DNA from: Sphingomonas sp. 67-36
Lineage (GTDB): Bacteria > Pseudomonadota > Alphaproteobacteria > Sphingomonadales > Sphingomonadaceae
Assembly (NCBI GenBank): GCA_001897375.1
Contig: MKSU01000020.1
Coordinates: forward strand, 1-64,000
Direction of reading: 5' to 3'
Length of the DNA: 64,000 nt
The position numbers and the translations under genes are program-made. The stretch's first letter is position 1. Every line of letters starts with the position of its first letter. Below, in pieces: positions 1 to 64,000 of the stretch. Below the pieces are notes generated by a model that was not told where the DNA came from, made no database searches, and was given only the letters and a program-made list of their open reading frames with translations.

Positions 1-94
1 CTCGTCCGTCAGCCAGAATAAATCGCTCAAATTCAGGCTCCTTCGCAGCCGCCTGAATCATAATCCCCACCTCATATCAATGGGTCCTGACCCT
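1..94 (-). mobile_element. Left-edge end of an IS5-family insertion sequence (partial)
   Basis: The minus strand begins with a terminal-repeat-like stretch, GGGTCAGGACCCATTGA, at about 94-78. An AAGGAG ribosome binding site follows, then a TTG start at position 30 that runs off the window edge. The ten visible residues, LSDLFWLTDE, match the usual N-terminus of IS5-family transposases. Only the 5' end of the element lies in the window. The junction base context is CTAG, which is compatible with the short target duplications of this family. The element abuts a truncated IS110-type coding sequence, so it probably inserted into it. The family call comes from motif memory and the outside part is not visible. 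Confidence 0.6.
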
Positions 95-101
95 AGTCCG
101 A

Positions 102-224
102 CTGCTCGCCCGCCGGCCTACCAAAGTTGCCGCGGTGGCGCTCGCTAACAAGAACGCACGGATGGTCTGGGCGCTGATGACCAGCGGCGAACGCTATCGC
201 GAACCGACGCCGATGGCGGCATAG
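102..224 (+). pseudogene. IS110-family transposase, C-terminal remnant
   Basis: An open frame of 40 codons ends at TAG 222-224. It contains RRPTKVAAVALANKNARM followed by a WALM segment, which is the typical C-terminal end of IS110/IS116/IS902 transposases. The N-terminal catalytic DEDD part is absent because the reading frame is cut off by the IS5-type end at about position 95. The 3' non-coding tail characteristic of such elements appears to continue to about position 500. Confidence 0.55.
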
Positions 225-500
225 AACTTTAGCGCGAGGGTCGCGCACACGAGGTTGGGAAGGGCAAAGAGGAGTTGATGCACTAAGCCGGTTGAAACCG
301 CCGGATCGGGAAAACCCATTTTGGGCCGTGGCGCTTCGAGCGCGAGCTATAGGTCGGGACCCGGTTCGCGCGAAAGGCATCATGGCCAGCGGCGCATGTC
401 AAAGCCGCATCGAAGGGCCGGACACATGGCCGCCTCGACCAGCGGAATGCAGAACTTCGAAAACCCCTTGCCAACGGAGGGCCGTCCACACACGGCCCAA
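225..500 (+). mobile_element. Probable non-coding right part of the IS110-type element
   Basis: This stretch has no convincing gene. Phrases such as ATGGCCAGCGGCGCATGTC near 380 and GGAGGGCCGTCCACACACGG near 476-495 resemble the long 3' non-coding tail that follows the transposase in many IS110-group elements. The exact right end is not defined here. The call is from memory of such tails and is tentative. Confidence 0.35.
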
Positions 501-757
501 TCCCAGTCGATTCGGGACGCGAACATTGCGATGAATGTAGGGCGGCTTTGGGCGAACTCACGGGCCCCCGGGAACGGCCGCTATGGCGGCAAAGCGACCG
601 ATGCCAGGCGGGCGCATGATGTCGCGACGGGCAGGAAGGGGGCGACCTTTGGCAAGGGGCGTGCGCGAACATCGCCGTCGACGAAAAACACAGCCGATCT
701 TAGCCGCTTATTGCCATTCGCGGCCTTCCTATGGACTTCCTAGCCACTATGGATGTC
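501..757. other. Intergenic stretch without a recognisable gene
   Basis: Open frames here are short and have no recognisable motif, start-site context or family resemblance. The stretch separates the insertion-sequence debris from the tRNA-Thr terminator. I see nothing functional in it. Confidence 0.4.
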
Positions 758-776
758 AAAGGCCGCCTTGCGGCGG
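758..776 (-). terminator. Probable terminator of tRNA-Thr
   Basis: On the minus strand a 5-bp stem CCGCC / GGCGG with a GCAA tetraloop (763-776) is followed by CCTTT. It lies about 30 bases downstream of the tRNA 3' end. The T-tract is short, so the call is moderate. Confidence 0.45.
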
Positions 777-807
777 TAAATTTTTCCTTTGATTTTCCGG
801 GGGATGC

Positions 808-882
<75 letters not shown>

Positions 883-960
883 ATGGCCCGAAGGACAGGC
901 GCGCCCTAGAGACGAGGGCGGCGGCATTGTCAAGGCGTTGTGCGCGCGATAGCGGATTGC

Positions 961-1359
961 ATGGCGAATGAACGAGATGAACGGGCCGCCAGGCTTGCCG
1001 GGCAATTGCGCGCCAACCTCAGGAAGCGGAAGGAGCAGTCGCGCGGGCGTCCGGCCGGCGATCGGGTGGATGCGGAGGGCGCGGCGGAGGATTCGCAGAC
1101 GCGCTGGCCCGGCGCCTCGTACGCATCGGAGGATTCGCAGACGGGCTGGCCCGGCGCCTCGGGCGAGGCGGGGGACTCGTTGACGCGTGGGCCCGATGCC
1201 TCGGGCGGGGCGGGGGACTCGTTGACGCGTGGGCCCGACGCCTCGGGCGGGGTGGGGGACTCGTTGACGCGCGGGCCTGGCGCCTCGGGCGCGGCGGGGG
1301 ATTTGCCGAAGCACCGGCCCGGCGTCCCGGATGCGACCCGGGAATCTTCGAAGCGCTGA
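961..1359 (+). CDS. Small repeat-containing hypothetical protein
   Basis: The product is 132 aa. The start is ATG 961 and opens a basic, helical N-terminus (MANERDERAARLAGQLRANL, then RKRK). This head resembles small conserved Sphingomonas proteins of unknown function. From residue 43 to 126 the protein is built from six tandem 14-residue units, from EDSQTRWPGASYAS through three GDSLTRGPDASGGA-like units to a diverged last copy. The repeats are hydrophilic, rich in Gly, Asp, Ser and Pro, and probably disordered. There is no signal peptide or membrane segment. Because the head is conserved and the repeat tail is clean in frame, I favour a real gene whose tail grew by tandem duplication. Function is unknown. 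Confidence 0.55.
   Translation: MANERDERAARLAGQLRANLRKRKEQSRGRPAGDRVDAEGAAEDSQTRWPGASYASEDSQTGWPGASGEAGDSLTRGPDASGGAGDSLTRGPDASGGVGDSLTRGPGASGAAGDLPKHRPGVPDATRESSKR
1087..1338 (+). repeat. Six 42-bp tandem repeats inside a coding region
   Basis: Six consecutive 42-bp units keep the reading frame and each encodes 14 residues. Units 3 to 5 are nearly identical at DNA level (core GGGGACTCGTTGACGCG). Units 1, 2 and 6 are diverged. The near-identity of the middle copies suggests recent duplication and possible copy-number variation between strains. Confidence 0.85.
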
Positions 1360-1368
1360 CCCGGCCCG

Positions 1369-3168
1369 TCAGCGCCCGATCGGGCGGCAGCGTTCGATCA
1401 GCCAGCCGCGATCCTCGCCCTCCAGCACCGCTCCCAGCGCCGCCTCCACCCGCGCGTGATAGGCGTCGAGCCACGCGCGCTCGGCCTTGTCGAGCAGCGC
1501 CGGCTCGATCAGGTCGCGGTCGATCGGGGCGAGCGTCAGCGTCTCGAACGCCAGCATCGGGGCTTCGCCGCCGGTTATCCCGCGCTCGACGACCAGCAGC
1601 AGGTTCTCGATGCGAATGCCGTAGTCGCCGGCCTTGTAATAGCCCGGCTCGTTCGAGAGGATCATGCCGGCGCGCAGCGGCTCCTGCGGCCCGCCGCCGG
1701 CATAGCCGGGCTTGGCGATCCGCGCGGGGCCCTCGTGGACCGAGAGGTAGCTGCCGACGCCATGGCCCGTGCCGTGGGCGAAATCGAGGCCCACCTGCCA
1801 CAGCGGCAGCCGGGCGAGCGCATCAAGCTGCTGCCCGGTGGTGCCGTGCGGGAAGACGGCGGTGGCGAGCGCGATATGCCCCTTCAGCACACGGGTGAAG
1901 CGGTCGCGCATCTCCGCCGTCGGCGCGCCGATCGGCACGACGCGGGTGAGATCGGTGGTGCCGTCGGCGTACTGCCCGCCCGAATCGATCAGATAGAGCT
2001 GGCCCGGCAGGATCGGCGCGTTCGATTCCTCCGTGACGTGATAATGCGGGATCGCGCCATGCGGGCCGGTGGCGGAGATAGTGTCGAACGACAGGTCGCG
2101 CAGCGCGCCGGTCGCCTCGCGGAACTCCCGGAGCTTGGCGGCGGCGGAAAGCTCGGTCTGCCCGCCCTTCGGCCCGGCGATCGCGATCCAGCGCAGGAAG
2201 CGGGTGAGCGCCGCGCCGTCGCGCAGGCTGGCGGCGTGATGGCCCGCGATCTCCGCCGGGTTCTTGCACGCCTTGGGGATCACCACCGGATCGCGCAGCG
2301 ACAGGATCGTGCCGCCGCCCGCCTCGATCGCCAGCGGGATCGCCGCGACCGACAGCGAAGGATCGACCGCCACGCGCTTGCCCGCGAAGCCGCCCAGCGC
2401 CGGGGCGAAAGCGGCGCGGTCGTGCACGCGCACCGCATTGCCGAGATGCTGGCGCACCGCGTCGGTCATTTTCTCACGGGATACGAACAGGTCGGCGGTG
2501 CCGTCGGCATTGACGATCGTATAGGCCAGCGCGACCGGGGTGCGCGCGACATCGGCGCCGCGCACGTTGAGCAGCCACGCGATCGAATCGAGCGCGGCGA
2601 GCACCACCGCGTCGGCGTTCTGCTCCGCCAGCCAGTCGGCGACCGCCGCGCGCTTGTCGGCGGATGAGCGGCCGGCGACCGCATCGCCGTGGACGGAAAG
2701 CGTCGCGTCGGAAGGGGCGGGGCGATCGGGCCAGATCGCGTCGATCGGGTTGGTGTCGACCGGCACCAACGTCGCCCCGACCTTCGCCAGCGCGGCGGAA
2801 GCTTCGTCCACCCAAGCGCGGGTGTGCAGCCACGGGTCGTAGCCGATCCGCGCGCCGTCCGCCGCGTGATGCTCCAGCCATTGCGCCACGCTCGTCTCCG
2901 GCACGCCGACGAACTGCCAGTCGCCGCCGTCGACCTGCTCGCGCACCTGCAGCGTATAGCGGCCGTCGGTGAAGATCGCGGCCTCCTGCGGCAGCACCAC
3001 CGCCGTGCCCGCCGAACCCTGGAAGCCGGTGAGCCACGCCAGCCGCTGCGCATAGGCGCCGACATATTCGCTCATATGCTCGTCGGTCAGCGGCACGACG
3101 AAGCCGTCGAGGCGCTGGCGGGCGAGCTGTTCGCGAAGGGCGGCGAGGCGGGCGGAATGGCTGGACAT
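1369..3168 (-). CDS. Xaa-Pro aminopeptidase, M24B family
   Basis: The product is a 599-aa cytoplasmic metallopeptidase that should remove N-terminal residues preceding proline. The first half carries two creatinase-type N-terminal domains and the C-terminal half the pita-bread M24 domain. The two-metal site is visible: Asp residues in DSGGQYADGTTDLTRV (about 393-405), His in HGTGHGVGSY (about 464), and Glu in SNEPGYYK (about 504) and GIRIENLL (about 522). The length fits the three-domain aminopeptidase P form rather than the short E. coli PepP. I chose ATG 3168, preceded by GGAAGA, because it starts MSSHSARLAALREQLARQ; the frame stays open further upstream without a matching sequence. The DUF808 gene lies just upstream on the same strand. 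Confidence 0.9.
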   Translation of the reverse strand: MSSHSARLAALREQLARQRLDGFVVPLTDEHMSEYVGAYAQRLAWLTGFQGSAGTAVVLPQEAAIFTDGRYTLQVREQVDGGDWQFVGVPETSVAQWLEHHAADGARIGYDPWLHTRAWVDEASAALAKVGATLVPVDTNPIDAIWPDRPAPSDATLSVHGDAVAGRSSADKRAAVADWLAEQNADAVVLAALDSIAWLLNVRGADVARTPVALAYTIVNADGTADLFVSREKMTDAVRQHLGNAVRVHDRAAFAPALGGFAGKRVAVDPSLSVAAIPLAIEAGGGTILSLRDPVVIPKACKNPAEIAGHHAASLRDGAALTRFLRWIAIAGPKGGQTELSAAAKLREFREATGALRDLSFDTISATGPHGAIPHYHVTEESNAPILPGQLYLIDSGGQYADGTTDLTRVVPIGAPTAEMRDRFTRVLKGHIALATAVFPHGTTGQQLDALARLPLWQVGLDFAHGTGHGVGSYLSVHEGPARIAKPGYAGGGPQEPLRAGMILSNEPGYYKAGDYGIRIENLLLVVERGITGGEAPMLAFETLTLAPIDRDLIEPALLDKAERAWLDAYHARVEAALGAVLEGEDRGWLIERCRPIGR

Positions 3169-3188
3169 GATTTTCTTCCGGTTCTGGA

Positions 3189-4109
3189 TCAATGACGCCG
3201 CCGGGCGAGATGGAGCACGCCGGCGATCGCGCCGCCCACGATAAGCCCGGCGATCGCGGAGAGGAAGGCGGTGGCGAGCCACGCCGCCGCGCCGCCGGCC
3301 ACGCCGCGCGCCGCCTCGCCCGCATGATGCACCCAGCCGGGGAGGGGTGTCAGGTGGAAATGCTCCAGCCCGTGCACGATGATCTGCCCGCCGACCCACA
3401 GCATCGCCACCACGCCGACATGGGAGAGCAGGTTCAACACCACCGGCATCGCCGCGACCAGCCCCCGCCCGATCCGTTGCGCCATCGCGCCGGGGCGGCG
3501 GGCGAGCGCGAGGCCGATATCGTCCATCTTCACGATCACCGCGACCACGCCATAGACGCCGGCGGTGATCGCCACCGCGACCACCGCGAGCGCGATCGCC
3601 TGCGTCACGATCGGCCGCCCGGCGAGCGAGGCCAGCGCGATCGCCATGATCTCCGCCGACAGGATCAGGTCGGTGCGGATCGCGCCGGCCACCTGCCGGT
3701 CCTCGAGCTGCTTCGCATCGGCGGCGGCGACGGCTGCGTCGTCATGCTTCGCGCCGCCCAGCGCCTCGACGATCTTCTCCGCGCCCTCGAAGCTCAGGAA
3801 CGCGCCGCCCGCCATCAGGATCGGGGTGATCGCCCAGGGCGCGAAGGCGGAGAGGATCAGCGCGGCGGGCAGCAGGAACACCAGCTTGTTGCGCAGCGAG
3901 CCGAGCGCGATCTTGCCGATGATCGGCAGTTCGCGCGCGGGCGACAGGCCGACGACGTAGCGCGGGGTGACGGCGGTGTCGTCGATCACCACGCCCGCCG
4001 CCTTGGCGCTGGCGCGGCCGGCGGCGCCGGCCACGTCGTCGAGGCTGGCGGCGGCGAGCTTGGCAAGCGCGGCGATGTCGTCAAGCAGCGCAACGAGGCC
4101 GGCGGCCAT
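3189..4109 (-). CDS. DUF808 family inner-membrane protein
   Basis: The product is 306 aa with many hydrophobic segments. The N-terminus MAAGLVALLDDIAALAKLAA and the VDDTAVTP-like segment (VVIDDTAVTPRYVVG) are hallmarks of the DUF808/YedI family. Four or more predicted membrane spans alternate with amphipathic stretches. E. coli YedI has no established biochemical role, so none is claimed here. The start ATG 4109 is the one that gives the family N-terminus. The stop is 20 bases before the start of the aminopeptidase gene on the same strand, so the two are probably cotranscribed. Confidence 0.85.
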   Translation of the reverse strand: MAAGLVALLDDIAALAKLAAASLDDVAGAAGRASAKAAGVVIDDTAVTPRYVVGLSPARELPIIGKIALGSLRNKLVFLLPAALILSAFAPWAITPILMAGGAFLSFEGAEKIVEALGGAKHDDAAVAAADAKQLEDRQVAGAIRTDLILSAEIMAIALASLAGRPIVTQAIALAVVAVAITAGVYGVVAVIVKMDDIGLALARRPGAMAQRIGRGLVAAMPVVLNLLSHVGVVAMLWVGGQIIVHGLEHFHLTPLPGWVHHAGEAARGVAGGAAAWLATAFLSAIAGLIVGGAIAGVLHLARRRH

Positions 4110-4528
4110 CGGCAATCCTTTTGCAATCCGAAGAAGTTGCCGACCATCGCGCGGGTTCGCGGGCGAGCGCAAGCGGGATCGTGGATGTCGCTGCTGCCGA
4201 AACGGGGGAGAGCGGCCGTGCGGCGATGGCGCTCGATCCCCCGCACTGTTGCTCCGCCGGTGCCGGTCTTACCGGCGGCTCCACTCCAAATCTTCTTATG
4301 ATTCGGCGCGCTTCAGCGCGGCTCCCTTGCGCGGTTTCTCGGCAAAAAGAAAGGCCGGTCGTGAGACCGGCCCTGAAAGTTTTTAGGAGAGGATGCCTGA
4401 AAGGCCCGACCCTTGTGCGCCGCAGCATAGCATTGTGCAACTGCAAACTAAGTATTTACGGATGCAAAGACCGCAATCGCCGCGCGGGGCCGCATCGACA
4501 AGCCCGGATCGGCGGTTATGGAGGGCGG
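4110..4528. other. Divergent intergenic region with two hairpins
   Basis: About 420 bases separate the divergent DUF808 and oligopeptidase genes. No plausible protein gene was found. The region holds a GC-rich hairpin near 4254-4275 (CCGCCGGT / ACCGGCGG) and a strong minus-strand terminator at 4344-4372, annotated separately. Between about 4380 and 4440 the minus strand is AT-richer and could hold a promoter, but no convincing -35/-10 pair was seen. Confidence 0.5.
4344..4372 (-). terminator. Strong intrinsic terminator, possibly ending a small RNA
   Basis: On the minus strand a perfect 8-bp stem GGCCGGTC / GACCGGCC with a TCAC loop is followed directly by TTTCTTTTT. It points away from the oligopeptidase gene and lies 235 bases upstream of the DUF808 start. 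No minus-strand gene precedes it, so it may end a short non-coding transcript or act as a leader attenuator. Confidence 0.7.
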
Positions 4529-6589
4529 ATGACCTTTCCAGCCCCGCCCCGCGCCGCGACGCGCCCGCACAGCTATACCCGCCACGGCATCACCATCGAA
4601 GACCCCTGGGCGTGGCTGAAGGACCCGAACTATCCCGATGTCACCGACAAGGACGTGCTCGCCTATCTGGAGCAGGAGAACGCCTATTTCGAGACGGTGA
4701 TGGCGCCGCTCAAGCCGCTGACCGACCGGATCAACGCGGAAATGCGCGGCCGGATCAAGGAGGACGAGGCGACCGTGCCGCAGAAGGACGGCGACTGGCT
4801 CTACTGGACGGCGTTCGACATGGGTGGCCAGTATCGCAAATGGTGGCGCAAGCCCGTAGCCGGCGGACCGGACGAATTGCTGCTCGACGAGCCTGCGCTG
4901 GCCGAGGGGCATGAATATTTCCGGCTCGGCGCGTTCGCGGTGTCGAACGACGGGACCAAGCTCGCCTATGCGATCGACGACAGCGGCGCGGAGCGGTTCG
5001 AGATCCGGGTCAAGGACCTGACCACCGGCGAGCATCTGCCGGAGGTGATCCCCGGCATGCTCTCCGACATCGTGTGGACGGCGGACGATGCCGGCTTCCT
5101 CTACGGCCTCGCCAACAAGGAATGGCGCACCGACAATGCCCGCTTCCACCGGCTCGGCACCGATCCGGCGGAGGATGTCGAACTCTATCACGAGGATGAC
5201 GAGGGCTATCGCGTCGCCGTCTCCGAGACCAGCGACCGCAAGTGGATCATGATCGCGACCGGCGACCATGTGACGAGCGAGGTGCGGCTGCTGCCCGCGA
5301 ACGATCCCTTCGCCACGCCGATCATGGTCGCGCCGCGCCTGTCGGGGCGGGAATATGACGTGGACACGCACGGCGACACCCTGTTCATCCACACCAACGA
5401 CATCGATCCGATGTGGCGGCTCGTCACCGCGCCGATCGCCGCGCCGGGCGAATGGACCGAACTGATCGCGCCGTCGCCGAATTTCTACATGACCGGCGTG
5501 GAATGCTATCGCGACTTCTTCGTGGTGGAGGGGCGCGAGGACGGCCTCGACCAGATCGCCATCCACCGCTACGACGCGCCGACCGGGGGCAGGCGCATCG
5601 CTTTCCCGGAGCCGAGCTATGCCGCCGGGCTGGGCGACAACCCCGAATATGACCAGCAGGTGCTGCGGCTCGGCTATGAATCGATGGTCACGCCGGGCAC
5701 GGTCTATGACTACGACACCGCGACCGGCGCGCTGACCGTGCTCAAGGTGCAGGAGATCCCGTCCGGCTATGACGGCGCGAAATACCGCACCGAGCGGCTG
5801 AAGATCGCCGCGCGCGACGGGACGCTGGTGCCGGTGTCGATCGTCTATCCGGCGGATTTCCCGAAGGACGGATCGCGGCCGCTCTATCTCTACGGCTATG
5901 GCGCCTATGGCCATGCCATCCCGCCGGGCTTCTCGACCGGGCGGCTGTCGCTGCTCGATCGCGGCTTCGCCTACGCCATCGCGCATATCCGCGGCGGCGA
6001 CGATCTCGGCCAGCAATGGTATTTCGACGGCAAGCTGGAGAAGCGCGCCAACACCTTCAACGATTTCGTCGATGTGGCGAAGGGGCTGATCGCGCAGGGC
6101 TGGACCAGCGCGGGGAAGATCGCGATCGCCGGGCGCTCGGCGGGCGGCGAACTGATGGGCGCGGTGGTCAATTCCGATCCCGAATTGTGGGGGGCGGTGA
6201 TCGCCGACGTGCCGTTCGTCGACGTGCTCAACACGATGCTGGACGAAACGCTGCCGCTCACTCCCGGCGAATGGCCGGAATGGGGCAATCCGATCACCGA
6301 CAAGGCGGCGTTCGAGCTGATCCGCGGCTATTCGCCCTACGATAATGTGACCGCACAGCCCTATCCGCCGCTGTTCATCTCCGGCGGGCTCAACGATCCG
6401 CGCGTGACCTATTGGGAGCCGGCGAAATGGGGCGCGAAGCTGCGCGCGACCAAGACCGACGACAATGTGCTGCTGCTCAAGACCAACATGGGCGCGGGGC
6501 ATGGCGGCAAGTCGGGCCGGTTCGACAGCCTTTATGAAGCGGCGGAGGAACATGCCTTCGTCCTGTGGCAATTGGGCGTCGAGCGGTGA
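4529..6589 (+). CDS. ptrB: Oligopeptidase B (S9A prolyl oligopeptidase family)
   Basis: The 686-aa serine peptidase should cleave short peptides after basic residues in the cytoplasm. An N-terminal beta-propeller (HGITIEDPWAWLKDP at residues 19-33 onward) precedes the alpha/beta hydrolase domain. The catalytic triad is readable: Ser in AGRSAGGE (about residue 537), Asp in SGGLNDPRVTYWEP (about 622) and His in GAGHGGKSGRFD (about 657). No signal peptide is present. ATG 4529 is preceded by GGAGGGCGG and begins the family sequence; the frame upstream is open but unrelated. The next gene overlaps its stop codon, indicating a coupled operon with DedA and a thioesterase. Confidence 0.92.
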   Translation: MTFPAPPRAATRPHSYTRHGITIEDPWAWLKDPNYPDVTDKDVLAYLEQENAYFETVMAPLKPLTDRINAEMRGRIKEDEATVPQKDGDWLYWTAFDMGGQYRKWWRKPVAGGPDELLLDEPALAEGHEYFRLGAFAVSNDGTKLAYAIDDSGAERFEIRVKDLTTGEHLPEVIPGMLSDIVWTADDAGFLYGLANKEWRTDNARFHRLGTDPAEDVELYHEDDEGYRVAVSETSDRKWIMIATGDHVTSEVRLLPANDPFATPIMVAPRLSGREYDVDTHGDTLFIHTNDIDPMWRLVTAPIAAPGEWTELIAPSPNFYMTGVECYRDFFVVEGREDGLDQIAIHRYDAPTGGRRIAFPEPSYAAGLGDNPEYDQQVLRLGYESMVTPGTVYDYDTATGALTVLKVQEIPSGYDGAKYRTERLKIAARDGTLVPVSIVYPADFPKDGSRPLYLYGYGAYGHAIPPGFSTGRLSLLDRGFAYAIAHIRGGDDLGQQWYFDGKLEKRANTFNDFVDVAKGLIAQGWTSAGKIAIAGRSAGGELMGAVVNSDPELWGAVIADVPFVDVLNTMLDETLPLTPGEWPEWGNPITDKAAFELIRGYSPYDNVTAQPYPPLFISGGLNDPRVTYWEPAKWGAKLRATKTDDNVLLLKTNMGAGHGGKSGRFDSLYEAAEEHAFVLWQLGVER

Positions 6590-7146
6590 CGATCGAGGCG
6601 ATCGTCGCCCGATACGGCCTCGCCGCGCTGTTCCTCGGCGCGGGACTGGAGGGCGAGACGGTGGTGGTCGCCGGCGGCCTGCTCGCGCATCGCGGGCTGT
6701 TCCCGCTGGCCGGCGCGATGGCGGCGGCGGCGCTGGGATCGTTCGCGGCGGACCAATTGTGGTTCTTCGTCGGGCGGCGCTTCCACGATCATCGCATCGT
6801 GCGGCGCGCCCGCGAGAAGCCGGCGTTCGAAAAGGCGATCGGTTTTTTCGAGCGCCATCCGGTCGGCTTCATCTTCACCTTTCGCTTCATCTACGGCTTC
6901 CGCACCGTCAGCCCGATCGCGATCGGCACCACCAATGTCGCGGCGCGGCTGTTCGTGGCGGTGAATCTGGTGTCCGCGATCCTGTGGGGGATCGTCTTTT
7001 CGAGCCTGGGCTATCTGTTCGGGCGCGGGGTCGAGCGGTTCATGGGGCGGCTGCGGCCCGATACGCATACGCTGCTGGCGATCCTGGCCGGCGTGATCGT
7101 GGCGACGGGCCTGTTCTTCGGCGTCCGTTACTGGCGCAAGGCATGA
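6586..7146 (+). CDS. DedA family membrane protein
   Basis: The product is 186 aa with the SNARE-associated/DedA (VTT) fold. Hydrophobic segments surround GAGLEGETVVVAGGLLAHRG, and the conserved FTFRFIYGFRTVSPIAIG loop (FxRFxxxxR...G type) lies mid-protein. DedA proteins are inner-membrane proteins linked to lipid carrier flipping and proton homeostasis; the exact substrate here cannot be told. The proposed GTG start 6586 forms a GTGA overlap with the oligopeptidase stop. An ATG at 6565 in the same frame is an alternative adding seven residues. Its own stop overlaps the ATG of the next gene. Confidence 0.85.
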   Translation: MTIEAIVARYGLAALFLGAGLEGETVVVAGGLLAHRGLFPLAGAMAAAALGSFAADQLWFFVGRRFHDHRIVRRAREKPAFEKAIGFFERHPVGFIFTFRFIYGFRTVSPIAIGTTNVAARLFVAVNLVSAILWGIVFSSLGYLFGRGVERFMGRLRPDTHTLLAILAGVIVATGLFFGVRYWRKA

Positions 7147-7544
7147 GGCGTTTCTCGCGGCCCTTCGTCGCCGCGCCGGCGGACATCGACGAGCTTGGCC
7201 ATGTCAACAACGCGATATGGGTGCGCTGGGCGCAGGACCTCGCGGTGGCGCATTGGGAGGCCGTTGCGCCGGCGGCGATGCGCGACGCATGCATCTGGGT
7301 CGTGACGCGGCACGAGATCGACTATCGCGGCAATGTCGCCGAGGGCGAGGAAGTGACCGGCGAGACATGGGTGCCGGACGCGCCGCGCGGCGCGCGCTTC
7401 GATCGCCATTTCCGCTTCGTCGGCCGCGACGGGCGGGTGATGGTGGAAGGCGTCACCACCTGGGCCTTGGTCGACCGCGCGAGCGGGCGCCTGCTGCGCG
7501 TGAGACCGGAGATGACCGCGCTGTTCGGCGTCCCCTCCCCATAA
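7143..7544 (+). CDS. Hotdog-fold acyl-CoA thioesterase (4HBT/YbgC-like)
   Basis: The product is 133 aa. The N-terminus contains ADIDELGHVNNAIWVRWAQD, the typical active-site stretch of 4-hydroxybenzoyl-CoA/YbgC-type thioesterases, with the catalytic Asp followed by GHVNN. It should hydrolyse an acyl-CoA or acyl-ACP thioester; the substrate is not evident. The ATG overlaps the DedA stop (ATGA), so translation is coupled. A 12-bp hairpin surrounds the stop codon. Confidence 0.85.
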   Translation: MRRFSRPFVAAPADIDELGHVNNAIWVRWAQDLAVAHWEAVAPAAMRDACIWVVTRHEIDYRGNVAEGEEVTGETWVPDAPRGARFDRHFRFVGRDGRVMVEGVTTWALVDRASGRLLRVRPEMTALFGVPSP

Positions 7545-7559
7545 CGAGAGGGGACGCCG
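7526..7559. terminator. Hairpin between convergent genes
   Basis: A perfect 12-bp inverted repeat, CGGCGTCCCCTC / GAGGGGACGCCG, has its 10-base loop across the stop codon of the thioesterase. It lies between two convergent genes and probably ends both transcripts. There is no T-tract. Confidence 0.55.
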
Positions 7560-7564
7560 CGCGC

Positions 7565-7870
7565 TCAGCTATAGTGGCAGCGCTTCTTGGCGGTGATGGT
7601 GCGGTCGATCGCACGGCCGGCGAGCGCGCCGCCCGCCGCCCCGGCGACCGTGCCGAGCGCGCCGTGACCCAGCACCGAACTGCCGACCAGCGCGCCGCCG
7701 ACACCGCCCGCGACCAGACCCGTCGTGCCGCTCGACCGGCGGCAGCGCTTCACGCCGCGATATTTGTGCTTGTACGTCTTGGCCTGCGCCGCGCCGGAAG
7801 TGACCGGCATCGCGAAGGAGACGGGAACGGCGAGCGACATGGCGCCCAGTGCCAGCATCAGTTTGCGCAT
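7565..7870 (-). CDS. Secreted glycine-zipper protein
   Basis: The product is 101 aa. An N-terminal signal peptide (MRKLMLALGAMSLAVPVSFA...) is followed by a basic, Cys-containing segment. A glycine-zipper region with repeated GG/GxxxG spacing follows (LVAGGVGGALVGSSVLG, then AGAAGGALAGRAID). Such modules occur in outer-membrane or periplasmic proteins of the 2TM glycine-zipper group. ATG 7870 is chosen because AAAGG sits about nine bases upstream; the ATG at 7879 is immediately adjacent to that site and is less likely. Function is unknown. Confidence 0.75.
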   Translation of the reverse strand: MRKLMLALGAMSLAVPVSFAMPVTSGAAQAKTYKHKYRGVKRCRRSSGTTGLVAGGVGGALVGSSVLGHGALGTVAGAAGGALAGRAIDRTITAKKRCHYS

Positions 7871-7954
7871 GTTCGGCATCCTTTCTGAGCGGATCGTAAC
7901 GCCAGCATAACGTAGATCAAGCACGACGGTTGCGCGACGCGGGCAGGGCGCGGC

Positions 7955-10624
7955 TCAGCCCGAATTGCGCAGCGCGGTGGCGATGGCGTTGATCGACAGC
8001 AGGATTCCCTGGCTGATCCGCTCGTCGCGCTCGCCCGCGCGGTGGCGCTTCATCAGCTCGATCTGCAGCAGGTTGAGCGGCTCGATATAGGGCAGCCGCA
8101 AGCGGATCGAGGATTCGAGCGCTGGGTGCTTCTCCAGCAGCCGCGACTGGCCGGTGATCGCGAGCAGCCCGTCATGCGTGCGCTTCCAGCCGTCGCGTAT
8201 CCGGCCGAACACCTGCCTGCGCAGCGCCGCATCCTCGACCAGCCCGGCGTAACGCTCGGCGATGTCCATGTCCGATTTCGCCAGCACCATCTCCATGTTG
8301 GCGAGGGTCGCGGCGAACAAGGGCCAGCCCTCCGCCATTTCGGTGAGCAGCGCCTTGTCTTCGAATGCGGCGATCGCGCTGCCGACGCCGTACCAGCCGG
8401 GCAGCATCACCCGCGCCTGCGCCCAGGAGAATACCCAGGGGATCGCGCGCAAGTCCTCGATCCGGTGGCTCTTCGTGCGGCTCGCGGGACGGCTGCCGAT
8501 CTTGAGGCCGGAGATTTCGGCGATCGGCGTCATCTGGCGGAAGAAGGTGGTGAAGCCCTCCGTGCCGTAAACGAGATCGCGATAGGCGTGGAAGGCGGTG
8601 TCGGACAGCGCGTCCATCGCGTGGGCGAAGGTCTCGTCCTCGGCACTGGTGAGCTGCGGGGGCTCGAGGCTGGCGAGCAGGGTGGCCGACGCCATCGCCT
8701 CCAGGTTGGTCGCCGCGCTTTCGCGCGTGCCGTATTTGCCCGCGATCACCTCGCCCTGCTCGGTGATGCGGATGCGGCCCTGCACCGTGCCGGCCGGCTG
8801 GGCGAGGATCGCCGCGAAGCTCGATCCGCCGCCGCGCCCAACCGCGCCGCCGCGCCCGTGGAAAAGCTGCATCCCGACGCCCGCCGCCTCGAACACCGGC
8901 TTCAGCGCGGTCGACGCCTTGGACAATTGCCACGTCGAGGTGAGGTAGCCGCCGTCCTTGTTCGAATCCGAATAGCCGATCATCACCTCCTGATGCCCGC
9001 GCGCGGCGAGGATCGCGGCGATCTCCGGCAGGGCGAACCATTCGGCCATGATCTCCGGCGCGGCCTCCAGATCCTCGATCGTCTCGAACAGCGGCACCGC
9101 CATGATCGCGGCGCTGGGCTCGGTGCCGGGGCGATAGAGGCCGGCTTCCTTGAGCAGCAGGTTGACCTCCAGCAGGTCCGACACCGATTTCGCCATCGAG
9201 ACGATATATTGCCGGATGCAGCCGGGGCCGTAGCGGCGGTGCGCCTCCGCCGCCGCGCCGACGATGGCCAGTTCGGAGCGCGTCTCGTCCGAATAATCGG
9301 CGTAGCGCGACATCAGCGGACGCGGGCTGGACAGTTCGTGGCGCAGCAGCATCACGCGCTGGTCCTCGTCGAGCGCGGCATAATCGTCGCATACGCCCGC
9401 GACCTTCAGCAGCTCCGCCACGACGCGCTCGTGCACCGCGCTGTTCTGCCGCATGTCGAGCGTCGCGAGGTGGAAGCCGAACACCTCGACCGCACGGATC
9501 AGCCGCCCGATCGCGCCACCCGAGGCGAGCAGGCCGTCCCCCATCGCGGCGAGCGGACCCGCCAGAGCGAGCAGGTCGGCGCGGAAGGCGGCGGGATCGG
9601 GATAAGGCTCGCCGGTCAGCGTGCCCGGCCGGGGCGCGGGCTTGCCGGTCAGCGCGAGATGCGTCGCGGCGAGCCGGGCGTAGATGCCCGAGATGGCGCG
9701 GCGATACGGCTCGTCGCTGCGGCTCTCGGCCATGTCGCCGCTTTCCTCGGCCAGCGCCGTCACCGCCGCGTCGATCGGCGCCAGCTCGCTGGAGATCGAC
9801 AGCTCCGCGCCCAGCGCGTGCAACTGGTCGAGATAGTGGACCAGCACCGTCTCGCCCGCGCGCGCCAGCGCGGCGCGCAGCGATTCCGCCGTGACGAACG
9901 GGTTGCCGTCGCGATCGCCGCCGATCCAGCTTCCGGGGCGCAGGAAGGACGGGACGCGCGCGCCCATCGCCCGGTCCCAGCGCTGGTAGAGCGCGGGCAG
10001 CACCGGCAGGAACACGTCGCGCAGATAGCTGAGCGCCGTCTCCACCTCGTCGGCGACGTAGAGCCGCTCGCGGCGCAGCACGCGCGTTTCCCACAGCAGG
10101 GCGACCTGGCGCACGATCGCCTCGTCCACGCGGTCGCCGTCGCGCGTCGTCTCGATCCCGCGATCGCGCAGCGCCATCAGCGCGGCGATGCGGTTGCGAT
10201 GGTCGATCATCGACTTGCGGCGCACCTCGGTCGGGTGCGCGGTGAGCACCGGGGCGACGAGTGCGTGATCGAGCAGCGCGGCGACCGCCGCCTTGTCCAC
10301 GCCCTCGCGCTCCAGCCGCGCCAGCGCGGCGGCCATGTCCGCGCCTTCCTCTGCGGCGACGCCCTGCCGGTCCTCGGCGAGATTGGCGAGCATCGAGAAC
10401 AGCATGAAGCCGCGCACGAAATCGAGCGTCTCGTCGAGCGTCAACGCCTCCAGATGATGATCGACCGGCGGCCCGCCGCGACGATGCCGCTCGACCGAAG
10501 CGGATCGGATCGCCTCCGTCGCGGCGAACAGTCGCTCGCCGCCCAGCGCGCGGATGACGTCGCCCAGCACGCGGCCGAGATAGCGCACGTCCGGGTTGTT
10601 GGTGATCGGGGGAAGTTCGGCCAT
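7955..10624 (-). CDS. ppc: Phosphoenolpyruvate carboxylase
   Basis: The 889-aa cytoplasmic enzyme carboxylates phosphoenolpyruvate to oxaloacetate and so refills the citric acid cycle. The catalytic His motif VLTAHPTEVRRKS is near residue 130. GSWIGGDRDGNPFVT, GYSDSNKDGGYLTS and the glycine-rich FHGRGGAVGRGGG loop follow in the usual order. The C-terminus ends in ALRNSG, close to the canonical RNTG end. Length matches the family. ATG 10624 has no strong ribosome binding site but begins the expected N-terminus. It is divergent from alanine dehydrogenase across about 125 bases. Confidence 0.97.
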   Translation of the reverse strand: MAELPPITNNPDVRYLGRVLGDVIRALGGERLFAATEAIRSASVERHRRGGPPVDHHLEALTLDETLDFVRGFMLFSMLANLAEDRQGVAAEEGADMAAALARLEREGVDKAAVAALLDHALVAPVLTAHPTEVRRKSMIDHRNRIAALMALRDRGIETTRDGDRVDEAIVRQVALLWETRVLRRERLYVADEVETALSYLRDVFLPVLPALYQRWDRAMGARVPSFLRPGSWIGGDRDGNPFVTAESLRAALARAGETVLVHYLDQLHALGAELSISSELAPIDAAVTALAEESGDMAESRSDEPYRRAISGIYARLAATHLALTGKPAPRPGTLTGEPYPDPAAFRADLLALAGPLAAMGDGLLASGGAIGRLIRAVEVFGFHLATLDMRQNSAVHERVVAELLKVAGVCDDYAALDEDQRVMLLRHELSSPRPLMSRYADYSDETRSELAIVGAAAEAHRRYGPGCIRQYIVSMAKSVSDLLEVNLLLKEAGLYRPGTEPSAAIMAVPLFETIEDLEAAPEIMAEWFALPEIAAILAARGHQEVMIGYSDSNKDGGYLTSTWQLSKASTALKPVFEAAGVGMQLFHGRGGAVGRGGGSSFAAILAQPAGTVQGRIRITEQGEVIAGKYGTRESAATNLEAMASATLLASLEPPQLTSAEDETFAHAMDALSDTAFHAYRDLVYGTEGFTTFFRQMTPIAEISGLKIGSRPASRTKSHRIEDLRAIPWVFSWAQARVMLPGWYGVGSAIAAFEDKALLTEMAEGWPLFAATLANMEMVLAKSDMDIAERYAGLVEDAALRRQVFGRIRDGWKRTHDGLLAITGQSRLLEKHPALESSIRLRLPYIEPLNLLQIELMKRHRAGERDERISQGILLSINAIATALRNSG

Positions 10625-10750
10625 GGATTCGGATGCTGCAACGCAATATTTTATCGGTCAATCGCGAAACCGTGCGGAAATTGCCGTTCCGCCTGTCTTC
10701 ATATGGAATTGTTGCGCTTATATCGCACGCAACGTGCAGGAGATGGCAAG

Positions 10751-11833
10751 ATGCTGGTCGGCGTTCCGCGAGAGATAAAGAACAACGAATTCCGCGTCGG
10801 GCTGACGCCGGGCGCGGTGCGCGAATATCGCGCGCACGGGCATGAGGTGATCGTGGAGAGCGGCGCGGGCGCGGGGATCGGCGCGGGCGACGAGGTCTAT
10901 GCCCGCTCCGGCGCGCAGATCGTCGATACCGCCGCCGAAGTGTTCGCCCGCGCCGGCATGATCGTGAAGGTGAAGGAGCCGCAGCCGCAGGAATGGGTGC
11001 AGCTCCGCGAGGGGCGGATATTGTTCACCTATCTCCACCTCGCCCCCGATCCCGATCAGGCGCGCGGGCTGATGGCCTCCGGCGTCAGCGCGATCGCCTA
11101 TGAGACGGTGACGGACACGTCGGGCGGCCTGCCGCTGCTCGCGCCGATGAGCGAGGTGGCCGGGCGGCTGTCGATCGAGGCCGGGGCGAGCGCGCTGCGC
11201 GCCGTGTCGGGCGGGCGGGGGCTGCTGCTTGGCGGCGTGCCGGGGGTGCCGCCGGCCAATGTCGTGATCCTCGGCGGCGGGGTGGTCGGCACCAATGCGG
11301 CGCGGATGGCGACGGGCCTGGGCGCGAACGTCAGCATCTTCGATCGCTCGCTGCGGCGGCTGCGCCAGCTCGACGACATGTTCCACGGCCGCGTGGACAC
11401 GCATTTCTCCACCATCGCCGCGATCGAGGAGGCGCTCGCCACCGCCGACGTGGTGATCGGCGCGGTGCTGGTGCCCGGCGCCGCCGCGCCCAAGCTGGTG
11501 ACGCGCGGGATGCTGGGGTTGATGAAGCCGCGCGCGGTGCTGGTCGATGTCGCGATCGATCAGGGCGGCTGCTTCGAGACGTCGCACCCCACCACCCATG
11601 CCGATCCCACCTATGAGGTGGACGGCGTGATCCATTATTGCGTCGCCAACATGCCCGGCGCGGTGCCGCTCACCTCCAGCCACGCGCTCAACAACGCCAC
11701 CTTGCCCTATGGGCTGGCGCTGGCGGAGAAGGGGCTGGCCGCGCTGGACGACGATCCGGGACTGAAGGAAGGGTTGAACGTCGATCGCGGGCGGATCGTC
11801 AACAGGGTGGTGGCGGCGGCGCTCGGGTTTTGA
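10751..11833 (+). CDS. ald: Alanine dehydrogenase
   Basis: The 360-aa enzyme interconverts L-alanine and pyruvate with NAD. The N-terminus [20 protein letters not shown] carries the substrate-binding Arg. VKVKEPQ supplies the expected Lys, and FTYLHLAPD the catalytic His near residue 96. The NAD-binding Rossmann motif [17 protein letters not shown] is at about 167-183, and DVAIDQGG supplies the catalytic Asp. An AGGAG site precedes ATG 10751. The upstream region shared with ppc holds a TTGCG-N11-CGCAA inverted repeat (near 10714-10734) that could be an operator. Confidence 0.95.
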
Positions 11834-11878
11834 GCCGGCCGTTGAGCCGGCGCCCGCGCCGCCCTACATCCATCCGCG

Positions 11879-12922
11879 ATGACCGCCGGCACCCCCGTCA
11901 ACGAGCTTAGCGACCGCGCGCGCGATATCTTCCGCCGCGTGGTGGACAGCTATCTCGAAAGCGGCGTGCCGGTGGGATCGCGCACGCTGGCGCAGGCCGG
12001 GCTGAGCCTGTCGCCCGCGTCGATCCGCAGCGTGCTCGCCCAGCTCGAGACGATGGGGCTGCTCGCAGCGCCGCATACCTCCGCCGGGCGGATGCCGACC
12101 GAGCTTGGCCTCAGGCTGTTCGTCGACGGCATGATGCAGGTTTCCGAGCCGAGCCGGGAGGAGCGCGCCGCGATCGAATCGCGCGCCGCCGCCGCCGGGC
12201 CGGTGGAGGAGGCGCTGGCCGCCACCACCGCCGCGCTTTCCGGCCTGTCCGCCTGCGCCGGGCTGGTGATGGTGCCCAAGCACGAGCAGGTGCTGCGCTC
12301 GATCGGCTTCGTGCCCCTGTCGCAGACGCAGGCGCTGGCGGTGCTGGTCAGCGAGGACGGCGCGGTCGAGAATCGCGTGATCGACCTGCCCCCGGACGTC
12401 GGCGCATCCGCGCTGGTGGAGGCGGGGAACTACATGTCCGCCACGCTCTCCGGCCTGACGCTGTCGCAGGCGCGGGCGCGGATCGACCATGAGCTTGCCG
12501 CCGGCCGCGCCGCGCTCGACGCCACCGCGCAGGCGCTGATCCAGCGCGGCATCGCGGTGTGGAGCGAGGACGGCGGCCGCCGCCCCGTGCTGATCGTGCG
12601 CGGGCAGGGGCGGCTGCTCGACGATGCCGCCGCCGCCGATCTGGAGCGGGTGCGCGACCTGCTCGACGATCTGGAGGGCAAGCAGGAGATCGCCGCGCTG
12701 CTCGATTCGGCGCGCGCCGGCGATGCGACGCGCATCTTCATCGGCGCGGAGACGAAATTGTTCGCGCTTTCCGGCTCGTCGGTGATCGCCAAGCCCTTTC
12801 GCGGGCAGGACGGGCGGGTCGTCGGCGTGGTGGGGGTGATCGGCCCGACGCGGTTGAACTATGCGCGCGTCGTGCCCATGGTGGATTTCACGGCCGCGAC
12901 GCTCGCCCGCCTGATCGGGTGA
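11879..12922 (+). CDS. hrcA: Heat-inducible transcription repressor HrcA
   Basis: The 347-aa protein represses chaperone operons by binding CIRCE operators in the absence of stress. An N-terminal winged helix ([20 protein letters not shown], then [19 protein letters not shown]) is followed by the conserved [18 protein letters not shown] segment. A GAF-like dimerisation domain follows. I found no CIRCE inverted repeat in the 45 bases upstream, so autoregulation through CIRCE is not supported here. It lies 22 bases upstream of grpE. Confidence 0.95.
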
Positions 12923-12944
12923 GCCGCCAACAGACAGGAAGACG

Positions 12945-13484
12945 ATGACCGACGAGAACACGACCGAGAATCTGCGCGACGAAACCGCCGAGACGGCGCC
13001 TGAAGTCGCGGAGCATGATCGCGTCGGCGAGCTGGAGAATGCGCTCGCCGAGGCGAAGCAGCAGGTGCTCTACGCCCAGGCGGAGGTGCAGAACATGCGT
13101 CGCCGCGCCGAGAAGGATGCCGCCGACGCGCGCGCCTATGCCGCGACCAGCTTCGCGCGCGACGTGCTTTCCGTCAGCGACAATCTGGAGCGCGGACTCG
13201 CCGCCATTCCGGCGGACCTGCGCGAGGACGAGAAGATGAAGGGCCTCGTCGCCGGACTCGACGCGACGATGCGCGAGCTTGCCAATGTATTCCAGCGCCA
13301 TGGCATCACCCGCATCGCCGCGCTGGGCGAGAAGCTCGATCCCAACCGGCATCAGGCGATGATGGAGGTTCCCTCCGCCGATGCCGAGCCGGGGACGATC
13401 GTGCAGGAGATGCAGTCCGGCTGGATGATCCGCGACCGGCTGCTGCGTCCGGCGCTGGTCGGCGTCGCCAAGGCCGCCGGCTGA
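12945..13484 (+). CDS. grpE: Nucleotide exchange factor GrpE
   Basis: The 179-aa cochaperone exchanges ADP for ATP on DnaK. An acidic, disordered start is followed by a long coiled-coil helix (ELENALAEAKQQVLYAQAEV, then QNMRRRAEKD). The C-terminal beta domain ends in the conserved GWMIRDRLLRPALVGVAK. Length is typical. It follows hrcA closely, as in many bacteria, and is followed four bases later by threonine synthase. Confidence 0.96.
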   Translation: MTDENTTENLRDETAETAPEVAEHDRVGELENALAEAKQQVLYAQAEVQNMRRRAEKDAADARAYAATSFARDVLSVSDNLERGLAAIPADLREDEKMKGLVAGLDATMRELANVFQRHGITRIAALGEKLDPNRHQAMMEVPSADAEPGTIVQEMQSGWMIRDRLLRPALVGVAKAAG

Positions 13485-13488
13485 GCGG

Positions 13489-14712
<1,224 letters not shown>

Positions 14713-14730
14713 CGGCCGCGCGGACGCACC

Positions 14731-15186
14731 TCACTTCGCGAAGCTGACCTCGTTATAGAGCGCGTCGTCGATGAAGGTGCGATACTTTTCGTACCCGGCG
14801 ACCGCCGCCTTGGCATCGTTCTCGCTCAGCCCGGCGACGATCTCCTTCTCGATCGCCTCGTCGCGCGCCCTGTTCGGCTCGAGCGCCGCGGCGTTGGTGA
14901 AATGCGCCATGATGACGACGCTCGGCGAGTTCTTGGTATAGCCGTTGCGCACGAGGAACCGGTAATCGTCGACGAGACCGCGCTTCTTCAGCGCCTCGAA
15001 CACCGGAACCTGCGTTCGTTTAAGGCCGGTGAGATAATCGTCGACGTGATTTGGATCGACCTCGATCGCGTTGATATCCCAAAAACCTTTCGTCGGACTG
15101 TAATCGACCCACTGTTTCGCGCCGGCCGTGGAAGCACAAAGCAAAGCCGCAACGCCGGACAGCAGGCAGGAAGACATGCGAATCAT
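14731..15186 (-). CDS. Secreted hypothetical protein
   Basis: The product is 151 aa. A clear signal peptide (MIRMSSCLLSGVAALLCASTAGA) leads to a mature domain beginning KQWVDYSPTKGFWDINAIEV. The mature part is helical and resembles small periplasmic proteins that carry a dimeric alpha+beta-like fold, but I do not recognise the family. ATG 15186 has GGGGAGA upstream. It is convergent with the threonine synthase gene across 18 bases. Confidence 0.7.
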   Translation of the reverse strand: MIRMSSCLLSGVAALLCASTAGAKQWVDYSPTKGFWDINAIEVDPNHVDDYLTGLKRTQVPVFEALKKRGLVDDYRFLVRNGYTKNSPSVVIMAHFTNAAALEPNRARDEAIEKEIVAGLSENDAKAAVAGYEKYRTFIDDALYNEVSFAK

Positions 15187-15327
15187 GGTGATTCTCCCCG
15201 TTCCTCCCGGAGGAACGAGGGCAACACCATATCGCGCGGGTGGCAAGGGCGCCGTTGTATGGAAGCGACGCGGGAAATTCTGATCGCCTTAATATTGCCC
15301 GCTAAAAAATATTTACGTAGTTCGCGC

Positions 15328-16161
15328 TTATTCCAGCGGTTCCCCCGAGATCGTGATGCGGTGCATCAGCCGGCGGTGGCCATGATAGTCGTTCATCGCG
15401 AAATGCCATGTCGAGCGATTGTCCCAGATCGCCAGCGATCCCGGCGCCCATTGCAGGCGGCAGTGGAATTCCGGCCGCATCGCCACTGCATAGAGATATT
15501 GCAGCAGCGGCAGGCTCTCCTCGCGCGTCCAGCCCTCGAAATGCAGCGTGAAGGCGGGATTGACGTAGAGCAGTTCGCGCCCGGTCACCGGATGGCGCAG
15601 CGCGACCGGGTGGTCGGCGCGGGTGCGGATGTCATGGCCCTTCAGGTCGGCCGCCTGATCGGTCTGCGCGTAGATGCCGTCGGTGCTGTAGATATGATCG
15701 GCCGAATGCACCGCGCGCAGCCCGCGCAGCGTGTTCTTCAGCCCTTCCGACAGCGAATCGAACGCCGCGCCCATGCTGGCGAACAAGGTGTCGCCCCCGC
15801 TCGGCGGCGTCTCCCGCGCGAGCAGGATCGAGCCCATCGCGGGCACCTGGTCATAACTGTGATCGGTGTGCCAGCCGCCGCCGATATTGGTGGTCTGCTT
15901 CTCCGATTTCCGCACCTCGGCGATTTCGGGATAGCCGCCGTTGGCCGGGAAATAACTGTTCACGTCGATCCCGCCCCAGCGCCGCGCGAAGGCGATATGC
16001 TGTTCCGGCGTGAGCTGCTGATCGCGGACGAACAGCACGCCGTGATCGGCCACCGCCTGCCGCAGCGCGCCGAACGCGGTGTCGTCGATCGCGTTCAGGT
16101 CGATATCGAGCGCCTCGACGCCGACATGATCGGCCAGCGGGGCGAATTGCACGTTGCTCAT
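15328..16161 (-). CDS. TauD/TfdA family Fe(II)/2-oxoglutarate dioxygenase
   Basis: The 277-aa enzyme has the facial triad His-X-Asp in GGGWHTDHSYDQVPAMGS (about residues 103-106) and the distal His in WDNRSTWHFAMNDY. The 2-oxoglutarate-binding Arg is in HRRLMHRITISG. ELLYVNPAFTLHFEGW is a typical TauD-family stretch. Substrate could be taurine, another sulfonate, or an aryloxy or alkylsulfate compound; there are no transporter genes nearby to decide. ATG 16161 has GAGAGGACGAG upstream. It is divergent from a Crp/Fnr-type regulator. Confidence 0.85.
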   Translation of the reverse strand: MSNVQFAPLADHVGVEALDIDLNAIDDTAFGALRQAVADHGVLFVRDQQLTPEQHIAFARRWGGIDVNSYFPANGGYPEIAEVRKSEKQTTNIGGGWHTDHSYDQVPAMGSILLARETPPSGGDTLFASMGAAFDSLSEGLKNTLRGLRAVHSADHIYSTDGIYAQTDQAADLKGHDIRTRADHPVALRHPVTGRELLYVNPAFTLHFEGWTREESLPLLQYLYAVAMRPEFHCRLQWAPGSLAIWDNRSTWHFAMNDYHGHRRLMHRITISGEPLE

Positions 16162-16211
16162 CTCGTCCTCTCCTCGTTGCGCGCAATCTACCGCTATCGC
16201 TCGCATCTGAA

Positions 16212-16227
16212 TGTCACCTTCGTTACA
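16212..16227. promoter_or_regulatory. Crp/Fnr-type palindromic operator candidate
   Basis: TGTCAC-CTTC-GTTACA is an imperfect dyad (one mismatch per half-site) with the TGTnAC-N4-GTnACA geometry of Crp/Fnr-family sites. It lies nine bases before the ATG of the Crp/Fnr-type regulator and in the promoter region shared with the dioxygenase. A second perfect palindrome, TTGCGCGCAA, is at 16177-16186. The role in autoregulation is inferred. Confidence 0.5.
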
Positions 16228-16235
16228 TTACTTGC

Positions 16236-16886
16236 ATGGAAATCGAGACGCTCGCGCTGCGCGGCGCGTGGTTCGCGCATCTTTCGCCGCCGTTGCGCGC
16301 GGCGCTGCTGCGCGCCGGCCGGGTGGTGCGGCTCGACGCCGGGCAATGGGTCTATGGCGAGGGCGACGAGGAGACCGGCGTCGTGCTGGTGCTGGACGGA
16401 TCGTTGAGGATCGAGGCGTCGGTGGGGGCGGAACGCGACGTGCTCGTCAACCTCGCCCCGGCGGGCGCCGCGTTCGGCCAGTCGCGGCGCGGCGGCGGCG
16501 GCCCGCGCATCGTCACCGCGCGCGCGGCCGGTCGCGCCACGGTGATGCTGATCGCGGACAGTGCGCTGGAGCGGATCGCGGCGGAGCAGCCGCTGCTGTG
16601 GCGCGCGGTGAGCGAGCTGGTTTACGGCCAGCTCGACGCGATGGTGCATCTGGCCGCGCAACTGCTCGCGCTCGGCCCGCGCGGGCGGATCGCGGCGCGG
16701 CTGCTTGCGTTCGGCGGCGAGGGCGGGGCGGCGCTGGGCCAGGCGGACCTCGCGGAGATGTGCGGCCTGTCGCGCAAGTCGGTCAACGCGCACCTCGCCG
16801 CGCTGGAGCGGCGCGGGGCGATCGCGCGGGGTTACGGGCGAATCGCGATCCTCGATGCGGGCGCGTTGCGGATATTGGTGGAGTGA
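16236..16886 (+). CDS. Crp/Fnr family transcriptional regulator
   Basis: The product is 216 aa. A cyclic-nucleotide-binding-like beta-roll (residues about 12-110, with VYGEGDEETGVVLVLDGSL) is followed by a dimerisation helix. A C-terminal HTH follows (LGQADLAEMCGLSRKSVNAH, then LAALERRG). No cysteine cluster for an iron-sulfur sensor is visible, so it is not a classical Fnr. The ligand is unknown. A dyad just upstream suggests self-regulation and possible control of the divergent dioxygenase. Confidence 0.85.
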   Translation: MEIETLALRGAWFAHLSPPLRAALLRAGRVVRLDAGQWVYGEGDEETGVVLVLDGSLRIEASVGAERDVLVNLAPAGAAFGQSRRGGGGPRIVTARAAGRATVMLIADSALERIAAEQPLLWRAVSELVYGQLDAMVHLAAQLLALGPRGRIAARLLAFGGEGGAALGQADLAEMCGLSRKSVNAHLAALERRGAIARGYGRIAILDAGALRILVE

Positions 16887-16994
16887 TGTGGCTTGGTGGC
16901 AGGGTTGGGGTGGTTTCAAGACTGTCCGTTTCCGGCGATGAGATGACTAATGGCGGGCGTTGACGCACAGCGGCGTGGCGAGCATTTTGGATGG

Positions 16995-17366
16995 ATGAAC
17001 AGATGGGCCATCTTCATTGCGTGCGTATCAAGCTCGGCTATGGGCCAAGCTGTCACCAATCCCACGCCGTCTAATTTGACGTATCGCCTTGAATACGCGA
17101 CCCGAGATGCTGACGCGCACCACGACTGTCCCTCTCAACGTGGCAAACGTTATGCAGCGGATTTCCGGCAGCGTTACGGGAAACGAATACAACACTTAAA
17201 GGATGTCCATCTCGCCCGATCAGGTCCTGATCCAGACTTCATCATCCTGACCGATTGCCGAACGTTTATGGGTTCAACCGCAGAGCGAGATGCGCGGCAT
17301 CGTAAGGCTATGAGTGACTTTGAGCCCACGTTACGCGCATTAGAGCATGAGTTCGGCGGTTACTGA
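16995..17366 (+). CDS. Secreted hypothetical protein, atypical composition
   Basis: The product is 123 aa with a short signal-like N-terminus (MNRWAIFIACVSSSAMGQA). The mature part has two Cys and a basic middle (CPSQRGKRYAADFRQRYGKR). Base composition is less GC-rich than the neighbours, suggesting later acquisition. I do not recognise the family. ATG 16995 is selected because the hydrophobic segment starts there; the ribosome binding site is weak. Confidence 0.5.
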   Translation: MNRWAIFIACVSSSAMGQAVTNPTPSNLTYRLEYATRDADAHHDCPSQRGKRYAADFRQRYGKRIQHLKDVHLARSGPDPDFIILTDCRTFMGSTAERDARHRKAMSDFEPTLRALEHEFGGY

Positions 17367-17424
17367 GGAAACACAAAGGACCGCTCTAAAGCGCCGGTGC
17401 CGACCGATCTAATGTCTGCCATTG

Positions 17425-17453
17425 GGCGAAACCCACCCCGCGTCCAGGTGGGG
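17425..17453 (-). terminator. Terminator of the tmRNA gene
   Basis: On the minus strand CCCCACC TGGACGC GGGGTGGG forms a GC-rich stem followed by TTTCG. It begins where the last tmRNA pseudoknot ends. Confidence 0.55.
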
Positions 17454-17790
17454 AGCTTCTGTTGCCCGGCGCTCCCCGTGCCGCTGGAATCCGCTTCTGT
17501 TGCCCGGTGCGGCCCAACCGCGCTTTTGTCCTTGTAATCTAGACCGTTAGGTCACTGATTACGCGGCAATCGCGAGCGCCTCGTTGTCGTTGGCACTTGT
17601 GTACGGGCCGTCACGGTGGTCCCATTCCGGGCAAAAGCCAGCGCTTTTCAACACACGTCGATCCTGGTTCGGCCCCGTCATCATCCGCCCGCAAGGACGG
17701 TTGGTGGTGGAGCCGCCGGGTACTGCCCCCGGGTCCGCTGCGCCTATTAATCGCCGGCGTTTATCGCCATAGCCGTGGGGCAAGCCCCGC
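17450..17790 (-). ncRNA. ssrA: Two-piece (circularly permuted) tmRNA
   Basis: Minus strand. The coding piece starts at about 17676 with GGGGCCGAACCAGGATCGAC, the canonical tmRNA 5' end. Its resume codon and tag ORF are at 17594-17559 and encode ANDNEALAIAA followed by TAA. Helix 5 (GACC TAAC GGTC) and two repeated pseudoknot segments sharing CCGGGCAACAGAAGC follow. The acceptor piece lies upstream: T-arm CCGGG-GGCAGTA-CCCGG and acceptor strand CGGCTCC-A-CCA ending at 17705. The strands GGGGCCG and CGGCTCC pair with one G-U. A 28-nt intervening segment (17704-17677) separates the pieces and is removed in the mature two-piece RNA. The outer ends are approximate. It rescues stalled ribosomes with SmpB. 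Confidence 0.92.
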
Positions 17791-17875
17791 GAGCACGACC
17801 GATATAGGCGCTCGGCACGAAAACGAAAAGCCCGCCTTTCGCTCGCCATAATGCGGGTGCATAGAATAGAGTATC

Positions 17876-18307
17876 ATGTTGACGCAGCGTTCCCGCTACG
17901 CGCTCCGCGCGATGCTTTTCCTGGCAGAGGCCCCCGCCGCCAGCCCCCCGATCCCGATGAACCGCATCGCGACCGAGGCGAACGTGCCGCGAAAATTCCT
18001 CGAACTGATTCTCGCCGACCTGCGCGACGCCGGGCTGCTGCTCAGCCAGCGCGGCAAGATGGGCGGCTATCGCCTGTCGCGCGCCAGCCACCTGATCTCG
18101 CTGGGCGACATCATCCGCGTGATCGAGGGGCCGCTGGCGCTGGTGCCATGCGTCAGCCGCACCGCCTATCGCGCGTGCAAGGATTGCAAGAGCGAGGCGG
18201 ATTGCGCGATTCGCCATGCGATGATGCGGGTGCGCGACGAGACGGCGCGCATCCTGGACGGCACCAGCCTGGCCGACGCCACGGCGGAGGATCTCGTCGC
18301 CGCCTGA
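17876..18307 (+). CDS. Rrf2 family transcriptional regulator
   Basis: The product is 143 aa. The N-terminal winged helix starts MLTQRSRYALRAMLFLAEA and includes the family's recognition helix near VPRKFLELILADLRDAGLL. The wing QRGKMGGYRLSR follows. A cysteine cluster at about residues 92, 101, 104 and 110 (PCVSR..CKDC....C) could hold an iron-sulfur cluster, as in IscR/NsrR/RsrR-type members. The ligand and targets are unknown. No isc or suf genes are adjacent. It is convergent with mscL. Confidence 0.9.
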   Translation: MLTQRSRYALRAMLFLAEAPAASPPIPMNRIATEANVPRKFLELILADLRDAGLLLSQRGKMGGYRLSRASHLISLGDIIRVIEGPLALVPCVSRTAYRACKDCKSEADCAIRHAMMRVRDETARILDGTSLADATAEDLVAA

Positions 18308-18310
18308 ATC

Positions 18311-18344
18311 TTCCGCCGCCCCGGCCGGACCGGAGGCGGCGGAA
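18311..18344. terminator. Bidirectional hairpin between convergent genes
   Basis: A perfect 10-bp stem, TTCCGCCGCC / GGCGGCGGAA, encloses a 14-base GC-rich loop. It sits four bases after the Rrf2 gene and nine bases after the end of mscL on the other strand. Confidence 0.65.
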
Positions 18345-18352
18345 CGATCGCG

Positions 18353-18784
18353 TCAGACCCCGCGCTTCGCGCGCAGTTCGTCGCGAATCTCGCGCAGCAG
18401 CACCACATCGGCCGGATCGGCGGCGGGCGCCTCCTCCTTCTTCGGCATCACGCGGTTCACCGCGCGCACGATCAGGAAGATGATGAAGGCGACGATCAGG
18501 AAGTTCACCGCCTGCGTGATGAACTCGCCATAGCCGAGCAGCGGCACGCCCGCCTTCTTGAGCGCGGCATAATCGGTCGAGCCCTGCAGCTTCGCCGGCA
18601 CGTCGCCCAGCACGATGAAGTAGCTCGAGAAATCTAGCCCGCCGAACACCTTGCCGATCACCGGCATCAGCACGTCCTCGGTCAGCGAGGTGATGATCTT
18701 GCCGAACGCCGCGCCGATGATGACCGCGACGGCAAGGTCGATCACGTTGCCGCGCGCGATGAACGCCTTGAATTCCTTGAACAT
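18353..18784 (-). CDS. mscL: Large-conductance mechanosensitive channel MscL
   Basis: The 143-aa inner-membrane channel opens on membrane tension during hypo-osmotic shock. The N-terminus MFKEFKAFIARGNVIDLAVA and the pore helix IIGAAFGKIITSL are diagnostic. The second membrane helix (AVNFLIVAFIIFLIVRAVNR) and a cytoplasmic C-terminal helix (LLREIRDELRAK) complete the usual layout. Confidence 0.97.
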   Translation of the reverse strand: MFKEFKAFIARGNVIDLAVAVIIGAAFGKIITSLTEDVLMPVIGKVFGGLDFSSYFIVLGDVPAKLQGSTDYAALKKAGVPLLGYGEFITQAVNFLIVAFIIFLIVRAVNRVMPKKEEAPAADPADVVLLREIRDELRAKRGV

Positions 18785-18892
18785 GGGCCCGCACTCCTGT
18801 TGGGTCGCGCAAGATTAACCACACGATTGCCCCTTCGCCAAGCGCGACAAGTGCCTTATATGGCTATGACAGAAACAGGAGGATCACCGCCG

Positions 18893-19468
18893 ATGCAGCT
18901 TCGTTCGATCGCCCTTGCCGGCCTTGCGCTGTCGCTCGCCGGCTGCGGGATCAACACGATCCCCACCGCGGAGGAGAACGCCAAGGCGCGCTGGGCCGAT
19001 GTGCAGAACCAGTATCAGCGCCGCGCCGACCTGATCCCGAACCTCGTCGCCACGGTGAAGGCCGCCGGCGCGCAGGAGAAGGACATCCTCGTCGAGGTGA
19101 CGCAGGCGCGCGCCTCCGCCAATCAGGTAAAGGTGTCGGGCGACCAGCTCACCGATCCGGCGGCGATGCAGCGCTACCAGACGGCGCAGGCCGGCCTCAC
19201 CATGTCGCTCCAGCGCTTGCAGGAGGCCTATCCCGAGCTGAAGAGCCAGGGCAATTACACCACGTTGATGAGCCAGCTCGAAGGCACCGAGAACCGCATC
19301 ACCATCGCCCGCAACGACTACAATACGGCGGTGCAGCAATATAACACGACGATCCGCACCTTCCCCGACGCGATCGGCGCGAAGATCTTCTACGGCGCGA
19401 AGCCGATGGTGCCGTTCGCCGCGACCACGCCGGGGGCGGACACCGCGCCCAAGGTGAATTTCAACTGA
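18893..19468 (+). CDS. LemA family lipoprotein
   Basis: The product is 191 aa. ATG 18893 follows an ACAGGAGG site by about nine bases and opens a lipoprotein signal (MQLRSIALAGLALSLAGC) with lipobox LAGC. The LemA helical domain follows: RWADVQNQYQRRADLIPNLV and later ENRITIARNDYNTAVQQYN. LemA proteins are membrane-anchored helical proteins of uncertain role. The gene is followed by two TPM-domain genes, a conserved lemA-TPM arrangement. Confidence 0.92.
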   Translation: MQLRSIALAGLALSLAGCGINTIPTAEENAKARWADVQNQYQRRADLIPNLVATVKAAGAQEKDILVEVTQARASANQVKVSGDQLTDPAAMQRYQTAQAGLTMSLQRLQEAYPELKSQGNYTTLMSQLEGTENRITIARNDYNTAVQQYNTTIRTFPDAIGAKIFYGAKPMVPFAATTPGADTAPKVNFN

Positions 19469-19473
19469 GCGAC

Positions 19474-20370
19474 ATGATGCGCCCCGGCCTGACCGCATCC
19501 CCGGCGCGGGCCGGGGTTTTCGCCACGCTGCTGCTCGCGCTGATGGCGCTGGCGGCGGCGCTGATCGCGATGCCGGCGGGGGCGCAGACCTTTCCCAAGT
19601 TCACCGGCTTCGTGGTGGACGATGCGGGCATATTGCCGCCCGAGGTGCAGGCCAGCCTGACGCAGAAGCTGGAGGCGTTGCAGCGCGATACCAAGCGGCA
19701 GCTGGTCGTGGTGACGGTCAAGGACCTGCAGGGCTATCCGATCGAGGATTACAGCAACAAGCTGTTCCGGAGCTGGGGCGTCGGGCTGAAGGACGTCAAC
19801 AACGGCGCGCTGTTCGTCATCGCCCCCAACGATCGCAAGTTGCGGATCGAGGTGGGCTACGGACTGGAGCCGTTCCTCACCGATGCCTTGTCCAGCGTCA
19901 TCATCAACAATGACGTGGTCCCACGCTTCAAGGCGGGCGACATGCCGGGCGGGATCACGGCCGGCACCGATGCGATCATCGCGCAGCTCCGCGCCTCGCC
20001 GGAGGAAGCGCAGGCGCGGCTCGACGCGGCGGTGAAGCAGTTCGACCAGACGCATCGCGCGCAGCGTTCGGGCGGCGGCGGCGTGCCGATCGGCCTGATC
20101 TTCTGGGGCATGGTGATGCTGTTCGTCCTCCTCTCCTTCGCGCGGCGCGGCGGGCGCGGGCAACGTTATGGCGGGGATGGCTCGGGCGCGCTGCCGATCG
20201 TTCTCTGGTCGATCGCCAACGAGATCGGGCGGCAAGCGATGCGCGGCGGCGGCGGTGGCGGCTGGGGCGGTGGTGATTCCGGCGGCGGAGGCGGCGGCTG
20301 GGGTGGCGGCGGCTTCGGCGGCGGCGGTGGTGGATCGAGCGGTGGCGGCGGCGCTTCGGGGGGCTGGTGA
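19474..20370 (+). CDS. TPM domain protein (YgcG-like), glycine-rich tail
   Basis: The product is 298 aa. A signal peptide is followed by a TPM (TLP18.3/Psb32/MOLO-1) domain with GFVVDDAGILPPEVQASLTQ and RKLRIEVGYGLEPFLTD. A single membrane segment (GLIFWGMVMLFVLLSF) follows, and then an extreme Gly/Trp/Ser-rich C-terminus after about residue 250. It may be exported and anchored. Function is unknown, but TPM proteins accompany LemA in many bacteria. It starts five bases after lemA and its stop overlaps the next start. Confidence 0.88.
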   Translation: MMRPGLTASPARAGVFATLLLALMALAAALIAMPAGAQTFPKFTGFVVDDAGILPPEVQASLTQKLEALQRDTKRQLVVVTVKDLQGYPIEDYSNKLFRSWGVGLKDVNNGALFVIAPNDRKLRIEVGYGLEPFLTDALSSVIINNDVVPRFKAGDMPGGITAGTDAIIAQLRASPEEAQARLDAAVKQFDQTHRAQRSGGGGVPIGLIFWGMVMLFVLLSFARRGGRGQRYGGDGSGALPIVLWSIANEIGRQAMRGGGGGGWGGGDSGGGGGGWGGGGFGGGGGGSSGGGGASGGW

Positions 20371-21041
20371 TGCGGATGACGGCGGAGGATCGTGATCGCG
20401 TCACGGCGGCGGTGACGGCTGCCGAGGCGGGCACCGACGGGGAGATCGTGACGGTCGTCGCGCGCGCGTCCGATGCTTATCACGATGTCGCGCTGCATTG
20501 GACGTTGCTGGCGATGCTGCTGGTGCTGGCGCTGCTCGCCGCTTTTCCGCAGGAAACGGTCGAGCGGCTGCACCTGCTGATCGATCCGTGGGCGCCGGCG
20601 GTCTCGACTCGCGCGGCGCTGACCATCGCGCTGTTCCTGCTCGCCGTCACCTTCCTGATCTGCCGTCTCGTCCTTGCGTGGCGGCCGCTGCGGCTCGCGC
20701 TGACGCCGGGGGCGACCAAGGCGCGCCGCGTCCGCGCCCGCGCGCTCGCCATCTTCCGCGCCGCCGCAGAGAAGCGCACGGCGGCGGGGACCGGCGTGCT
20801 GCTCTACCTCAGCCTCGATGAGCATCGCGCGGAGATCATCGCCGACGCCGCGATCCACGATCGCGTGCCCGACGAAATCTGGGGCGCGGCGATGGCGGCG
20901 CTGGTCGGCCCGCTGCGCGAGAATCACCCGGCCGACGGCATGGTCGCCGCCGTCGGCCAGATCGGGCTGGTGCTCGGGGAGCATTTCCCGCGCACCCCGG
21001 GCGATACCAACGAACTGCCGGATCGACTTATCATCCTATGA
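20370..21041 (+). CDS. TPM domain membrane protein
   Basis: The product is 223 aa. The first part carries a short TPM-like segment (AAVTAAEAGTDGEIVTVVA). Two membrane segments lie around residues 45-60 and 85-105. A C-terminal TPM-type module follows (TGVLLYLSLDEHRAEIIADA, then VGQIGLVLGEHFP). ATG 20370 shares its A with the previous stop codon. The stop overlaps the ATG of the Nudix gene, so lemA, both TPM genes and the Nudix gene form one coupled operon. Confidence 0.85.
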   Translation: MRMTAEDRDRVTAAVTAAEAGTDGEIVTVVARASDAYHDVALHWTLLAMLLVLALLAAFPQETVERLHLLIDPWAPAVSTRAALTIALFLLAVTFLICRLVLAWRPLRLALTPGATKARRVRARALAIFRAAAEKRTAAGTGVLLYLSLDEHRAEIIADAAIHDRVPDEIWGAAMAALVGPLRENHPADGMVAAVGQIGLVLGEHFPRTPGDTNELPDRLIIL

Positions 21042-21575
21042 CCGCCGAAACCGTCTGGGAGGGCCGCTTCATCCGCATGGTGAAGGACGGCAAATGGGAA
21101 TATCCCGCGCTGCCGGGGGATCGGCGCGGCGGTGATCCTCGCCATCACGCCGGGGGACGAGGTGATCCTCGTCGAGCAATATCGCGTGCCGCTCGGCCGC
21201 AATTGCCTTGAGCTGCCCGCCGGGCTGGTCGGCGACGAGCAGGAGGGCGAGGATATCGTCCCCGCCGCGATCCGCGAGCTGGAGGAGGAGACGGGCTATC
21301 GCGCCGGCCGCGTCGAGTCGCTCGGCTTCTTCCATTCCTCGCCCGGCATGGTGAGCGAGGGCTTCACGCTGGTCCGCGCGCACGATCTGATAAGGGTCGG
21401 CGAGGGCGGCGGGGACGGGGACGAGAATATCGTCGTCCATGTCGTCCCGCGCGGCGAGGTGGCGGCCTTCGTCGCCCGCAAGCGCGCCGAGGGCGTCGCG
21501 ATCGATGTGAAGATGCTGCTGCTCCTCGCCGATGCGCTGATCGGCGGGTCAGATCAGCGGAAATTATCCGCGTAG
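21038..21575 (+). pseudogene. Nudix hydrolase (ADP-ribose pyrophosphatase-like), frameshifted
   Basis: The gene starts at ATG 21038, overlapping the previous stop (ATGA). The first 27 codons read MTAETVWEGRFIRMVKDGKW and on to EYPALPG. Homology then moves by one base into another frame: IGAAVILAITPGDEVILVEQ, then the full Nudix box G-x5-E-x7-REL-x-EE-x-G (GDEQEGEDIVPAAIRELEEETGY region). The shift maps to a run of five G at 21115-21119, where one base fewer would restore a single frame. This is either a true inactivating indel, a phase-variable run, or a sequencing error. Internal initiation at GTG 21132 could still give a 147-aa product lacking the N-terminal strand. Confidence 0.8.
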
Positions 21576-21835
21576 GCCTGCAGCTTCAGCTTGCGCTCTG
21601 GCGCGGGTATCACGGTGAAGGCCAGTCCCTCGCGCTCGGCATAGGCGATCGCCGCCTCGCTGGTCGGGAAGCCGAGCCGCACCTGATCGCGCGTGTCGCC
21701 GCTGCCGGCCCAGCCGGTGAGCGGATCGGGGCGCTTGGCCTCGGCCGGTTCGAACTCGAGCACCCAGCGGTCGGTGCGATACTTGCCCGATTGCATGGCG
21801 TTCTTCGGGCGCTGGTAGATGCGAGCGATAGGCAT
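21554..21835 (-). CDS. ETC complex I subunit (NDUFS4-like accessory protein)
   Basis: The 93-aa protein MPIARIYQRPKNAMQSGKYR... contains the conserved core WVLEFEPAEAKRPDPLTGWA and GWAGSGDTRDQV. A second core, RLGFPTSEAAIAYAEREG, follows. This matches the bacterial homologues of the 18-21 kDa accessory subunit of respiratory complex I found in alphaproteobacteria. It is probably peripheral on the cytoplasmic arm. It converges with the Nudix gene and overlaps its end by 22 bases. Its GGGAG ribosome binding site (21841-21845) abuts a large palindromic element. Confidence 0.9.
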   Translation of the reverse strand: MPIARIYQRPKNAMQSGKYRTDRWVLEFEPAEAKRPDPLTGWAGSGDTRDQVRLGFPTSEAAIAYAEREGLAFTVIPAPERKLKLQAYADNFR

Positions 21836-21845
21836 GGCCGCTCCC

Positions 21846-22063
21846 TTAGGGTCAAAGCCCGATCAGAACAACGTCGTGATCGACCGCTTCGCGGCGGGCG
21901 TATTTTGGCGTCATGCCGCGTCAGGGCACCCCGCAAAATATTGCTTTGCGGGAATCGCGTTGCGCGTCGGTCACGATGCAATCGCATCGCTCCCTCCTTG
22001 CTCCTTGCCTGACGCCAAAATACGCTCCGTCACGGCGCCGTTCCGATCGGGTTTTGACCCTAA
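21846..22063. repeat. 218-bp nested palindromic element between two genes
   Basis: The outer arms are 24 bp (TTAGGGTCAAAGCCCGATCA..., 21846-21869) and match the inverted right arm (22040-22063) at 22 positions. The inner arms, GCGTATTTTGGCGTCA (21898-21913 and 22010-22025), match perfectly over 16 bp. Sequence between the arms is also partly complementary. The centre holds a small hairpin CCCGC...GCGGG near 21930-21952. The element supplies the TAG stop of hrpB at 22062-22060 and ends one base before the ribosome binding site of the complex I gene. It has no coding capacity of its own. It could be a MITE-like repeat or a transcribed regulatory structure. Confidence 0.85.
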
Positions 22064-24507
22064 CTCGATCGTCCGCGCCTTGCATCGGCATTTTTCGTGC
22101 GCAGCGTGGCATTGGCGCTCGCGGGGTCGTCCGGCCACGGATGCTTCGGGTAGCGACCGCGCATCTCCTTCGCCACCGCCGCCCAGCTTCCCGCCCAGAA
22201 GCCGGGCAGATCGCGCGTCGTCTGGATCGGGCGCCCGGCGGGCGAGGTGAGGGAGAGGACGAGCGGCACGCGCTCCCCGCCGACGACCGGGTGCTCGGAA
22301 AGCCCGAACAAGGCCTGCACGCGCAGCTCGACGCGCGGGCCGCCCTCCGCACCATAGTCGATCGCATGGGTGCTGCCGGCCGGGCTGGTGAAATGCGCGG
22401 GGGCGACGCGCTCGATGCGCTGGAGGTCGTCCCACGACAGGAGCCCCCGGATCGCGTCGGTCAGCGCGCCGGGCACGATGGCGTCGAGCCTGCGCTTCCC
22501 CTCCACCACCGTTGGCAGCCATTCGTCGAGCCGGTCGAGCAGCGCCGCATCGTCCAGCGGCACGCCGGCGTAAGCGGCGCGGACCCGGAAGGCGCGCGCG
22601 CCGTCGCTCCATGGCAACAGGTCGAGGCCGTGCCGCCGCACCCCCTCGACCAGCGCGGCGGCGATCGTCTCGGGCGAGGCATGGGAGTCTGGCCCGCTCG
22701 ACAGCCGCACCGCGCCGAGCCGGCGCTCGCGCAGCGGCCGCACCGCGCCGGTGGCCGCGTCGAACTCGGCGGTGTGACGCGTCTCGATCCGGTCGGCGAA
22801 CAGCGCCTCGACCGCGTCCGGCTCGATCGCCGCCGCCGAGAGGATGCGCGCGCCTGCCGCCATGCCCTGCGTCTCCGCCACCGCGAGCCATTCGTTGCGC
22901 GCGAGCGGCGAGGCGGGGTCGAGCCGGAAGCCGCGTCCGCCGCCCGACGCCCAGCGCTCGCCCGACGCATCGCGCCGCCGCGCCACGCGATCCGGGAAGG
23001 CGAGGGCGATGCAGGTCGCCACGGCCTCCGCGCCGCCCGCTCGTCCGCCACCACCCGCCAGCTTCGCCCAGCGCGTCGCGAGGCTGCGCGCCGCCTCCGC
23101 CTTGCGCGAGCGGTCGCCGCGCCAGCGTCGCAGCCGCAGTTCCAGATCGGCGTCATTGCCGCCTAGCCCGCGCTCGCCGAGCAGCACCGCGACCTCCGCC
23201 GCCGTCGCCGCCAGCCCCATCTCTCCGGCACGGACCAGCATGTGCGCGAGGCGCGGCGGCATCGGCAAGGCGGCGATGGCGCGGCCGTGCGCGGTCGGGC
23301 GGCCATCCGCGTCGATCGCCTCCAGCACGGCGAGACGCGCGCGCGCCTCCGCCACGGCGGCGTCGGGCGGCGGATCGAGCCATGCGAGGTCGCGCGGATC
23401 GGCGACGCCCCAGATCGCCGACGCCAGCACCAGAGCGGAGAGGTCCGCCTCCAGTATCTCCGGCGGATCGAAGCGCGGCAGGCCGGCGGTAGCCGCCTCC
23501 TCCCACAGCCGATAGGCGACGCCGGGTCGTTGCCGCGCGGCGCGGCCGGCGCGCTGCGTTGCCGCCGCCTGGCTGGCGCGCTCGGTGACGAGCCGCGTCA
23601 TCCCCGCCGCGCGATCGTAGCGCGGGCGGCGCGCGAGGCCGGAATCGACCACCACGCCGATCCCGTCGAGCGTCAGGCTGGTTTCCGCGATCGAGGTGGC
23701 CAGCACCAATTTGCGCGCGCCGTCCGGCTCGGGGCGGATCGCGGCGCGCTGCGCGGCGGGGTCGAGGCTGCCGTGGAGCTTGTGGAGCGTGACGCCGGGC
23801 ACGCCCTCCAGCCGCTCGGCGGTGCGCTCGATCTCGGCCACGCCGGGGAGGAAGGCGAGCACGCCGTCCCTCGTCTCGCGCAGCGCCTGACGGATCGCGC
23901 CGGCCATCGCCTCCTCGATCCGCGTCTCGCCGCCGCGTCCGAGGTAACGCAATTCGAGCGGCCAGCTCCGCCCCGCGCTCTCGATCACCGGCGCGTCGCC
24001 GAGCAGCCGGGCGAAGCGCGCGCCGTCGAGCGTGGCGGACATCGCAAGCAGCCGCAGGTCCGGCCGCAGCCCCGCCTGCGCGTCGATCGCGAGCGCGAGG
24101 CCGAAATCGCCATCGAGGCTGCGCTCGTGCACCTCATCGAACAGCACGGCGGAGACGCCGGCCAGCTCGGGATCGTTCTGGATGCGCGCGACGAAGATGC
24201 CCTCCGTCACCACCGTCACACGCGTCCTGGCGGAGCGTTTGGTGTCGAGGCGCGTGGCATAGCCGAAGGTCTGGCCGACCGGCTCGCCGGCGAGCGCCGC
24301 CATGCGCTCGGCCGCCGCGCGCGCGGCGAGGCGGCGGGGGGAGAGCAGCAGCACCTCGCCGCCGCACCAATCCTCCGCGATCAGCGCGGGCGCGACGGCA
24401 GTCGTCTTGCCCGCGCCCGGCGGCGCGACCAGCACGGCCGCCGATCGCTCGCGCAGCGCGGCGAGCAGATCGGCGAGCACGGCATGGATGGGAAGGTCGG
24501 GCGTCAC
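22060..24507 (-). CDS. hrpB: ATP-dependent helicase HrpB
   Basis: The 815-aa DEAH-type helicase shows Walker A VAPPGAGKTTAV (about 28-39), the DEVH box LFDEVHERSLDGD, motif III SATLDG and motif VI QRAGRAARQRPGVAYRLW. A long HrpB-specific C-terminal domain follows (GSTHAIDYGAEGGPRVELRV, then WPDDPASANATLRTKN near the end). HrpB-type proteins act on RNA; the exact role is unknown. Start is GTG 24507. The stop codon lies inside the right arm of the palindromic element. The complex I gene follows on the same strand. Confidence 0.93.
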   Translation of the reverse strand: MTPDLPIHAVLADLLAALRERSAAVLVAPPGAGKTTAVAPALIAEDWCGGEVLLLSPRRLAARAAAERMAALAGEPVGQTFGYATRLDTKRSARTRVTVVTEGIFVARIQNDPELAGVSAVLFDEVHERSLDGDFGLALAIDAQAGLRPDLRLLAMSATLDGARFARLLGDAPVIESAGRSWPLELRYLGRGGETRIEEAMAGAIRQALRETRDGVLAFLPGVAEIERTAERLEGVPGVTLHKLHGSLDPAAQRAAIRPEPDGARKLVLATSIAETSLTLDGIGVVVDSGLARRPRYDRAAGMTRLVTERASQAAATQRAGRAARQRPGVAYRLWEEAATAGLPRFDPPEILEADLSALVLASAIWGVADPRDLAWLDPPPDAAVAEARARLAVLEAIDADGRPTAHGRAIAALPMPPRLAHMLVRAGEMGLAATAAEVAVLLGERGLGGNDADLELRLRRWRGDRSRKAEAARSLATRWAKLAGGGGRAGGAEAVATCIALAFPDRVARRRDASGERWASGGGRGFRLDPASPLARNEWLAVAETQGMAAGARILSAAAIEPDAVEALFADRIETRHTAEFDAATGAVRPLRERRLGAVRLSSGPDSHASPETIAAALVEGVRRHGLDLLPWSDGARAFRVRAAYAGVPLDDAALLDRLDEWLPTVVEGKRRLDAIVPGALTDAIRGLLSWDDLQRIERVAPAHFTSPAGSTHAIDYGAEGGPRVELRVQALFGLSEHPVVGGERVPLVLSLTSPAGRPIQTTRDLPGFWAGSWAAVAKEMRGRYPKHPWPDDPASANATLRTKNADARRGRSS

Positions 24508-24583
24508 GATCGGCCCCTTACCCGGTCAGGGCCGGGCTTGTCGAAGCCCCGCCTTCCCCTTTCATCGCCGGGCTGGAGACAGA

Positions 24584-25567
24584 TCAGGCCAGCGTCTTCA
24601 GGTCCACCAGTGGCCGCGCGCCATAATGGCTGATGACCTCCGCCGCGCAGACCGCGCCAAGCCTGAGCGAATCTTCCAGCCCGCGCCCTTCCGCCTGCGC
24701 GTGGAGGAAGCCGGCGGCGAACAGGTCGCCCGCGCCGGTCGTGTCGACCACCTTGTCCACGGGGGCGGCGCCGACGCGGACGCGCTCGCCGCCCGTGATC
24801 GCCATGGCGCCGTTCTCGCTCAGCGTGACGACGAGCAGCGGCACCTTCGCCTGTACGGCGGCGATCGCCGCTTCCACGTCGCCAGTCTCGGTGAGGCACA
24901 TGATCTCCGCCTCGTTGGCGAACAGCACGTCGATCAGCCCATGCTCGATCAACTCGTGGAACGCGCCGCGATGGCGCTCGATGACGAATTCGGCGGAAAG
25001 CGTGAAGGCCACCTTGCGTCCGGCCGCGCGGGCGACGTCGATCGCGGCGCGCATCGCGGCGCGCGGCTCCTCCGGGTCCCACAGATAGCCTTCGAGATAG
25101 AGATATTGCGCGTCGGCGATCAGGTCGCGGTCCAGCGCCTCTGCGGGCAGATAGTGCGACGCGCCGAGGAAGGTGTTCATCGTGCGCTGCCCGTCCGGCG
25201 TCACGAAGATCAGGCAGCGGCCGGTGGTCGGCTGGCCGGCGCGCGCGGCGGTGTCGAAGCGGATGCCGGCGGAGCGGATGTCATGCGCGAATACCTGCCC
25301 GAGCTGGTCGTCGGCGACCTGCCCGATGAAGCCGCACTTGCCGCCCAACGAGGCGATGCCGGCGATCGTGTTCGCCGCCGATCCGCCGGAAACCTCCTGC
25401 CCCGGCCCCATCTTGCCATAGAGCGCGTCGGCCTCCTCCGGCGAGAAGACGAGCTGCATCGCGCCCTTGGTCATGCCGTTGTCGGTGATGAAATCGTCGG
25501 CGGCGGGGGCGATGATGTCGACGATGGCGTTGCCGATCGCGACGACCGCGTATGTGGGCTTGGTCAA
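24584..25567 (-). CDS. PfkB family sugar/nucleoside kinase (adenosine kinase-like)
   Basis: The product is 327 aa. The PfkB fold shows the N-terminal AIGNAIVDIIAPAADDFI, the substrate motif GGSAANTIAGIASLGGKCGF (about residues 60-79), and the C-terminal ATP/anion-hole signature DTTGAGDLFAAGFLHA with the catalytic Asp near residue 275. The substrate pattern is closest to adenosine/ribokinase-type enzymes of alphaproteobacteria. Start is TTG 25567, giving MTKPTYAVVAIGNA; no ATG or GTG is available before the core domain. It is divergent from the EI24 gene. Confidence 0.88.
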   Translation of the reverse strand: MTKPTYAVVAIGNAIVDIIAPAADDFITDNGMTKGAMQLVFSPEEADALYGKMGPGQEVSGGSAANTIAGIASLGGKCGFIGQVADDQLGQVFAHDIRSAGIRFDTAARAGQPTTGRCLIFVTPDGQRTMNTFLGASHYLPAEALDRDLIADAQYLYLEGYLWDPEEPRAAMRAAIDVARAAGRKVAFTLSAEFVIERHRGAFHELIEHGLIDVLFANEAEIMCLTETGDVEAAIAAVQAKVPLLVVTLSENGAMAITGGERVRVGAAPVDKVVDTTGAGDLFAAGFLHAQAEGRGLEDSLRLGAVCAAEVISHYGARPLVDLKTLA

Positions 25568-25659
25568 GAAAGGAAATCCCCAACGGATTGAAGCTGGCGA
25601 GCGCCCTAGTCATGACGCCCGCCTTGCGCAACCGGCCGGGACCGCGCATCTCCCCCGGG

Positions 25660-26328
25660 ATGTTCGGCGCTTTCGCCCTGTCGCTGGCCCAGTTGGGCGA
25701 TCCGCGCATCCTGCGCGTGCTGGGCAAGAGCCTGCTGCTCACGCTGGTGCTGTTCGTGCTGCTCGGCGTCGGCGTGTGGTGGGGCGTGGAGGCGTGGGCG
25801 GCGCGATCGGCATGGCATGACGCGCTGGCTGGCGCCGCGACCGTCGTGGCGCTGGGCCTGGGTTTCTGGTTCCTGTTCCGCGCCGTGGCGATCGCGGTGG
25901 TCGGGCTGTTCGCCGACGAGGTGGTCGCGGCGGTGGAGGCGCGGCATTATCCGGCGGCGCTGGCGAGCGCGCGGCCGGTGGCGATGCACCGCGCGGCGCT
26001 GATGGGGCTGCGCTCGGCGACGCGCGTCCTGATCGTCAACCTGCTGCTGCTGCCGGCCTATGGCGTGCTGCTGGTCACCGGCGTCGGCACGGCGGCGCTG
26101 TTCTTCATCGTCAACGGCTGGCTGCTCGGGCGCGACCTGAGCGATATGGTCGCGGCGCGGCACATGGACGATGCGGCGATGCGCGCGTGGCGCCGGACGA
26201 ACGGCGCGCGACGCTTCGTGCTCGGGCTTGCCGCGACCGGGCTGTTCGTGGTTCCGCTGCTCAACATCCTCGCGCCGGTGCTGGGCGCGGCGATGGCGAC
26301 GCATTTCTTTCATCGGGGACGGGCATGA
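25660..26328 (+). CDS. EI24/CysZ-like membrane protein
   Basis: The product is 222 aa with four or more hydrophobic segments (GKSLLLTLVLFVLLGVGVWW, LLLLPAYGVLLVTGVGTAAL and others). FFIVNGWLLGRDLSDMVAAR is characteristic of EI24-domain proteins. Some members (CysZ) move sulfate, but the substrate here is unknown. ATG 25660 gives the usual short N-terminus MFGAFALSLAQLGDPRIL. ATG 25612 in the same frame is an alternative. Its stop overlaps the start of the next gene. Confidence 0.8.
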   Translation: MFGAFALSLAQLGDPRILRVLGKSLLLTLVLFVLLGVGVWWGVEAWAARSAWHDALAGAATVVALGLGFWFLFRAVAIAVVGLFADEVVAAVEARHYPAALASARPVAMHRAALMGLRSATRVLIVNLLLLPAYGVLLVTGVGTAALFFIVNGWLLGRDLSDMVAARHMDDAAMRAWRRTNGARRFVLGLAATGLFVVPLLNILAPVLGAAMATHFFHRGRA

Positions 26329-26699
26329 GATCGGGGCTTGGTATCGTGGCGACGACGGCGCTGCTGGCGGGCTGCGCCTCGACCGGCACGACCCCGCCGC
26401 CGGCGACGCCCGCCGCGGTCGTCGCCGTTCCGTATAATGCCGTCGGGCTGGAGCGGGTGATCGGGCACGACGCCGCCGCGCTGGTCAAGCTGTTCGGCCA
26501 GCCCGACGCCGACGTGCGCGAGGGGACGGCGCGCAAGCTCCAGTTCCAGAGCCGCATCTGCGTGCTCGATGCCTATCTCTATCCGCGCGGGGGGGAGGAG
26601 CCGCGCGTCACCTATATCGATGCGCGCGAGCCGGACGGCAGCTCGATCGACCGCGCGAGTTGCGTCGCCGCGCTGACGCGGCGGGACGGCGCGCGGTAG
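26325..26699 (+). CDS. Small hypothetical lipoprotein
   Basis: The product is 124 aa. A lipoprotein signal (MRSGLGIVATTALLAGC) ends in lipobox LAGC. A Pro/Ala linker and a small domain with two Cys follow (VIGHDAAALVKLFGQPDADV, then KLQFQSRICVLDAYLYP). The domain resembles SmpA/OmlA-like small folds, but I do not assign it. ATG 26325 overlaps the EI24 stop (ATGA). Confidence 0.75.
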   Translation: MRSGLGIVATTALLAGCASTGTTPPPATPAAVVAVPYNAVGLERVIGHDAAALVKLFGQPDADVREGTARKLQFQSRICVLDAYLYPRGGEEPRVTYIDAREPDGSSIDRASCVAALTRRDGAR

Positions 26700-26705
26700 C
26701 TTTTG

Positions 26706-26786
26706 GCGGCGCCTGCCCGCTCCCCCACCCCGCCCCCCAGTCATGATGCCGATGGGAGGCGGGGTGGGGGAGCGGGCAGGCGCCGC
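26706..26786. terminator. 29-bp perfect palindrome between convergent genes
   Basis: The arms at 26706-26734 and 26758-26786 are perfectly complementary over 29 bp, around a 23-base loop. The arm begins GCGGCGCCTGCCCGC and continues with a C-rich run. It starts seven bases after the lipoprotein stop and ends one base before the stop of the PhzF gene on the other strand. It is much longer than a normal terminator but has that position. It may also be a dispersed palindromic repeat. Confidence 0.7.
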
Positions 26787-26787
26787 T

Positions 26788-27585
26788 TCATCCCAACAAA
26801 AACGTCCCCTCGATCACCGTCACGCAATCGCCGCCCAGCACCACGCGATCGCCATCGAGCCGGCAGGACAGCCGCCCGCCGCGCGCGCTCGCCTGGAAGG
26901 CGCTGAACCGGTCGCGCCCCAGCCGCTTCGCCCAATAAGGCGTCAACACCGCATGGGCGGAGCCGGTCACCGGGTCTTCGTCGATCCCGTGCGCGGGCGC
27001 GAAGCAGCGGCTGATGATGTCGCTGTCGTCACCCGGCGCGGAGACGATCGTCAGCCAGTCCCCCAGCTTCGCCAGCGCGCGGAAATCGGGATCGAGCGCG
27101 CGGACGATATCGGCGTTCTCCACCACGATCACGCTGTAGCGGCTGGAGTGCCACAGCGTCTCCACCGCCTCCGCCAGCCCGAGCGCGGCGACGGCATCCG
27201 GCAGCGGCTTCGGCGCGGGCGCCCATGCCGGCAGCTCCATCGCATAGCCCGCGCCGTCACGCGCCACCTCCAGCACGCCGGCCATGCGCGTGCGGAAGCG
27301 CACCCGCTGGCGCGCGTCGTCGCTCGACAGCACGAAATGCCCGCTCGCCAGCGTGGCATGGCCGCACATCTCCACCTCCGCCGCCGGAGTGAACCAGCGC
27401 AGCTCGAAATCCGCCGCGCCGCTCGTATCGGGGATGAAGAAGGCGGTTTCGGAAAGGTTGTTCTCCGCCGCGATCTTCTGGAGCAATGCGTCGTCCAGCC
27501 ATGCGGAGAGCGGCATCACCGCCGCCGGGTTGCCGGTGAACGGCGCGCTCGCGAAGGCGTCGATCTGCGCGAAACCCAGTCTCAT
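26788..27585 (-). CDS. PhzF family epimerase/isomerase
   Basis: The 265-aa protein has the duplicated PhzF fold. FAQIDAFASAPFTGNPAAV, the catalytic Glu in ENNLSETAFF (about residue 46), the EVEMCGHATLASGHFVL segment and the second-half GIDEDPVTGSAHAVLTPYW motif are all present. No phenazine genes lie nearby, so a general isomerase role is more likely. AGGAG precedes ATG 27585. The CDF gene lies 16 bases upstream on the same strand. Confidence 0.92.
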   Translation of the reverse strand: MRLGFAQIDAFASAPFTGNPAAVMPLSAWLDDALLQKIAAENNLSETAFFIPDTSGAADFELRWFTPAAEVEMCGHATLASGHFVLSSDDARQRVRFRTRMAGVLEVARDGAGYAMELPAWAPAPKPLPDAVAALGLAEAVETLWHSSRYSVIVVENADIVRALDPDFRALAKLGDWLTIVSAPGDDSDIISRCFAPAHGIDEDPVTGSAHAVLTPYWAKRLGRDRFSAFQASARGGRLSCRLDGDRVVLGGDCVTVIEGTFLLG

Positions 27586-27601
27586 CGGCGCTGCTCCTGC
27601 A

Positions 27602-28549
27602 TCATATCCGCTTGCCGAACCAATGCGGCGTCACGTCCGCCTCGATCAGCGGATTGTCGGTATCCTCATAGCCTTCGGGATCGAGGTGGATCAGCACCTC
27701 CACCTTGGGGAAGGCGTCGCGCAGGCGATGCTCGACGTTGACGACGATGTCGTGCGCCTCGGTGACGCTGAGGTGGCCGTCCACCTCCATGTGGAATTGC
27801 GCGAAATCGTGGCTGCCGGAGCGGCGCGTGCGGAAATCGTGGATGCCCCTGATCCCCGGCTGGCGCGCGGCGACCTCGATATAGGCGGCGCGCTGGTCCT
27901 CCGACCATTCCTTGTCCATGAGCTGATCGATCGCCTGGCTCGACGCCTGAAACGCGCCCCACGCCAGCCACAGCGCGATGGCGATGCCGAACACCGGGTC
28001 CGCCCAGCGCCAGCCGACGAACTGGTCGAGCACCAGCGCGACGATCACCGATCCGTTGAGCAGGGCGTCGGACTGGTAATGGAGGTTGTCGGCAAGGATC
28101 GCCACCGATCCGGTGCGGCGGATGATCTGCCGCTGATACCAGAGCAGCACCAGCGTCGCGCCGATCGCGACCGCCGAGACGACGATGCCCAGCCCCGCGT
28201 CATGCGTCGGCTCCGGGCTGCCGAGCGCGACCACCGCGCGCCATGCGATGCCGACCGCCGAGGCGGCGATCAGCGCGACCTGGAACAGCGCCGCCAGCGC
28301 CTCCGCCTTGCCGTGGCCGAAGCGGTGGTCGTGGTCCGCCGGCTCCGCCGCGACCTTCACCCCGTAGAGCGTGACGATGCTGGCGAGCAGATCGAGCGCG
28401 GTGTCGGCGAGCGAGCCGAGCATCGCCACCGATCCGGTATGCCACGCGCCGAACCCCTTGAGCACGAGCAACGACGTCGCCATCGCCACGCTGGCCAGCG
28501 CGGCGCGCATCGCGAGCGGAATGATGCGGCGGCGTTCCTCGCCCGTCAT
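27602..28549 (-). CDS. Cation diffusion facilitator (FieF-like)
   Basis: The 315-aa inner-membrane protein should export divalent metal ions in exchange for protons. Six membrane helices are expected. Metal-site motifs are visible: SVAMLGSLADTALDLLAS (helix 2), HDHRFGHGKAEALAALFQ (loop), and NLHYQSDALLNGSVIVALV (helix 5, HxxxD). A cytoplasmic C-terminal domain ends with HLDPEGYED. The ATG overlaps the stop of pdxH (ATGA), so the two are coupled. Confidence 0.92.
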   Translation of the reverse strand: MTGEERRRIIPLAMRAALASVAMATSLLVLKGFGAWHTGSVAMLGSLADTALDLLASIVTLYGVKVAAEPADHDHRFGHGKAEALAALFQVALIAASAVGIAWRAVVALGSPEPTHDAGLGIVVSAVAIGATLVLLWYQRQIIRRTGSVAILADNLHYQSDALLNGSVIVALVLDQFVGWRWADPVFGIAIALWLAWGAFQASSQAIDQLMDKEWSEDQRAAYIEVAARQPGIRGIHDFRTRRSGSHDFAQFHMEVDGHLSVTEAHDIVVNVEHRLRDAFPKVEVLIHLDPEGYEDTDNPLIEADVTPHWFGKRI

Positions 28550-29127
28550 GGGTAGAGCAATCCCTCGCGCCAGCCGCCGGTTCCATCGGGCAGGAACAGG
28601 CGGCGTTCATGCAGGCGGTGGGCGCGATCCTGCCAGAATTCGATCCGCTCGGGCGTGACGCGATAGCCGCCCCAATGCGGCGGGCGCGGCACCTCGCGAC
28701 CTTCGAAGCGCGCCTTCACCTCCTCGAAGCGCGCCTCGAACGTCTCGCGCCGGTCGAGCGGGCGCGACTGGTCCGACGCCCAGGCGCCGAGCTGCGAATC
28801 GCGGCTGCGCGTCGCGAAATAGGCGTCGCTCTCCGCATCGCCCGCCAGTGTCACCGGCCCTTCGATGCGGATCTGGCGACGCAGCGATTTCCAGTGGAAC
28901 AGCAGCGCCGCATGCGGGTTCGCCGCGAGATCGGCCGCCTTGCGTCCCTCGCGGTTGGTGTAGAAGACGAAGCCGTCGCGCCCGTGCCCCTTCAGCAGCA
29001 CCATGCGCACCGACGGGCGCCCCCGCGCATCCGCCGTCGCCAGCGCCATCGCATTGGAATCGTTCGGCTCGCTGGCGCGCGCCTCGGCATACCAGGTGTC
29101 GAACAGGGCGAAGGGATCGGTGCTCAT
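28546..29127 (-). CDS. pdxH: Pyridoxamine 5'-phosphate oxidase
   Basis: The 193-aa FMN enzyme makes pyridoxal 5'-phosphate. Family motifs are [20 protein letters not shown] (about 22-41), [20 protein letters not shown] and [14 protein letters not shown]. The C-terminal signature [15 protein letters not shown] is followed by RLHERRLF. The start ATG 29127 ([12 protein letters not shown]) fits the family; an upstream ATG in frame adds four residues. Confidence 0.95.
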
Positions 29128-29230
29128 GCGCCCGTCCATAGCGGCCCCGCGCGCGCGACGCCATCGCGCGTCTCTTGAGCAGGCCCGCCCACGCGCCTAC
29201 AGGACGCGCCACAGATTTCCCGGAGTCCCC

Positions 29231-29974
29231 ATGGCAGGCCATTCCAAGTTCAAGAACATCATGCACCGCAAGGGCGCGCAGGATAAGAAGCGCTCGGCGG
29301 CCTTCTCCAAGCTCAGCCGCGAGATCACCGTCGCGGCGAAGATGGGCACGCCCGACCCCGACATGAATCCGCGCCTGCGCGCCGCCGTCAACGCGGCCAA
29401 GGCGGCGTCGATGCCGAAGGACAATATCCAGCGCGCGATCGACAAGGCGAGCCGGGGCGATGCGGAGAATTACGAGGAAGTGCGCTACGAGGGCTTCGGC
29501 CCCGGCGGCGTCAGCCTCATCATCGAGGCGCTGACCGACAACCGCAACCGTACCGCCACCAACGTGCGCACCGCCGTCAGCAAGAACGGCGGCAACCTTG
29601 GCGCGTCCGGCTCGGTGAGCCACGGCTTCGACCGCATGGGCCTCATCACCTATCCGGCGGGCGCGGGCGACGCGGAGAAGGTGTTCGAGGCGGCGCTGGA
29701 AGCCGGCGCGGAGGACGTGCAGTCGAGCGAGGACGGCCACGAGATCTGGACGGCGCAGGCCGACCTCCACGAAGTCGCCCGCGCGCTGGAGCCGGTGCTC
29801 GGCGAATATGAGGGCGCGAAGCTCGCCTGGCGCCCGCAGACCATGGTGCAGGTCGACGAAGGCGACGCCGCGACGCTGTTCAAGCTGATCGACACGCTCG
29901 ACGACGACGACGACGTGCAGCAGGTCTGGGGCAATTACGAAGTGTCCGACGAAGTGATGGAAAAGCTGGGCTGA
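29231..29974 (+). CDS. YebC/PmpR family protein
   Basis: The 247-aa protein begins [20 protein letters not shown], the invariant YebC start. [20 protein letters not shown], the [20 protein letters not shown] core and a C-terminal domain with [20 protein letters not shown] follow. Members are described as transcription regulators and, more recently, as factors helping ribosomes at polyproline stretches. It precedes ruvC, as in many proteobacteria. Confidence 0.96.
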
Positions 29975-29999
29975 TCGCTTTGGCCTGCGGCGCGGCGCG

Positions 30000-30494
30000 A
30001 TGATCATCCTCGGCCTCGATCCCGGCCTCGGCACGACCGGCTGGGGGGTGATCCGGGCGGAGGGGAACCGGCTGTCGCATGTCGCCAATGGCCGGTTCGT
30101 CACCGACACCGCCGAGCCGCTGGCGCGGCGGCTGGCGCATCTCGATACGATGCTGGCGGCGATCATCGCGGACTATCAGCCCGCCGCCGCCGCGGTCGAG
30201 GAGGTGTTCGTCAACGTCAATCCGCAGTCGACGCTGAAGCTCGGGCAGGCGCGCGGGGTGATCCTGCTCGGCGTCGCGCGCGCGGGGATCGAGCCGGGCG
30301 AATATGCCGCGCGGCTGGTGAAGAAGGCGGTGGTCGGCGTCGGCAATGCCGAGAAGGCGCAGGTCCACGCGATGGTCGCGCGGCTGCTGCCGGGCACGAA
30401 GATCGCCGGTCCCGACGCGGCCGACGCGCTGGCGGTGGCGATCACCCACGCGCACCATCTCGCCAGCCGGCGCGCGGGGATCATCCGCGCCTGA
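30000..30494 (+). CDS. ruvC: Holliday junction endonuclease RuvC
   Basis: The 164-aa nuclease resolves Holliday junctions with RuvAB. The first catalytic Asp is in [17 protein letters not shown] and the Glu in [20 protein letters not shown]. The C-terminal catalytic pair lies in [20 protein letters not shown] 30000 lies 25 bases after yebC. A hairpin overlaps the stop. Confidence 0.97.
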
Positions 30495-30517
30495 GGCCGT
30501 CAGGCGACCTCAGGCGC
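30487..30517. terminator. Hairpin overlapping the ruvC stop
   Basis: A perfect 10-bp stem, GCGCCTGAGG / CCTCAGGCGC, with an 11-base loop includes the ruvC stop codon. It lies between ruvC and a convergent minus-strand gene, so ruvC is probably not cotranscribed with ruvA. It lacks a T-tract. Confidence 0.6.
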
Positions 30518-30525
30518 GGCGTCGC

Positions 30526-31344
30526 TCAATAGGGGCGATGGCGGTATCCGCCGCGCCATCCGCCCGGACGGCCGTATCCCGGCCGGCCATAGCCCGGCCG
30601 GCCGTAGCCGTAATGCCGGTAATACCAGTTGCGATACGGATAGGGCCGATAGGTCCAGCGGTTGTCGATGAAAATCCACGGCCGATACCAGGTGGGCGCG
30701 GCATAATAATAAGGCTGGTCGGCATAGCCCTCGTAATAGAAGGCCGGCGCGCCGCCGCGCACGACATAGCCCGGCGGGCAGCCGGGGCTGGTCGCACCGC
30801 TGCTCGCGCTGCCCACCGCCGCGCCGCCGACCGCGCCCATCACGCCGCCGACCGCCAGGCCCGCGCCGCGATCGTGCCGCCCCGCGACGCTCGATCCGAG
30901 CAGCGCGCCGAGCAGGCCGCCGATCACCGCCCCGGTGCCGGCGTTGTTGCCGGAACGCACGCAATAACGCTGCGCCCAATCCTCGGCATAGGCCTCGTAA
31001 CGGCGATCCTGATCCTGCTGCTGCGCATAGGCCGGATCGGCCTGATAGCCCGGCGGCGGGGGCGGCGGCTGCGTGCCGTCATAGCCCGGTGGGGGCGTGT
31101 TGGCATAAGCGTCCGACGGCGGCGGCGCATCGGGATATGCCGGCGCGGACTGGTTATATTGGTCGTACTGGCCGCCGTAGCGCTGCGCCGGATAGCCCGG
31201 TGCGGGTGGTGGGGGCGGATAATTCCCCGGCGGCGGCGGTGGCGGCGGATAGTCCTGGGCGGACACGGCGACAAGGGGAACCGCCACGGCGACGGCACCC
31301 GCCGTCACCCGCAACGTCAACGCACGCCAGTTCACGGTCATCAT
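30526..31344 (-). CDS. Secreted Pro/Tyr-rich glycine-zipper protein
   Basis: The product is 272 aa. A signal peptide ending near AVSAQ is followed by a very proline-rich, Tyr-containing region (about residues 30-100). A short Cys-containing motif (WAQRYCVRSGNN) comes next, then a glycine zipper (GAVIGGLLGALLGSSVAG and AVGGVMGAVGGAAVGS). A Tyr/Arg/Gly-rich tail has WYRPWIFIDNRWTYRPYPY and three GYGRP repeats. This layout suggests a cell-envelope protein; the function is unknown. ATG 31344 is chosen because AAGG lies nine bases upstream. Its insertion between ruvC and ruvA on the opposite strand is unusual. Confidence 0.7.
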   Translation of the reverse strand: MMTVNWRALTLRVTAGAVAVAVPLVAVSAQDYPPPPPPPGNYPPPPPAPGYPAQRYGGQYDQYNQSAPAYPDAPPPSDAYANTPPPGYDGTQPPPPPPGYQADPAYAQQQDQDRRYEAYAEDWAQRYCVRSGNNAGTGAVIGGLLGALLGSSVAGRHDRGAGLAVGGVMGAVGGAAVGSASSGATSPGCPPGYVVRGGAPAFYYEGYADQPYYYAAPTWYRPWIFIDNRWTYRPYPYRNWYYRHYGYGRPGYGRPGYGRPGGWRGGYRHRPY

Positions 31345-31515
31345 AGGGTGGACCTTCATCGATGCTTGCGGGAAGCCTTTTATGGATATCAGTGTTAACC
31401 GGCGCTGACGAACGCGTTTGCCGCGCTTCACCTGGCCGTGCGCAAAGCCGCTTCCGCCGCTCCGCCGTTCCGGTTACGTACCGTCCATGCGATATCTTCC
31501 GTTCCGCGTCGCCCG

Positions 31516-32118
31516 ATGATCGCGCACCTCAAGGGCCGGCTGGAATCGACCGGCGTGGATCATGCCGTGATCGACGTTGGCGGCGTCGGCTATCTCGTCG
31601 GCGCCTCCTCGCGCACGCTCGCCGCGATCGGGCCGGTGGGCGAGGCATGCGTCTTGTTCACCGAGATGCTGGTGGGGGAGGAGTTCATCCGCCTCGTCGG
31701 CTTCGCTCGGGCCGACGAGCGCGACTGGTTCCGCCTGCTGACCGGCGTGCAGGGCGTCGGCGCGCGCGTGGCGCTGGCGATCCTCTCCGCGCTGGAGCCG
31801 GCCGACCTGTCGCGCGCCATCGCCGCGCAGGACAAGGCGATGGTCGCGCGCGCCAACGGCGTCGGTCCGAAGCTCGCCGAACGCATCGTGCGCGAGTTGA
31901 AGGACAAGGCGGGCGGCATCGCGCTCGGCCCCGGCGGGTCGGGCGCGTCCGCGCCGGCGGCGGGCGGCGCGGGTGCGGATGCGGTGTCGGCGCTGCTCAA
32001 CCTCGGCTTCCGCCCGGCGGAGGCGAGCGCGGCGGTGGCGGCGGCCGAGGAGGAACTGGGCGGCGGCGCGACGCTCGACGCGCTCGTGCGGCTCGCGCTG
32101 CGCAAGGCGGCGCGGTGA
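31516..32118 (+). CDS. ruvA: Holliday junction branch migration protein RuvA
   Basis: The 200-aa tetramer binds the junction and loads RuvB. Domain I starts [20 protein letters not shown]. Domain II carries the helix-hairpin-helix motifs [19 protein letters not shown] and [20 protein letters not shown] flexible Gly/Ala linker leads to the C-terminal domain III ([20 protein letters not shown]). Confidence 0.97.
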
Positions 32119-32128
32119 GGGGCGCACG

Positions 32129-32551
32129 GTGACTGGCGCCGCGATATTCTGGCCGATGGGCGCGCTGGCGCTTCTCACCTTCATCGTGCTGGGCCAGATA
32201 CCGCTACGGCGCTTCGCGGCGGTGCGGAAGAAGGAAGTCACCCCGGACGATTTCCGGTTCGGCGAATCCGATCGGGTCGGCAGCCGGGTTGCCATCCCCA
32301 ACAGGGCGATGATGAACCTGCTGGAACTGCCGACGCTCTTCTATGTCCTGTGCCTGATGGCGTTCGTTTCGGCCGGCGTGACGCCGCTGTTGCTATGGCT
32401 TGCGTGGACCTATGTCGGCCTGCGTTATGTCCACACGCTGATCCACATGACGTGGAACAAGGTGGCCCATCGCCTTGTCCCCTTCGCGTTCAGCAATGTC
32501 GTGCTGATCGCGATGTGGGCGGTGTTCTTTGCGAACCTCGCGATCGGGTGA
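32129..32551 (+). CDS. MAPEG family membrane protein
   Basis: The product is 140 aa with four hydrophobic helices. The segment VGSRVAIPNRAMMNLLELPT, with the N...E/NLLELP motif, and TYVGLRYVHTLIHMTWNKV near the C-terminus are typical of MAPEG proteins (membrane glutathione/eicosanoid enzymes). A catalytic role in bacteria is uncertain. Start is GTG 32129, with GAGG seven bases upstream, ten bases after ruvA. Confidence 0.85.
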   Translation: MTGAAIFWPMGALALLTFIVLGQIPLRRFAAVRKKEVTPDDFRFGESDRVGSRVAIPNRAMMNLLELPTLFYVLCLMAFVSAGVTPLLLWLAWTYVGLRYVHTLIHMTWNKVAHRLVPFAFSNVVLIAMWAVFFANLAIG

Positions 32552-32653
32552 CGCTCGGCCCGCCGCTGGCGGTCATCCGTTTTGAGGCGTTGCGGCAACC
32601 GGCGCGCCTCGATAGCATCCGCGCGCCTGACAAGGCCCAACAGGAGAGCGCCG

Positions 32654-33226
32654 ATGAAGTGGCTTCCCCTCGTATCCGCCAGCTTGCTGCTGGTTCCCGA
32701 AATCGCCGTCGCCCAACAAGCCGCGCCGCAGCAGCGTCCCGGCGCGGGGCAGCCCGGCCGCCCCGGCCCCGGCACGCGCCCGACGCACCCCGGACAGGGG
32801 CAGCGCCCACCCGGCGTTCGCCCGCCGAACCCCGGCGTCAGACCTCCCAACCCCGGCGTGCGTCCGCCCAGGCCCGGTCCCGGCGGCCAGCGCCCGCCCA
32901 CGACGCGCCCGGTGCCGCTGCCCGGTCCCGGCAATGGCCACCGTCCGCCGCAGCGTCCGCCTTCGTGGCATCGTCCGCCGAACTTCCGGCCGATCCCCGC
33001 GCCGGTCTATCGCTATCCGCGCGGGCATCATTATCGCCGCTGGTCGATCGGGCTGATCCTGCCCTCGCTATTCCTTTCGACCGCCTATTACTTCGATAAT
33101 TACAACAATTACGGCATCTATCCGCCGCCGCCGGGGCATCGCTGGGTGCGCTACGGGCCGGACCTGCTGCTGGTGAACACGCGCAACGGCCGCATCGACG
33201 ACGTGCTCTACGGCGTGTTCCGCTGA
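32654..33226 (+). CDS. RcnB-like secreted proline-rich protein
   Basis: The product is 190 aa. A signal peptide ([20 protein letters not shown]) is followed by a Pro/Gly/Arg-rich region with near repeats [16 protein letters not shown]. The C-terminal domain [20 protein letters not shown], then [11 protein letters not shown], matches the RcnB-type domain of periplasmic metal-homeostasis proteins. Whether it handles Ni or Co here is unknown. AGGAGAG precedes ATG 32654. It lies between ruvA and ruvB. Confidence 0.8.
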
Positions 33227-33309
33227 CGATGCCGGGCGGAGCGGCCCCCGACCGGCCGCTCCGCCCGATTTCGCTTCCCCCGCCCGCGCGTTCTGCTTAT
33301 GTCCCGGCG

Positions 33310-34332
33310 ATGACCGATGCCGATCGCCTGTTGACCCCCGCCCGCCGGCCGGAGGATGTCGATGCGGCGCTGCGTCCCCGGACGCTCGACGATTTCGTCG
33401 GGCAGAAGGCGGCGCGGGAGAATCTGCGCGTGTTCATCCAGGCGGCGCGGGCGCGGGGCGACGCGCTCGATCACGTCCTGCTGTTCGGCCCGCCCGGCCT
33501 CGGCAAGACGACGCTGGCGCAGATCGTCGCGCGGGAGATGGGCGTGGGCTTCCGCGCCACGTCCGGCCCGGTGATTGCCAAGTCGGGCGATCTCGCCGCG
33601 CTGCTCACCAATCTCGAGGACGGCGACGTGCTGTTCATCGACGAGATCCATCGCCTTCAGCCGGCGGTGGAGGAGGTGCTCTATCCGGCGATGGAGGATC
33701 GCGCGCTCGATCTGATGATCGGCGAGGGGCCGTCGGCGCGATCGGTGCGCATCGACCTGCCGCGCTTCACGCTCGTCGGCGCGACGACGCGGCAGGGGCT
33801 GCTGACCACGCCGCTGCGCGATCGCTTCGGCATCCCGGTGCGGCTGCAATTCTATACGGTGGACGAGTTGGAGCACGTCGTGTCGCGCGCCGCGCGGCTG
33901 CTCGACCTGCATATCGCGCGCGACGGCGCGGCGGAGATCGCGCGGCGCGCGCGGGGGACGCCGCGCATTGCCGGCCGGCTGCTGCGCCGCGTGCGCGACT
34001 TCGCCAATGTCGCCGGGGTCGCGGAGGTGGATGCGCTGGCCGCCGACCGCGCGCTCAACCGGCTGGAGGTCGACAAGCTCGGCCTCGACGCGATGGACCG
34101 GCGCTATCTCATGATGATCGCGGATATCTATCGCGGCGGGCCGGTGGGGGTGGAGACGCTCGCCGCCGGCCTCTCCGAGCCGCGCGACACGATCGAGGAA
34201 GTGATCGAGCCGTATCTGATCCAGCTAGGCCTTGTCGCGCGCACCGCGCGGGGGCGCATCCTCAACCCCGGCGGCTGGAAGCACCTTGGCCTCAACCCGC
34301 CCGCCGGAAGCCAGGACGGGCTGTTCGACTAG
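33310..34332 (+). CDS. ruvB: Holliday junction branch migration ATPase RuvB
   Basis: The 340-aa AAA+ motor drives branch migration. The N-terminal [20 protein letters not shown], Walker [14 protein letters not shown], Walker [11 protein letters not shown], sensor [11 protein letters not shown] and the arginine finger region [16 protein letters not shown] are all present. The winged-helix C-terminus ends [16 protein letters not shown]. The start ATG 33310 ([16 protein letters not shown]) is the family start. Confidence 0.97.
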
Positions 34333-34346
34333 GCTCCCGCCCTCAA

Positions 34347-34376
34347 ACCAAAACGCCACCCCGAAGCGGGATGGCG
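34347..34376 (-). terminator. Intrinsic terminator after the DUF3597 gene
   Basis: On the minus strand CGCCATCCCG CTT CGGGGTGGCG forms a 10-bp stem with one G-U pair and is followed by TTTTGGTTTG. It lies about 30 bases downstream of the DUF3597 stop. On the plus strand it may also help end ruvB. Confidence 0.7.
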
Positions 34377-34404
34377 CTGGTGGTTTCCGATCCCAGCGGG
34401 CCGC

Positions 34405-34800
34405 TCAATGATGCAGCAGGCTGTCCGGCACCTTGCCGCCGTTTTCGGCGAGCTTCTGCATCACCGCTTTGTGAAGCGCGATATTCTCCTCCGCGGTGCC
34501 GTCCGCGCCGGCATGTATGTCCAGTTCGTTCGCCAGTTCCTTGCGGGCATCGAGGCTCGAATCCATGTCGAGCAGCTTGAGCAGGTCGACGATCGACACC
34601 TGCCAGTTGCCGCCGCCGCCTTTGCCGGCGGCGAGTTGCGTGAGCACCGCCTCGACGTCGACCGGCTCGCTCGGCGGCGGGGGCGCGACCGCGACGGCCG
34701 CGTCCGCCGTCGCTCCACCGGTATCGGCCGGCGCGCTCGCTTCGGGCGCCGGCGCGTCATGGTGGAAAATCTTGTTCATGATCGTCGAAAAGATACCCAC
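34405..34800 (-). CDS. DUF3597 domain protein
   Basis: The product is 131 aa. The start is GTG 34800, decided by a GGAGG site (34810-34806) five bases upstream. The family N-terminus GIFSTIMNKIFHHD follows. An Ala/Pro-rich linker leads to the conserved C-terminal domain: VDVEAVLTQLAAGK, NWQVSIVDLLKLLDMDSSLD, ARKELANELDI and AVMQKLAENGGKVPDSLL. The C-terminal helical domain is widespread but uncharacterised. Confidence 0.88.
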   Translation of the reverse strand: MGIFSTIMNKIFHHDAPAPEASAPADTGGATADAAVAVAPPPPSEPVDVEAVLTQLAAGKGGGGNWQVSIVDLLKLLDMDSSLDARKELANELDIHAGADGTAEENIALHKAVMQKLAENGGKVPDSLLHH

Positions 34801-34934
34801 GCAATCCTCCATCACTTGAGTCGTTCAGGGGAGCCGCAGGGAATATCACGCGATCGCGCGGGCAATGTAGTTGCGCCAAGGCGAAGGCCGGGCGCGCCGC
34901 CGGTTGTTCGTTCCCATTCCGTGACAATGACGCG

Positions 34935-34960
34935 GCGGGGCGCCTTGGGTAGCGCCCCGC
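34935..34960. terminator. Hairpin after the SDR gene
   Basis: A perfect 9-bp stem, GCGGGGCGC / GCGCCCCGC, with an eight-base loop lies nine bases downstream of the minus-strand SDR stop. No T-tract follows. Confidence 0.5.
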
Positions 34961-34968
34961 GCGAACAT

Positions 34969-35757
34969 TCACGGATCGATGCTCGTGCCCAGCGCCGCGT
35001 TGACCAGCCCGCCGTCCACCACCAACGTATCGCCCACCACATAGTCCGACGCGCGGCTGGCTAGGAAGATCGCGGCGCCGGCCATGTCGTCGAAATTGCC
35101 GACGCGCCGCATCGGGATGCCCTTCGCCACCTCGTCGCCGTGGTCGCGCGCGGCGCGGTTCATCTCGCTGGCGAAGGCGCCGGGCGCGAGGCTGGTGACG
35201 ATGATCCCGTCCTTCACCAGCCGCGCCGCCATCCGCTTGGTGAGATAGATCAGCGCCGACTTGGACGCATGATAGCTGTACGTCTCCCACGGATTGAGCC
35301 TGAGGCCGTCGATCGAGGTGATGTTGATCACCTTGGACGGACGATCATGGCTCGCCTCGCGCTTCAGCATCCCGTGCAGCGCCTGCGTCAGGAAGAAGGG
35401 CGACTTGACGTTGAGGTCCATCACCTTGTCCCAGCCGCTTTCCGGGAAATCCTCGAACGGCGTGCCCCAGGCCGCGCCGGCATTGTTGACGAGGATGTCG
35501 AGCCGCTCCTCGCGCGCCGCCAGCGCCTCGGCGAGCGCCTTGCAGCCGGCGACGGTGGAAACGTCCTGCGGCAGCGGAATGCAGTTCGGGCCGAGTTCGG
35601 CGGCGGTCTCCTCGCACGCCGCCGCCTTGCGCGAGGAGATATAGACTTTCGCGCCCTGCTCGATGAACGCCTTCGCGATGATCTTGCCGATCCCGCGCGA
35701 CCCGCCGGTGACCAGCGCGATGCGCCCTTCCAGGCTGAAAAGATTGTTCAGGCTCAT
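34969..35757 (-). CDS. Short-chain dehydrogenase/reductase
   Basis: The product is 262 aa. The NAD(P)-binding motif TGGSRGIGKIIAKAF (Gly-rich) is at about residues 18-30 and NNAG at about 92-95. The catalytic Ser is in INITSIDGLRLNPWETYSYHASKSA, whose Tyr and Lys complete the triad. The C-terminus GDTLVVDGGL is typical of SDR enzymes. The R after TGGS suggests NADP preference. Substrate is unknown. GGGAGAG precedes ATG 35757. It is divergent from a second SDR gene. Confidence 0.88.
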   Translation of the reverse strand: MSLNNLFSLEGRIALVTGGSRGIGKIIAKAFIEQGAKVYISSRKAAACEETAAELGPNCIPLPQDVSTVAGCKALAEALAAREERLDILVNNAGAAWGTPFEDFPESGWDKVMDLNVKSPFFLTQALHGMLKREASHDRPSKVINITSIDGLRLNPWETYSYHASKSALIYLTKRMAARLVKDGIIVTSLAPGAFASEMNRAARDHGDEVAKGIPMRRVGNFDDMAGAAIFLASRASDYVVGDTLVVDGGLVNAALGTSIDP

Positions 35758-35903
35758 CCGACTCTCCCTCGAAATGCTTTCACCGCGCGCTAACGGACGG
35801 TCGGGCGACGGGCAAGTGCGGCAAACCGAAAATTCGAACGATGCTCGATTGACGTAGTGCAACCCCATACTATGCTGCCGAAAAACACGCACAGGAGAGA
35901 GAT

Positions 35904-36731
35904 ATGCGCTTCACCAACAAGCGCGCCGTCGTGACCGGCGGCGCCTCCGGGATCGGTCGTGCGACCGCGATCCGGTTGGCGGAAGAGGGCGCCGATGTGT
36001 GGATCGGCGACGTGGACGAGGCGGGCGGACGCGAGGTGGCGGAAACCTCGAACGGCCGCATTCGCTTCCGGCGTTGCGACGTGACGAAGGCGGAGGATAT
36101 CCGCGCGCTGGTCGAGGCGGCCGACGCGGCGGGCGGTCTCGATGTGCTGTTCAACAACGCCGGCGCGGGCGGCGCGCGCGAGCATATCGACGAAATCGCG
36201 CCCGACGACTGGGATCGCACGCAGACGCTGCTGCTGCGCTCGGTCGCGCTCGGCATCCGCTATGCCGCGCCGCTGATGGCGAAGCGCGGCGGCGGGGCGA
36301 TCGTCAACACGTCGAGCGTCTCGGCGCTCGGCAGCGGCTATGCCCCGATCGCCTATTCGACCGCAAAGGCCGGCGTGCTCCATCTCACCAAGGTCGCCGC
36401 CGCCGAACTGGCGAAGGATTCGATCCGGGTGAACGCCGTCGTGCCGGGCTTCATCACCACCAATATCTTCGTCAGTGCGCTCGAGCTGCCGGCGGACAAG
36501 CGCGCGGCGGCGAACCAGGTGATCGGCGGCATCGCCGCGCACGCCCAGCCGGTGAAGCGCGCCGGCCGGCCGGAGGATATCGCGGCGGCGGTGGCCTATC
36601 TCGCCAGCGACGACGCGGCCTTCGTCACCGGCACGCACATCCTGGTCGACGGCGGCCTGACGATCGGCACGCGGCAGAGCTGGGATCCGACGATGCCGGG
36701 CATGTTCGAGGCATTGGAGTCGATGGCGTGA
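35904..36731 (+). CDS. Short-chain dehydrogenase/reductase
   Basis: The product is 275 aa. The cofactor motif is TGGASGIGRATAIRLAEEG, with an acidic residue after the second strand (GDVDEAGG) that favours NAD. NNAG, Ser in NTSSVSALG and the YSTAK catalytic Tyr/Lys pair are in place. AGGAGAGAG precedes ATG 35904. Its stop overlaps the GTG of a sugar-symporter-like gene, so the two probably serve one catabolic task. The substrate cannot be read from sequence. Confidence 0.88.
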   Translation: MRFTNKRAVVTGGASGIGRATAIRLAEEGADVWIGDVDEAGGREVAETSNGRIRFRRCDVTKAEDIRALVEAADAAGGLDVLFNNAGAGGAREHIDEIAPDDWDRTQTLLLRSVALGIRYAAPLMAKRGGGAIVNTSSVSALGSGYAPIAYSTAKAGVLHLTKVAAAELAKDSIRVNAVVPGFITTNIFVSALELPADKRAAANQVIGGIAAHAQPVKRAGRPEDIAAAVAYLASDDAAFVTGTHILVDGGLTIGTRQSWDPTMPGMFEALESMA

Positions 36732-38221
36732 CCGCTCCCGTCACGCTGGAAGCGGCGACGCCGGTGACCACTCCGCCGGCCCGCCGCCTCTCCAAGGGCG
36801 TGATGGGTTGCTACGGTTTCGGCGCCGCCGCCTATGGCGTGAAGGACGCCGGCTTCGGCACCTTCCTGCTGCTGTTCTACAATCAGGTGGTCGGCGTGCC
36901 GGCGGCGACGGTCGGCTTCGTCGTGATGATCGCGCTGATCGTCGACGCCTTCGTCGATCCCACGGTCGGCTCGCTGTCCGATCGCACGCGCAGCCGCTGG
37001 GGGCGGCGGCACCCGTGGCTGTACGGCGCGGCGCTGCCGATCATGCTCGGCTGGATCGCGCTATGGAATCCGCCGATCGGGCGGCCGGAGCCGGTGATCC
37101 TGCTGTGGCTGTTCGCGGTCGCCGTGATCGTGCGCAGCGCGGTCAGCGCCTATGAGGTGCCGAGCCAGGCGATGGCCGCCGAACTGAGCGCCGATTATGA
37201 CGAGCGCACGCGGATCATGTCCTATCGCTACCTGTTTGGCTGGGCCGGCGGACTGCTGATGCTGATCTCCGCCTACGTCTGGTTCCTCGCCGCCGCGCCC
37301 GGCTATCCCAACGGGTTGCTCAACCCGGCGGGCTATCGCGGCTTCGCGCTGGCCGGGGCGCTGTTCATGGGGACGGCGATCCTCGTCTCGGCGATCGGCA
37401 CGCATCGCGAGATCCCGCGCCTGCCCAAGCCGGAGATCCCGAAACAATCGCTGGCGCAGAACATGCGCGACATCGCCGAGACGCTGAAGAACCGCGCCTT
37501 CGCCGTGCTGATGCTGGCGGGGGTGTGCGCCTATACGGGGCAGGGGATCATCTACGCGATCTCCAATTACATCGCCAGCTTCGTCTGGGGTTTCAAGGGG
37601 ATGACGTTCGTCTGGTACAGCATCGCGCTGTTCGCGGGCGTGATGGTCGCGTTCGTCGTCGCGCCGATCGTCGGGCGACACGGCAGCAAGCCGAAGGTCG
37701 GCGCGACCGCCTCGGTGCTGGCGGCGGTGATCGGCACCACGCCGTTCTGGCTGCGCCATTTCGGGATGTTCCCGGCGGTCGGCGATCCGTGGCTGCTGCC
37801 GCTGGTGTTCCTCTTCGCCGGGGTCTCCACGGCGTGCAGCGTCACCGCTTACGTGCTCGGCGCATCGATGCTGGCGGATGTGGTGGAAGAATCGGAATCG
37901 CGCACCGGGCGGCGTTCCGAAGGCTTGTTCTTCGCCGGCGGCTTCTTCGTCCAGAAATGCACCAGCGGCATCGGCATCTTCGTCTGCGGGCTGATCCTCG
38001 CCGCCGCGAGCTTCCCGGCGAAGGCGGTGCCGGGGCAGGTGCCGGAGGCGACGCTCGACCGGCTGACCGTCATCTATTCCTGCTGCTACCTGCTGTTCTA
38101 CGGCGTCGCCGCCTTCTTCTACGCGCGCTTCCCCTTCGGGCGCGGAGAGCATGAGGCGCGGCTGGCGCAGCTCGCGGCGGCTGGCGTGCTCGATTCGGAA
38201 CCGCGCGAACCCTTCGCATGA
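36728..38221 (+). CDS. GPH-family (MelB-like) cation symporter
   Basis: The product is 497 aa with about twelve membrane segments. DAFVDPTVGSLSDRTRSRWG, followed by RRHPWLYGAALP, is the diagnostic cytoplasmic loop of glycoside-pentoside-hexuronide/cation symporters. YEVPSQAMAAELSADYDERT and MLADVVEESESRTGRRSEGL are further family motifs. The substrate is probably a glycoside or organic acid. Start is GTG 36728, forming a GTGA overlap with the SDR stop. Confidence 0.88.
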   Translation: MTAPVTLEAATPVTTPPARRLSKGVMGCYGFGAAAYGVKDAGFGTFLLLFYNQVVGVPAATVGFVVMIALIVDAFVDPTVGSLSDRTRSRWGRRHPWLYGAALPIMLGWIALWNPPIGRPEPVILLWLFAVAVIVRSAVSAYEVPSQAMAAELSADYDERTRIMSYRYLFGWAGGLLMLISAYVWFLAAAPGYPNGLLNPAGYRGFALAGALFMGTAILVSAIGTHREIPRLPKPEIPKQSLAQNMRDIAETLKNRAFAVLMLAGVCAYTGQGIIYAISNYIASFVWGFKGMTFVWYSIALFAGVMVAFVVAPIVGRHGSKPKVGATASVLAAVIGTTPFWLRHFGMFPAVGDPWLLPLVFLFAGVSTACSVTAYVLGASMLADVVEESESRTGRRSEGLFFAGGFFVQKCTSGIGIFVCGLILAAASFPAKAVPGQVPEATLDRLTVIYSCCYLLFYGVAAFFYARFPFGRGEHEARLAQLAAAGVLDSEPREPFA

Positions 38222-38362
38222 CGGGTGGATGAACCACGATCGGATCGAGTCATCGGCACGCCGAAACGACTCATCGGAAAAGGTTCCCGCGGTGCTTGGT
38301 TTCTTTAACCTCTGCCCGTAGCGACAGGTTCAACGAACGTCCTGTTGACCGGGGGGTCGCAA

Positions 38363-38947
38363 GTGAATTTGAAGGTTTTGGCGGCGCGATTCGCGCTGGT
38401 GGTAACGTGCGGCCTGATGGCCACCGCCCCGGCGGCTGCCCAGTTCTGGCAGTGCGCGCCCTATGCCCGCGAGATTTCCGGCATCGACATCCACGGCAAC
38501 GCCAATACCTGGTGGGGCCAGGCCGCCGGCCGCTACGAGCGCGGCAACGAGCCGCGTGTCGGCGCGGTGCTGGCGTTCAAGGCGACGCACCGGATGCGCG
38601 TCGGGCATGTCGCGATGGTCTCGCACGTCGTCAACGACCGCGAGGTGCTGCTGACCCATGCCAACTGGTCGCGCCCCGGCCGCGTCGAGACCGACGTGCG
38701 CGCCGTCGACGTCTCCCCCAACAACGACTGGAGCGTGGTGAAGGTGTGGTACGCGCCGCAGGGCGACCTCGGCACCTCCAGCTATCCGACCAGCGGCTTC
38801 ATCTACGCCGATGCCGATGCCGCCGGCGCGCCCGCCGCGCAGCCCGCGATCGTCAACGATACGCGCAGCACGACCGCCCTGGCCAATATGGCGATCGCCG
38901 CCGCCGCCAAGGCGCCGGTGACGGGCGGGCTTTCGCTCGAGCAGTGA
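38363..38947 (+). CDS. Secreted CHAP domain protein
   Basis: The product is 194 aa. After a signal peptide ending at AAAQ, the CHAP domain begins FWQCAPYAREISG, with the catalytic Cys. The catalytic His follows in RVGHVAMVSHVV, and HANWSRPGRVE comes later. Such proteins are Cys/His amidases or peptidases that trim peptidoglycan. Start GTG 38363 gives a clean signal peptide; an in-frame TTG at 38345 is an alternative. A terminator-like hairpin follows. Confidence 0.85.
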   Translation: MNLKVLAARFALVVTCGLMATAPAAAQFWQCAPYAREISGIDIHGNANTWWGQAAGRYERGNEPRVGAVLAFKATHRMRVGHVAMVSHVVNDREVLLTHANWSRPGRVETDVRAVDVSPNNDWSVVKVWYAPQGDLGTSSYPTSGFIYADADAAGAPAAQPAIVNDTRSTTALANMAIAAAAKAPVTGGLSLEQ

Positions 38948-39007
38948 TTTTCCGGCGCGCGCGCGGCATTGCCAGCGGGCGCGGAACGATTATGGTGCAG
39001 ACGCAAC

Positions 39008-39037
39008 GGGGCCGCCTTCGATCGCAAGCGCGGCCCC
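39008..39037 (+). terminator. Hairpin downstream of the CHAP gene
   Basis: An 8-bp stem, GGGGCCGC / GCGGCCCC, with a 14-base loop is followed by ATTTCGTGTT. It is about 60 bases after the CHAP stop and 28 bases before the next start. Confidence 0.5.
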
Positions 39038-39065
39038 ATTTCGTGTTCGAGCCAAGGTAGTGCCA

Positions 39066-39713
39066 GTGACCCTTCGCCAAGCAGTCGCCCCGATCGTCCT
39101 TCTTGCTGCGCTGGGGGGCTGCGCCAAGACCGGAGACATCGATCTCACCTCCGGCGTCGGCATCACCGCGGTCCGCTCGGCCTGCCCGGTGGTGGGTGTG
39201 CCGGCGGGAACGGGGGACATCACGCTGTTCGATCCAGCGACGAGCCGCGATTCCAGCGCGATCGACGTGGTGGCGGATATCAGCAACGTTCGCTCCACCT
39301 GTGACGACAGCGGCGAGCAGGTGCTGACCACCGTCACCTTCGACGTGCGCGCGCGGCGGTCGCGGGCTGATGGCCCCCGCGACGTGACCTTGCCTTATTT
39401 CATCACCATCGTCCGCGCCGGCAATGCCGTGGTCGCCAAGCGCGTCGGGCGGGTTGGGCTGCACTTCGATGCCGGCCAGACGCTCGCGTCCACCAGCGGG
39501 CAGGCGTCGACGACCATCACCCGCGCCGCCGCCACGCTCTCGCCGGAGGTGCGGGCGAAGCTCAATCGCAAGCGCAAGGCCGGGCAGGAGGATGCGGCGG
39601 TCGATCCGCTCAGCGCGCCGGATGTCCGCCAGGCGGTGCTGTCGGCCAGCTTCGAGGCGCTGGTCGGCTTCCAGCTCACCGAGGATCAGCTCAAGTATAA
39701 CGCCCAGAGGTGA
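39066..39713 (+). CDS. Hypothetical lipoprotein
   Basis: The product is 215 aa. A lipoprotein signal MTLRQAVAPIVLLAALGGC is followed by a domain with two further Cys (SACPVVGVPAG and STCDDSGEQVLTTVTFDV). The domain is rich in beta-strand-like segments. A C-terminal helical segment has QAVLSASFEALVGFQLTEDQ. I do not recognise the family. GTG 39066 lies eight bases after AAGG; GTG 39060 is too close to it. Confidence 0.72.
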   Translation: MTLRQAVAPIVLLAALGGCAKTGDIDLTSGVGITAVRSACPVVGVPAGTGDITLFDPATSRDSSAIDVVADISNVRSTCDDSGEQVLTTVTFDVRARRSRADGPRDVTLPYFITIVRAGNAVVAKRVGRVGLHFDAGQTLASTSGQASTTITRAAATLSPEVRAKLNRKRKAGQEDAAVDPLSAPDVRQAVLSASFEALVGFQLTEDQLKYNAQR

Positions 39714-39762
39714 GGCCGGAGGCGTCGGCTGCTCTCCCGCGCGAGCGGGGGTTCGGCCGTCC

Positions 39763-40146
39763 TCAATCCCGCTCGATCAGATAGTTCATCCGCGCCGCCG
39801 CGATCGGACGGTCGCGGTCGTCCTGCCATGCGAAGGCGACGACATTGGCGACGCGATTGCCGAGTCGCGTGATCTGGCCAGCCGCGCGCGTCTCGCGGTC
39901 ACGGCCGCCGCGCATGAAATCGACCGTGACGTTGATCGGCTTGATCCGTCCGCCGCCCTCGCTTTCCAGCGCGTGACGCAGCGAGGCGATCGCCGCCACT
40001 TCCAGGAGGCCGGAAATCGCGCCGCCCTGCAGGAAGCCGGGGCGGCCGAGCACGCCCGGATGGAACGGCATCACCATCACCGGCGTCCCGTCTTCGGCGC
40101 GCTCCAGCGTCGCTTCGAGCAAGGCGGCATAAGGCGGGAGCTTCAT
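39763..40146 (-). CDS. PaaI-type hotdog thioesterase
   Basis: The product is 127 aa. The hotdog helix region GFLQGGAISGLLEVAAIASL carries the conserved GG...E of PaaI-like thioesterases. INVTVDFMRGGRDRETRAAG supplies the following strands. Its ATG overlaps the stop of the second thioesterase gene (ATGA), so the two are coupled and may form a heteromer or act on related acyl-CoAs. Confidence 0.85.
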   Translation of the reverse strand: MKLPPYAALLEATLERAEDGTPVMVMPFHPGVLGRPGFLQGGAISGLLEVAAIASLRHALESEGGGRIKPINVTVDFMRGGRDRETRAAGQITRLGNRVANVVAFAWQDDRDRPIAAARMNYLIERD

Positions 40147-40595
40147 TTGCCGATCCTCGGATAGGTGCCGCTCGGCACCATGAAGGTTGCCGCGACATGC
40201 GCGATCGGGTCGTCGATGTCGCCGTCGTGCGCGATGCCGCGCGTGAAGGAGATTGAGCGCGCGACGCGCAGGCATTCGGCGCGGCCGATCACCGTGTGGC
40301 CGGGCCGTGCCGGCCGCAGATAATCGATGCGCAGGTCGAGCGTCGCGTGGGGCGCGAAGCCGCCGATGCGCTGCCACACGGCGATGCTGGTCGCCACGTC
40401 CATCATCGCGATGATCGGGCCGGAGGCGATCACGCCGCTCTCCTCGTCGCCGATCAGATCCTCCGAATAGGGCAGGGCGAGCTCCAGCCAGTTCTCGCCC
40501 ATCGCGTGGAAGCGGACGCCCAGCCGCCCGGCATGGCCGTTGAACTCGCGGTTCTCGATCATCTCGAGCGCCATCTTTGCGGGGTCGAAATTCAT
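40143..40595 (-). CDS. PaaI-type hotdog thioesterase
   Basis: The product is 150 aa. The hotdog core has SGVIASGPIIAMMDVATSIA (acidic residue in the central helix) and ATLDLRIDYLRPARPGHTVI, followed by IGRAEC. It is distinct from the downstream paralogue (about one third of positions similar by eye). ATG 40595. It is divergent from an enoyl-CoA hydratase, which suggests a shared acyl-CoA metabolism. Confidence 0.87.
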   Translation of the reverse strand: MNFDPAKMALEMIENREFNGHAGRLGVRFHAMGENWLELALPYSEDLIGDEESGVIASGPIIAMMDVATSIAVWQRIGGFAPHATLDLRIDYLRPARPGHTVIGRAECLRVARSISFTRGIAHDGDIDDPIAHVAATFMVPSGTYPRIGK

Positions 40596-40696
40596 GCGCT
40601 TCGTCCTACACGCTCGAACGCGTGGCGCAACGCCCGGACGTTGATGCGCGGCGCGGCGCGGGGTAGCGCTTTGCCGGCGGAGCACAGGAGAGAGCA

Positions 40697-41479
40697 ATGG
40701 AACAGCGGGTGACGATCAACGTGGCGGACGGGATCGCCGATGTCCGGCTGACGCGCGCGGACAAGATGAATGCGCTCGATCCCGCGATGTTCGCCGGCAT
40801 CAACGACGCGATCGCGAAGCTGGCGGAGATGAAGGGCGTGCGCGTCGCCGTGCTGTCCGGCGAGGGCAGGGCGTTCTGCGCGGGGCTGGACATGGCCTCG
40901 ATGGCGGGCGGCGGATCGGGCGCCGACCTTGCCGCGCGCAGTTACGGGCTTGCCAATGCCCCGCAGCATGTCGCCTGGGGCTGGCGCGAACTGCCGATGC
41001 CGGTGATCGCCGCGGTGCACGGCGTGGCGATGGGCGGCGGCTTCCAGGTGATGTCCGGCGCGGACATCCGCATCGTCCATCCCGCGACGCGCATGTCGAT
41101 CCGCGAGACATATTGGGGGCTGGTGCCGGACATGGCCGGGGTCGCGCTGTGGCGCACGCTGGCGCGCGACGATGTGCTGCGCGAGCTGACCTATACCGCG
41201 CGCGAATTCTCCGGCGTGGATGCGCTGGCCTATGGCTTCGCGACGCGGCTGGCCGACGATCCCCACGCGGCGGCGATGGCGCTGGCGCGCGAGATCGCGG
41301 GGCGCAATCCCGATGCGGTGCGCGCATCCAAGCGGCTCTACAATCTCGCCGCCGATGGCGATGCCGAGACTGTGCTTCGCGCCGAAAGCGCGGAGCAGAT
41401 TCCGCTTCTGCGCTCGCCCAATCAGGTCGAGGCGGTGCGCGCGAACATGGAAAAGCGCGCGCCGCTGTTCAGCGATTAG
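40697..41479 (+). CDS. Enoyl-CoA hydratase/isomerase family protein
   Basis: The 260-aa crotonase-fold protein carries the oxyanion-hole segments GEGRAFCAGLDMASM and PVIAAVHGVAMGGGFQVMSG. ADIRIVHPATRMSIRETYWG follows. The usual second catalytic Glu position shows PDMAG rather than PxxG with Glu, so the reaction may not be a classical hydration. Start ATG 40697 follows AGGAGAG. Confidence 0.88.
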   Translation: MEQRVTINVADGIADVRLTRADKMNALDPAMFAGINDAIAKLAEMKGVRVAVLSGEGRAFCAGLDMASMAGGGSGADLAARSYGLANAPQHVAWGWRELPMPVIAAVHGVAMGGGFQVMSGADIRIVHPATRMSIRETYWGLVPDMAGVALWRTLARDDVLRELTYTAREFSGVDALAYGFATRLADDPHAAAMALAREIAGRNPDAVRASKRLYNLAADGDAETVLRAESAEQIPLLRSPNQVEAVRANMEKRAPLFSD

Positions 41480-41495
41480 TCTTTGCGAACGGTGA

Positions 41496-41519
41496 GCTGC
41501 CGTCCGTCAGAACGGCAGC
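41496..41519. terminator. Hairpin between convergent genes
   Basis: An 8-bp perfect stem, GCTGCCGT / ACGGCAGC, with an eight-base loop overlaps the stop codon of the minus-strand eipA-like gene and lies 16 bases after the crotonase stop. Confidence 0.5.
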
Positions 41520-42271
41520 CACTTCGACTTGTGGCTGAACTTCATATAGCCGACGTTCACCCCCGCGCGCCAACCGACGCCCAGCCGCACCGGGATCAGC
41601 ACGACATTGCCGCGCCGCAGATAGGTCGCGGCGAATCCGCCGACGAAATACAGCCGCCCCTCGGCGGCGGGGAAGCGGCGGTAAAGCTCCTCGGTGTCGT
41701 AGAGGTTGTACACCAGCACGAACACCTTGTTGGCGTCCCCGCCGAGATCGAAGCCGAGCGACGGGCCGGTCCAATAGACCGGCATCTGCCCCTCCACCTT
41801 GTGCGTCATGATGCCCGAGCCGTAGCGCAGGCCGACGACCACCGCGCCCGACGCCTCGCGCCCGGCGATATAGGCGTTCGGCTCGCCCTGGTCCTTCAGG
41901 ATCTTCTCGATGATCGAGGCGAGGCCCTCCGCGCCCTTGCCGAACACGCCTTCGCCGGCGCTGATCAGGTCGTCGCGGTGGAAGGTGTCGGCGGCATTGC
42001 TGGTCGACTGCGCGCGGTTTTCCGGCGTCGCCGTGCCGTTGGCGGGCGGCAGCGCCAGCGGCGCGGATTGCGCGGGCGGCGGCGGGGCCTCCGCCGGCAC
42101 CGGCTCGTCGGGAAAGGTCTGCGTCTGCTGCGCGGCGGGCGCGTTGCGCGGCGCGGGGGAGATGTCGTTGTCGATCGCCTTGTTAGGGTCGATCGTCCGC
42201 ACCTGCGCCGGTGCCGCCGTACCGGCCATCAGCGTCGCCGTCAGCCCGAGGGCCAGCATCACCTTGCGCAT
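41507..42271 (-). CDS. eipA: DUF1134 / EipA family envelope protein
   Basis: The product is 254 aa. A signal peptide (MRKVMLALGLTATLMAGTAAPA) is followed by a Pro/Ala-rich linker to about residue 100. The conserved DUF1134 domain follows: GLRYGSGIMTHKVEGQMPVY, WTGPSLGFDLGGDANKVFVL and AAEGRLYFVGGFAATYLRRG. In Brucella the family member EipA is a periplasmic protein needed for envelope integrity. A GGGGGAAGG stretch precedes ATG 42271. The linker is longer than I would expect for the family. Confidence 0.88.
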   Translation of the reverse strand: MRKVMLALGLTATLMAGTAAPAQVRTIDPNKAIDNDISPAPRNAPAAQQTQTFPDEPVPAEAPPPPAQSAPLALPPANGTATPENRAQSTSNAADTFHRDDLISAGEGVFGKGAEGLASIIEKILKDQGEPNAYIAGREASGAVVVGLRYGSGIMTHKVEGQMPVYWTGPSLGFDLGGDANKVFVLVYNLYDTEELYRRFPAAEGRLYFVGGFAATYLRRGNVVLIPVRLGVGWRAGVNVGYMKFSHKSKWLPF

Positions 42272-42447
42272 CTTCAACCTTCCCCCGGGAAATGGAATTA
42301 TCCCCGCGGCGGAGCGTAACCACCATGCCGCTTTCACGGCAATGAACCGGACGACGACCCGAGTCGATTTCGCGCCGAGGCGAATCCGCAATGCATCGGT
42401 TGATCGCCGCGATTCCCGCCGCTATAGCCCGCCCTCGCGCCGCAGCC

Positions 42448-42537
42448 GGAGACGTGGGTGAGTGGCTGAAACCAACGCTTTGCTAAAGCGTCATACGGGA
42501 AACCGTATCGAGGGTTCGAATCCCTCCGTCTCCGCCA
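42448..42537 (+). tRNA. tRNA-Ser (anticodon GCT)
   Basis: The plus strand gives a type II tRNA of 90 nt including an encoded CCA. The acceptor stem is GGAGACG / CGTCTCC with discriminator G at 42534. The anticodon stem-loop ACGCT-TTGCTAA-AGCGT carries GCT. The long variable arm is TACGG-GAAA-CCGTA and the T-arm GAGGG-TTCGAAT-CCCTC. A lower-GC stretch follows directly. Confidence 0.96.
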
Positions 42538-43040
42538 TAATTTTCTATAACGTGCTGTATTTACCAGATTTTTTGCCGTCGATGACTGGTTTTCAACCCC
42601 AGTTCGGTTTGGTTGCACCTCCGCCCGGCACTCTTTCCTTTGAGAAAAATCCATATAATTCAATGTGATCCGGTTCTGGAAGCGCATCTTCGGCCATACA
42701 GTGTTTCGCTGGCGGATTCGAACACCGCAGGTGGAGGCATGAATCCGCTTTTGGCGTCACACTCCGAAGCCATACATGCGCGCCTAGTTATTTGTATTTG
42801 TCGCCGCCATATCCAAACGGCGAAAGCAAACACGATTGCTCCGGTCGCTATATCAACAGCCAATCCCCTCTGACGACCATGAAAATAGGCCACCAGAATA
42901 CTGACAATGGCCGGAGCAGATAGCGCAAGCAATCCCGTCGGGTCACTTTCCTCAATGTGGCGTAATTCAGTTCGCCAACAGCTTCCTCGGTATGGTCCAT
43001 CTCGCTACCGCCAGATACTGGCTCAAACTTGTCCACGTCG
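42538..43040. other. Lower-GC stretch after tRNA-Ser
   Basis: About 500 bases between tRNA-Ser and the L,D-transpeptidase gene are clearly poorer in GC than the rest. They may be the residue of an integrated element. No integrase, duplicated tRNA end or terminal repeat was seen. One uncertain minus-strand frame is annotated separately. Confidence 0.45.
42660..42932 (-). CDS. Uncertain small membrane protein
   Basis: The possible product is 90 aa from a TTG start. Two hydrophobic segments are visible (MLALSAPAIVSILVAYFHG and AVDIATGAIVFAFAVWIWRR), followed by a soluble tail. No ATG or good ribosome binding site supports the start, and an overlapping frame upstream (MDHTEEAVGELNYATL...) could be its displaced N-terminus. 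It may be a decayed gene. I do not recognise a family. Confidence 0.25.
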   Translation of the reverse strand: MLALSAPAIVSILVAYFHGRQRGLAVDIATGAIVFAFAVWIWRRQIQITRRACMASECDAKSGFMPPPAVFESASETLYGRRCASRTGSH

Positions 43041-44030
43041 CTACGGCGTCGGCGCGACGGCATCCATGATCGTGATGCGCTTGCCTTCCGAGGCGCCGAC
43101 GCTCGAATTGGTAACCAGGATCGTCGTGCCGGGCCGCAGCGCCGCCTTTACCGATTCGTAGAAACCTCGCGGCGTGCGCACGCGGTTGATCGTCGCCTCG
43201 TCGAGCTCGCGGCCCTCGTCGCCTTCGTGCCCCGGCAGGCCGACATAGATCCAGTGCGGCGTGCCGTCCTTGCCCGTCGTCAGGGTGATGACGTGCGAGC
43301 CGGGATCGTCGTCGTTGACGATCGCCGCGCTGCGCCCGATCTCCACGCCGTTGCGCAACACGACAATCCGCTGATCCTTCTTGGCGACGATGATCGTCAG
43401 CGGGCCGGTCGGCGCTTTTTCGGGCGTCCAACGATATTCCTGCTGGTCGAGATCGTCATTGGTGATCGGCTTGCCCGTCGCGTCGATCGGCGCAAGCAGG
43501 CTGGCCTCGCTGGTCCGGACATGGTCGATCGCATTGCCCATCACCACCACCGTCGCGCCGAGCGTGGTGATCTTGAACAGCTCGCGAGAGAAGTCGAAGG
43601 GCAGGTGCACGCAGCCGTGGCTTTCGGGATAGCCGGGCAGGCCGCCGGCATGGAGCGCGATGCCGTCCCAGGTCAGCCGCTCCTGAAACAGCATCGGGGC
43701 GTTGTGATATTTGCTCGAATGGTGGTTGGCATCCTTCTGCAGGATCGTGAACACGCCGGTCGGCGTCGAATGGCCCGCCTTGCCTGACGAGATCGTCGTC
43801 GCGGCGATGCGCACGCCGTTGCGATAGACGGTGGCGATCTGGCGCGACAGATCGACATAGATCAGCAGCGGCCCGCTCGGCGCGACCCGCGACGCCCATA
43901 CCCATTGGCCGGGCTTGAGGTGGTCGGCGATCCGCGCGAACTCGGCCGGCGAGCTGGCGGTCGCGCCCTGCGCATGCGCCGCCGCCGGGAACGCGGCGGC
44001 GAGGGACAGGCCAAGCAGAAGTTTCTTCAC
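43041..44030 (-). CDS. L,D-transpeptidase (YkuD family)
   Basis: The 329-aa exported enzyme should form 3-3 cross-links or attach proteins in peptidoglycan. A signal peptide (MKKLLLGLSLAAAFPAAAHA) precedes the YkuD domain. The active-site motif is LHAGGLPGYPESHGCVHLP, with catalytic Cys in SHGC. A second YkuD-like strand region (RWTPEKAPTGPLTIIVAKKD) makes up the C-terminal half, which keeps the substrate-side fold but shows no second HGC motif. AGAGGAA precedes ATG 44030. Confidence 0.9.
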   Translation of the reverse strand: MKKLLLGLSLAAAFPAAAHAQGATASSPAEFARIADHLKPGQWVWASRVAPSGPLLIYVDLSRQIATVYRNGVRIAATTISSGKAGHSTPTGVFTILQKDANHHSSKYHNAPMLFQERLTWDGIALHAGGLPGYPESHGCVHLPFDFSRELFKITTLGATVVVMGNAIDHVRTSEASLLAPIDATGKPITNDDLDQQEYRWTPEKAPTGPLTIIVAKKDQRIVVLRNGVEIGRSAAIVNDDDPGSHVITLTTGKDGTPHWIYVGLPGHEGDEGRELDEATINRVRTPRGFYESVKAALRPGTTILVTNSSVGASEGKRITIMDAVAPTP

Positions 44031-44070
44031 GATGCGTTCCTCTGTGATTTTTCGGCAAGCGTCACCGCGA

Positions 44071-44631
44071 TTACGGTCGAAACATGGTGCAGCGCGTTTT
44101 TTGTCCGGTGACGGTCTGGAGAGTCAATCGGCGGCCCCTCCCGCGCAAATTGACGAAGGGGCGCCAGTCATCCGTCGCCGTTGCGCTCGATGCGACCGCC
44201 ACGAGGGCCCCCTTGGCATCGTAAAACATCGATAGCCGGTCGTCGCCGTAACGAGTGACGATCCCCGGATCGTCGCATCGCACCTGCCGTGCATCGGGCG
44301 GCGCCGACAGCGGAACGCCGAGCACGGCCAGCCGATCGCGATAGGCTGCGATCGTACAGGCCCGATGCCGCGCGGAGAAGGCGCAAAGGCTCCGTCGTCG
44401 GAGCCATGCGGTCTGGTCCTCCAGCCAGGATGAAGACGGCAGGGCGATCTGGCGCAGCCGCTGGCGCATCGTCGCGTCGAGCGCGCGCAAGGGGGGATCG
44501 CCGCACACCAGCTGGTCGGTCGCATAAACAGGTCGTGCGCAATCGGCGGTGGCTTGCGGTATTGGCGGCGGGATGGCCGCCGCCTGCTGCAGCGGCGATG
44601 CGAGGACGATCATCAAGCCGATAGGGATCAT
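44071..44631 (-). CDS. LprI-like secreted protein
   Basis: The product is 186 aa. A signal peptide (MIPIGLMIVLASPLQQAAA) is followed by DCARPVYATDQLVCGDPPLR and ALDATMRQRL. This Cys-x(n)-Cys...LD pattern is typical of LprI/DUF1311 lysozyme-inhibitor-type domains. Further Cys residues occur in the second half (RRRSLCAFSARHRACTIAAY and RQVRCDDPG). AGGAGG lies six bases before ATG 44631. Function as a lysozyme inhibitor is not established for this branch. Confidence 0.75.
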   Translation of the reverse strand: MIPIGLMIVLASPLQQAAAIPPPIPQATADCARPVYATDQLVCGDPPLRALDATMRQRLRQIALPSSSWLEDQTAWLRRRSLCAFSARHRACTIAAYRDRLAVLGVPLSAPPDARQVRCDDPGIVTRYGDDRLSMFYDAKGALVAVASSATATDDWRPFVNLRGRGRRLTLQTVTGQKTRCTMFRP

Positions 44632-44766
44632 CAAACCTCCTTGTCGAACGAGAGCGGCGCGCGTCGGAAACCACAATCGCCGTAACCGTTGAAAGAATGC
44701 TTTCGTTCAGCGATGCCCGGCGGGGCGAACTCGTCATTCGATTGACGCCAATGTCAGGAAAAAGCG

Positions 44767-45038
44767 ATGTTCGAACAACTGACCATCGCGACGATCACGC
44801 TGCTGCTGATCGTGTCATTGCACGGCGCAGGCCTGCTGAGCCTCGATCGACTGATTCAGGGCATTGAGCATTCAGTCTATTTTTCGACAATCACCTATGC
44901 CACGATCGGCCATGACGACGAAGGACTGATGAAAACTGGCGCCTCGCGGCAGCGATGGAGGGGATAATCGGCGTGATCCTGCTCGGCTGGTCGACGGCAT
45001 TCTTCGTTTCTCTGGCGGGGCGGTTCGGTCACCGATGA
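44767..45038 (+). pseudogene. Ion channel (two-TM K+ channel type), internally deleted and frameshifted
   Basis: ATG 44767 has AGGAAA upstream and opens the first membrane helix (MFEQLTIATITLLLIVSLHG). After about residue 34 the sequence jumps directly to the pore segment GIEHSVYFSTITYATIGHDD, so roughly 60 residues with the middle of the channel are missing. A one-base shift near 44930-44940 then moves the last helix (MEGIIGVILLGWSTAFFVSL) to another frame, which ends at TGA 45036-45038. Two independent lesions make it non-functional. Its stop overlaps the ATG of the MscS gene, which suggests the pair was once translated together. Confidence 0.8.
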
Positions 45039-47470
45039 GTTGCGATGGCGTCTCGCTTCCGCGCACTGCACGCTTCGTTCAGTCATCCCGGATATGGCGC
45101 TTCCTCACGACGCTTGTTGGTGCGGTGCTGTTCGCCGGAGCGGCCCTGGCGCAATCGCCCGTGGCATCGTCGGGCGCAACAGGCGCGGCGCCGGCCTCGC
45201 CGGCCGCACTGCTGCAACAGGCGCAACAAGCTGTCTCCGCGCCGCTCGACAATTTCAGCCTGGATGAGATCCATCGCCTGACGCAATTGCGCGAGCGCGT
45301 CGCTCACCTGCGCGACCTCGCCGGCCAAAAGGCCGACGCCGGCACATTGGAGACGCGCATCCTGCAGGCGCAGATCGCGGCTTTCGGCCCCATACCGGCG
45401 ATCGCCAGGAGCGAGCCGGCGGCGGTCACCGCACGGCGGCAGGCGCTCGATCATGTGCTGTCGGCGCGAATAGGACCGGTGCTCGCCGCGCGCGAAACGG
45501 CGGCCGCCGCGAGCACGCTGGTTCGCGAACTGGACGCGCGGCTTCGCCGGATGCGGCATCACCGACTGTTCAGCTACAATGACTCGCCGCTTGATCCCCG
45601 CGTCTGGGTCAGCGCCGTCACCAGCATATCGCAACGCGCATCGGAAGCCGGTCAGATCTACGCTGCGGCGTGGCACGGGCCGAATGCGAAAGCGGTTCGC
45701 CGTCAGGCGATCGAGGCGGCCGTCCTGATCGTGCTGGGCACGGTGATCGGCGCATGGCTGCTGCGTATGCTGATCGCGCTGATCGATCGCCGCATCGCCG
45801 CATCGCCGAGCCCGCCGAAGCGGTTGCTCTACAATTTGCTGCGCGATGTCGTGGGCGCCGTTCTGCTCACCGTCGCGATCCTGGCGACCTGGGTCGCGGT
45901 GGCGTTGATCCTCGAATCGGTCATGCCGCAAGCGGTGTGGGTCGAATTGACGCGAACGCTGATCATCTCGTCACTGGTGGCGATGATCGCCGGCTGGCTC
46001 GGGCCGAGCATCCTGTTGTCGCCGTTCCCGGAGCTGCGCATCGTTCGGCTCGACGATGCCGACGCGCATCGCGGGCGAACGATCATTCTGTTGCTCGGCA
46101 TCGTCGTCGCGCTCGAAACATTGTTCTCGCTCCTCGAGGAACGCGCCTGGACCGGCAGCGCGTTCGCCAACCTCGTATCGGCGACGATCGTGCTCGGCGG
46201 CGGCTGGCTGTTGCTGCAACTCACCGCGTTGTTCAGACGACGCCACCGGCCGGACGGAAGCGCGGCGAACGCGGACGGCGCGGCGGTGCCGGCCCAGGTC
46301 GACACCCTCGATTTCGTCGGCCCGATCAACCGCGTGATCCGCGTCGTAGTCTTCATATCGGTCGCCGCCGCGCTGCTGGGATTCGTCATGCTCGCACGGT
46401 CGGTGCTGGTCTCGACGATCGTCTCGCTCGCTGTGATCGCCATCGCGGTCTATCTGCAAAGTTCGATCCGGCTTGTCCTCACCCTCCTCGCGCAAGGGCC
46501 GCTCAATCGCTACCGTGGTGTCATTCACCTGCTGCCGATATTGTCGGGGCTGGTGCTGACGTTGCTCACCCTGCCGTTGCTCGCGGTAATCTGGGGATAT
46601 CAGTCGACCGAGATCGTCGATGCGCTGGGCGCGCTGCGCACCGGCATATCGATCGGCGACGTCAAGTTCTCCGCCGGTGACGTCCTGACCTTCGGGATCG
46701 TCTTCCTGGTCGGCTATATCGCGACGCGGTGGGTCCAGCGCATCCTGCGCGCATCGGTCCTGCCGCAATTCGCGCTCGATATCGGCGCACGCTCGGCGCT
46801 CGTGACGATCGCGGGCTATGTCGGCATCGTGCTGGCCGCGATTGTCGCGATCGCCACCACCGGTCTCGACTTCTCGAGCCTCGCCTTCGTGTTCGGCGCG
46901 CTATCGGTCGGGTTGGGCTTCGGTCTCCAGTCGGTGGTCGAGAATTTCACCAGTGGCGTCATCCTGCTGCTCGAACGCCCCGTCCGCGAAGGTGATTCGA
47001 TCGAGGTCGGCGACCATTCCGGCGTCGTGCGCAAGATATCGGTCCGTTCGACGCGGCTGGAAACGGCGGACCGCCATTATATCATCATCCCCAATTCCCA
47101 GCTGATCACCGGCGCGGTGAAGAACCTGAGCCTCGGGGGCGAGGTCGGCCGCATATCGGTCCCCGCAAGCGTGGGCTATGCCAGCGACCTCGACGCGACG
47201 CGGGCGCTGCTGATCGAGATCGCGAAAGCGCACAAGCTCGTGCTGCGGAAACCTGCCCCGTTCGTCACGCTCGACGGATTTGGCGACAGCGCGATCGAAC
47301 TCAATCTGTTCTGCTTCGTCGCCGATGTCACCACCGGCGCCGGCGTTCAGTCAGACCTGCGTTTCACGATCGCCGGCCGCTTCAAGGAACAGGGCATCGA
47401 AATACCGTTCCCGCAACGCGATATTCGCTTCCGAAATGATCTCGCCATCAATTCGCAAGGAAAAGATTGA
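45035..47470 (+). CDS. Large MscS-type mechanosensitive channel (DUF3772-like N-terminus)
   Basis: The 811-aa inner-membrane protein has a signal-like N-terminus. A periplasmic helical region follows (residues about 60-200, DUF3772-like), then about ten membrane helices. The MscS pore region is FGALSVGLGFGLQSVVENFT, followed by SGVILLLERPVREGD and IEVGDHSGVVRKISVRSTRL. The cytoplasmic domain includes IIIPNSQLITGAVKNLS. It is larger than E. coli MscS and resembles the MscM/MscK size class. The ATG overlaps the stop of the decayed channel gene. Confidence 0.9.
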   Translation: MSCDGVSLPRTARFVQSSRIWRFLTTLVGAVLFAGAALAQSPVASSGATGAAPASPAALLQQAQQAVSAPLDNFSLDEIHRLTQLRERVAHLRDLAGQKADAGTLETRILQAQIAAFGPIPAIARSEPAAVTARRQALDHVLSARIGPVLAARETAAAASTLVRELDARLRRMRHHRLFSYNDSPLDPRVWVSAVTSISQRASEAGQIYAAAWHGPNAKAVRRQAIEAAVLIVLGTVIGAWLLRMLIALIDRRIAASPSPPKRLLYNLLRDVVGAVLLTVAILATWVAVALILESVMPQAVWVELTRTLIISSLVAMIAGWLGPSILLSPFPELRIVRLDDADAHRGRTIILLLGIVVALETLFSLLEERAWTGSAFANLVSATIVLGGGWLLLQLTALFRRRHRPDGSAANADGAAVPAQVDTLDFVGPINRVIRVVVFISVAAALLGFVMLARSVLVSTIVSLAVIAIAVYLQSSIRLVLTLLAQGPLNRYRGVIHLLPILSGLVLTLLTLPLLAVIWGYQSTEIVDALGALRTGISIGDVKFSAGDVLTFGIVFLVGYIATRWVQRILRASVLPQFALDIGARSALVTIAGYVGIVLAAIVAIATTGLDFSSLAFVFGALSVGLGFGLQSVVENFTSGVILLLERPVREGDSIEVGDHSGVVRKISVRSTRLETADRHYIIIPNSQLITGAVKNLSLGGEVGRISVPASVGYASDLDATRALLIEIAKAHKLVLRKPAPFVTLDGFGDSAIELNLFCFVADVTTGAGVQSDLRFTIAGRFKEQGIEIPFPQRDIRFRNDLAINSQGKD

Positions 47471-47604
47471 TGGATATCGGTTTCTGACAGCGCGATGTTT
47501 TTCGGCGACCGAAACCATACGATCGGTTGCGTTGAGCCGCCGAGGACGGGAACTGCCATGGCATTCGAAGGGTTGTCGTCTCGACAAGTGCCGAGGAACT
47601 TCTG

Positions 47605-48387
47605 ATGCGCCTGAAGATGACCGCTGCATTCTGCCTGATGGTATCTTCAGGAACGGCAATTGCGCAAACTCCTGGCGATGTGGGAGATCTTGTCGGCGCG
47701 CGCGCCGCAGGCGCTGAAAATGCGCTGCGTTCGCGCGGTTACCAATATGTGCGCGGGCAGACGGGCGATGATCGTGTCTGGACCTATTGGTGGAACGCTC
47801 AATCGCGGACTTGTATCACCGTGGCGACCATGAACGGTCGGTATGACTCGATCACCACATCGCCGGCGCCGGACTGCCGCCAAGCGGTGGCAGGTCCGAC
47901 CACGCTGCCACAATATGTCCCCGGCGGTCCACAGCCGCTTCCGGTGCCGGCACAGCGTCCGGGCCAGCAATGGTTCGACCTTGGCCTCGTTTGCTTTGGC
48001 GAGGGGCAAAAGCCCGCCCTCGCCACCCGGTATGGTTATGCATGGGACTATGACCGGGGCCGATACACCTATGGCAACCGAACCGAGCTTTCGACACAGG
48101 ACTTCGACGCCTCGATCATGATCCAGCTATGGGATGGCGGGGGTCGCATCCGCTTACCCCGCAACCTGATCCCGCCGATCCACTCGCGAGGCGAGAATGG
48201 CTGGTGGGAACTCGACGGGGTCAATCGAGGGCGCGACACCATTACGGCGCAATATCGATTGAACGGGCTCAACAAGCCTCGGCTTATGATCGACCGCCGG
48301 AGCGGACGCATCTCCATCCGTGGCAGCGCGTCTTATGCCTTCTCCGGTATGTGCGACACGGTTGACAATGCCCAGCGCAAGTTCTGA
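47605..48387 (+). CDS. Secreted hypothetical protein
   Basis: The product is 260 aa. After a signal peptide (MRLKMTAAFCLMVSSGTAIA) comes a conserved-looking module: DLVGARAAGAENALRSRGYQ, YVRGQTGDDRVWTYWWNAQS and CITVATMNGRYDSI. A second domain with two Cys and a beta-rich pattern follows (GLNKPRLMIDRRSGRISIRG). The first module recurs in other proteobacterial secreted proteins without known function. GAGGAA precedes ATG 47605. Confidence 0.75.
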   Translation: MRLKMTAAFCLMVSSGTAIAQTPGDVGDLVGARAAGAENALRSRGYQYVRGQTGDDRVWTYWWNAQSRTCITVATMNGRYDSITTSPAPDCRQAVAGPTTLPQYVPGGPQPLPVPAQRPGQQWFDLGLVCFGEGQKPALATRYGYAWDYDRGRYTYGNRTELSTQDFDASIMIQLWDGGGRIRLPRNLIPPIHSRGENGWWELDGVNRGRDTITAQYRLNGLNKPRLMIDRRSGRISIRGSASYAFSGMCDTVDNAQRKF

Positions 48388-48555
48388 CCGCATATGCGGT
48401 ACACCGCGCCGAGCGATGATAAGAATTATGTCTATGCCATATCCTTCCTTTAATTCTAAAGATTGATGCGGCGTCGGTAATTATAAAATGTTGTCCATTG
48501 CGACAGAGTGTACTTTGGCTCTTTATCCTGAGTTTGAGCGGAGAGGTGGATTTGC

Positions 48556-50538
48556 ATGACCAAGGCAAAGTTCCCCAACGTCGATAGCGGCGCGCCTTTC
48601 CGCGTCGAAAACGACACGACCGCCGGTTACTGGCATCACCGCCCGGAAAACACCCTTCCGCCGCCCGACATGATGGGCGCCTATATGCGCAACCGCCCCG
48701 TGCCGGGAAATCAGGTCAAGGGGCGCAAGGCGTGGATCATCGGCAGCGGCATCGCCGGGCTGGCGGCCGCCTTCTACATGATCCGCGACGGCGGCATGGC
48801 GGGCGAGGACATCACCATTCTCGATGCGATGAACATCGAAGGCGGCTCGCTCGACGGGGCCGGCAATCCGGATGACGGCTACATCATCCGCGGCGGCCGC
48901 GAGATGAACTGGAACTACGACAATTTGTGGGACATGTTCCAGGACGTGCAGGCGCTGGAGTTGCCCGAGGGCTACAGCGTTCTCGACGAATACCGGCTGG
49001 TCAACGACAACGACCCGAATTTCTCGAAAGCCCGCCTGATGCACAAGCAGGGCGAGATCCGCGACTTCTCGACGCTGGGCCTGTCGCGCACGCAGCAATG
49101 GGAACTCGTCCGGCTGCTGCTGAAGCGCAAGGAAGACCTCGACGACATCACCATCGAGCAATATTTCAGCGCCGGCTTCCTGGAGACCAACTTCTGGTAT
49201 CTCTGGCGCTCGATGTTCGCGTTCGAGAACTGGCAAAGCCTGCTCGAAATGAAGCTCTACATGCATCGCTTCCTCGACGCCCTCGACGGGCTCACGGACA
49301 TGTCGGCGCTGATCTTCCCTAAATACAACCAGTACGACAGTTTCGTGCGGCCGCTGGTCGAACATCTGAAGAAGAGGGGCGTCAAGGTCCGGTTCGGCAC
49401 ACGCGCCTATGACCTCGACATGGCGATCGACGGCGACACGCGCACGGTGACGGCGATCCGTGCGAAGATCGACGGAAAGGACGACGTGATCGCCGTCGGC
49501 CCGGACGATCTGGTTTTCGCCCTGACCGGATCGATGACCGAAGGCACCGCCTATGGCGACATGGAGACGGCCCCCGTGCTCCAACGCGGCCGGCACGAGC
49601 CCGGCGAGAGCAGCGACTGGATGCTGTGGGAGAATCTCGCGGCCAAATCCCCGGTGTTCGGCAAGCCGGAAAAATTCTACGGCGATATCGAAAAGTCGAT
49701 GTGGGAGTCGGTCACGCTCACCTGCAAGCCTTCGCCGTTCGTGGAGAAGCTGAAGGAACTGTCGGTCAACGATCCCTATTCAGGCAAGACCGTCACCGGC
49801 GGCATCATCACCTTCACCGATTCGAACTGGGTGCTCAGCTTCACCTGCAACCGCCAGCCGCATTTTCCCGACCAGCCCGACGACGTGCTCGTCGTCTGGG
49901 TCTATGCGCTGCTGATGGACAAGGAGGGCAATTACGTCAGGAAGCCGATGCCCGCCTGCACCGGACGGGAAATCATCGCCGAGCTTTGCTATCATCTCGG
50001 GATCGCGGATCAGGTCGATGCGGTTGTCGCCAACACCAAGGCGCGGCTCGCCCTCATGCCTTACATCACCGCCATGTTCATGCCGCGGGCGGCCGGCGAC
50101 CGGCCTCATGTCGTCCCGGCCGGCTGCACGAACCTGGCGCTGATGGGCCAGTTCGTCGAAACCTCCAACGATATCATCTTCACGATGGACAGCTCGATCC
50201 GCACCGCGCGCGTGGGGGTCTACACGCTGCTTGGCCTTCGCAAGCAGGTGCCGGACATCAGCCCCGTGCAATATGATATCCGCACGCTGCTCAAGGCGGC
50301 GCGGGCGCTCAACAATGACGAGCCGTTTCCCGGCGAGCGCCTGCTTCACCGTTTGCTCGACAAGACCTATTTCGCGCACATCCTGCCGCCGCTTCCCGAT
50401 CGGGACGGCTCCCTGCGCGACAGGGCGGAAAGCGAATTGTCGGGGCTGCTCGGCGCCGGCGAACACGCGGTCAGCCGCGTCTCTGGCTGGCTGGAAAAGG
50501 TGCGGGAGAATTTTACCGTCCGACGAAAGGACGGCTGA
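48556..50538 (+). CDS. ohyA: Oleate hydratase
   Basis: The 660-aa FAD-dependent enzyme adds water to cis-9 double bonds of fatty acids to give 10-hydroxy acids. The FAD motif is [20 protein letters not shown] (about residues 59-78) and the conserved loop is [40 protein letters not shown] follows, and then [20 protein letters not shown] near the C-terminal FAD contacts. Length fits the family. GGAGAGG lies about ten bases before ATG 48556. The following guaD and MFS genes are on the same strand. Confidence 0.95.
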
Positions 50539-50587
50539 ACGGCCCTTTCCCGGAATAGCGATCGTCAGACCTGTGCAGCCCGGAGGC

Positions 50588-50602
50588 GATGCGAATCGCA
50601 TC
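50588..50602. promoter_or_regulatory. Perfect 6-bp dyad upstream of guaD
   Basis: GATGCG-AAT-CGCATC lies 62 bases before the guanine deaminase start, a plausible operator position. The regulator is not known; none is encoded nearby. Confidence 0.35.
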
Positions 50603-50664
50603 ATACCAGTGATGTCGCACCAGCGAGAAATGCAAGGTCTTATACACGGCAAGGGAGTGGTGCC

Positions 50665-51987
50665 ATGAAAGCCATCAGGTCTTCGTGCCTGACCTTCACC
50701 GGTGATCCGTTTCTCGCGAATCCGGCCTCCTGCTTCGAGTATATCCCCGATGCGCTGATCCGCATGGAGGCCGGCAAGATCATCGCCGTGGATGCCTATG
50801 ACGCGACGGCGGCGGCGGAGGATGATATCGTCTCCTATCCCGACGCGCTGGTCATGGCCGGTTTCGTCGACTGCCACGTCCATTATCCGCAGACGCAGAT
50901 GATCGGCGCCTTCGGCGAGCATCTGCTCGAATGGCTGAATGCCTACACCTTCGTGGCCGAGCAGCAGTTCGCCGACAAGACTCATGCCGACGCCGTGGCA
51001 AAGGTGTTCCTGCGCGAGCTGCTGCGTGCCGGCACGACGACGGCGGCCGTATATTGTACCGTGCATCCGCAGTCCGTCGATGCGTTCTTCGAGGAATCGG
51101 CGCGCTTCAACACCCGCATGATCGCCGGCAAGGTGATGATGGACCGCAACGCGCCCGACGCGCTGCTGGACACGGCCGAGACGGGATATGCGCAGAGCAA
51201 GGCGCTGCTCGACAAATGGCATGGGAACGGGCGGCAGCTCTACTGCGTTACGCCGCGCTTCGCGCCGTCCTCCACGCCCGAGCAACTCGAAGCGGCCGGC
51301 CGGCTCTGGAAGGAGCATCCGGGCACCTACATGCAGACCCATCTCTGCGAGACGACGGACGAGATCGCGTGGGTCAGGTCGCTCTTCCCGGAGCGCTCCG
51401 GCTATCTCGACGTCTATCACCACGCCGGGCTGACGGGTCCGCGTGCGATCTTCGGACACGCGGTCCACATGGAGGAGGAAGAATTCCGCCAGTGCCATCG
51501 CAGCGGCTCGGCGATCGCACATTGCCCGACGTCGAACCTCTTTCTGGGAAGCGGGCTGTTCCGCGCCTTCGACGCGAAGAAGCCGGAGCGGCCGGTGCGC
51601 ACGGGCGTGGGCACGGATCTCGGCGCCGGCACCAGCTTCTCGCAGCTCCAGACGCTGAACGAGGCCTATAAGGTGTCGGAGTTGAACGGCACCAAGCTGA
51701 CGGCGCTGCACGCCTTCTACCTCGCCACGCGCGGCGGCGCGGAGGCGCTTTACCTGGAGGACCGGATCGGATCGGTCGCGGCGGGCTACGAGGCCGACCT
51801 CGTCGTCATCGACCTTGCGGCCACGCCGCTTTTGAAGTTCCGTATGGGCTATGCCGCCGACATCACGGAGACGCTGTTCGTCCTGATGACGCTCGGCGAC
51901 GATCGCTGCGTGCGAGCGACCTATGTCGCGGGGCAACCCGTCTACGACCGCGATCGCGACCAGGCATTCACCTACGCACCCTGCTGA
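50665..51987 (+). CDS. guaD: Guanine deaminase
   Basis: The 440-aa zinc amidohydrolase converts guanine to xanthine. The metal motif GFVDCHVHYPQTQMIGAFGE carries the HxH. Then come QTHLCETTDEIAWVRSLFPE, YHHAGLTGPRAIFGHAVHME, and SAIAHCPTSNLFLGSGLF with TGVGTDLGAGTSFS supplying the later ligands including the Asp. AAGGGAG precedes ATG 50665. The downstream MFS transporter may bring in purines. Confidence 0.93.
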   Translation: MKAIRSSCLTFTGDPFLANPASCFEYIPDALIRMEAGKIIAVDAYDATAAAEDDIVSYPDALVMAGFVDCHVHYPQTQMIGAFGEHLLEWLNAYTFVAEQQFADKTHADAVAKVFLRELLRAGTTTAAVYCTVHPQSVDAFFEESARFNTRMIAGKVMMDRNAPDALLDTAETGYAQSKALLDKWHGNGRQLYCVTPRFAPSSTPEQLEAAGRLWKEHPGTYMQTHLCETTDEIAWVRSLFPERSGYLDVYHHAGLTGPRAIFGHAVHMEEEEFRQCHRSGSAIAHCPTSNLFLGSGLFRAFDAKKPERPVRTGVGTDLGAGTSFSQLQTLNEAYKVSELNGTKLTALHAFYLATRGGAEALYLEDRIGSVAAGYEADLVVIDLAATPLLKFRMGYAADITETLFVLMTLGDDRCVRATYVAGQPVYDRDRDQAFTYAPC

Positions 51988-52017
51988 GCGAAGCGTATTC
52001 CGGAAAGGAACGAGGCG

Positions 52018-53286
52018 ATGTCCACCCCAGAGATACCCGCTCCAACGGTCTCCGAGGCCGGGCCTTCCGATGGCGCGCAAGCGACACCTTCTCCCGTCCA
52101 TGCCTGGCTCGCTTGGGTGCTCGCCACCGGCTTCGTCGTCTATCTGTTCAACATCCAGACCGGCTATTCCATCGTCAATGTCAACGTGCAGAAGGATGTG
52201 GGGCTGACGCTGACGCAGGTCGGGCTGATCGCCAGCATTTATACGTGGGCCTTCGCGATCTGCCAGTTCTTCGGCGGCGCGCTGCTTGACAGGCTCGGCG
52301 CGCGCCTCGTCATTGTTCCGGCCGTGGCTCTGGTGACGATCGGCGTGTTCGTGTTCTCGATCGCGGACAGCTTCGCCATGCTGGTGGTGAGTCAGCTGAT
52401 CCTCGCGGTCGGCTCGTGCGTTGGCTTCGTCGGGGCGGGCTATGTCGGCGGCCAGTGGTTCGGCATGGCGCGCTACGGCGTCATGTTCGGCCTCGTGCAG
52501 ACGGTCGCCTCGCTGTCGTCGGCCTTCGGCCAGACGGGCATCTCGATCGCCCTGAACGAACTCACCTGGCGCGAGCTGGCGGTGCGGACCGTTTATCTCG
52601 GTATCGTGCTCACGGTGTTGGCAGCGATCTTCGTCCGCAACCCCCGGCCGCTCCGCTCGGCCGATGGCAATCTCATCCAAAGCGTCGGGCGCAGCCTGCT
52701 CGACGTGGCGAAGATCCCGCACATGTGGATCGCCGCCTTGTGGGGTGCCGTTTCCTTCGGAAGCCAGCTCGCCATGGGCGTGGTGTGGGCGCCGAAGCTT
52801 CTCGTCGCCCACGGCATCGGCACGCAGATGGCCGATCTCGGCTCGGCCATGGTGTGGCTGGGCCTTGCGGCGGGCTGCGTCTTCTGGAACCCTTGGGCCG
52901 AACATATCCGCAGCCGGAAAATCCCGGCCTTGACGGGGCTCGCCATCCAGTTCGTCGTGCTGCTGGCGCTTCTCTTTCTTCCGCTTTCTCCGGTTCCCGG
53001 CATCGCGTTGATGTTCCTTTTCGGCCTGGGAAGCTCCGCGCACATGATCGCATTCTCGACCGCTGGAGACGTGGTCGCGGCGAACGAGGTCGGCACCTCC
53101 GCCGCCTTCGTCAACGGCGCCATGTTCATCATGGGGGGGATTCTCGTGTCCCTGCCAGGCTATTGGCTCGCCGGCACGGACGGGACGCTCGGCAACTATC
53201 CCTCCGCCTTCACGCCGTTCCTGGTCCTGCTCGCCGTCGCCATCGTGCTCGCCACCATCCAGCGAGAGACGTTTCCTTCTCGCTGA
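52018..53286 (+). CDS. MFS transporter
   Basis: The product is 422 aa with about twelve hydrophobic segments. The loop 2-3 motif GGALLDRLGARLVIVPAVAL follows the typical MFS pattern (GxLxDRxGxR). The N-terminal 25 residues are polar and disordered. Its position 30 bases after guaD suggests uptake of guanine or a related purine; a fatty acid role linked to ohyA cannot be excluded. AAAGGAA and CGAGG precede ATG 52018. Confidence 0.85.
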   Translation: MSTPEIPAPTVSEAGPSDGAQATPSPVHAWLAWVLATGFVVYLFNIQTGYSIVNVNVQKDVGLTLTQVGLIASIYTWAFAICQFFGGALLDRLGARLVIVPAVALVTIGVFVFSIADSFAMLVVSQLILAVGSCVGFVGAGYVGGQWFGMARYGVMFGLVQTVASLSSAFGQTGISIALNELTWRELAVRTVYLGIVLTVLAAIFVRNPRPLRSADGNLIQSVGRSLLDVAKIPHMWIAALWGAVSFGSQLAMGVVWAPKLLVAHGIGTQMADLGSAMVWLGLAAGCVFWNPWAEHIRSRKIPALTGLAIQFVVLLALLFLPLSPVPGIALMFLFGLGSSAHMIAFSTAGDVVAANEVGTSAAFVNGAMFIMGGILVSLPGYWLAGTDGTLGNYPSAFTPFLVLLAVAIVLATIQRETFPSR

Positions 53287-53486
53287 CGTAAGAAACCCGC
53301 TCGCTGAAGCGTCGAAGGTTCACAGGCCTCCGCTTTCGGCGCACTCCGGGTCCGGCAAAAGAAGGAGCAATATGCCCCGCGGAATCTGCGAGATGAAGGA
53401 GAAACCTGCGGAGCTTCGATCTGTCGACGAACGGTCTTTCCTACAAAGACGCGGACAATCGCGAGACGACGGCGGCGAATGCCTAG

Positions 53487-54331
53487 ACAAACCATTGGGG
53501 GGATATCAGCCGCACTTCCGTGCTGCAATTTCGCGCTAGGGATGTGCTCAACCAGATCGGACTGAACATCGACCCCACCGTCCTCCTCGTCGGGGTGCGG
53601 CGCGACGGCGTCACGGATCGGCACCCGCTCTGCATCGAACCCGAAGACGAAAGCCCGAACGCATTCACCGCTACTGCATTGGCGACGAAGTCAGACAGGC
53701 ACTCGATATCGCAGATGCGGAGCTCGGTCTTCAGGCGTTTTGCAGCAGCGCCCATCCGGTCGACGGCCACTATGTCGTCTGTGCGCTGCAGCTGCCGCGC
53801 GGTCTGTTCGAGCAACTCCCGCCGATCCCTTACGTTTGGATGGACGAGCGGCACGAAGCTTCGTTTCTGAGCCGGTGCATTAATGCGATTCTTGACGATG
53901 CGAAGCGCGTCCTGATTGGGTCGGACCCGGGCCGTGGCGCGGGCGGGCTCGGACTTCGCCCGGCCAACGAATTGGTGCGCGAAGCAGCGGCGTCGTTTTT
54001 GCGCGCGCCGGTGATTGAAGGATCGTTTGCTTATTCGGAAATGTTCCGCGAGCTCAATCAGCTGTCGCAATTGATGTATGAGGGACGCAAGGGGCTAGGC
54101 CGGATGGTGCTCGCCAAGGCGGACGATCCCAACATCGACTATCTGCTCCGCCTCAAGACGGCGGTCCCGTTCACTCAGACCCGATGGGTGCGCAAACTGT
54201 TGCAGATGGCGACGAGCAAAGCCGTACTGGGCGGGGAAAGACGTGACGGTGTCGAGGCGGAAGCGCTGTCTAAAATAACGGCGGATCAATTCGAGGCGCT
54301 TGACGGGGAGTTGCACAACCGTGGAACTTGA
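53487..54331 (+). pseudogene. Decayed gene, possibly a DACNV sensor / diadenylate cyclase-like protein
   Basis: A coding stretch without a normal start (after TAG 53484) reads DISRTSVLQFRARDVLNQIG, then IDPTVLLVGVRRDG. Near 53645-53655 the match shifts into another frame: RYCIGDEVRQALDIADAELG and PRGLFEQLPPIPYVWMDERH. The frame continues as ILDDAKRVLIGSDPGRGAGG, GSFAYSEMFRELNQLSQLMY and LLRLKTAVPFTQTRWVRKLL. It then stops early in an unrelated tail (ITADQFEALDGELHNRGT). The intact part resembles what I remember of the DACNV sensor region of predicted diadenylate-cyclase-like proteins; the cyclase part would be missing. This family call is tentative. The frameshift and truncation are clear. 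Confidence 0.55.
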
Positions 54332-54370
54332 TCGCCTGCTCGGCTCTTTTGGAGACTAAAGGAGAGCCGC

Positions 54371-54619
54371 GTGTCAAGTGCAGCCCGACAGATCGCTGTC
54401 GCCGACGCCCAAGCAGAACAGCCGCGCCTTTCCGGGCGCAAGGCAGCGATAACAGGCGACACCAACGGAATCGGTCGCGCGATCCCGGTGCTGCTCGCCT
54501 CCGAAGAGCAGATGCTGCGCGCGGAGGATATCGCCGTCGCGGCGCACTTCATGCTCACCCGACCGCGCAGGGCCGCCGTCTCCTTCATGCGCGTCGAAAC
54601 GCGGCGCAAGCACCCGTGA
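54371..54619 (+). pseudogene. Short-chain dehydrogenase with internal deletion
   Basis: GTG 54371 has GGAGAG upstream. The N-terminus ends in the cofactor motif LSGRKAAITGDTNGIGRAIP. After LLASEEQ the sequence jumps to an SDR C-terminal segment, MLRAEDIAVAAHFMLTRPRR. About 150 residues including the NNAG, Ser and YxxxK catalytic parts are absent, although the joint is in frame. The 82-aa product cannot be an active dehydrogenase. Its stop overlaps the GTG of the GH130 gene. Confidence 0.8.
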
Positions 54620-55743
54620 GCGACTATCCCGTCGACAGGCTCGTCCTCGTTCCGGACGACATCGATCTTTCGAGATCGCCGCTCGCCGGCCAGCTCGATG
54701 CCGAAACTTATGTGCTCGGCGCGTTCAATCCCGGCCTGACGCGGCTGCCGAACGGCAACCTGCTGATGATGGTGCGGATCGCCGAGGCGCTGCGCGAGCC
54801 GATCCATGATGGCAAGGTTCACGCGATCCGCCTGGACGAGGGGCGTTATGTGCTCGACGGCTGGCCGCTCGAGCTGGTCAACACCGCGGACCCGCGCAAA
54901 TTCATGCTGCAGGGCGGCGGGTGGAAGATCATGGCCCTGACCTCGCTCTCCTGGCTCCTGCCCGTCGAGCTTTCGCCCGATGGGCAAGACATCGTCGCGA
55001 TCCATTACGATCGCTCCATCGCGCCCGCGGGCGAATGGCAATGCTATGGCGTGGAGGATGCGCGGATCAGCCGGATCGACGGAAAATGGCTGATGACCAC
55101 CTGCTCGGTCAGTCCGGAACGGCATTCGACCACGCTGTACGTTTCGGACAATGGCCTGGACTGGCGCTTCGACGGCATCGTGCTCGATCATCAGAATAAG
55201 GACATGCTGATCTTCGAGGGCCGCATCGACGGGCAATATTGGGCGCAGACGCGGCCACTGGGCGATCTCTATTTCGCCTATCCTCCCGGCAGCGAATGGC
55301 GCGCCGGGCCGTCGATCAATCTCGCCGTATCGCCCGATGCGCGCCATTGGCGCCCGTTCCTCAAGCCCGGCATCCGGCCGCGCGCCGACACCGTGGCCAC
55401 CGCGCGGATGGGAGGCGGAACGCCGCCGATCCGGGTCGACGGCGGCTGGCTGTCGCTCTGGCATGGCGTGGAGCCGAAGGAAATCGTCGGTATCTATCGC
55501 ACCTATTGGTCGCTGCTCGATCCGAAGGACCCGTCGCGCATCGTTCGAACGGAGACGTCGCCGCTGCTCGAGGCGAATCCCGCGCTGACCCGGCCGATCG
55601 AGCATCAGATGTATGTCCGCGACGTGGTGTTCACCACCGGCATCGCGGAGCTGGATGACGTATATGTCGTCGCGTCCGGGGAGGCGGATCTGGCGTGCCG
55701 GATCACGCACATCCCGAAGTCGCGCTTCAGCGGGGGATCGTGA
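54616..55743 (+). CDS. GH130-type glycoside phosphorylase/hydrolase
   Basis: The product is 375 aa with the five-bladed propeller of GH130-like enzymes. AFNPGLTRLPNGNLLMMVRI, CYGVEDARISRIDGKWLMTT (catalytic-region GxEDxR) and GGGTPPIRVDGGWLSLWHGV are the family landmarks. Members act on beta-mannosides, often by phosphorolysis. Whether it phosphorolyses or hydrolyses is not determined here. GTG 54616 begins VSDYPVDRLVLVPDD and overlaps the stop of the truncated SDR. Confidence 0.82.
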   Translation: MSDYPVDRLVLVPDDIDLSRSPLAGQLDAETYVLGAFNPGLTRLPNGNLLMMVRIAEALREPIHDGKVHAIRLDEGRYVLDGWPLELVNTADPRKFMLQGGGWKIMALTSLSWLLPVELSPDGQDIVAIHYDRSIAPAGEWQCYGVEDARISRIDGKWLMTTCSVSPERHSTTLYVSDNGLDWRFDGIVLDHQNKDMLIFEGRIDGQYWAQTRPLGDLYFAYPPGSEWRAGPSINLAVSPDARHWRPFLKPGIRPRADTVATARMGGGTPPIRVDGGWLSLWHGVEPKEIVGIYRTYWSLLDPKDPSRIVRTETSPLLEANPALTRPIEHQMYVRDVVFTTGIAELDDVYVVASGEADLACRITHIPKSRFSGGS

Positions 55744-55773
55744 ACACGAATGGCCTGCTATCCATTCAGGTCG

Positions 55774-56049
55774 TCATTTCTTGCCGAATAGCGCGCGTAG
55801 CTCTTCCTTGGCCTTTTCCAGCTTTTCGTGGTCCCGTTTCGACAGGTTGTCGCCGGCCCGGTTGATGTAGAAAGTCAGCATTCCCATCGCCGATTGCAGC
55901 GGTGTGCCCTTGCGGCGCGTGCTGTGCTCGGCCGAGCGCTTGAGCGATTGCGCGATGGCTTTGGGATCGTCCATCGTGAACACTCCCCGCTCCAGATCGA
56001 GAGCGTCGGAATGTTCGGTCACTTCGTGCGACCATTTGTGCTGGGTCAT
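55774..56049 (-). CDS. DUF3175 family small protein
   Basis: The product is 91 aa. The conserved pattern is WSHEVTEHSDALDLERGVFT, then DDPKAIAQSLKRSAEHSTRR and SAMGMLTFYINRAGDNLSKR, with a basic helical tail. It is hydrophilic and cytoplasmic. The family is widespread and uncharacterised. ATG 56049. It is convergent with the GH130 gene. Confidence 0.82.
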   Translation of the reverse strand: MTQHKWSHEVTEHSDALDLERGVFTMDDPKAIAQSLKRSAEHSTRRKGTPLQSAMGMLTFYINRAGDNLSKRDHEKLEKAKEELRALFGKK

Positions 56050-56100
56050 TTCAGGCCTCCGATCAGGCGCAGCCGCCGTCGCAGGGCAACAGGCCTTGGA

Positions 56101-56310
56101 TCAGGGGCGCTGCGCGCGCCGTTGATCTTCGGGATAGTCCTCCGGACGCACGGTGCCGACGCTCGGGCGATCTTCCACCTCTTCCGGTGGTTGACCCCCG
56201 TTCGGCTCGGCATCCCCGGCCAGGTCCGCCGTCGTGGTCTCACCCGGATTCTGCTTGCGAATCTCGTCAGCCGGGTCGGCGCCTTCATTGGCGTTGGGTC
56301 GGTTGCCCAT
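56101..56310 (-). CDS. Small acidic hydrophilic hypothetical protein
   Basis: The product is 69 aa (MGNRPNANEGADPADEIRKQ...). It is rich in Glu, Asp, Pro and Asn and is probably disordered. A GGAGAG site lies six bases before ATG 56310, which supports translation. It ends 51 bases before the DUF3175 start on the same strand. It resembles stress-associated short proteins in composition only. Confidence 0.6.
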   Translation of the reverse strand: MGNRPNANEGADPADEIRKQNPGETTTADLAGDAEPNGGQPPEEVEDRPSVGTVRPEDYPEDQRRAQRP

Positions 56311-56516
56311 CTTGTCTCTCCTGTAGTTGCAAGCTCAATTCCCGGATTGGCCGGCCGTTCCGACTTTCCTGTCGCCGGCTAATCCAGGTTTGCGAAAAAG
56401 CGCCTGCACGGACAACGGGCCACGACTCCGCCACGTCTGTTGCCCGACGTTGCGGCTACCGACGGGGAAGGGAGAGCCTATGCCGAATCGCTGCCATGGG
56501 TGGATTCGGGGGGCGA

Positions 56517-56800
56517 TTATTGGCGCAACCGGGCGCTGGCGTTGGCGGTGAAATTGAGCCGGTCGCTCATCGGCTGGTCGACCAGGGCCGTGCCGGGAAG
56601 CGTCAGCTCCCGGCTGTAGATGAACCGCGCGCCGGCGAAATCCTGCGTCTGGCCGGCGGCGTTGGTGCCGATATAATCCTTGATCTTCGTCTTGAGCCAC
56701 AGCGCGTTGCCGATCTGCTTGTCCTTGTAATCGTAATAGAAGGCGGTGCCGACGGTGGAGGTGGACGACAGGTTGCCCCCTGACACCTTTGACAGGTGGA
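56517..56800 (-). pseudogene. TonB-dependent receptor-like fragment
   Basis: A minus-strand frame reads GNLSSTSTVGTAFYYDYKDK, then QIGNALWLKTKIKDYIGTNA, and ends after SDRLNFTANASARLRQ. AFYYDYKDKQ is a common beta-strand phrase of TonB-dependent outer-membrane receptors. There is no plug, TonB box or full barrel. The region upstream to about 56912 looks scrambled in the other frames. I read it as a decayed receptor fragment; the assignment rests on a short motif. Confidence 0.35.
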
Positions 56801-56912
56801 TGAACGGCCCGCGCCATGTCGAGAGAAGCTGTTGGTGAGGTCGATCCCGATGTCCGGCTTCAATCCGCGTCGGTGACGGTTTGCGGTCGCGACGATGAAG
56901 GAACGGCGTCAA

Positions 56913-57176
56913 TCAGCGGGGCGGATCGCCGGTCGTCACCGTCGAGCGGCGGATCAATTCGCCGCCGGCATCCACCGTCAGCCGCAGGCGGCGGTTGCCG
57001 GCGAAGAAGCTCAGGCGGAACGTGCCGGCATCCTCGTCCACGCCGCGCTCGCATGCCGAGGTGATCCGCCCCGCGCGCATGTCTGCCTGCACCTGTTCGG
57101 GGGCGATCCCCAGACCGGCGGCGATCAGCGCGGCATCCACCTCCACCGCTCCGTTATCGAACCTGACCTTCTTCAT
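56913..57176 (-). CDS. DUF6522-like small protein
   Basis: The product is 87 aa (MKKVRFDNGAVEVDAALIAA...). A single conserved Cys lies in GRITSACERGVDEDAGTFRL, followed by SFFAGNRRLRLTVDAGGEL. Proteins of this kind often accompany nitric oxide reductase genes in alphaproteobacteria, which fits the neighbours. ATG 57176 gives the usual N-terminus; ATG 57191 is an alternative adding five residues. Confidence 0.7.
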   Translation of the reverse strand: MKKVRFDNGAVEVDAALIAAGLGIAPEQVQADMRAGRITSACERGVDEDAGTFRLSFFAGNRRLRLTVDAGGELIRRSTVTTGDPPR

Positions 57177-57277
57177 CACGGGAACGAGCATAATCCGTTC
57201 GCCGCCGGAAAGTTTGCTCCAGCGCAAATCGGGTCGTCTCCCGCCGGGGTAAACCAGCGCGATCGGAGGTCCGGCGG

Positions 57278-57754
57278 ATGGATGGTCTGGCACTTGCCCG
57301 CGCGTTGCACGTCCTTGGCGTGGTGGTGTGGATCGGCGGCGTCGGCATGGCGACGACGGTGGCGATCCCGGCCGCGCGACGCGGCGATCTGGGCGCGGAC
57401 CGGCTCGCGGCGTTCCAGGCGATCGAGCATCGTTTCGTGTGGCAGGCGCGCGCCGCCGTCCTGCTGGTCGGCGCGACCGGCCTGTACATGATCGCGAAGC
57501 TCGACCTGTGGGGCCGGTTCCGCGAACCCGGCTTCTGGTGGATGCACGCGATGGTCTGCGTGTGGCTGATCTTCGCGCTGATGCTGTTCGTCGGCGAGCC
57601 GCTGGTGCTCCATCGCCGCTTTCCCGGCTGGGTCGAGCGCTATCCGGAAGGCGCGTTCGCCTGGCTTCAGCGCGCGCACGTCGTGCTGCTCGCGCTCGGC
57701 CTGGTCACCGTATTCGGTGCGGTCGCCGGCAGCCACGGCTGGTCGGTTTTCTGA
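57278..57754 (+). CDS. CopD-like membrane protein of the NO reductase cluster
   Basis: The product is 158 aa with four membrane helices. A conserved His lies in LARALHVLGVVVWIGGVGMA and a second in FQAIEHRFVWQARAAVLLVG. GFWWMHAMVCVWLIFALMLF adds a third, and HVVLLALGLVTVFGAVAGSH carries a His at each end. These His residues could bind haem or copper. The gene ends 36 bases before the NO reductase gene, so it probably helps its assembly or electron supply. That role is inferred from position. Confidence 0.75.
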   Translation: MDGLALARALHVLGVVVWIGGVGMATTVAIPAARRGDLGADRLAAFQAIEHRFVWQARAAVLLVGATGLYMIAKLDLWGRFREPGFWWMHAMVCVWLIFALMLFVGEPLVLHRRFPGWVERYPEGAFAWLQRAHVVLLALGLVTVFGAVAGSHGWSVF

Positions 57755-57790
57755 CGAAGGCAATATGACATAGCGGTTAGGGGATTGTCG

Positions 57791-60115
57791 ATGACGCTGG
57801 AAGCCGAGCAGATCGATCCGCCGCTGTCCGATCCGGTCAGCGCCGTTCTCAAATGGGTGTTGCTCGCGGTGGCGGTGCTGACCTTCGGGCTGCTCGCCTG
57901 GGCGACCGTCGCCACCTATCGCGCGGTCCCGCCGCAGCCCGATCGCTTCGTGACGCAGGGCGGCGCGGTGGTGATGACCGGCGACGACGTTATCGCCGGC
58001 AAGGGCGGCTTCCAGAAAGCCGACCTGATGGACTACGGCAGCATCTACGGCATGGGCTCCTATTACGGCGAGGACTACACCGCCGCGGCGCTGGTGCGGA
58101 TCGGCACCGCCGCGCGGGAGGCGGAGGCGCAAGCGCGCTACGGCCGCGCCTTCGCCAGCCTGCCGGACGAGCAGCAGGCGGCCGCGACCGCCGCGATGCA
58201 GAAGGCGCTCCACGGCATCGACCTGACGCGGCGCGAGGTGGTGCTGCCCGACAGCGTGGCCGGCGCGATGATCTCGGTGCGCGACGAGCTGGCGCGCGGG
58301 CTGGCGGTAACCGATCCGAAGCGCGGCTGGACGCCGGCGCACAGCCTCGATCCGACGCTGGCGCGGCAGACCGCCGATTTCCTCGTCTTTTCCGCGCTTA
58401 CCACGGTTGCGCGGCGGCCGGGCGTCACCTGGTCGTGGACCGAGAACTGGCCCTATGAGCCGCTGGTCGGCAACACGCCGACCACCAACACCTTCCGCTG
58501 GACGTGGATCAGCTTCTGCTTCACCTTCTTCGCCTTCGGGCTGGTGCTGTTCATCTACGAATTCTTCCTGAACGGGCCGGACGAGGCGCCGATGGACCCG
58601 GTGCTGGCCGGCTTCCGCCCGCTCACGCCCAGCCAGAAGCGGATCGGCAAATATTTCCTCGTCGTCGCCGCGCTGCTGCTGGTGCAGATCGGCGCGGGCA
58701 CGGTGATGGCGCATTCCTATTACGAGCGCGAGGCGTTCTACGGGATCGACGTCAACCGCTGGCTGCCGTTCAACTTCCTGCGCAGCGTACATATCCAGGC
58801 GCCGATCGTGTGGATCGGCCTGTCGTGGATCGGCGCGGCGCTGTTCCTCGCTCCCGCGATCGCCGGCGGGCGCGAGGCGAAGGGGCAGCACGTGCTGGTC
58901 GACCTCCTGTTCTGGGCGACGGTGGTGGTCGTCGCGGGCGCGCTGGTGGGCGATTATCTCGGCATCATGGGGGTGATCGACCGGGGCTGGTTCTGGTTCG
59001 GCAACCAGGGGCTGTCATACATCCAGCTCGGGCGGTTCTGGCAGATCGGCTTCTTCATCGGCCTTGCGCTGTGGAGCCTGCTGGTGATGCGCGCTCTATG
59101 GCCCAGCCGCGCGCTGTTCCGCACCGCCGCCGGCCAGTTCTGGACCGGGCGCATCCGCATGGAGCATCTGATCTGGGCATCGACGATCAACATCGCGGCG
59201 CTCTACGTGTTCGGCATGATCCCGCTGACGGGGATCGAGAAATCCTTCACCATCACCGACTACTGGCGCTGGTGGGTGGTGCATCTGTGGGTCGAGCAGT
59301 CGTTCGAGTTCTTCGCCGCCTGCATGAGCGCCTATCTGCTGATGTCGGTCGGCCTCGTCTCGCGCCAGCTTGCCGAGCGCGCGGTCTATTTCGAGCTGAT
59401 CCTCGTCTTTCTCGGCGGGGTGATCGGCACCGGGCATCACCTTTACTGGGCCGGGGGGCCGAGCATGTGGGTGCCGATGGGCAGCATGTTCTCGTTCATC
59501 GAGGTGCTGCCGCTGGTGCTGCTCATCATCGAGGCGATCAACAACCACCGGCTGATCCGGCGCACGCAGGATTTCCAGTATCGCCTCGCCTATCTCTACG
59601 TGATCGGCGCGGCCTTCTGGAATTTCGTCGGCGCGGGCGTGTTCGGCGGGGGCACGCTCAACGCGCCGCTGGTCAATTATTACGAGCACGGCACGTTCCT
59701 GACGCTCAACCACGCGCATACCGCGCTGTTCGGGGCGTTCGGCGAGCTGGCGATCGGGTTGGTCTATTTCTGCCTGCGCTATGCCGCTGGCGAGCGCCAC
59801 CCGTTCAGCGAGAAGCCCGGCCTGTGGGCGTTCTGGCTCTACAATGCCGGGCTGGTGCTGTGGATCCTGCTCAACTTCTTCCCGATCGGCTGGCCGCAGC
59901 TCGATGCGGTGTACGAGCATGGTCTCGCTTATGCGCGCAGCCTCGAATTCTATCAGGGCACGCTGTTCTGGCAGTGGATGCGGCTGCCCGGCGACGTGGT
60001 GTTCGCGGCCGGTGCGCTGCTGATGGCGTGGGACTTCTTCGTGAAGGGCAAGGCGCTCGTCAGCGCGCCGCCGTCCGGCGATGCCGGCGGGGAGGGCGGC
60101 CATGCTGTGCCCTGA
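57791..60115 (+). CDS. norZ: Quinol-dependent nitric oxide reductase (qNor, NorZ)
   Basis: The 774-aa single-subunit enzyme reduces NO to N2O with quinol. The long N-terminal extension (residues about 40-240) replaces the NorC subunit but has no CxxCH haem c motif. The catalytic part has the His ligands in FNFLRSVHIQAPIVWIG, HLWVEQSFEFFAACM, the FeB pair GTGHHLYWAG, and LNHAHTALFGAFGE. About fourteen membrane helices are expected. AGGGG precedes ATG 57791. No norC, norQ or norD lies nearby, so this is detoxification rather than full denitrification, by inference. Confidence 0.93.
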   Translation: MTLEAEQIDPPLSDPVSAVLKWVLLAVAVLTFGLLAWATVATYRAVPPQPDRFVTQGGAVVMTGDDVIAGKGGFQKADLMDYGSIYGMGSYYGEDYTAAALVRIGTAAREAEAQARYGRAFASLPDEQQAAATAAMQKALHGIDLTRREVVLPDSVAGAMISVRDELARGLAVTDPKRGWTPAHSLDPTLARQTADFLVFSALTTVARRPGVTWSWTENWPYEPLVGNTPTTNTFRWTWISFCFTFFAFGLVLFIYEFFLNGPDEAPMDPVLAGFRPLTPSQKRIGKYFLVVAALLLVQIGAGTVMAHSYYEREAFYGIDVNRWLPFNFLRSVHIQAPIVWIGLSWIGAALFLAPAIAGGREAKGQHVLVDLLFWATVVVVAGALVGDYLGIMGVIDRGWFWFGNQGLSYIQLGRFWQIGFFIGLALWSLLVMRALWPSRALFRTAAGQFWTGRIRMEHLIWASTINIAALYVFGMIPLTGIEKSFTITDYWRWWVVHLWVEQSFEFFAACMSAYLLMSVGLVSRQLAERAVYFELILVFLGGVIGTGHHLYWAGGPSMWVPMGSMFSFIEVLPLVLLIIEAINNHRLIRRTQDFQYRLAYLYVIGAAFWNFVGAGVFGGGTLNAPLVNYYEHGTFLTLNHAHTALFGAFGELAIGLVYFCLRYAAGERHPFSEKPGLWAFWLYNAGLVLWILLNFFPIGWPQLDAVYEHGLAYARSLEFYQGTLFWQWMRLPGDVVFAAGALLMAWDFFVKGKALVSAPPSGDAGGEGGHAVP

Positions 60116-60329
60116 ATGCGGCGAGGTGCTCGCGCCGGGGCCGCTCGACCTGCGCTGCGCCTGTCCGGTCGAGCGGCGGCGCGGATTGCTCTCGCGCCTC
60201 TGGCGGGTCGTTTTCCGCCGGCCGCTATCGCCGGTCGCGGCGCGCGACGATGCCGCCAAACTCGCCGAGCTGCCAGCCGAGCAGGGTGGGCAACCCGATG
60301 ACCACGTCGCGCGCGCGCTTGGCGAGTGA
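60102..60329 (+). CDS. Possible small zinc-ribbon protein after qNor
   Basis: The possible product is 75 aa. It starts MLCPECGEVLAPGPLDLRCA and continues with CP, a CxxC-x(n)-CxC pattern suited to one zinc. GGGGAGG precedes ATG 60102, which overlaps the norZ end by 14 bases. The last 105 bases overlap the minus-strand hpnL-type gene. The start context argues for a real gene and the antisense overlap argues against it. Confidence 0.35.
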   Translation: MLCPECGEVLAPGPLDLRCACPVERRRGLLSRLWRVVFRRPLSPVAARDDAAKLAELPAEQGGQPDDHVARALGE

Positions 60330-61214
60330 CAGGGCGAGCGCGCTTTCGGGGGGCAGGCCGAACAGCGGCCCCGCCACCGCATAGGCCGCCTCCTGCACGC
60401 CCAGCGCGCCGGGGATGAAGAAGGCGACGCTGCGCAAGGTGAAGATCAGGCTTTCCAGCGACATCACGTCCCAGATCGCGATCCGCACGTCCATCAGGTG
60501 CAGCGCCAGCCACGCCCCCGCGCCGCTCGCCACCCACCCGGCGAGGTTGAAGGCGAACGATTTCGCCACCCGCCCGCGCCGCGCGTAGATCCGCGCCAGC
60601 TCCGCGCGGATATCGGCGATCGCCGCCTGCGATTGCGGCACCAGCCGCCCGGCGATCCGCCCGGTCAGGTCGAGCGCGGCGCGCTGCGCGACGAAGAACA
60701 GCAGGATCACCGCCACCATGATCCCGGTTCCGCCAAGGATCGCCGGGCGTAGCGCCGCCGCCGCGCCGTCGCCGATCAGCAGCGAGGCGATCATCGCCAG
60801 CCCGAACAATGTATAGACGAGCTGCGCCGCCATCTCGGTCGTCATGTCGACCACCATCGAGCCATAGACGCGTGGCGTCGCGATGCCGGCGGTGGTCAGC
60901 GTCCGCGCGCCGATCACCACGCCGCCGAGCTGCGACAGCGGCAGCAGGTCCGACACCGCCTCGCGCACCATCCGCGCCCAGGTGAAGGCGCGGATGCGGC
61001 CGATCGCCTCGCCCGGCGCGGCCGTCAGCCACGCTGCGCCGAGCAGCGCGAAAGTGCCGAGCGACCACAGGCAGAACAGCAGGAAGCCGCCCACGCCGAT
61101 CCGCCGCGCGACCGTGACGATATCGCCGAGGCCGGTCTCGCCGAACGTCCAGATCGCGATGCCCAGCCCGGCAATGGTCGCCAGCAGCAGGCCGGCGCGC
61201 GCGGAAATCCTCAG
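60225..61214 (-). CDS. hpnL: HpnL-type membrane protein (lysylphosphatidylglycerol synthetase TM family)
   Basis: The product is 329 aa with about eight membrane helices of the flippase-like UPF0104 type. WARMVREAVSDLLPLSQLGG, the VYGSMVVDMTTEMAAQLVYT segment, and LRSVAFFIPGALGVQEAAYA are family landmarks. The first helix (RAGLLLATIAGLGIAIWTFG) lies upstream of the first GTG at 61094 and no ATG, GTG or TTG starts that part. The best candidate is CTG 61214, which overlaps the stop of the previous gene (CTGA) and has GGAGA upstream. Its place after hpnJ and hpnK supports a role in moving hopanoids or their precursors. Confidence 0.85.
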   Translation of the reverse strand: MRISARAGLLLATIAGLGIAIWTFGETGLGDIVTVARRIGVGGFLLFCLWSLGTFALLGAAWLTAAPGEAIGRIRAFTWARMVREAVSDLLPLSQLGGVVIGARTLTTAGIATPRVYGSMVVDMTTEMAAQLVYTLFGLAMIASLLIGDGAAAALRPAILGGTGIMVAVILLFFVAQRAALDLTGRIAGRLVPQSQAAIADIRAELARIYARRGRVAKSFAFNLAGWVASGAGAWLALHLMDVRIAIWDVMSLESLIFTLRSVAFFIPGALGVQEAAYAVAGPLFGLPPESALALSLAKRARDVVIGLPTLLGWQLGEFGGIVARRDRR

Positions 61215-62119
61215 GCGGCGTCTCCCGCCGGTGCGGGCTTGCGCATGAACTTCAACGCGAGCCGGATCATCGCCGGCACGAAGCGCGGGCGGATCAGGCG
61301 CGGGTCATAGGGCGCGAGTCGGCGGTCGTTCTCCGACAGGCAGATCGCCGCCAGCTCGGGGAAGGTGACCTCGACGCCCAGCTCCTTCGATCCGTTGAGC
61401 GTGAAGTTGTTCTCCTGCGCCTTGCTGTTGTCGCCCATGCCCTTGGCCATGTCGATCCGCTCCCAGATCAGGAACAGCCACACGACGATCACCTTCGCCT
61501 CGAAATACGGCCTGCGCCACCACGGCATGTTGCGCCGCCACCATGCCACCCAGTTGACGAAGAACAGGATGTGCCGCCCTTCCTCGCGCATCACCGGCTC
61601 GAACGTGTCGATCAGCTCGGGCGGGAAGAAGCCGGTGTCCTTGGCGAGCTTGAACAGGCCGAAGCCGAAAAAGCTGTCGATGCACTCCGAATAGCCGGAG
61701 CGCATGAACGCCCATTCGGCGTCCTTCGGCGTCACGTAATCCGGCTCGGGCTGAAGCTCGATGCCGTACGATTGCACCATGTCGGCGAGGACGACCTTGT
61801 GGCGGCGCTCCTCGAACGCATCCATCTGCACCGCGGAGCGCAGCAGCGGGTCCTTCACCGTCTCGCCGAAGGTCTTGACGAACAGGCCGGTGCGCCCCTC
61901 GGTCTGCACCGCCATGTCCCAGATCGGCAGCGAGACGATCTTGTCGCGCGTCTCCGGCTCCAGCTCGGGCCAGTCGATCAGCGCGGGGCGATAGGGATCG
62001 TGCGTGTCGAGCAGCATCCGGCTGAACAGCGTCAGATGCTCCGGGCTGCCCAGCTTCACCGTGCCGGCGGGCAGCGGCTTCGAGGCATCGAACTGGTCCC
62101 AATCGGGCACGAGATTCAT
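61211..62119 (-). CDS. Ferritin-like di-iron protein in the hopanoid cluster
   Basis: The product is 302 aa. Two EExRH-type motifs, DAFEERRHKVVLADMV (about residues 125-140) and EPVMREEGRHILFFVNWVAW (about 198-217), are the typical ligands of a di-iron carboxylate four-helix bundle. A hydrophobic segment (VIVVWLFLIWERIDMAKGMG) may bind it to the membrane. It could be an oxidase or hydroxylase acting on a hopanoid or lipid, but its substrate is unknown. GAGG precedes ATG 62119. It sits between hpnK and the hpnL-type gene. Confidence 0.82.
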   Translation of the reverse strand: MNLVPDWDQFDASKPLPAGTVKLGSPEHLTLFSRMLLDTHDPYRPALIDWPELEPETRDKIVSLPIWDMAVQTEGRTGLFVKTFGETVKDPLLRSAVQMDAFEERRHKVVLADMVQSYGIELQPEPDYVTPKDAEWAFMRSGYSECIDSFFGFGLFKLAKDTGFFPPELIDTFEPVMREEGRHILFFVNWVAWWRRNMPWWRRPYFEAKVIVVWLFLIWERIDMAKGMGDNSKAQENNFTLNGSKELGVEVTFPELAAICLSENDRRLAPYDPRLIRPRFVPAMIRLALKFMRKPAPAGDAA

Positions 62120-62129
62120 GCGCGCATCC

Positions 62130-62960
62130 TCATGTGAAATCGGCGAACCGCCCGAGCGCGATGCTGTTGCGCGCAATCGCGGCTTGCGCAAGCGCGTCGG
62201 TGAGCGCCGTCAGTTCGCCGGGATAGTCATAGCCCGGGGCGCTGCCGGAATAAGGCGCGGTCGCCGGGTGGGTATATAGTTCGGTCAGCCCGTCGGGCAG
62301 GCGATCGAGCAGGCCGCGCACCCGCCCGGCGGTCATCGCGCCGGACCAGGCGAGGCCGAACACCTGATCAGGCACGATCATCCCCGCGCGCCGCATCCGG
62401 CGGCGGACGAACTTCGCCCATAAGGTCTCGATGCGCGGCCCGGTCCGCGTGCCGTCGATCGCGCGGAGCGGGGCGGCCGGCTCGACCGGCGCGCGCACCG
62501 CCTTCATGCCGTAACGCCGCCCGACCGCGAGGATCGTCGCGGCGATCGTCGGGTGGAGGTGGAAATGCTTGTGCGCGTTGACGTGATCGAGCGGCAGGCC
62601 GGTCGCGGCGAAGGCGGCGAACTGCGCCTCGATCTCCGCGCGGAGCTGACGCCGCGCGGCGGGGGAGGCGAAGATCGTCAGCCCCGCGCGCGCCATGTCG
62701 GTGCGGAACGCGCCCGTGGTGTCGACCAGCGCGGGAAGGCGCTCCGGCGGCAGGACGGGCCGTCCCTCCACCAGCACGACATGCAGGCCGACCCCCAGCG
62801 ACGGCAGCCGCCGCGCGCGCTCCACCGCGTCGGCGGCGGCATCGCCCGCGACCATCAGGCTGGCGGCGGTGAGGATGCCGCCGCGATGCGCCTGCTCGAC
62901 CGCTTCGTTGACCTCCCGCGAGGCGCCGAAATCGTCGGCGGTGACGATCAGGCGGCGCAA
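62130..62960 (-). CDS. hpnK: Hopanoid biosynthesis protein HpnK (YdjC-like deacetylase)
   Basis: The 276-aa protein has the YdjC/ChbG carbohydrate-deacetylase fold. VTADDFGASREVNEAVEQAH supplies the Asp pair, GLGVGLHV-like sequence (SLGVGLHVVLVEG) a His, and NAHKHFHLHPTIAATIL the HxxxxH metal site. HpnK is thought to deacetylate N-acetylglucosaminyl hopanoid. Start is TTG 62960, five bases after the hpnJ stop. Confidence 0.92.
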   Translation of the reverse strand: MRRLIVTADDFGASREVNEAVEQAHRGGILTAASLMVAGDAAADAVERARRLPSLGVGLHVVLVEGRPVLPPERLPALVDTTGAFRTDMARAGLTIFASPAARRQLRAEIEAQFAAFAATGLPLDHVNAHKHFHLHPTIAATILAVGRRYGMKAVRAPVEPAAPLRAIDGTRTGPRIETLWAKFVRRRMRRAGMIVPDQVFGLAWSGAMTAGRVRGLLDRLPDGLTELYTHPATAPYSGSAPGYDYPGELTALTDALAQAAIARNSIALGRFADFT

Positions 62961-62965
62961 GGCGG

Positions 62966-64000
62966 TCAGGCGGCTTCCTTGCGGCGGCGCAGGAAATCGA
63001 AGAACTCGACGCCCTCGCGCAGCCGGCGCTTCATCATGTCCCAGTCGCGCACCATCTCGCCCACGATCGAGCCGATCTTGCGCGGGCGGAAATAGAAGCG
63101 CTTGTAGAATTCCTCCACCTTGTCGAAGATCACCTTCGACGACAGGTGCGGATAGCTCAGTTGCGCGATCTGGTTGCCGCCGTCGGTCAGCAGGTGGTCG
63201 CTGCCGTCGAACCAGCCGTTCTCCACCGCCTGATTGTAGAGGAAGGTGCCGGGATAGGGCGCGGCGAGGCTCACCTGAATCGTGTGCGGGTTGATCTCGA
63301 TCGCGTAGCGGATCGTCTCCTCGATCGTCTCCAGCGTCTCGCCGGGCAGGCCGAGGATGAAGGTGCCGTGGATGACGATGCCAAGTTCGTGGCAGTCCTT
63401 CGTGAACTGCCGCGCGACATCGACGCGCAGGCCCTTCTTGATATTGTGCAATATCTGCTGATTGCCGCTCTCATAGCCGACCAGCAGCAGGCGCAGGCCG
63501 TTCGCCTTGAGCACCTCCAGCGTCTTGCGCGGCACATTGGCCTTGGCGTTGCAGCTCCACGACACTGGGAAGCCGGGCTTGCCGAAGCCGAGCTCGCCCA
63601 GCGCCTTCGCCAGCTCCTCGACGCGATCGTGATTGTCGGTCAGCGTGTCGTCGTCGAAGAAGATCTCCTTGGTCTGGGGAAGCTCCTTCAGGATATATTG
63701 CACCTCCTCGATCACCTTGGGGATCGAGCGGAAGCGGTAGCGGTGGCCAGAGATGGTCTGCGGCCACAGGCAGAAGGTGCAGCGGCTCTTGCACCCGCGC
63801 CCGGTGTAGAAGCTGACGTAGGGATGGCGCAGATAGCCGCCGAAATATTTCTCGATCGTCAGGTCGCGCTTATAGACCGGCGAGACCATCGGGAGGACGT
63901 CCATGTCCTCGATCATCGCGCGGTCCCTGTTGCGGATGAACTCGCCGCCGGGCGCGCGCCAGGTGATGCCGTCCACCTCCGCCAGCGGCCTGCCCCCGGC
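62966..64000 (-). CDS. hpnJ: Hopanoid radical SAM protein HpnJ (5' end beyond window)
   Basis: The visible 344 residues lack the N-terminal B12-binding-like part, which runs past position 64000. The radical SAM cluster motif is GRGCKSRCTFCLWPQTISGH, a C-x3-C-x2-C arrangement. EIFFDDDTLTDNHDRVEELA, HGTFILGLPGETLETIEETI and APYPGTFLYNQAVENGW follow. HpnJ is assigned to contraction of the ribosyl side chain to cyclitol ether in bacteriohopanetetrol formation. The C-terminus ends FFDFLRRRKEAA. hpnK follows at five bases. Confidence 0.93.
   Translation of the reverse strand, partial: AGGRPLAEVDGITWRAPGGEFIRNRDRAMIEDMDVLPMVSPVYKRDLTIEKYFGGYLRHPYVSFYTGRGCKSRCTFCLWPQTISGHRYRFRSIPKVIEEVQYILKELPQTKEIFFDDDTLTDNHDRVEELAKALGELGFGKPGFPVSWSCNAKANVPRKTLEVLKANGLRLLLVGYESGNQQILHNIKKGLRVDVARQFTKDCHELGIVIHGTFILGLPGETLETIEETIRYAIEINPHTIQVSLAAPYPGTFLYNQAVENGWFDGSDHLLTDGGNQIAQLSYPHLSSKVIFDKVEEFYKRFYFRPRKIGSIVGEMVRDWDMMKRRLREGVEFFDFLRRRKEAA

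What the first reader, a model, noticed from the sequence alone, without database searches (positions are those of the whole stretch)
21846..22063. Nested palindromic element fitted between a stop codon and a ribosome binding site
The element has 24-bp outer arms, perfect 16-bp inner arms and an inner hairpin. It provides the hrpB stop (TAG inside TTAGGG) and ends next to the GGGAG site of the complex I gene. In RNA it would fold into one long cruciform-like stem. It could be a dispersed sphingomonad MITE, or an RNA processing or regulatory structure that separates expression of two cotranscribed genes.
Basis: partly seen in the sequence, partly recalled or inferred. Interest (0 to 1): 0.75.

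Follow-up and report, generated by a model that had tools for sequence, protein, structure and literature searches.

The report
Mobile palindrome sitting in stop codon
The nested hairpin is one shortened copy of a small mobile DNA repeat family found across this bacterial genus; it jumped into the stop codon of a helicase gene, rebuilt a stop there, and is missing from the same spot in the relatives that could be checked.

Summary
The palindrome is real (fold z -10) but is not a gene-specific RNA. It is a shortened copy (218 bp) of a dispersed, non-coding ~272-bp family: 90 of 201 same-genus genomes, own included, match its consensus half. Of 24 fetched loci with the hrpB/complex I junction only the window has it. 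Close relatives show the empty site CTAA; the window reads T-TA-[GGG...CCC]-TA-A, so the element duplicated TA and turned hrpB's TAA into TAG, leaving the next gene's ribosome site intact. In 28 of 40 cases where a gene runs into a copy it ends at the element's terminal TAG. Copies covary strongly (60 of 85 pairs changed on both sides), yet G.T and A.C mismatches are equal overall (37 each) and gene orientation is balanced: this points to DNA-level upkeep of a palindrome more than to one functional RNA strand. No mobilising transposase was found among three types tested. Verdict: a new variant of the TA-targeting palindromic MITE kind (ERIC/Correia/RUP-like).

The parts
21846..22063 (-).
22030..22060 (-). 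Left terminal inverted repeat (outer stem, hrpB side)
21849..21879 (-). Right terminal inverted repeat (outer stem, complex I side)
22061..22062 (-). Target-site TA, hrpB-side copy; with the element's first G it makes the hrpB stop TAG (22060-22062)
21847..21848 (-). Target-site TA, complex I-side copy
22008..22028 (-). Arm A, 5' strand of the inner stem
21897..21914 (-). Arm A, 3' strand of the inner stem
21984..22009 (-). Conserved purine-rich segment GGCAAGGAGCAAGGAGGGAGCGATGC, unpaired up to the apical hairpin that it leads into
21974..21990 (-). Apical hairpin of arm A (CGATGC-GATT-GCATCG)
21919..21956 (-). Extra hairpin (CCCGCAAAGC..TTTTGCGGGG) inserted in arm A; seven other copies in four genomes (own included) carry its like, and similar hairpins lie outside the element in L024 and L026
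21884..21897 (-). Small hairpin CCGCCGCGAAGCGG between the arms
21875..21886 (-). Likely deletion scar CGGTCG|ATCACG where arm B (about 93 bp) is missing in this copy
22060..24507 (-). hrpB (HrpB_C helicase); ends in the element's TAG
21554..21835 (-). Complex I NDUS4-type subunit gene; its GGGAG ribosome site (21841-21845) abuts the element

Best explanation
A non-autonomous mobile palindrome (MITE-like), canonical length about 272 bp, ends A-GGGTC...GACCC-T. It inserts mostly at a TA (usually YTAR) and duplicates it. TA is scarce here (1.3% of dinucleotides at 67.5% GC), and stop codons hold it, so stop codons are hit often (inferred). Because the element begins with G after TA (or AG after T), either end can rebuild an in-frame TAG, so insertion into a stop codon is nearly silent. 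At this locus it entered the TAA of hrpB. SHOWN: palindrome, dispersal, empty sites, stop reconstruction, covariation. INFERRED: the arms are kept complementary mainly at DNA level (arm-to-arm correction of a cruciform or hairpin, or transposition needing matched ends); this copy later lost arm B by deletion of that hairpin; it is mobilised in trans by an enzyme not yet identified.
For: Dispersal: 3 further good copies in the own genome, matches in 20 of 61 genomes and 90 of 201 same-genus genomes, own included in both; 16, 18 and 14 matches in G140, G097 and G182 (some are two ends of one copy). Not conserved at the locus: 30 of the 60 genomes with the complex I gene had a locus fetched; 24 of the 30 show the hrpB end beside it, 23 of these have gaps of 13-129 nt, too short for the element, and the 24th is the window. 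Empty sites: window TCGAGT-TA-[..]-TA-AGGG against TCGAGCTAAGGG in L244 and CGGGCTAAGG in L243. 29 junctions were looked for; 19 gave an alignment across the junction, 13 at 80% identity or more: 10 show a 2-bp duplication, 2 show 3 bp, 1 is unclear; 7 of the 10 have TA at the site in the relative (my reading of the alignments). Stop codons: 61 sides face a gene's stop, 40 of those genes run into the copy, 28 of the 40 end at the terminal TAG (one third expected by frame, p 2e-6). Covariation: 60 of 85 pairs with double changes, 337 double-changed cells against 82 shuffled and 25-38 with slid partners. DNA level: G.T 37, A.C 37; codirectional genes 18 with and 18 against the element's orientation.
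Against: No transposase partner: IS630 DDE_3 in 5 of 14 carriers, DUF4096 in 9 of 14, Y1/RAYT in 0 of 14, and none of the loci fetched for them (about 1.5 kb each side) holds the terminal repeat. Two well-aligned empty sites lack TA (L178 CTGA, L185 CTCG), one is unclear (L004), two show 3 bp (L239, L056), so a strict TA rule fails; TA stands at both ends in only 32 of 70 copies. Unpaired segments are more conserved than stems (69% against 38% of columns at 90% or more), which a plain MITE with a decaying interior does not explain and a structured RNA would. The G.T/A.C balance hides opposite skews: arm A 19:4, outer 9:17, arm B 7:15. Between genomes, in the closest band, double and single changes are about equal (47:45). 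Movement itself was not observed.
Confidence: 0.85

Rival explanations
1. A structured RNA (processing site, attenuator or sRNA) spread through the genus by duplication and kept for an RNA function such as separating expression of two neighbouring genes.
For: Very strong covariation, conserved unpaired segments including a purine-rich CAAGGAGCAAGGAGGGAG that could meet the ribosome's anti-SD (inference); very stable fold. ERIC and Correia copies are reported to alter mRNA stability through RNase E or RNase III (PMC10969869 and PMC2229807, passages).
Against: Absent from the same junction in 23 of 24 loci, the 24th being the window; no orientation preference to codirectional genes, 18:18; no overall G.U excess over A.C, 37:37, and only about 1.5% of formed pairs are G.T, though arm A alone is 19:4; no Rfam match at the copies tested.
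Confidence: 0.12
2. A REPIN/BIME-like element moved as single-stranded DNA: two inverted homologous hairpin units so that either strand presents one unit.
For: The two halves align: shared terminal repeat, GGCAAGGAGC and GCGACGCCGC around different stems. Short forms keep the ends. Read on each unit's own strand the two inner arms both lean to G.T (arm A 19:4, arm B 15:7), but in few columns.
Confidence: 0.1
3. An ordinary IS630- or IS5-derived MITE whose parent IS was lost or lies outside the genomes sampled (a special case of the best explanation).
For: TA duplication fits IS630 (RUP precedent, PMC2229807 passage); terminal inverted repeats; some carriers hold IS630 or IS5-type genes.
Against: 9 of 14 carriers lack DDE_3, 5 of 14 lack DUF4096, G097 (18 matches) lacks both; no terminal repeat near any such gene fetched. 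Terminal repeats drift while staying matched, unusual if one enzyme reads their sequence.
Confidence: 0.45
4. Chance palindrome or assembly artefact.
For: Several contig ends fall inside copies, so the family does disturb assemblies.
Against: z -10; 70 distinct copies with matched ends, some deep inside long contigs such as G144:C1.
Confidence: 0.01

Closest known systems
ERIC/IRU/RU-1 (enterobacteria)
   Same: Small palindromic repeat with TIRs, TSD and TA at the termini (table passage in PMC2229807); copy number varies between strains (PMC10969869 passage)
   Different: ERIC is 127 bp with a 7-bp contiguous TIR; this is 272 bp with an outer stem of about 31 pairs and two arms; my 272-nt query has no match in 20,395 E. 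coli records
RUP (Streptococcus pneumoniae)
   Same: TA insertion, TIRs, non-coding, intergenic; thought to be moved in trans
   Different: 107 bp and tied to IS630-Spn1; here no IS630 with matching ends was found
Correia/NEMIS (Neisseria)
   Same: TA at ends, 24-bp TIR, long stem-loops, forms of different size (passages)
   Different: Different host, sequence and two-arm layout (sequence not compared by a tool)
CIR (Caulobacter/Brucella)
   Same: Alphaproteobacterial intergenic repeat with arms and TA at termini
   Different: CIR carries the GANTC motif; GANTC is in only 1 of 55 full copies here
REPIN/BIME
   Same: Inverted pair of homologous hairpin units
   Different: No RAYT in 14 carriers tested; much longer (recalled); mostly TA duplication

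Membership tests
MITE (general) | Terminal inverted repeats | tested here: met
   31-pair outer helix, 97.4% of cells paired in 30 copies
MITE (general) | Target-site duplication shown by empty sites | tested here: met
   10 of 13 well-aligned junctions 2 bp, 2 of 13 3 bp, 1 unclear
MITE (general) | Many copies at unrelated loci | tested here: met
MITE (general) | Short and non-coding | tested here: met
   55 of 70 copies 262-290 bp; apical loop length varies 3-6 nt so no frame is kept
MITE (general) | Autonomous parent with the same ends | tested here: inconclusive
   no terminal repeat at the IS630, DUF4096 or Y1 loci; end-pattern rows were listed for only some of nine genomes, and four stretches that looked like wider pairs held only MITE-sized ones on a profile scan
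RUP/IS630 MITE | TA duplication | tested here: met
   7 of 10 two-bp cases have TA in the relative; L178 and L185 do not, L004 is unclear
RUP/IS630 MITE | Matching IS630 in the carrier | tested here: not met
   DDE_3 in 5 of 14 carriers, no matching ends at those loci
REPIN/BIME | RAYT (Y1_Tnp) in the genome | tested here: not met
   0 of 14 carriers
CIR | GANTC motifs | tested here: not met
   1 of 55 copies
ERIC | Sequence similarity | tested here: not met
   no match of a 272-nt consensus-like query in E. coli records, distant mode, E 1e-5
cis-regulatory RNA of hrpB/NDUS4 | Conserved at the orthologous locus | tested here: not met
   23 of 24 syntenic loci lack it, the 24th is the window
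cis-regulatory RNA of hrpB/NDUS4 | Known RNA family | tested here: not met
   Rfam: nothing on the element in the window up to E 1, nothing up to E 0.1 in four loci holding copies
cis-regulatory RNA of hrpB/NDUS4 | Transcript processing at the stem | not testable with these tools
   needs RNA-seq

The most novel reading that the evidence does not exclude
A mobile element recognised by shape: the enzyme or host factor reads the cruciform with its conserved unpaired motifs (CAAGGAGC... and GCGACGCCG in both inverted arms) rather than the terminal repeat sequence, so the long stems are free to drift as long as they pair, arm-to-arm conversion keeps them matched, and TA insertion with a leading G makes stop codons safe landing sites. 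The mobilising machinery would be of a kind not yet linked to MITEs.
Probability: 0.2. Interest if true: 0.78.

Novelty: new variant of a known kind. Interest (0 to 1): 0.5.

Why it matters
It explains a class of large intergenic palindromes in this genus and warns against reading them as gene-specific RNA regulators despite overwhelming covariation. It looks like a natural case in which helices covary strongly without an overall RNA-strand signature, a useful test case for covariation-based RNA discovery. It also shows an insertion logic that hits stop codons yet restores a stop, and leaves an open question: who moves it.

Tried and rejected
Rfam: one sub-threshold hit in 21600-22300, outside the element, and none up to E 0.1 in four loci. 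Plasmids, phages and E. coli records: no match of a 272-nt consensus-like query. Genome contigs pattern scan: a profile confirms the element in only 5 of the 113 stretches: a full copy in Sphingomonas gilva (L092), one across two adjacent stretches of Novosphingobium capsulatum (L100, L083), and partial ones in two contigs of one uncultured Sphingomonas (L131, L153). Contig lengths of L092, L131 and L153 equal those of G097:C17, G140:C17 and G140:C13, so these are probably genomes already counted. Coding function: rejected, loop lengths vary. Loop-loop pairing between arms (CAAGGAGC with GCTCCTTG): possible, but its pairs do not vary, so no evidence either way. Autonomous partner: not found. 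In the rows listed three wider + to - spacings (G000:C15, G182:C11, G064:C30) and one lone end (G097:C10) were fetched; a profile scan found only MITE-sized or 48-bp pairs there and one weak lone end. G030 and G169 rows were never listed. Notes name the complex I gene NDUFA12-like; Pfam says NDUS4. One search's neighbour-context test counted L043 twice (22 rather than 21 divergent); the corrected count is.

Rows dropped: one search gave 88 non-identical hits of which could measure 82; 71 had end-match score 42 or more; L043 appeared in both orientations and is counted once, giving 70. Hits identical over their first 100 nt were collapsed, so recent copies are undercounted. The 14 plus 14 junctions were chosen by me, the first set including unusual ends on purpose. 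The genome labels used for within-genome comparisons were typed by hand for 40 loci.

Full report
WHAT IS THERE. Both neighbours lie on the minus strand: hrpB (22060-24507; HrpB_C) upstream and a complex I NDUS4-type gene (21554-21835; PF04800) downstream. hrpB ends in the TAG inside TTAGGG, and the NDUS4 ribosome site GGGAG abuts the other end.

IT IS A DISPERSED FAMILY. The 218 bp find three further good copies in the own genome, in both orientations; an 86-bp derivative and lone ends exist too. Among 61 genomes 20 match, by genus 3 of 22. The consensus half matches in 90 of 201 same-genus genomes (own genome included in both counts). In six chosen carriers, all candidates scored, matches numbered 16, 18, 14, 5, 7 and 3 (some are two ends of one copy). 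I collected 88 non-identical hits, measured 82 and kept 70 with matched ends. The modal length is 272 bp; 55 of 70 are 262-290 bp, 9 are 166-228 bp, 6 are 311-371 bp. The window copy is the canonical form without arm B (about 93 bp) and with an extra hairpin of about 39 bp. The same kind of hairpin is in seven other copies: L002, L003, L004 (own genome), L044, L187, L188 and L210; it is not in the 311-bp copy L205.

NOT PART OF THIS LOCUS. The NDUS4 protein was found in 60 of 61 genomes and 30 loci were fetched. In 24 of the 30 the hrpB end lies beside it. One is the window; in the other 23 the gap is 13-129 nt, without the element. One of these, L262, holds a different palindromic repeat in the gap. 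In close relatives the junction reads CGGGCTAAGGAAGCGCCCATG (L243) and CGAGCTAAGGGGGCGATCATG (L244); the window reads CGAGT-TA-[GGG...CCC]-TA-AGGGAGCGGCCATG. So the element entered the hrpB stop codon TAA, duplicated TA, and re-created a stop as TAG with its own first G. The ribosome site next to the element is simply the old one.

TARGET RULE. Left ends have A before GGG in 66 of 70 copies and TA in 55 of 70; right ends have TA in 41 of 70; both in 32 of 70. To see empty sites I joined flanks of 28 other copies and searched 81 genomes twice. With the window this makes 29 junctions; 19 gave an alignment across the junction, 13 of them at 80% or better. Reading those 13 by eye: 2-bp duplication in 10 (window, L178, L195, L185, L010, L189, L044, L002, L004, L003), 3 bp in L239 and L056, unclear in L038. 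Seven of the ten have TA at the site in the relative; L178 has CTGA, L185 CTCG, L004 is unclear. In L178 a TGA stop became TAG, in L002 TAG stayed TAG, in the window TAA became TAG. The window has 1.3% TA dinucleotides at 67.5% GC.

STOP CODONS. With a simple GC3-based gene caller, 61 sides face a gene's stop; 40 of these genes run into the element, 28 of them end exactly at the terminal TAG, against one third expected if the frame were random (p 2e-6). The caller is crude. Two explanations combine: TA targets lie in stop codons, and the element's ends make TAG.

COVARIATION. I aligned 30 full-length copies, one per genome, and counted a six-helix structure derived from the same alignment. Of 2,535 cells 96.9% form a standard pair; 60 of 85 pairs have changes on both sides; 337 cells are double-changed against 82 in shuffles and 25-38 when partners are slid. 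Because the structure came from these sequences, the paired percentage leans its way. Shuffles ignore relatedness. Stems are less conserved than unpaired segments (38% against 69% of columns at 90% or more). The unpaired segments include GGCAAGGAGC and GCGACGCCGC, and these occur in both arms in inverted sense, so the consensus is an inverted pair of homologous hairpin units within a shared terminal repeat.

RNA OR DNA. A helix kept as RNA should tolerate G.U on the RNA strand more than A.C. Over all helices G.T is 37 and A.C 37. By helix the skews differ (outer 9:17, arm A 19:4, arm B 7:15), so a unit-wise strand effect is not excluded; in distinct columns it is weak (8:13, 5:4, 6:9). Only about 1.5% of formed pairs are G.T. 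Between copies of one genome with under 10% of pairs differing, double changes outnumber single ones 35 to 12 in 8 comparisons; between genomes in the same band it is 47 to 45 in 14. Comparisons are not independent. Neighbouring genes are divergent in 21, codirectional in 36 (18 in each orientation relative to the element) and convergent in 12 copies, one copy having only one called neighbour. These facts favour palindrome upkeep at DNA level and give no clear sign of one functional RNA strand.

WHO MOVES IT. IS630-type DDE_3 is in 5 of 14 carriers, DUF4096 (IS5 type) in 9 of 14, Y1/RAYT in 0 of 14 carriers and 1 of 14 non-carriers. None of the loci fetched with these genes, about 1.5 kb each side, shows the terminal repeat. 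A terminal-repeat pattern was run on nine genomes and again on three; rows for G030 and G169 were never listed. Stretches where listed ends stood 3-4.5 kb apart held only MITE-sized or 48-bp pairs on a profile scan. The mobiliser is unknown.

COMPARISON. Papers were read as passages only: PMC10969869 and PMC2229807. They describe ERIC, RUP, Correia and CIR as small repeats, mostly palindromic with TA at the ends, and report effects of ERIC and Correia on mRNA stability. This element works like them in insertion and shape; it fails the sequence test for ERIC, the GANTC test of CIR and the RAYT test of REPINs. Searches listed no paper that I recognised, from titles and abstract starts, as describing this family, and one search found no paper holding its motif letters; most subscription papers are not held.

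CONCLUSION. A shortened copy of a genus-wide, stop-codon-tolerant, mostly TA-inserting palindromic MITE-like family with strikingly covarying stems: ordinary in kind, unusual in its covariation and in lacking a known mobiliser.

Noticed in passing
L262 (G012:C101), hrpB/NDUS4 gap: A different palindromic repeat (holding TGAGCTTGTCGAAGGG and CTTCGACAGGCTCAG) occupies the same gene junction in another genome.
   Followed up: no
window 21919-21956; L024 about 1501-1535; L026 about 1501-1530: The hairpin CCCGCAAAGTA.TACTTTGCGGG inside the window copy has relatives outside the element in other genomes, so it looks like a separate short palindromic repeat.
   Followed up: partly
G182:C11:754618-754667; G064:C30:30044-30091: Two 48-50 bp palindromes made of little more than the two terminal repeats, perhaps minimal derivatives.
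   Followed up: partly
G000:C14:73965-74050 (L402): An 86-bp derivative in the own genome with matched ends and only a small central hairpin.
   Followed up: partly
G097:C4:65-143, G182:C22:61-139, G144:C1:3807111-3807189 and others: Several contig ends fall within about 150 bp of an element end; the family seems to break assemblies.
   Followed up: no
L228, L021, L184 (166 bp forms): In three genomes a similar internal deletion joins the arm A 3' unpaired segment to the arm B 3' stem, leaving stems without partners.
   Followed up: partly
window 17468-17800: tmRNA of the permuted type, tag ANDNEALAIAA; ordinary for alphaproteobacteria (recalled).
   Followed up: no
window 1077-1301: Tandem array of a 42-bp unit, 5.4 copies, 85% matches.
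   Followed up: no
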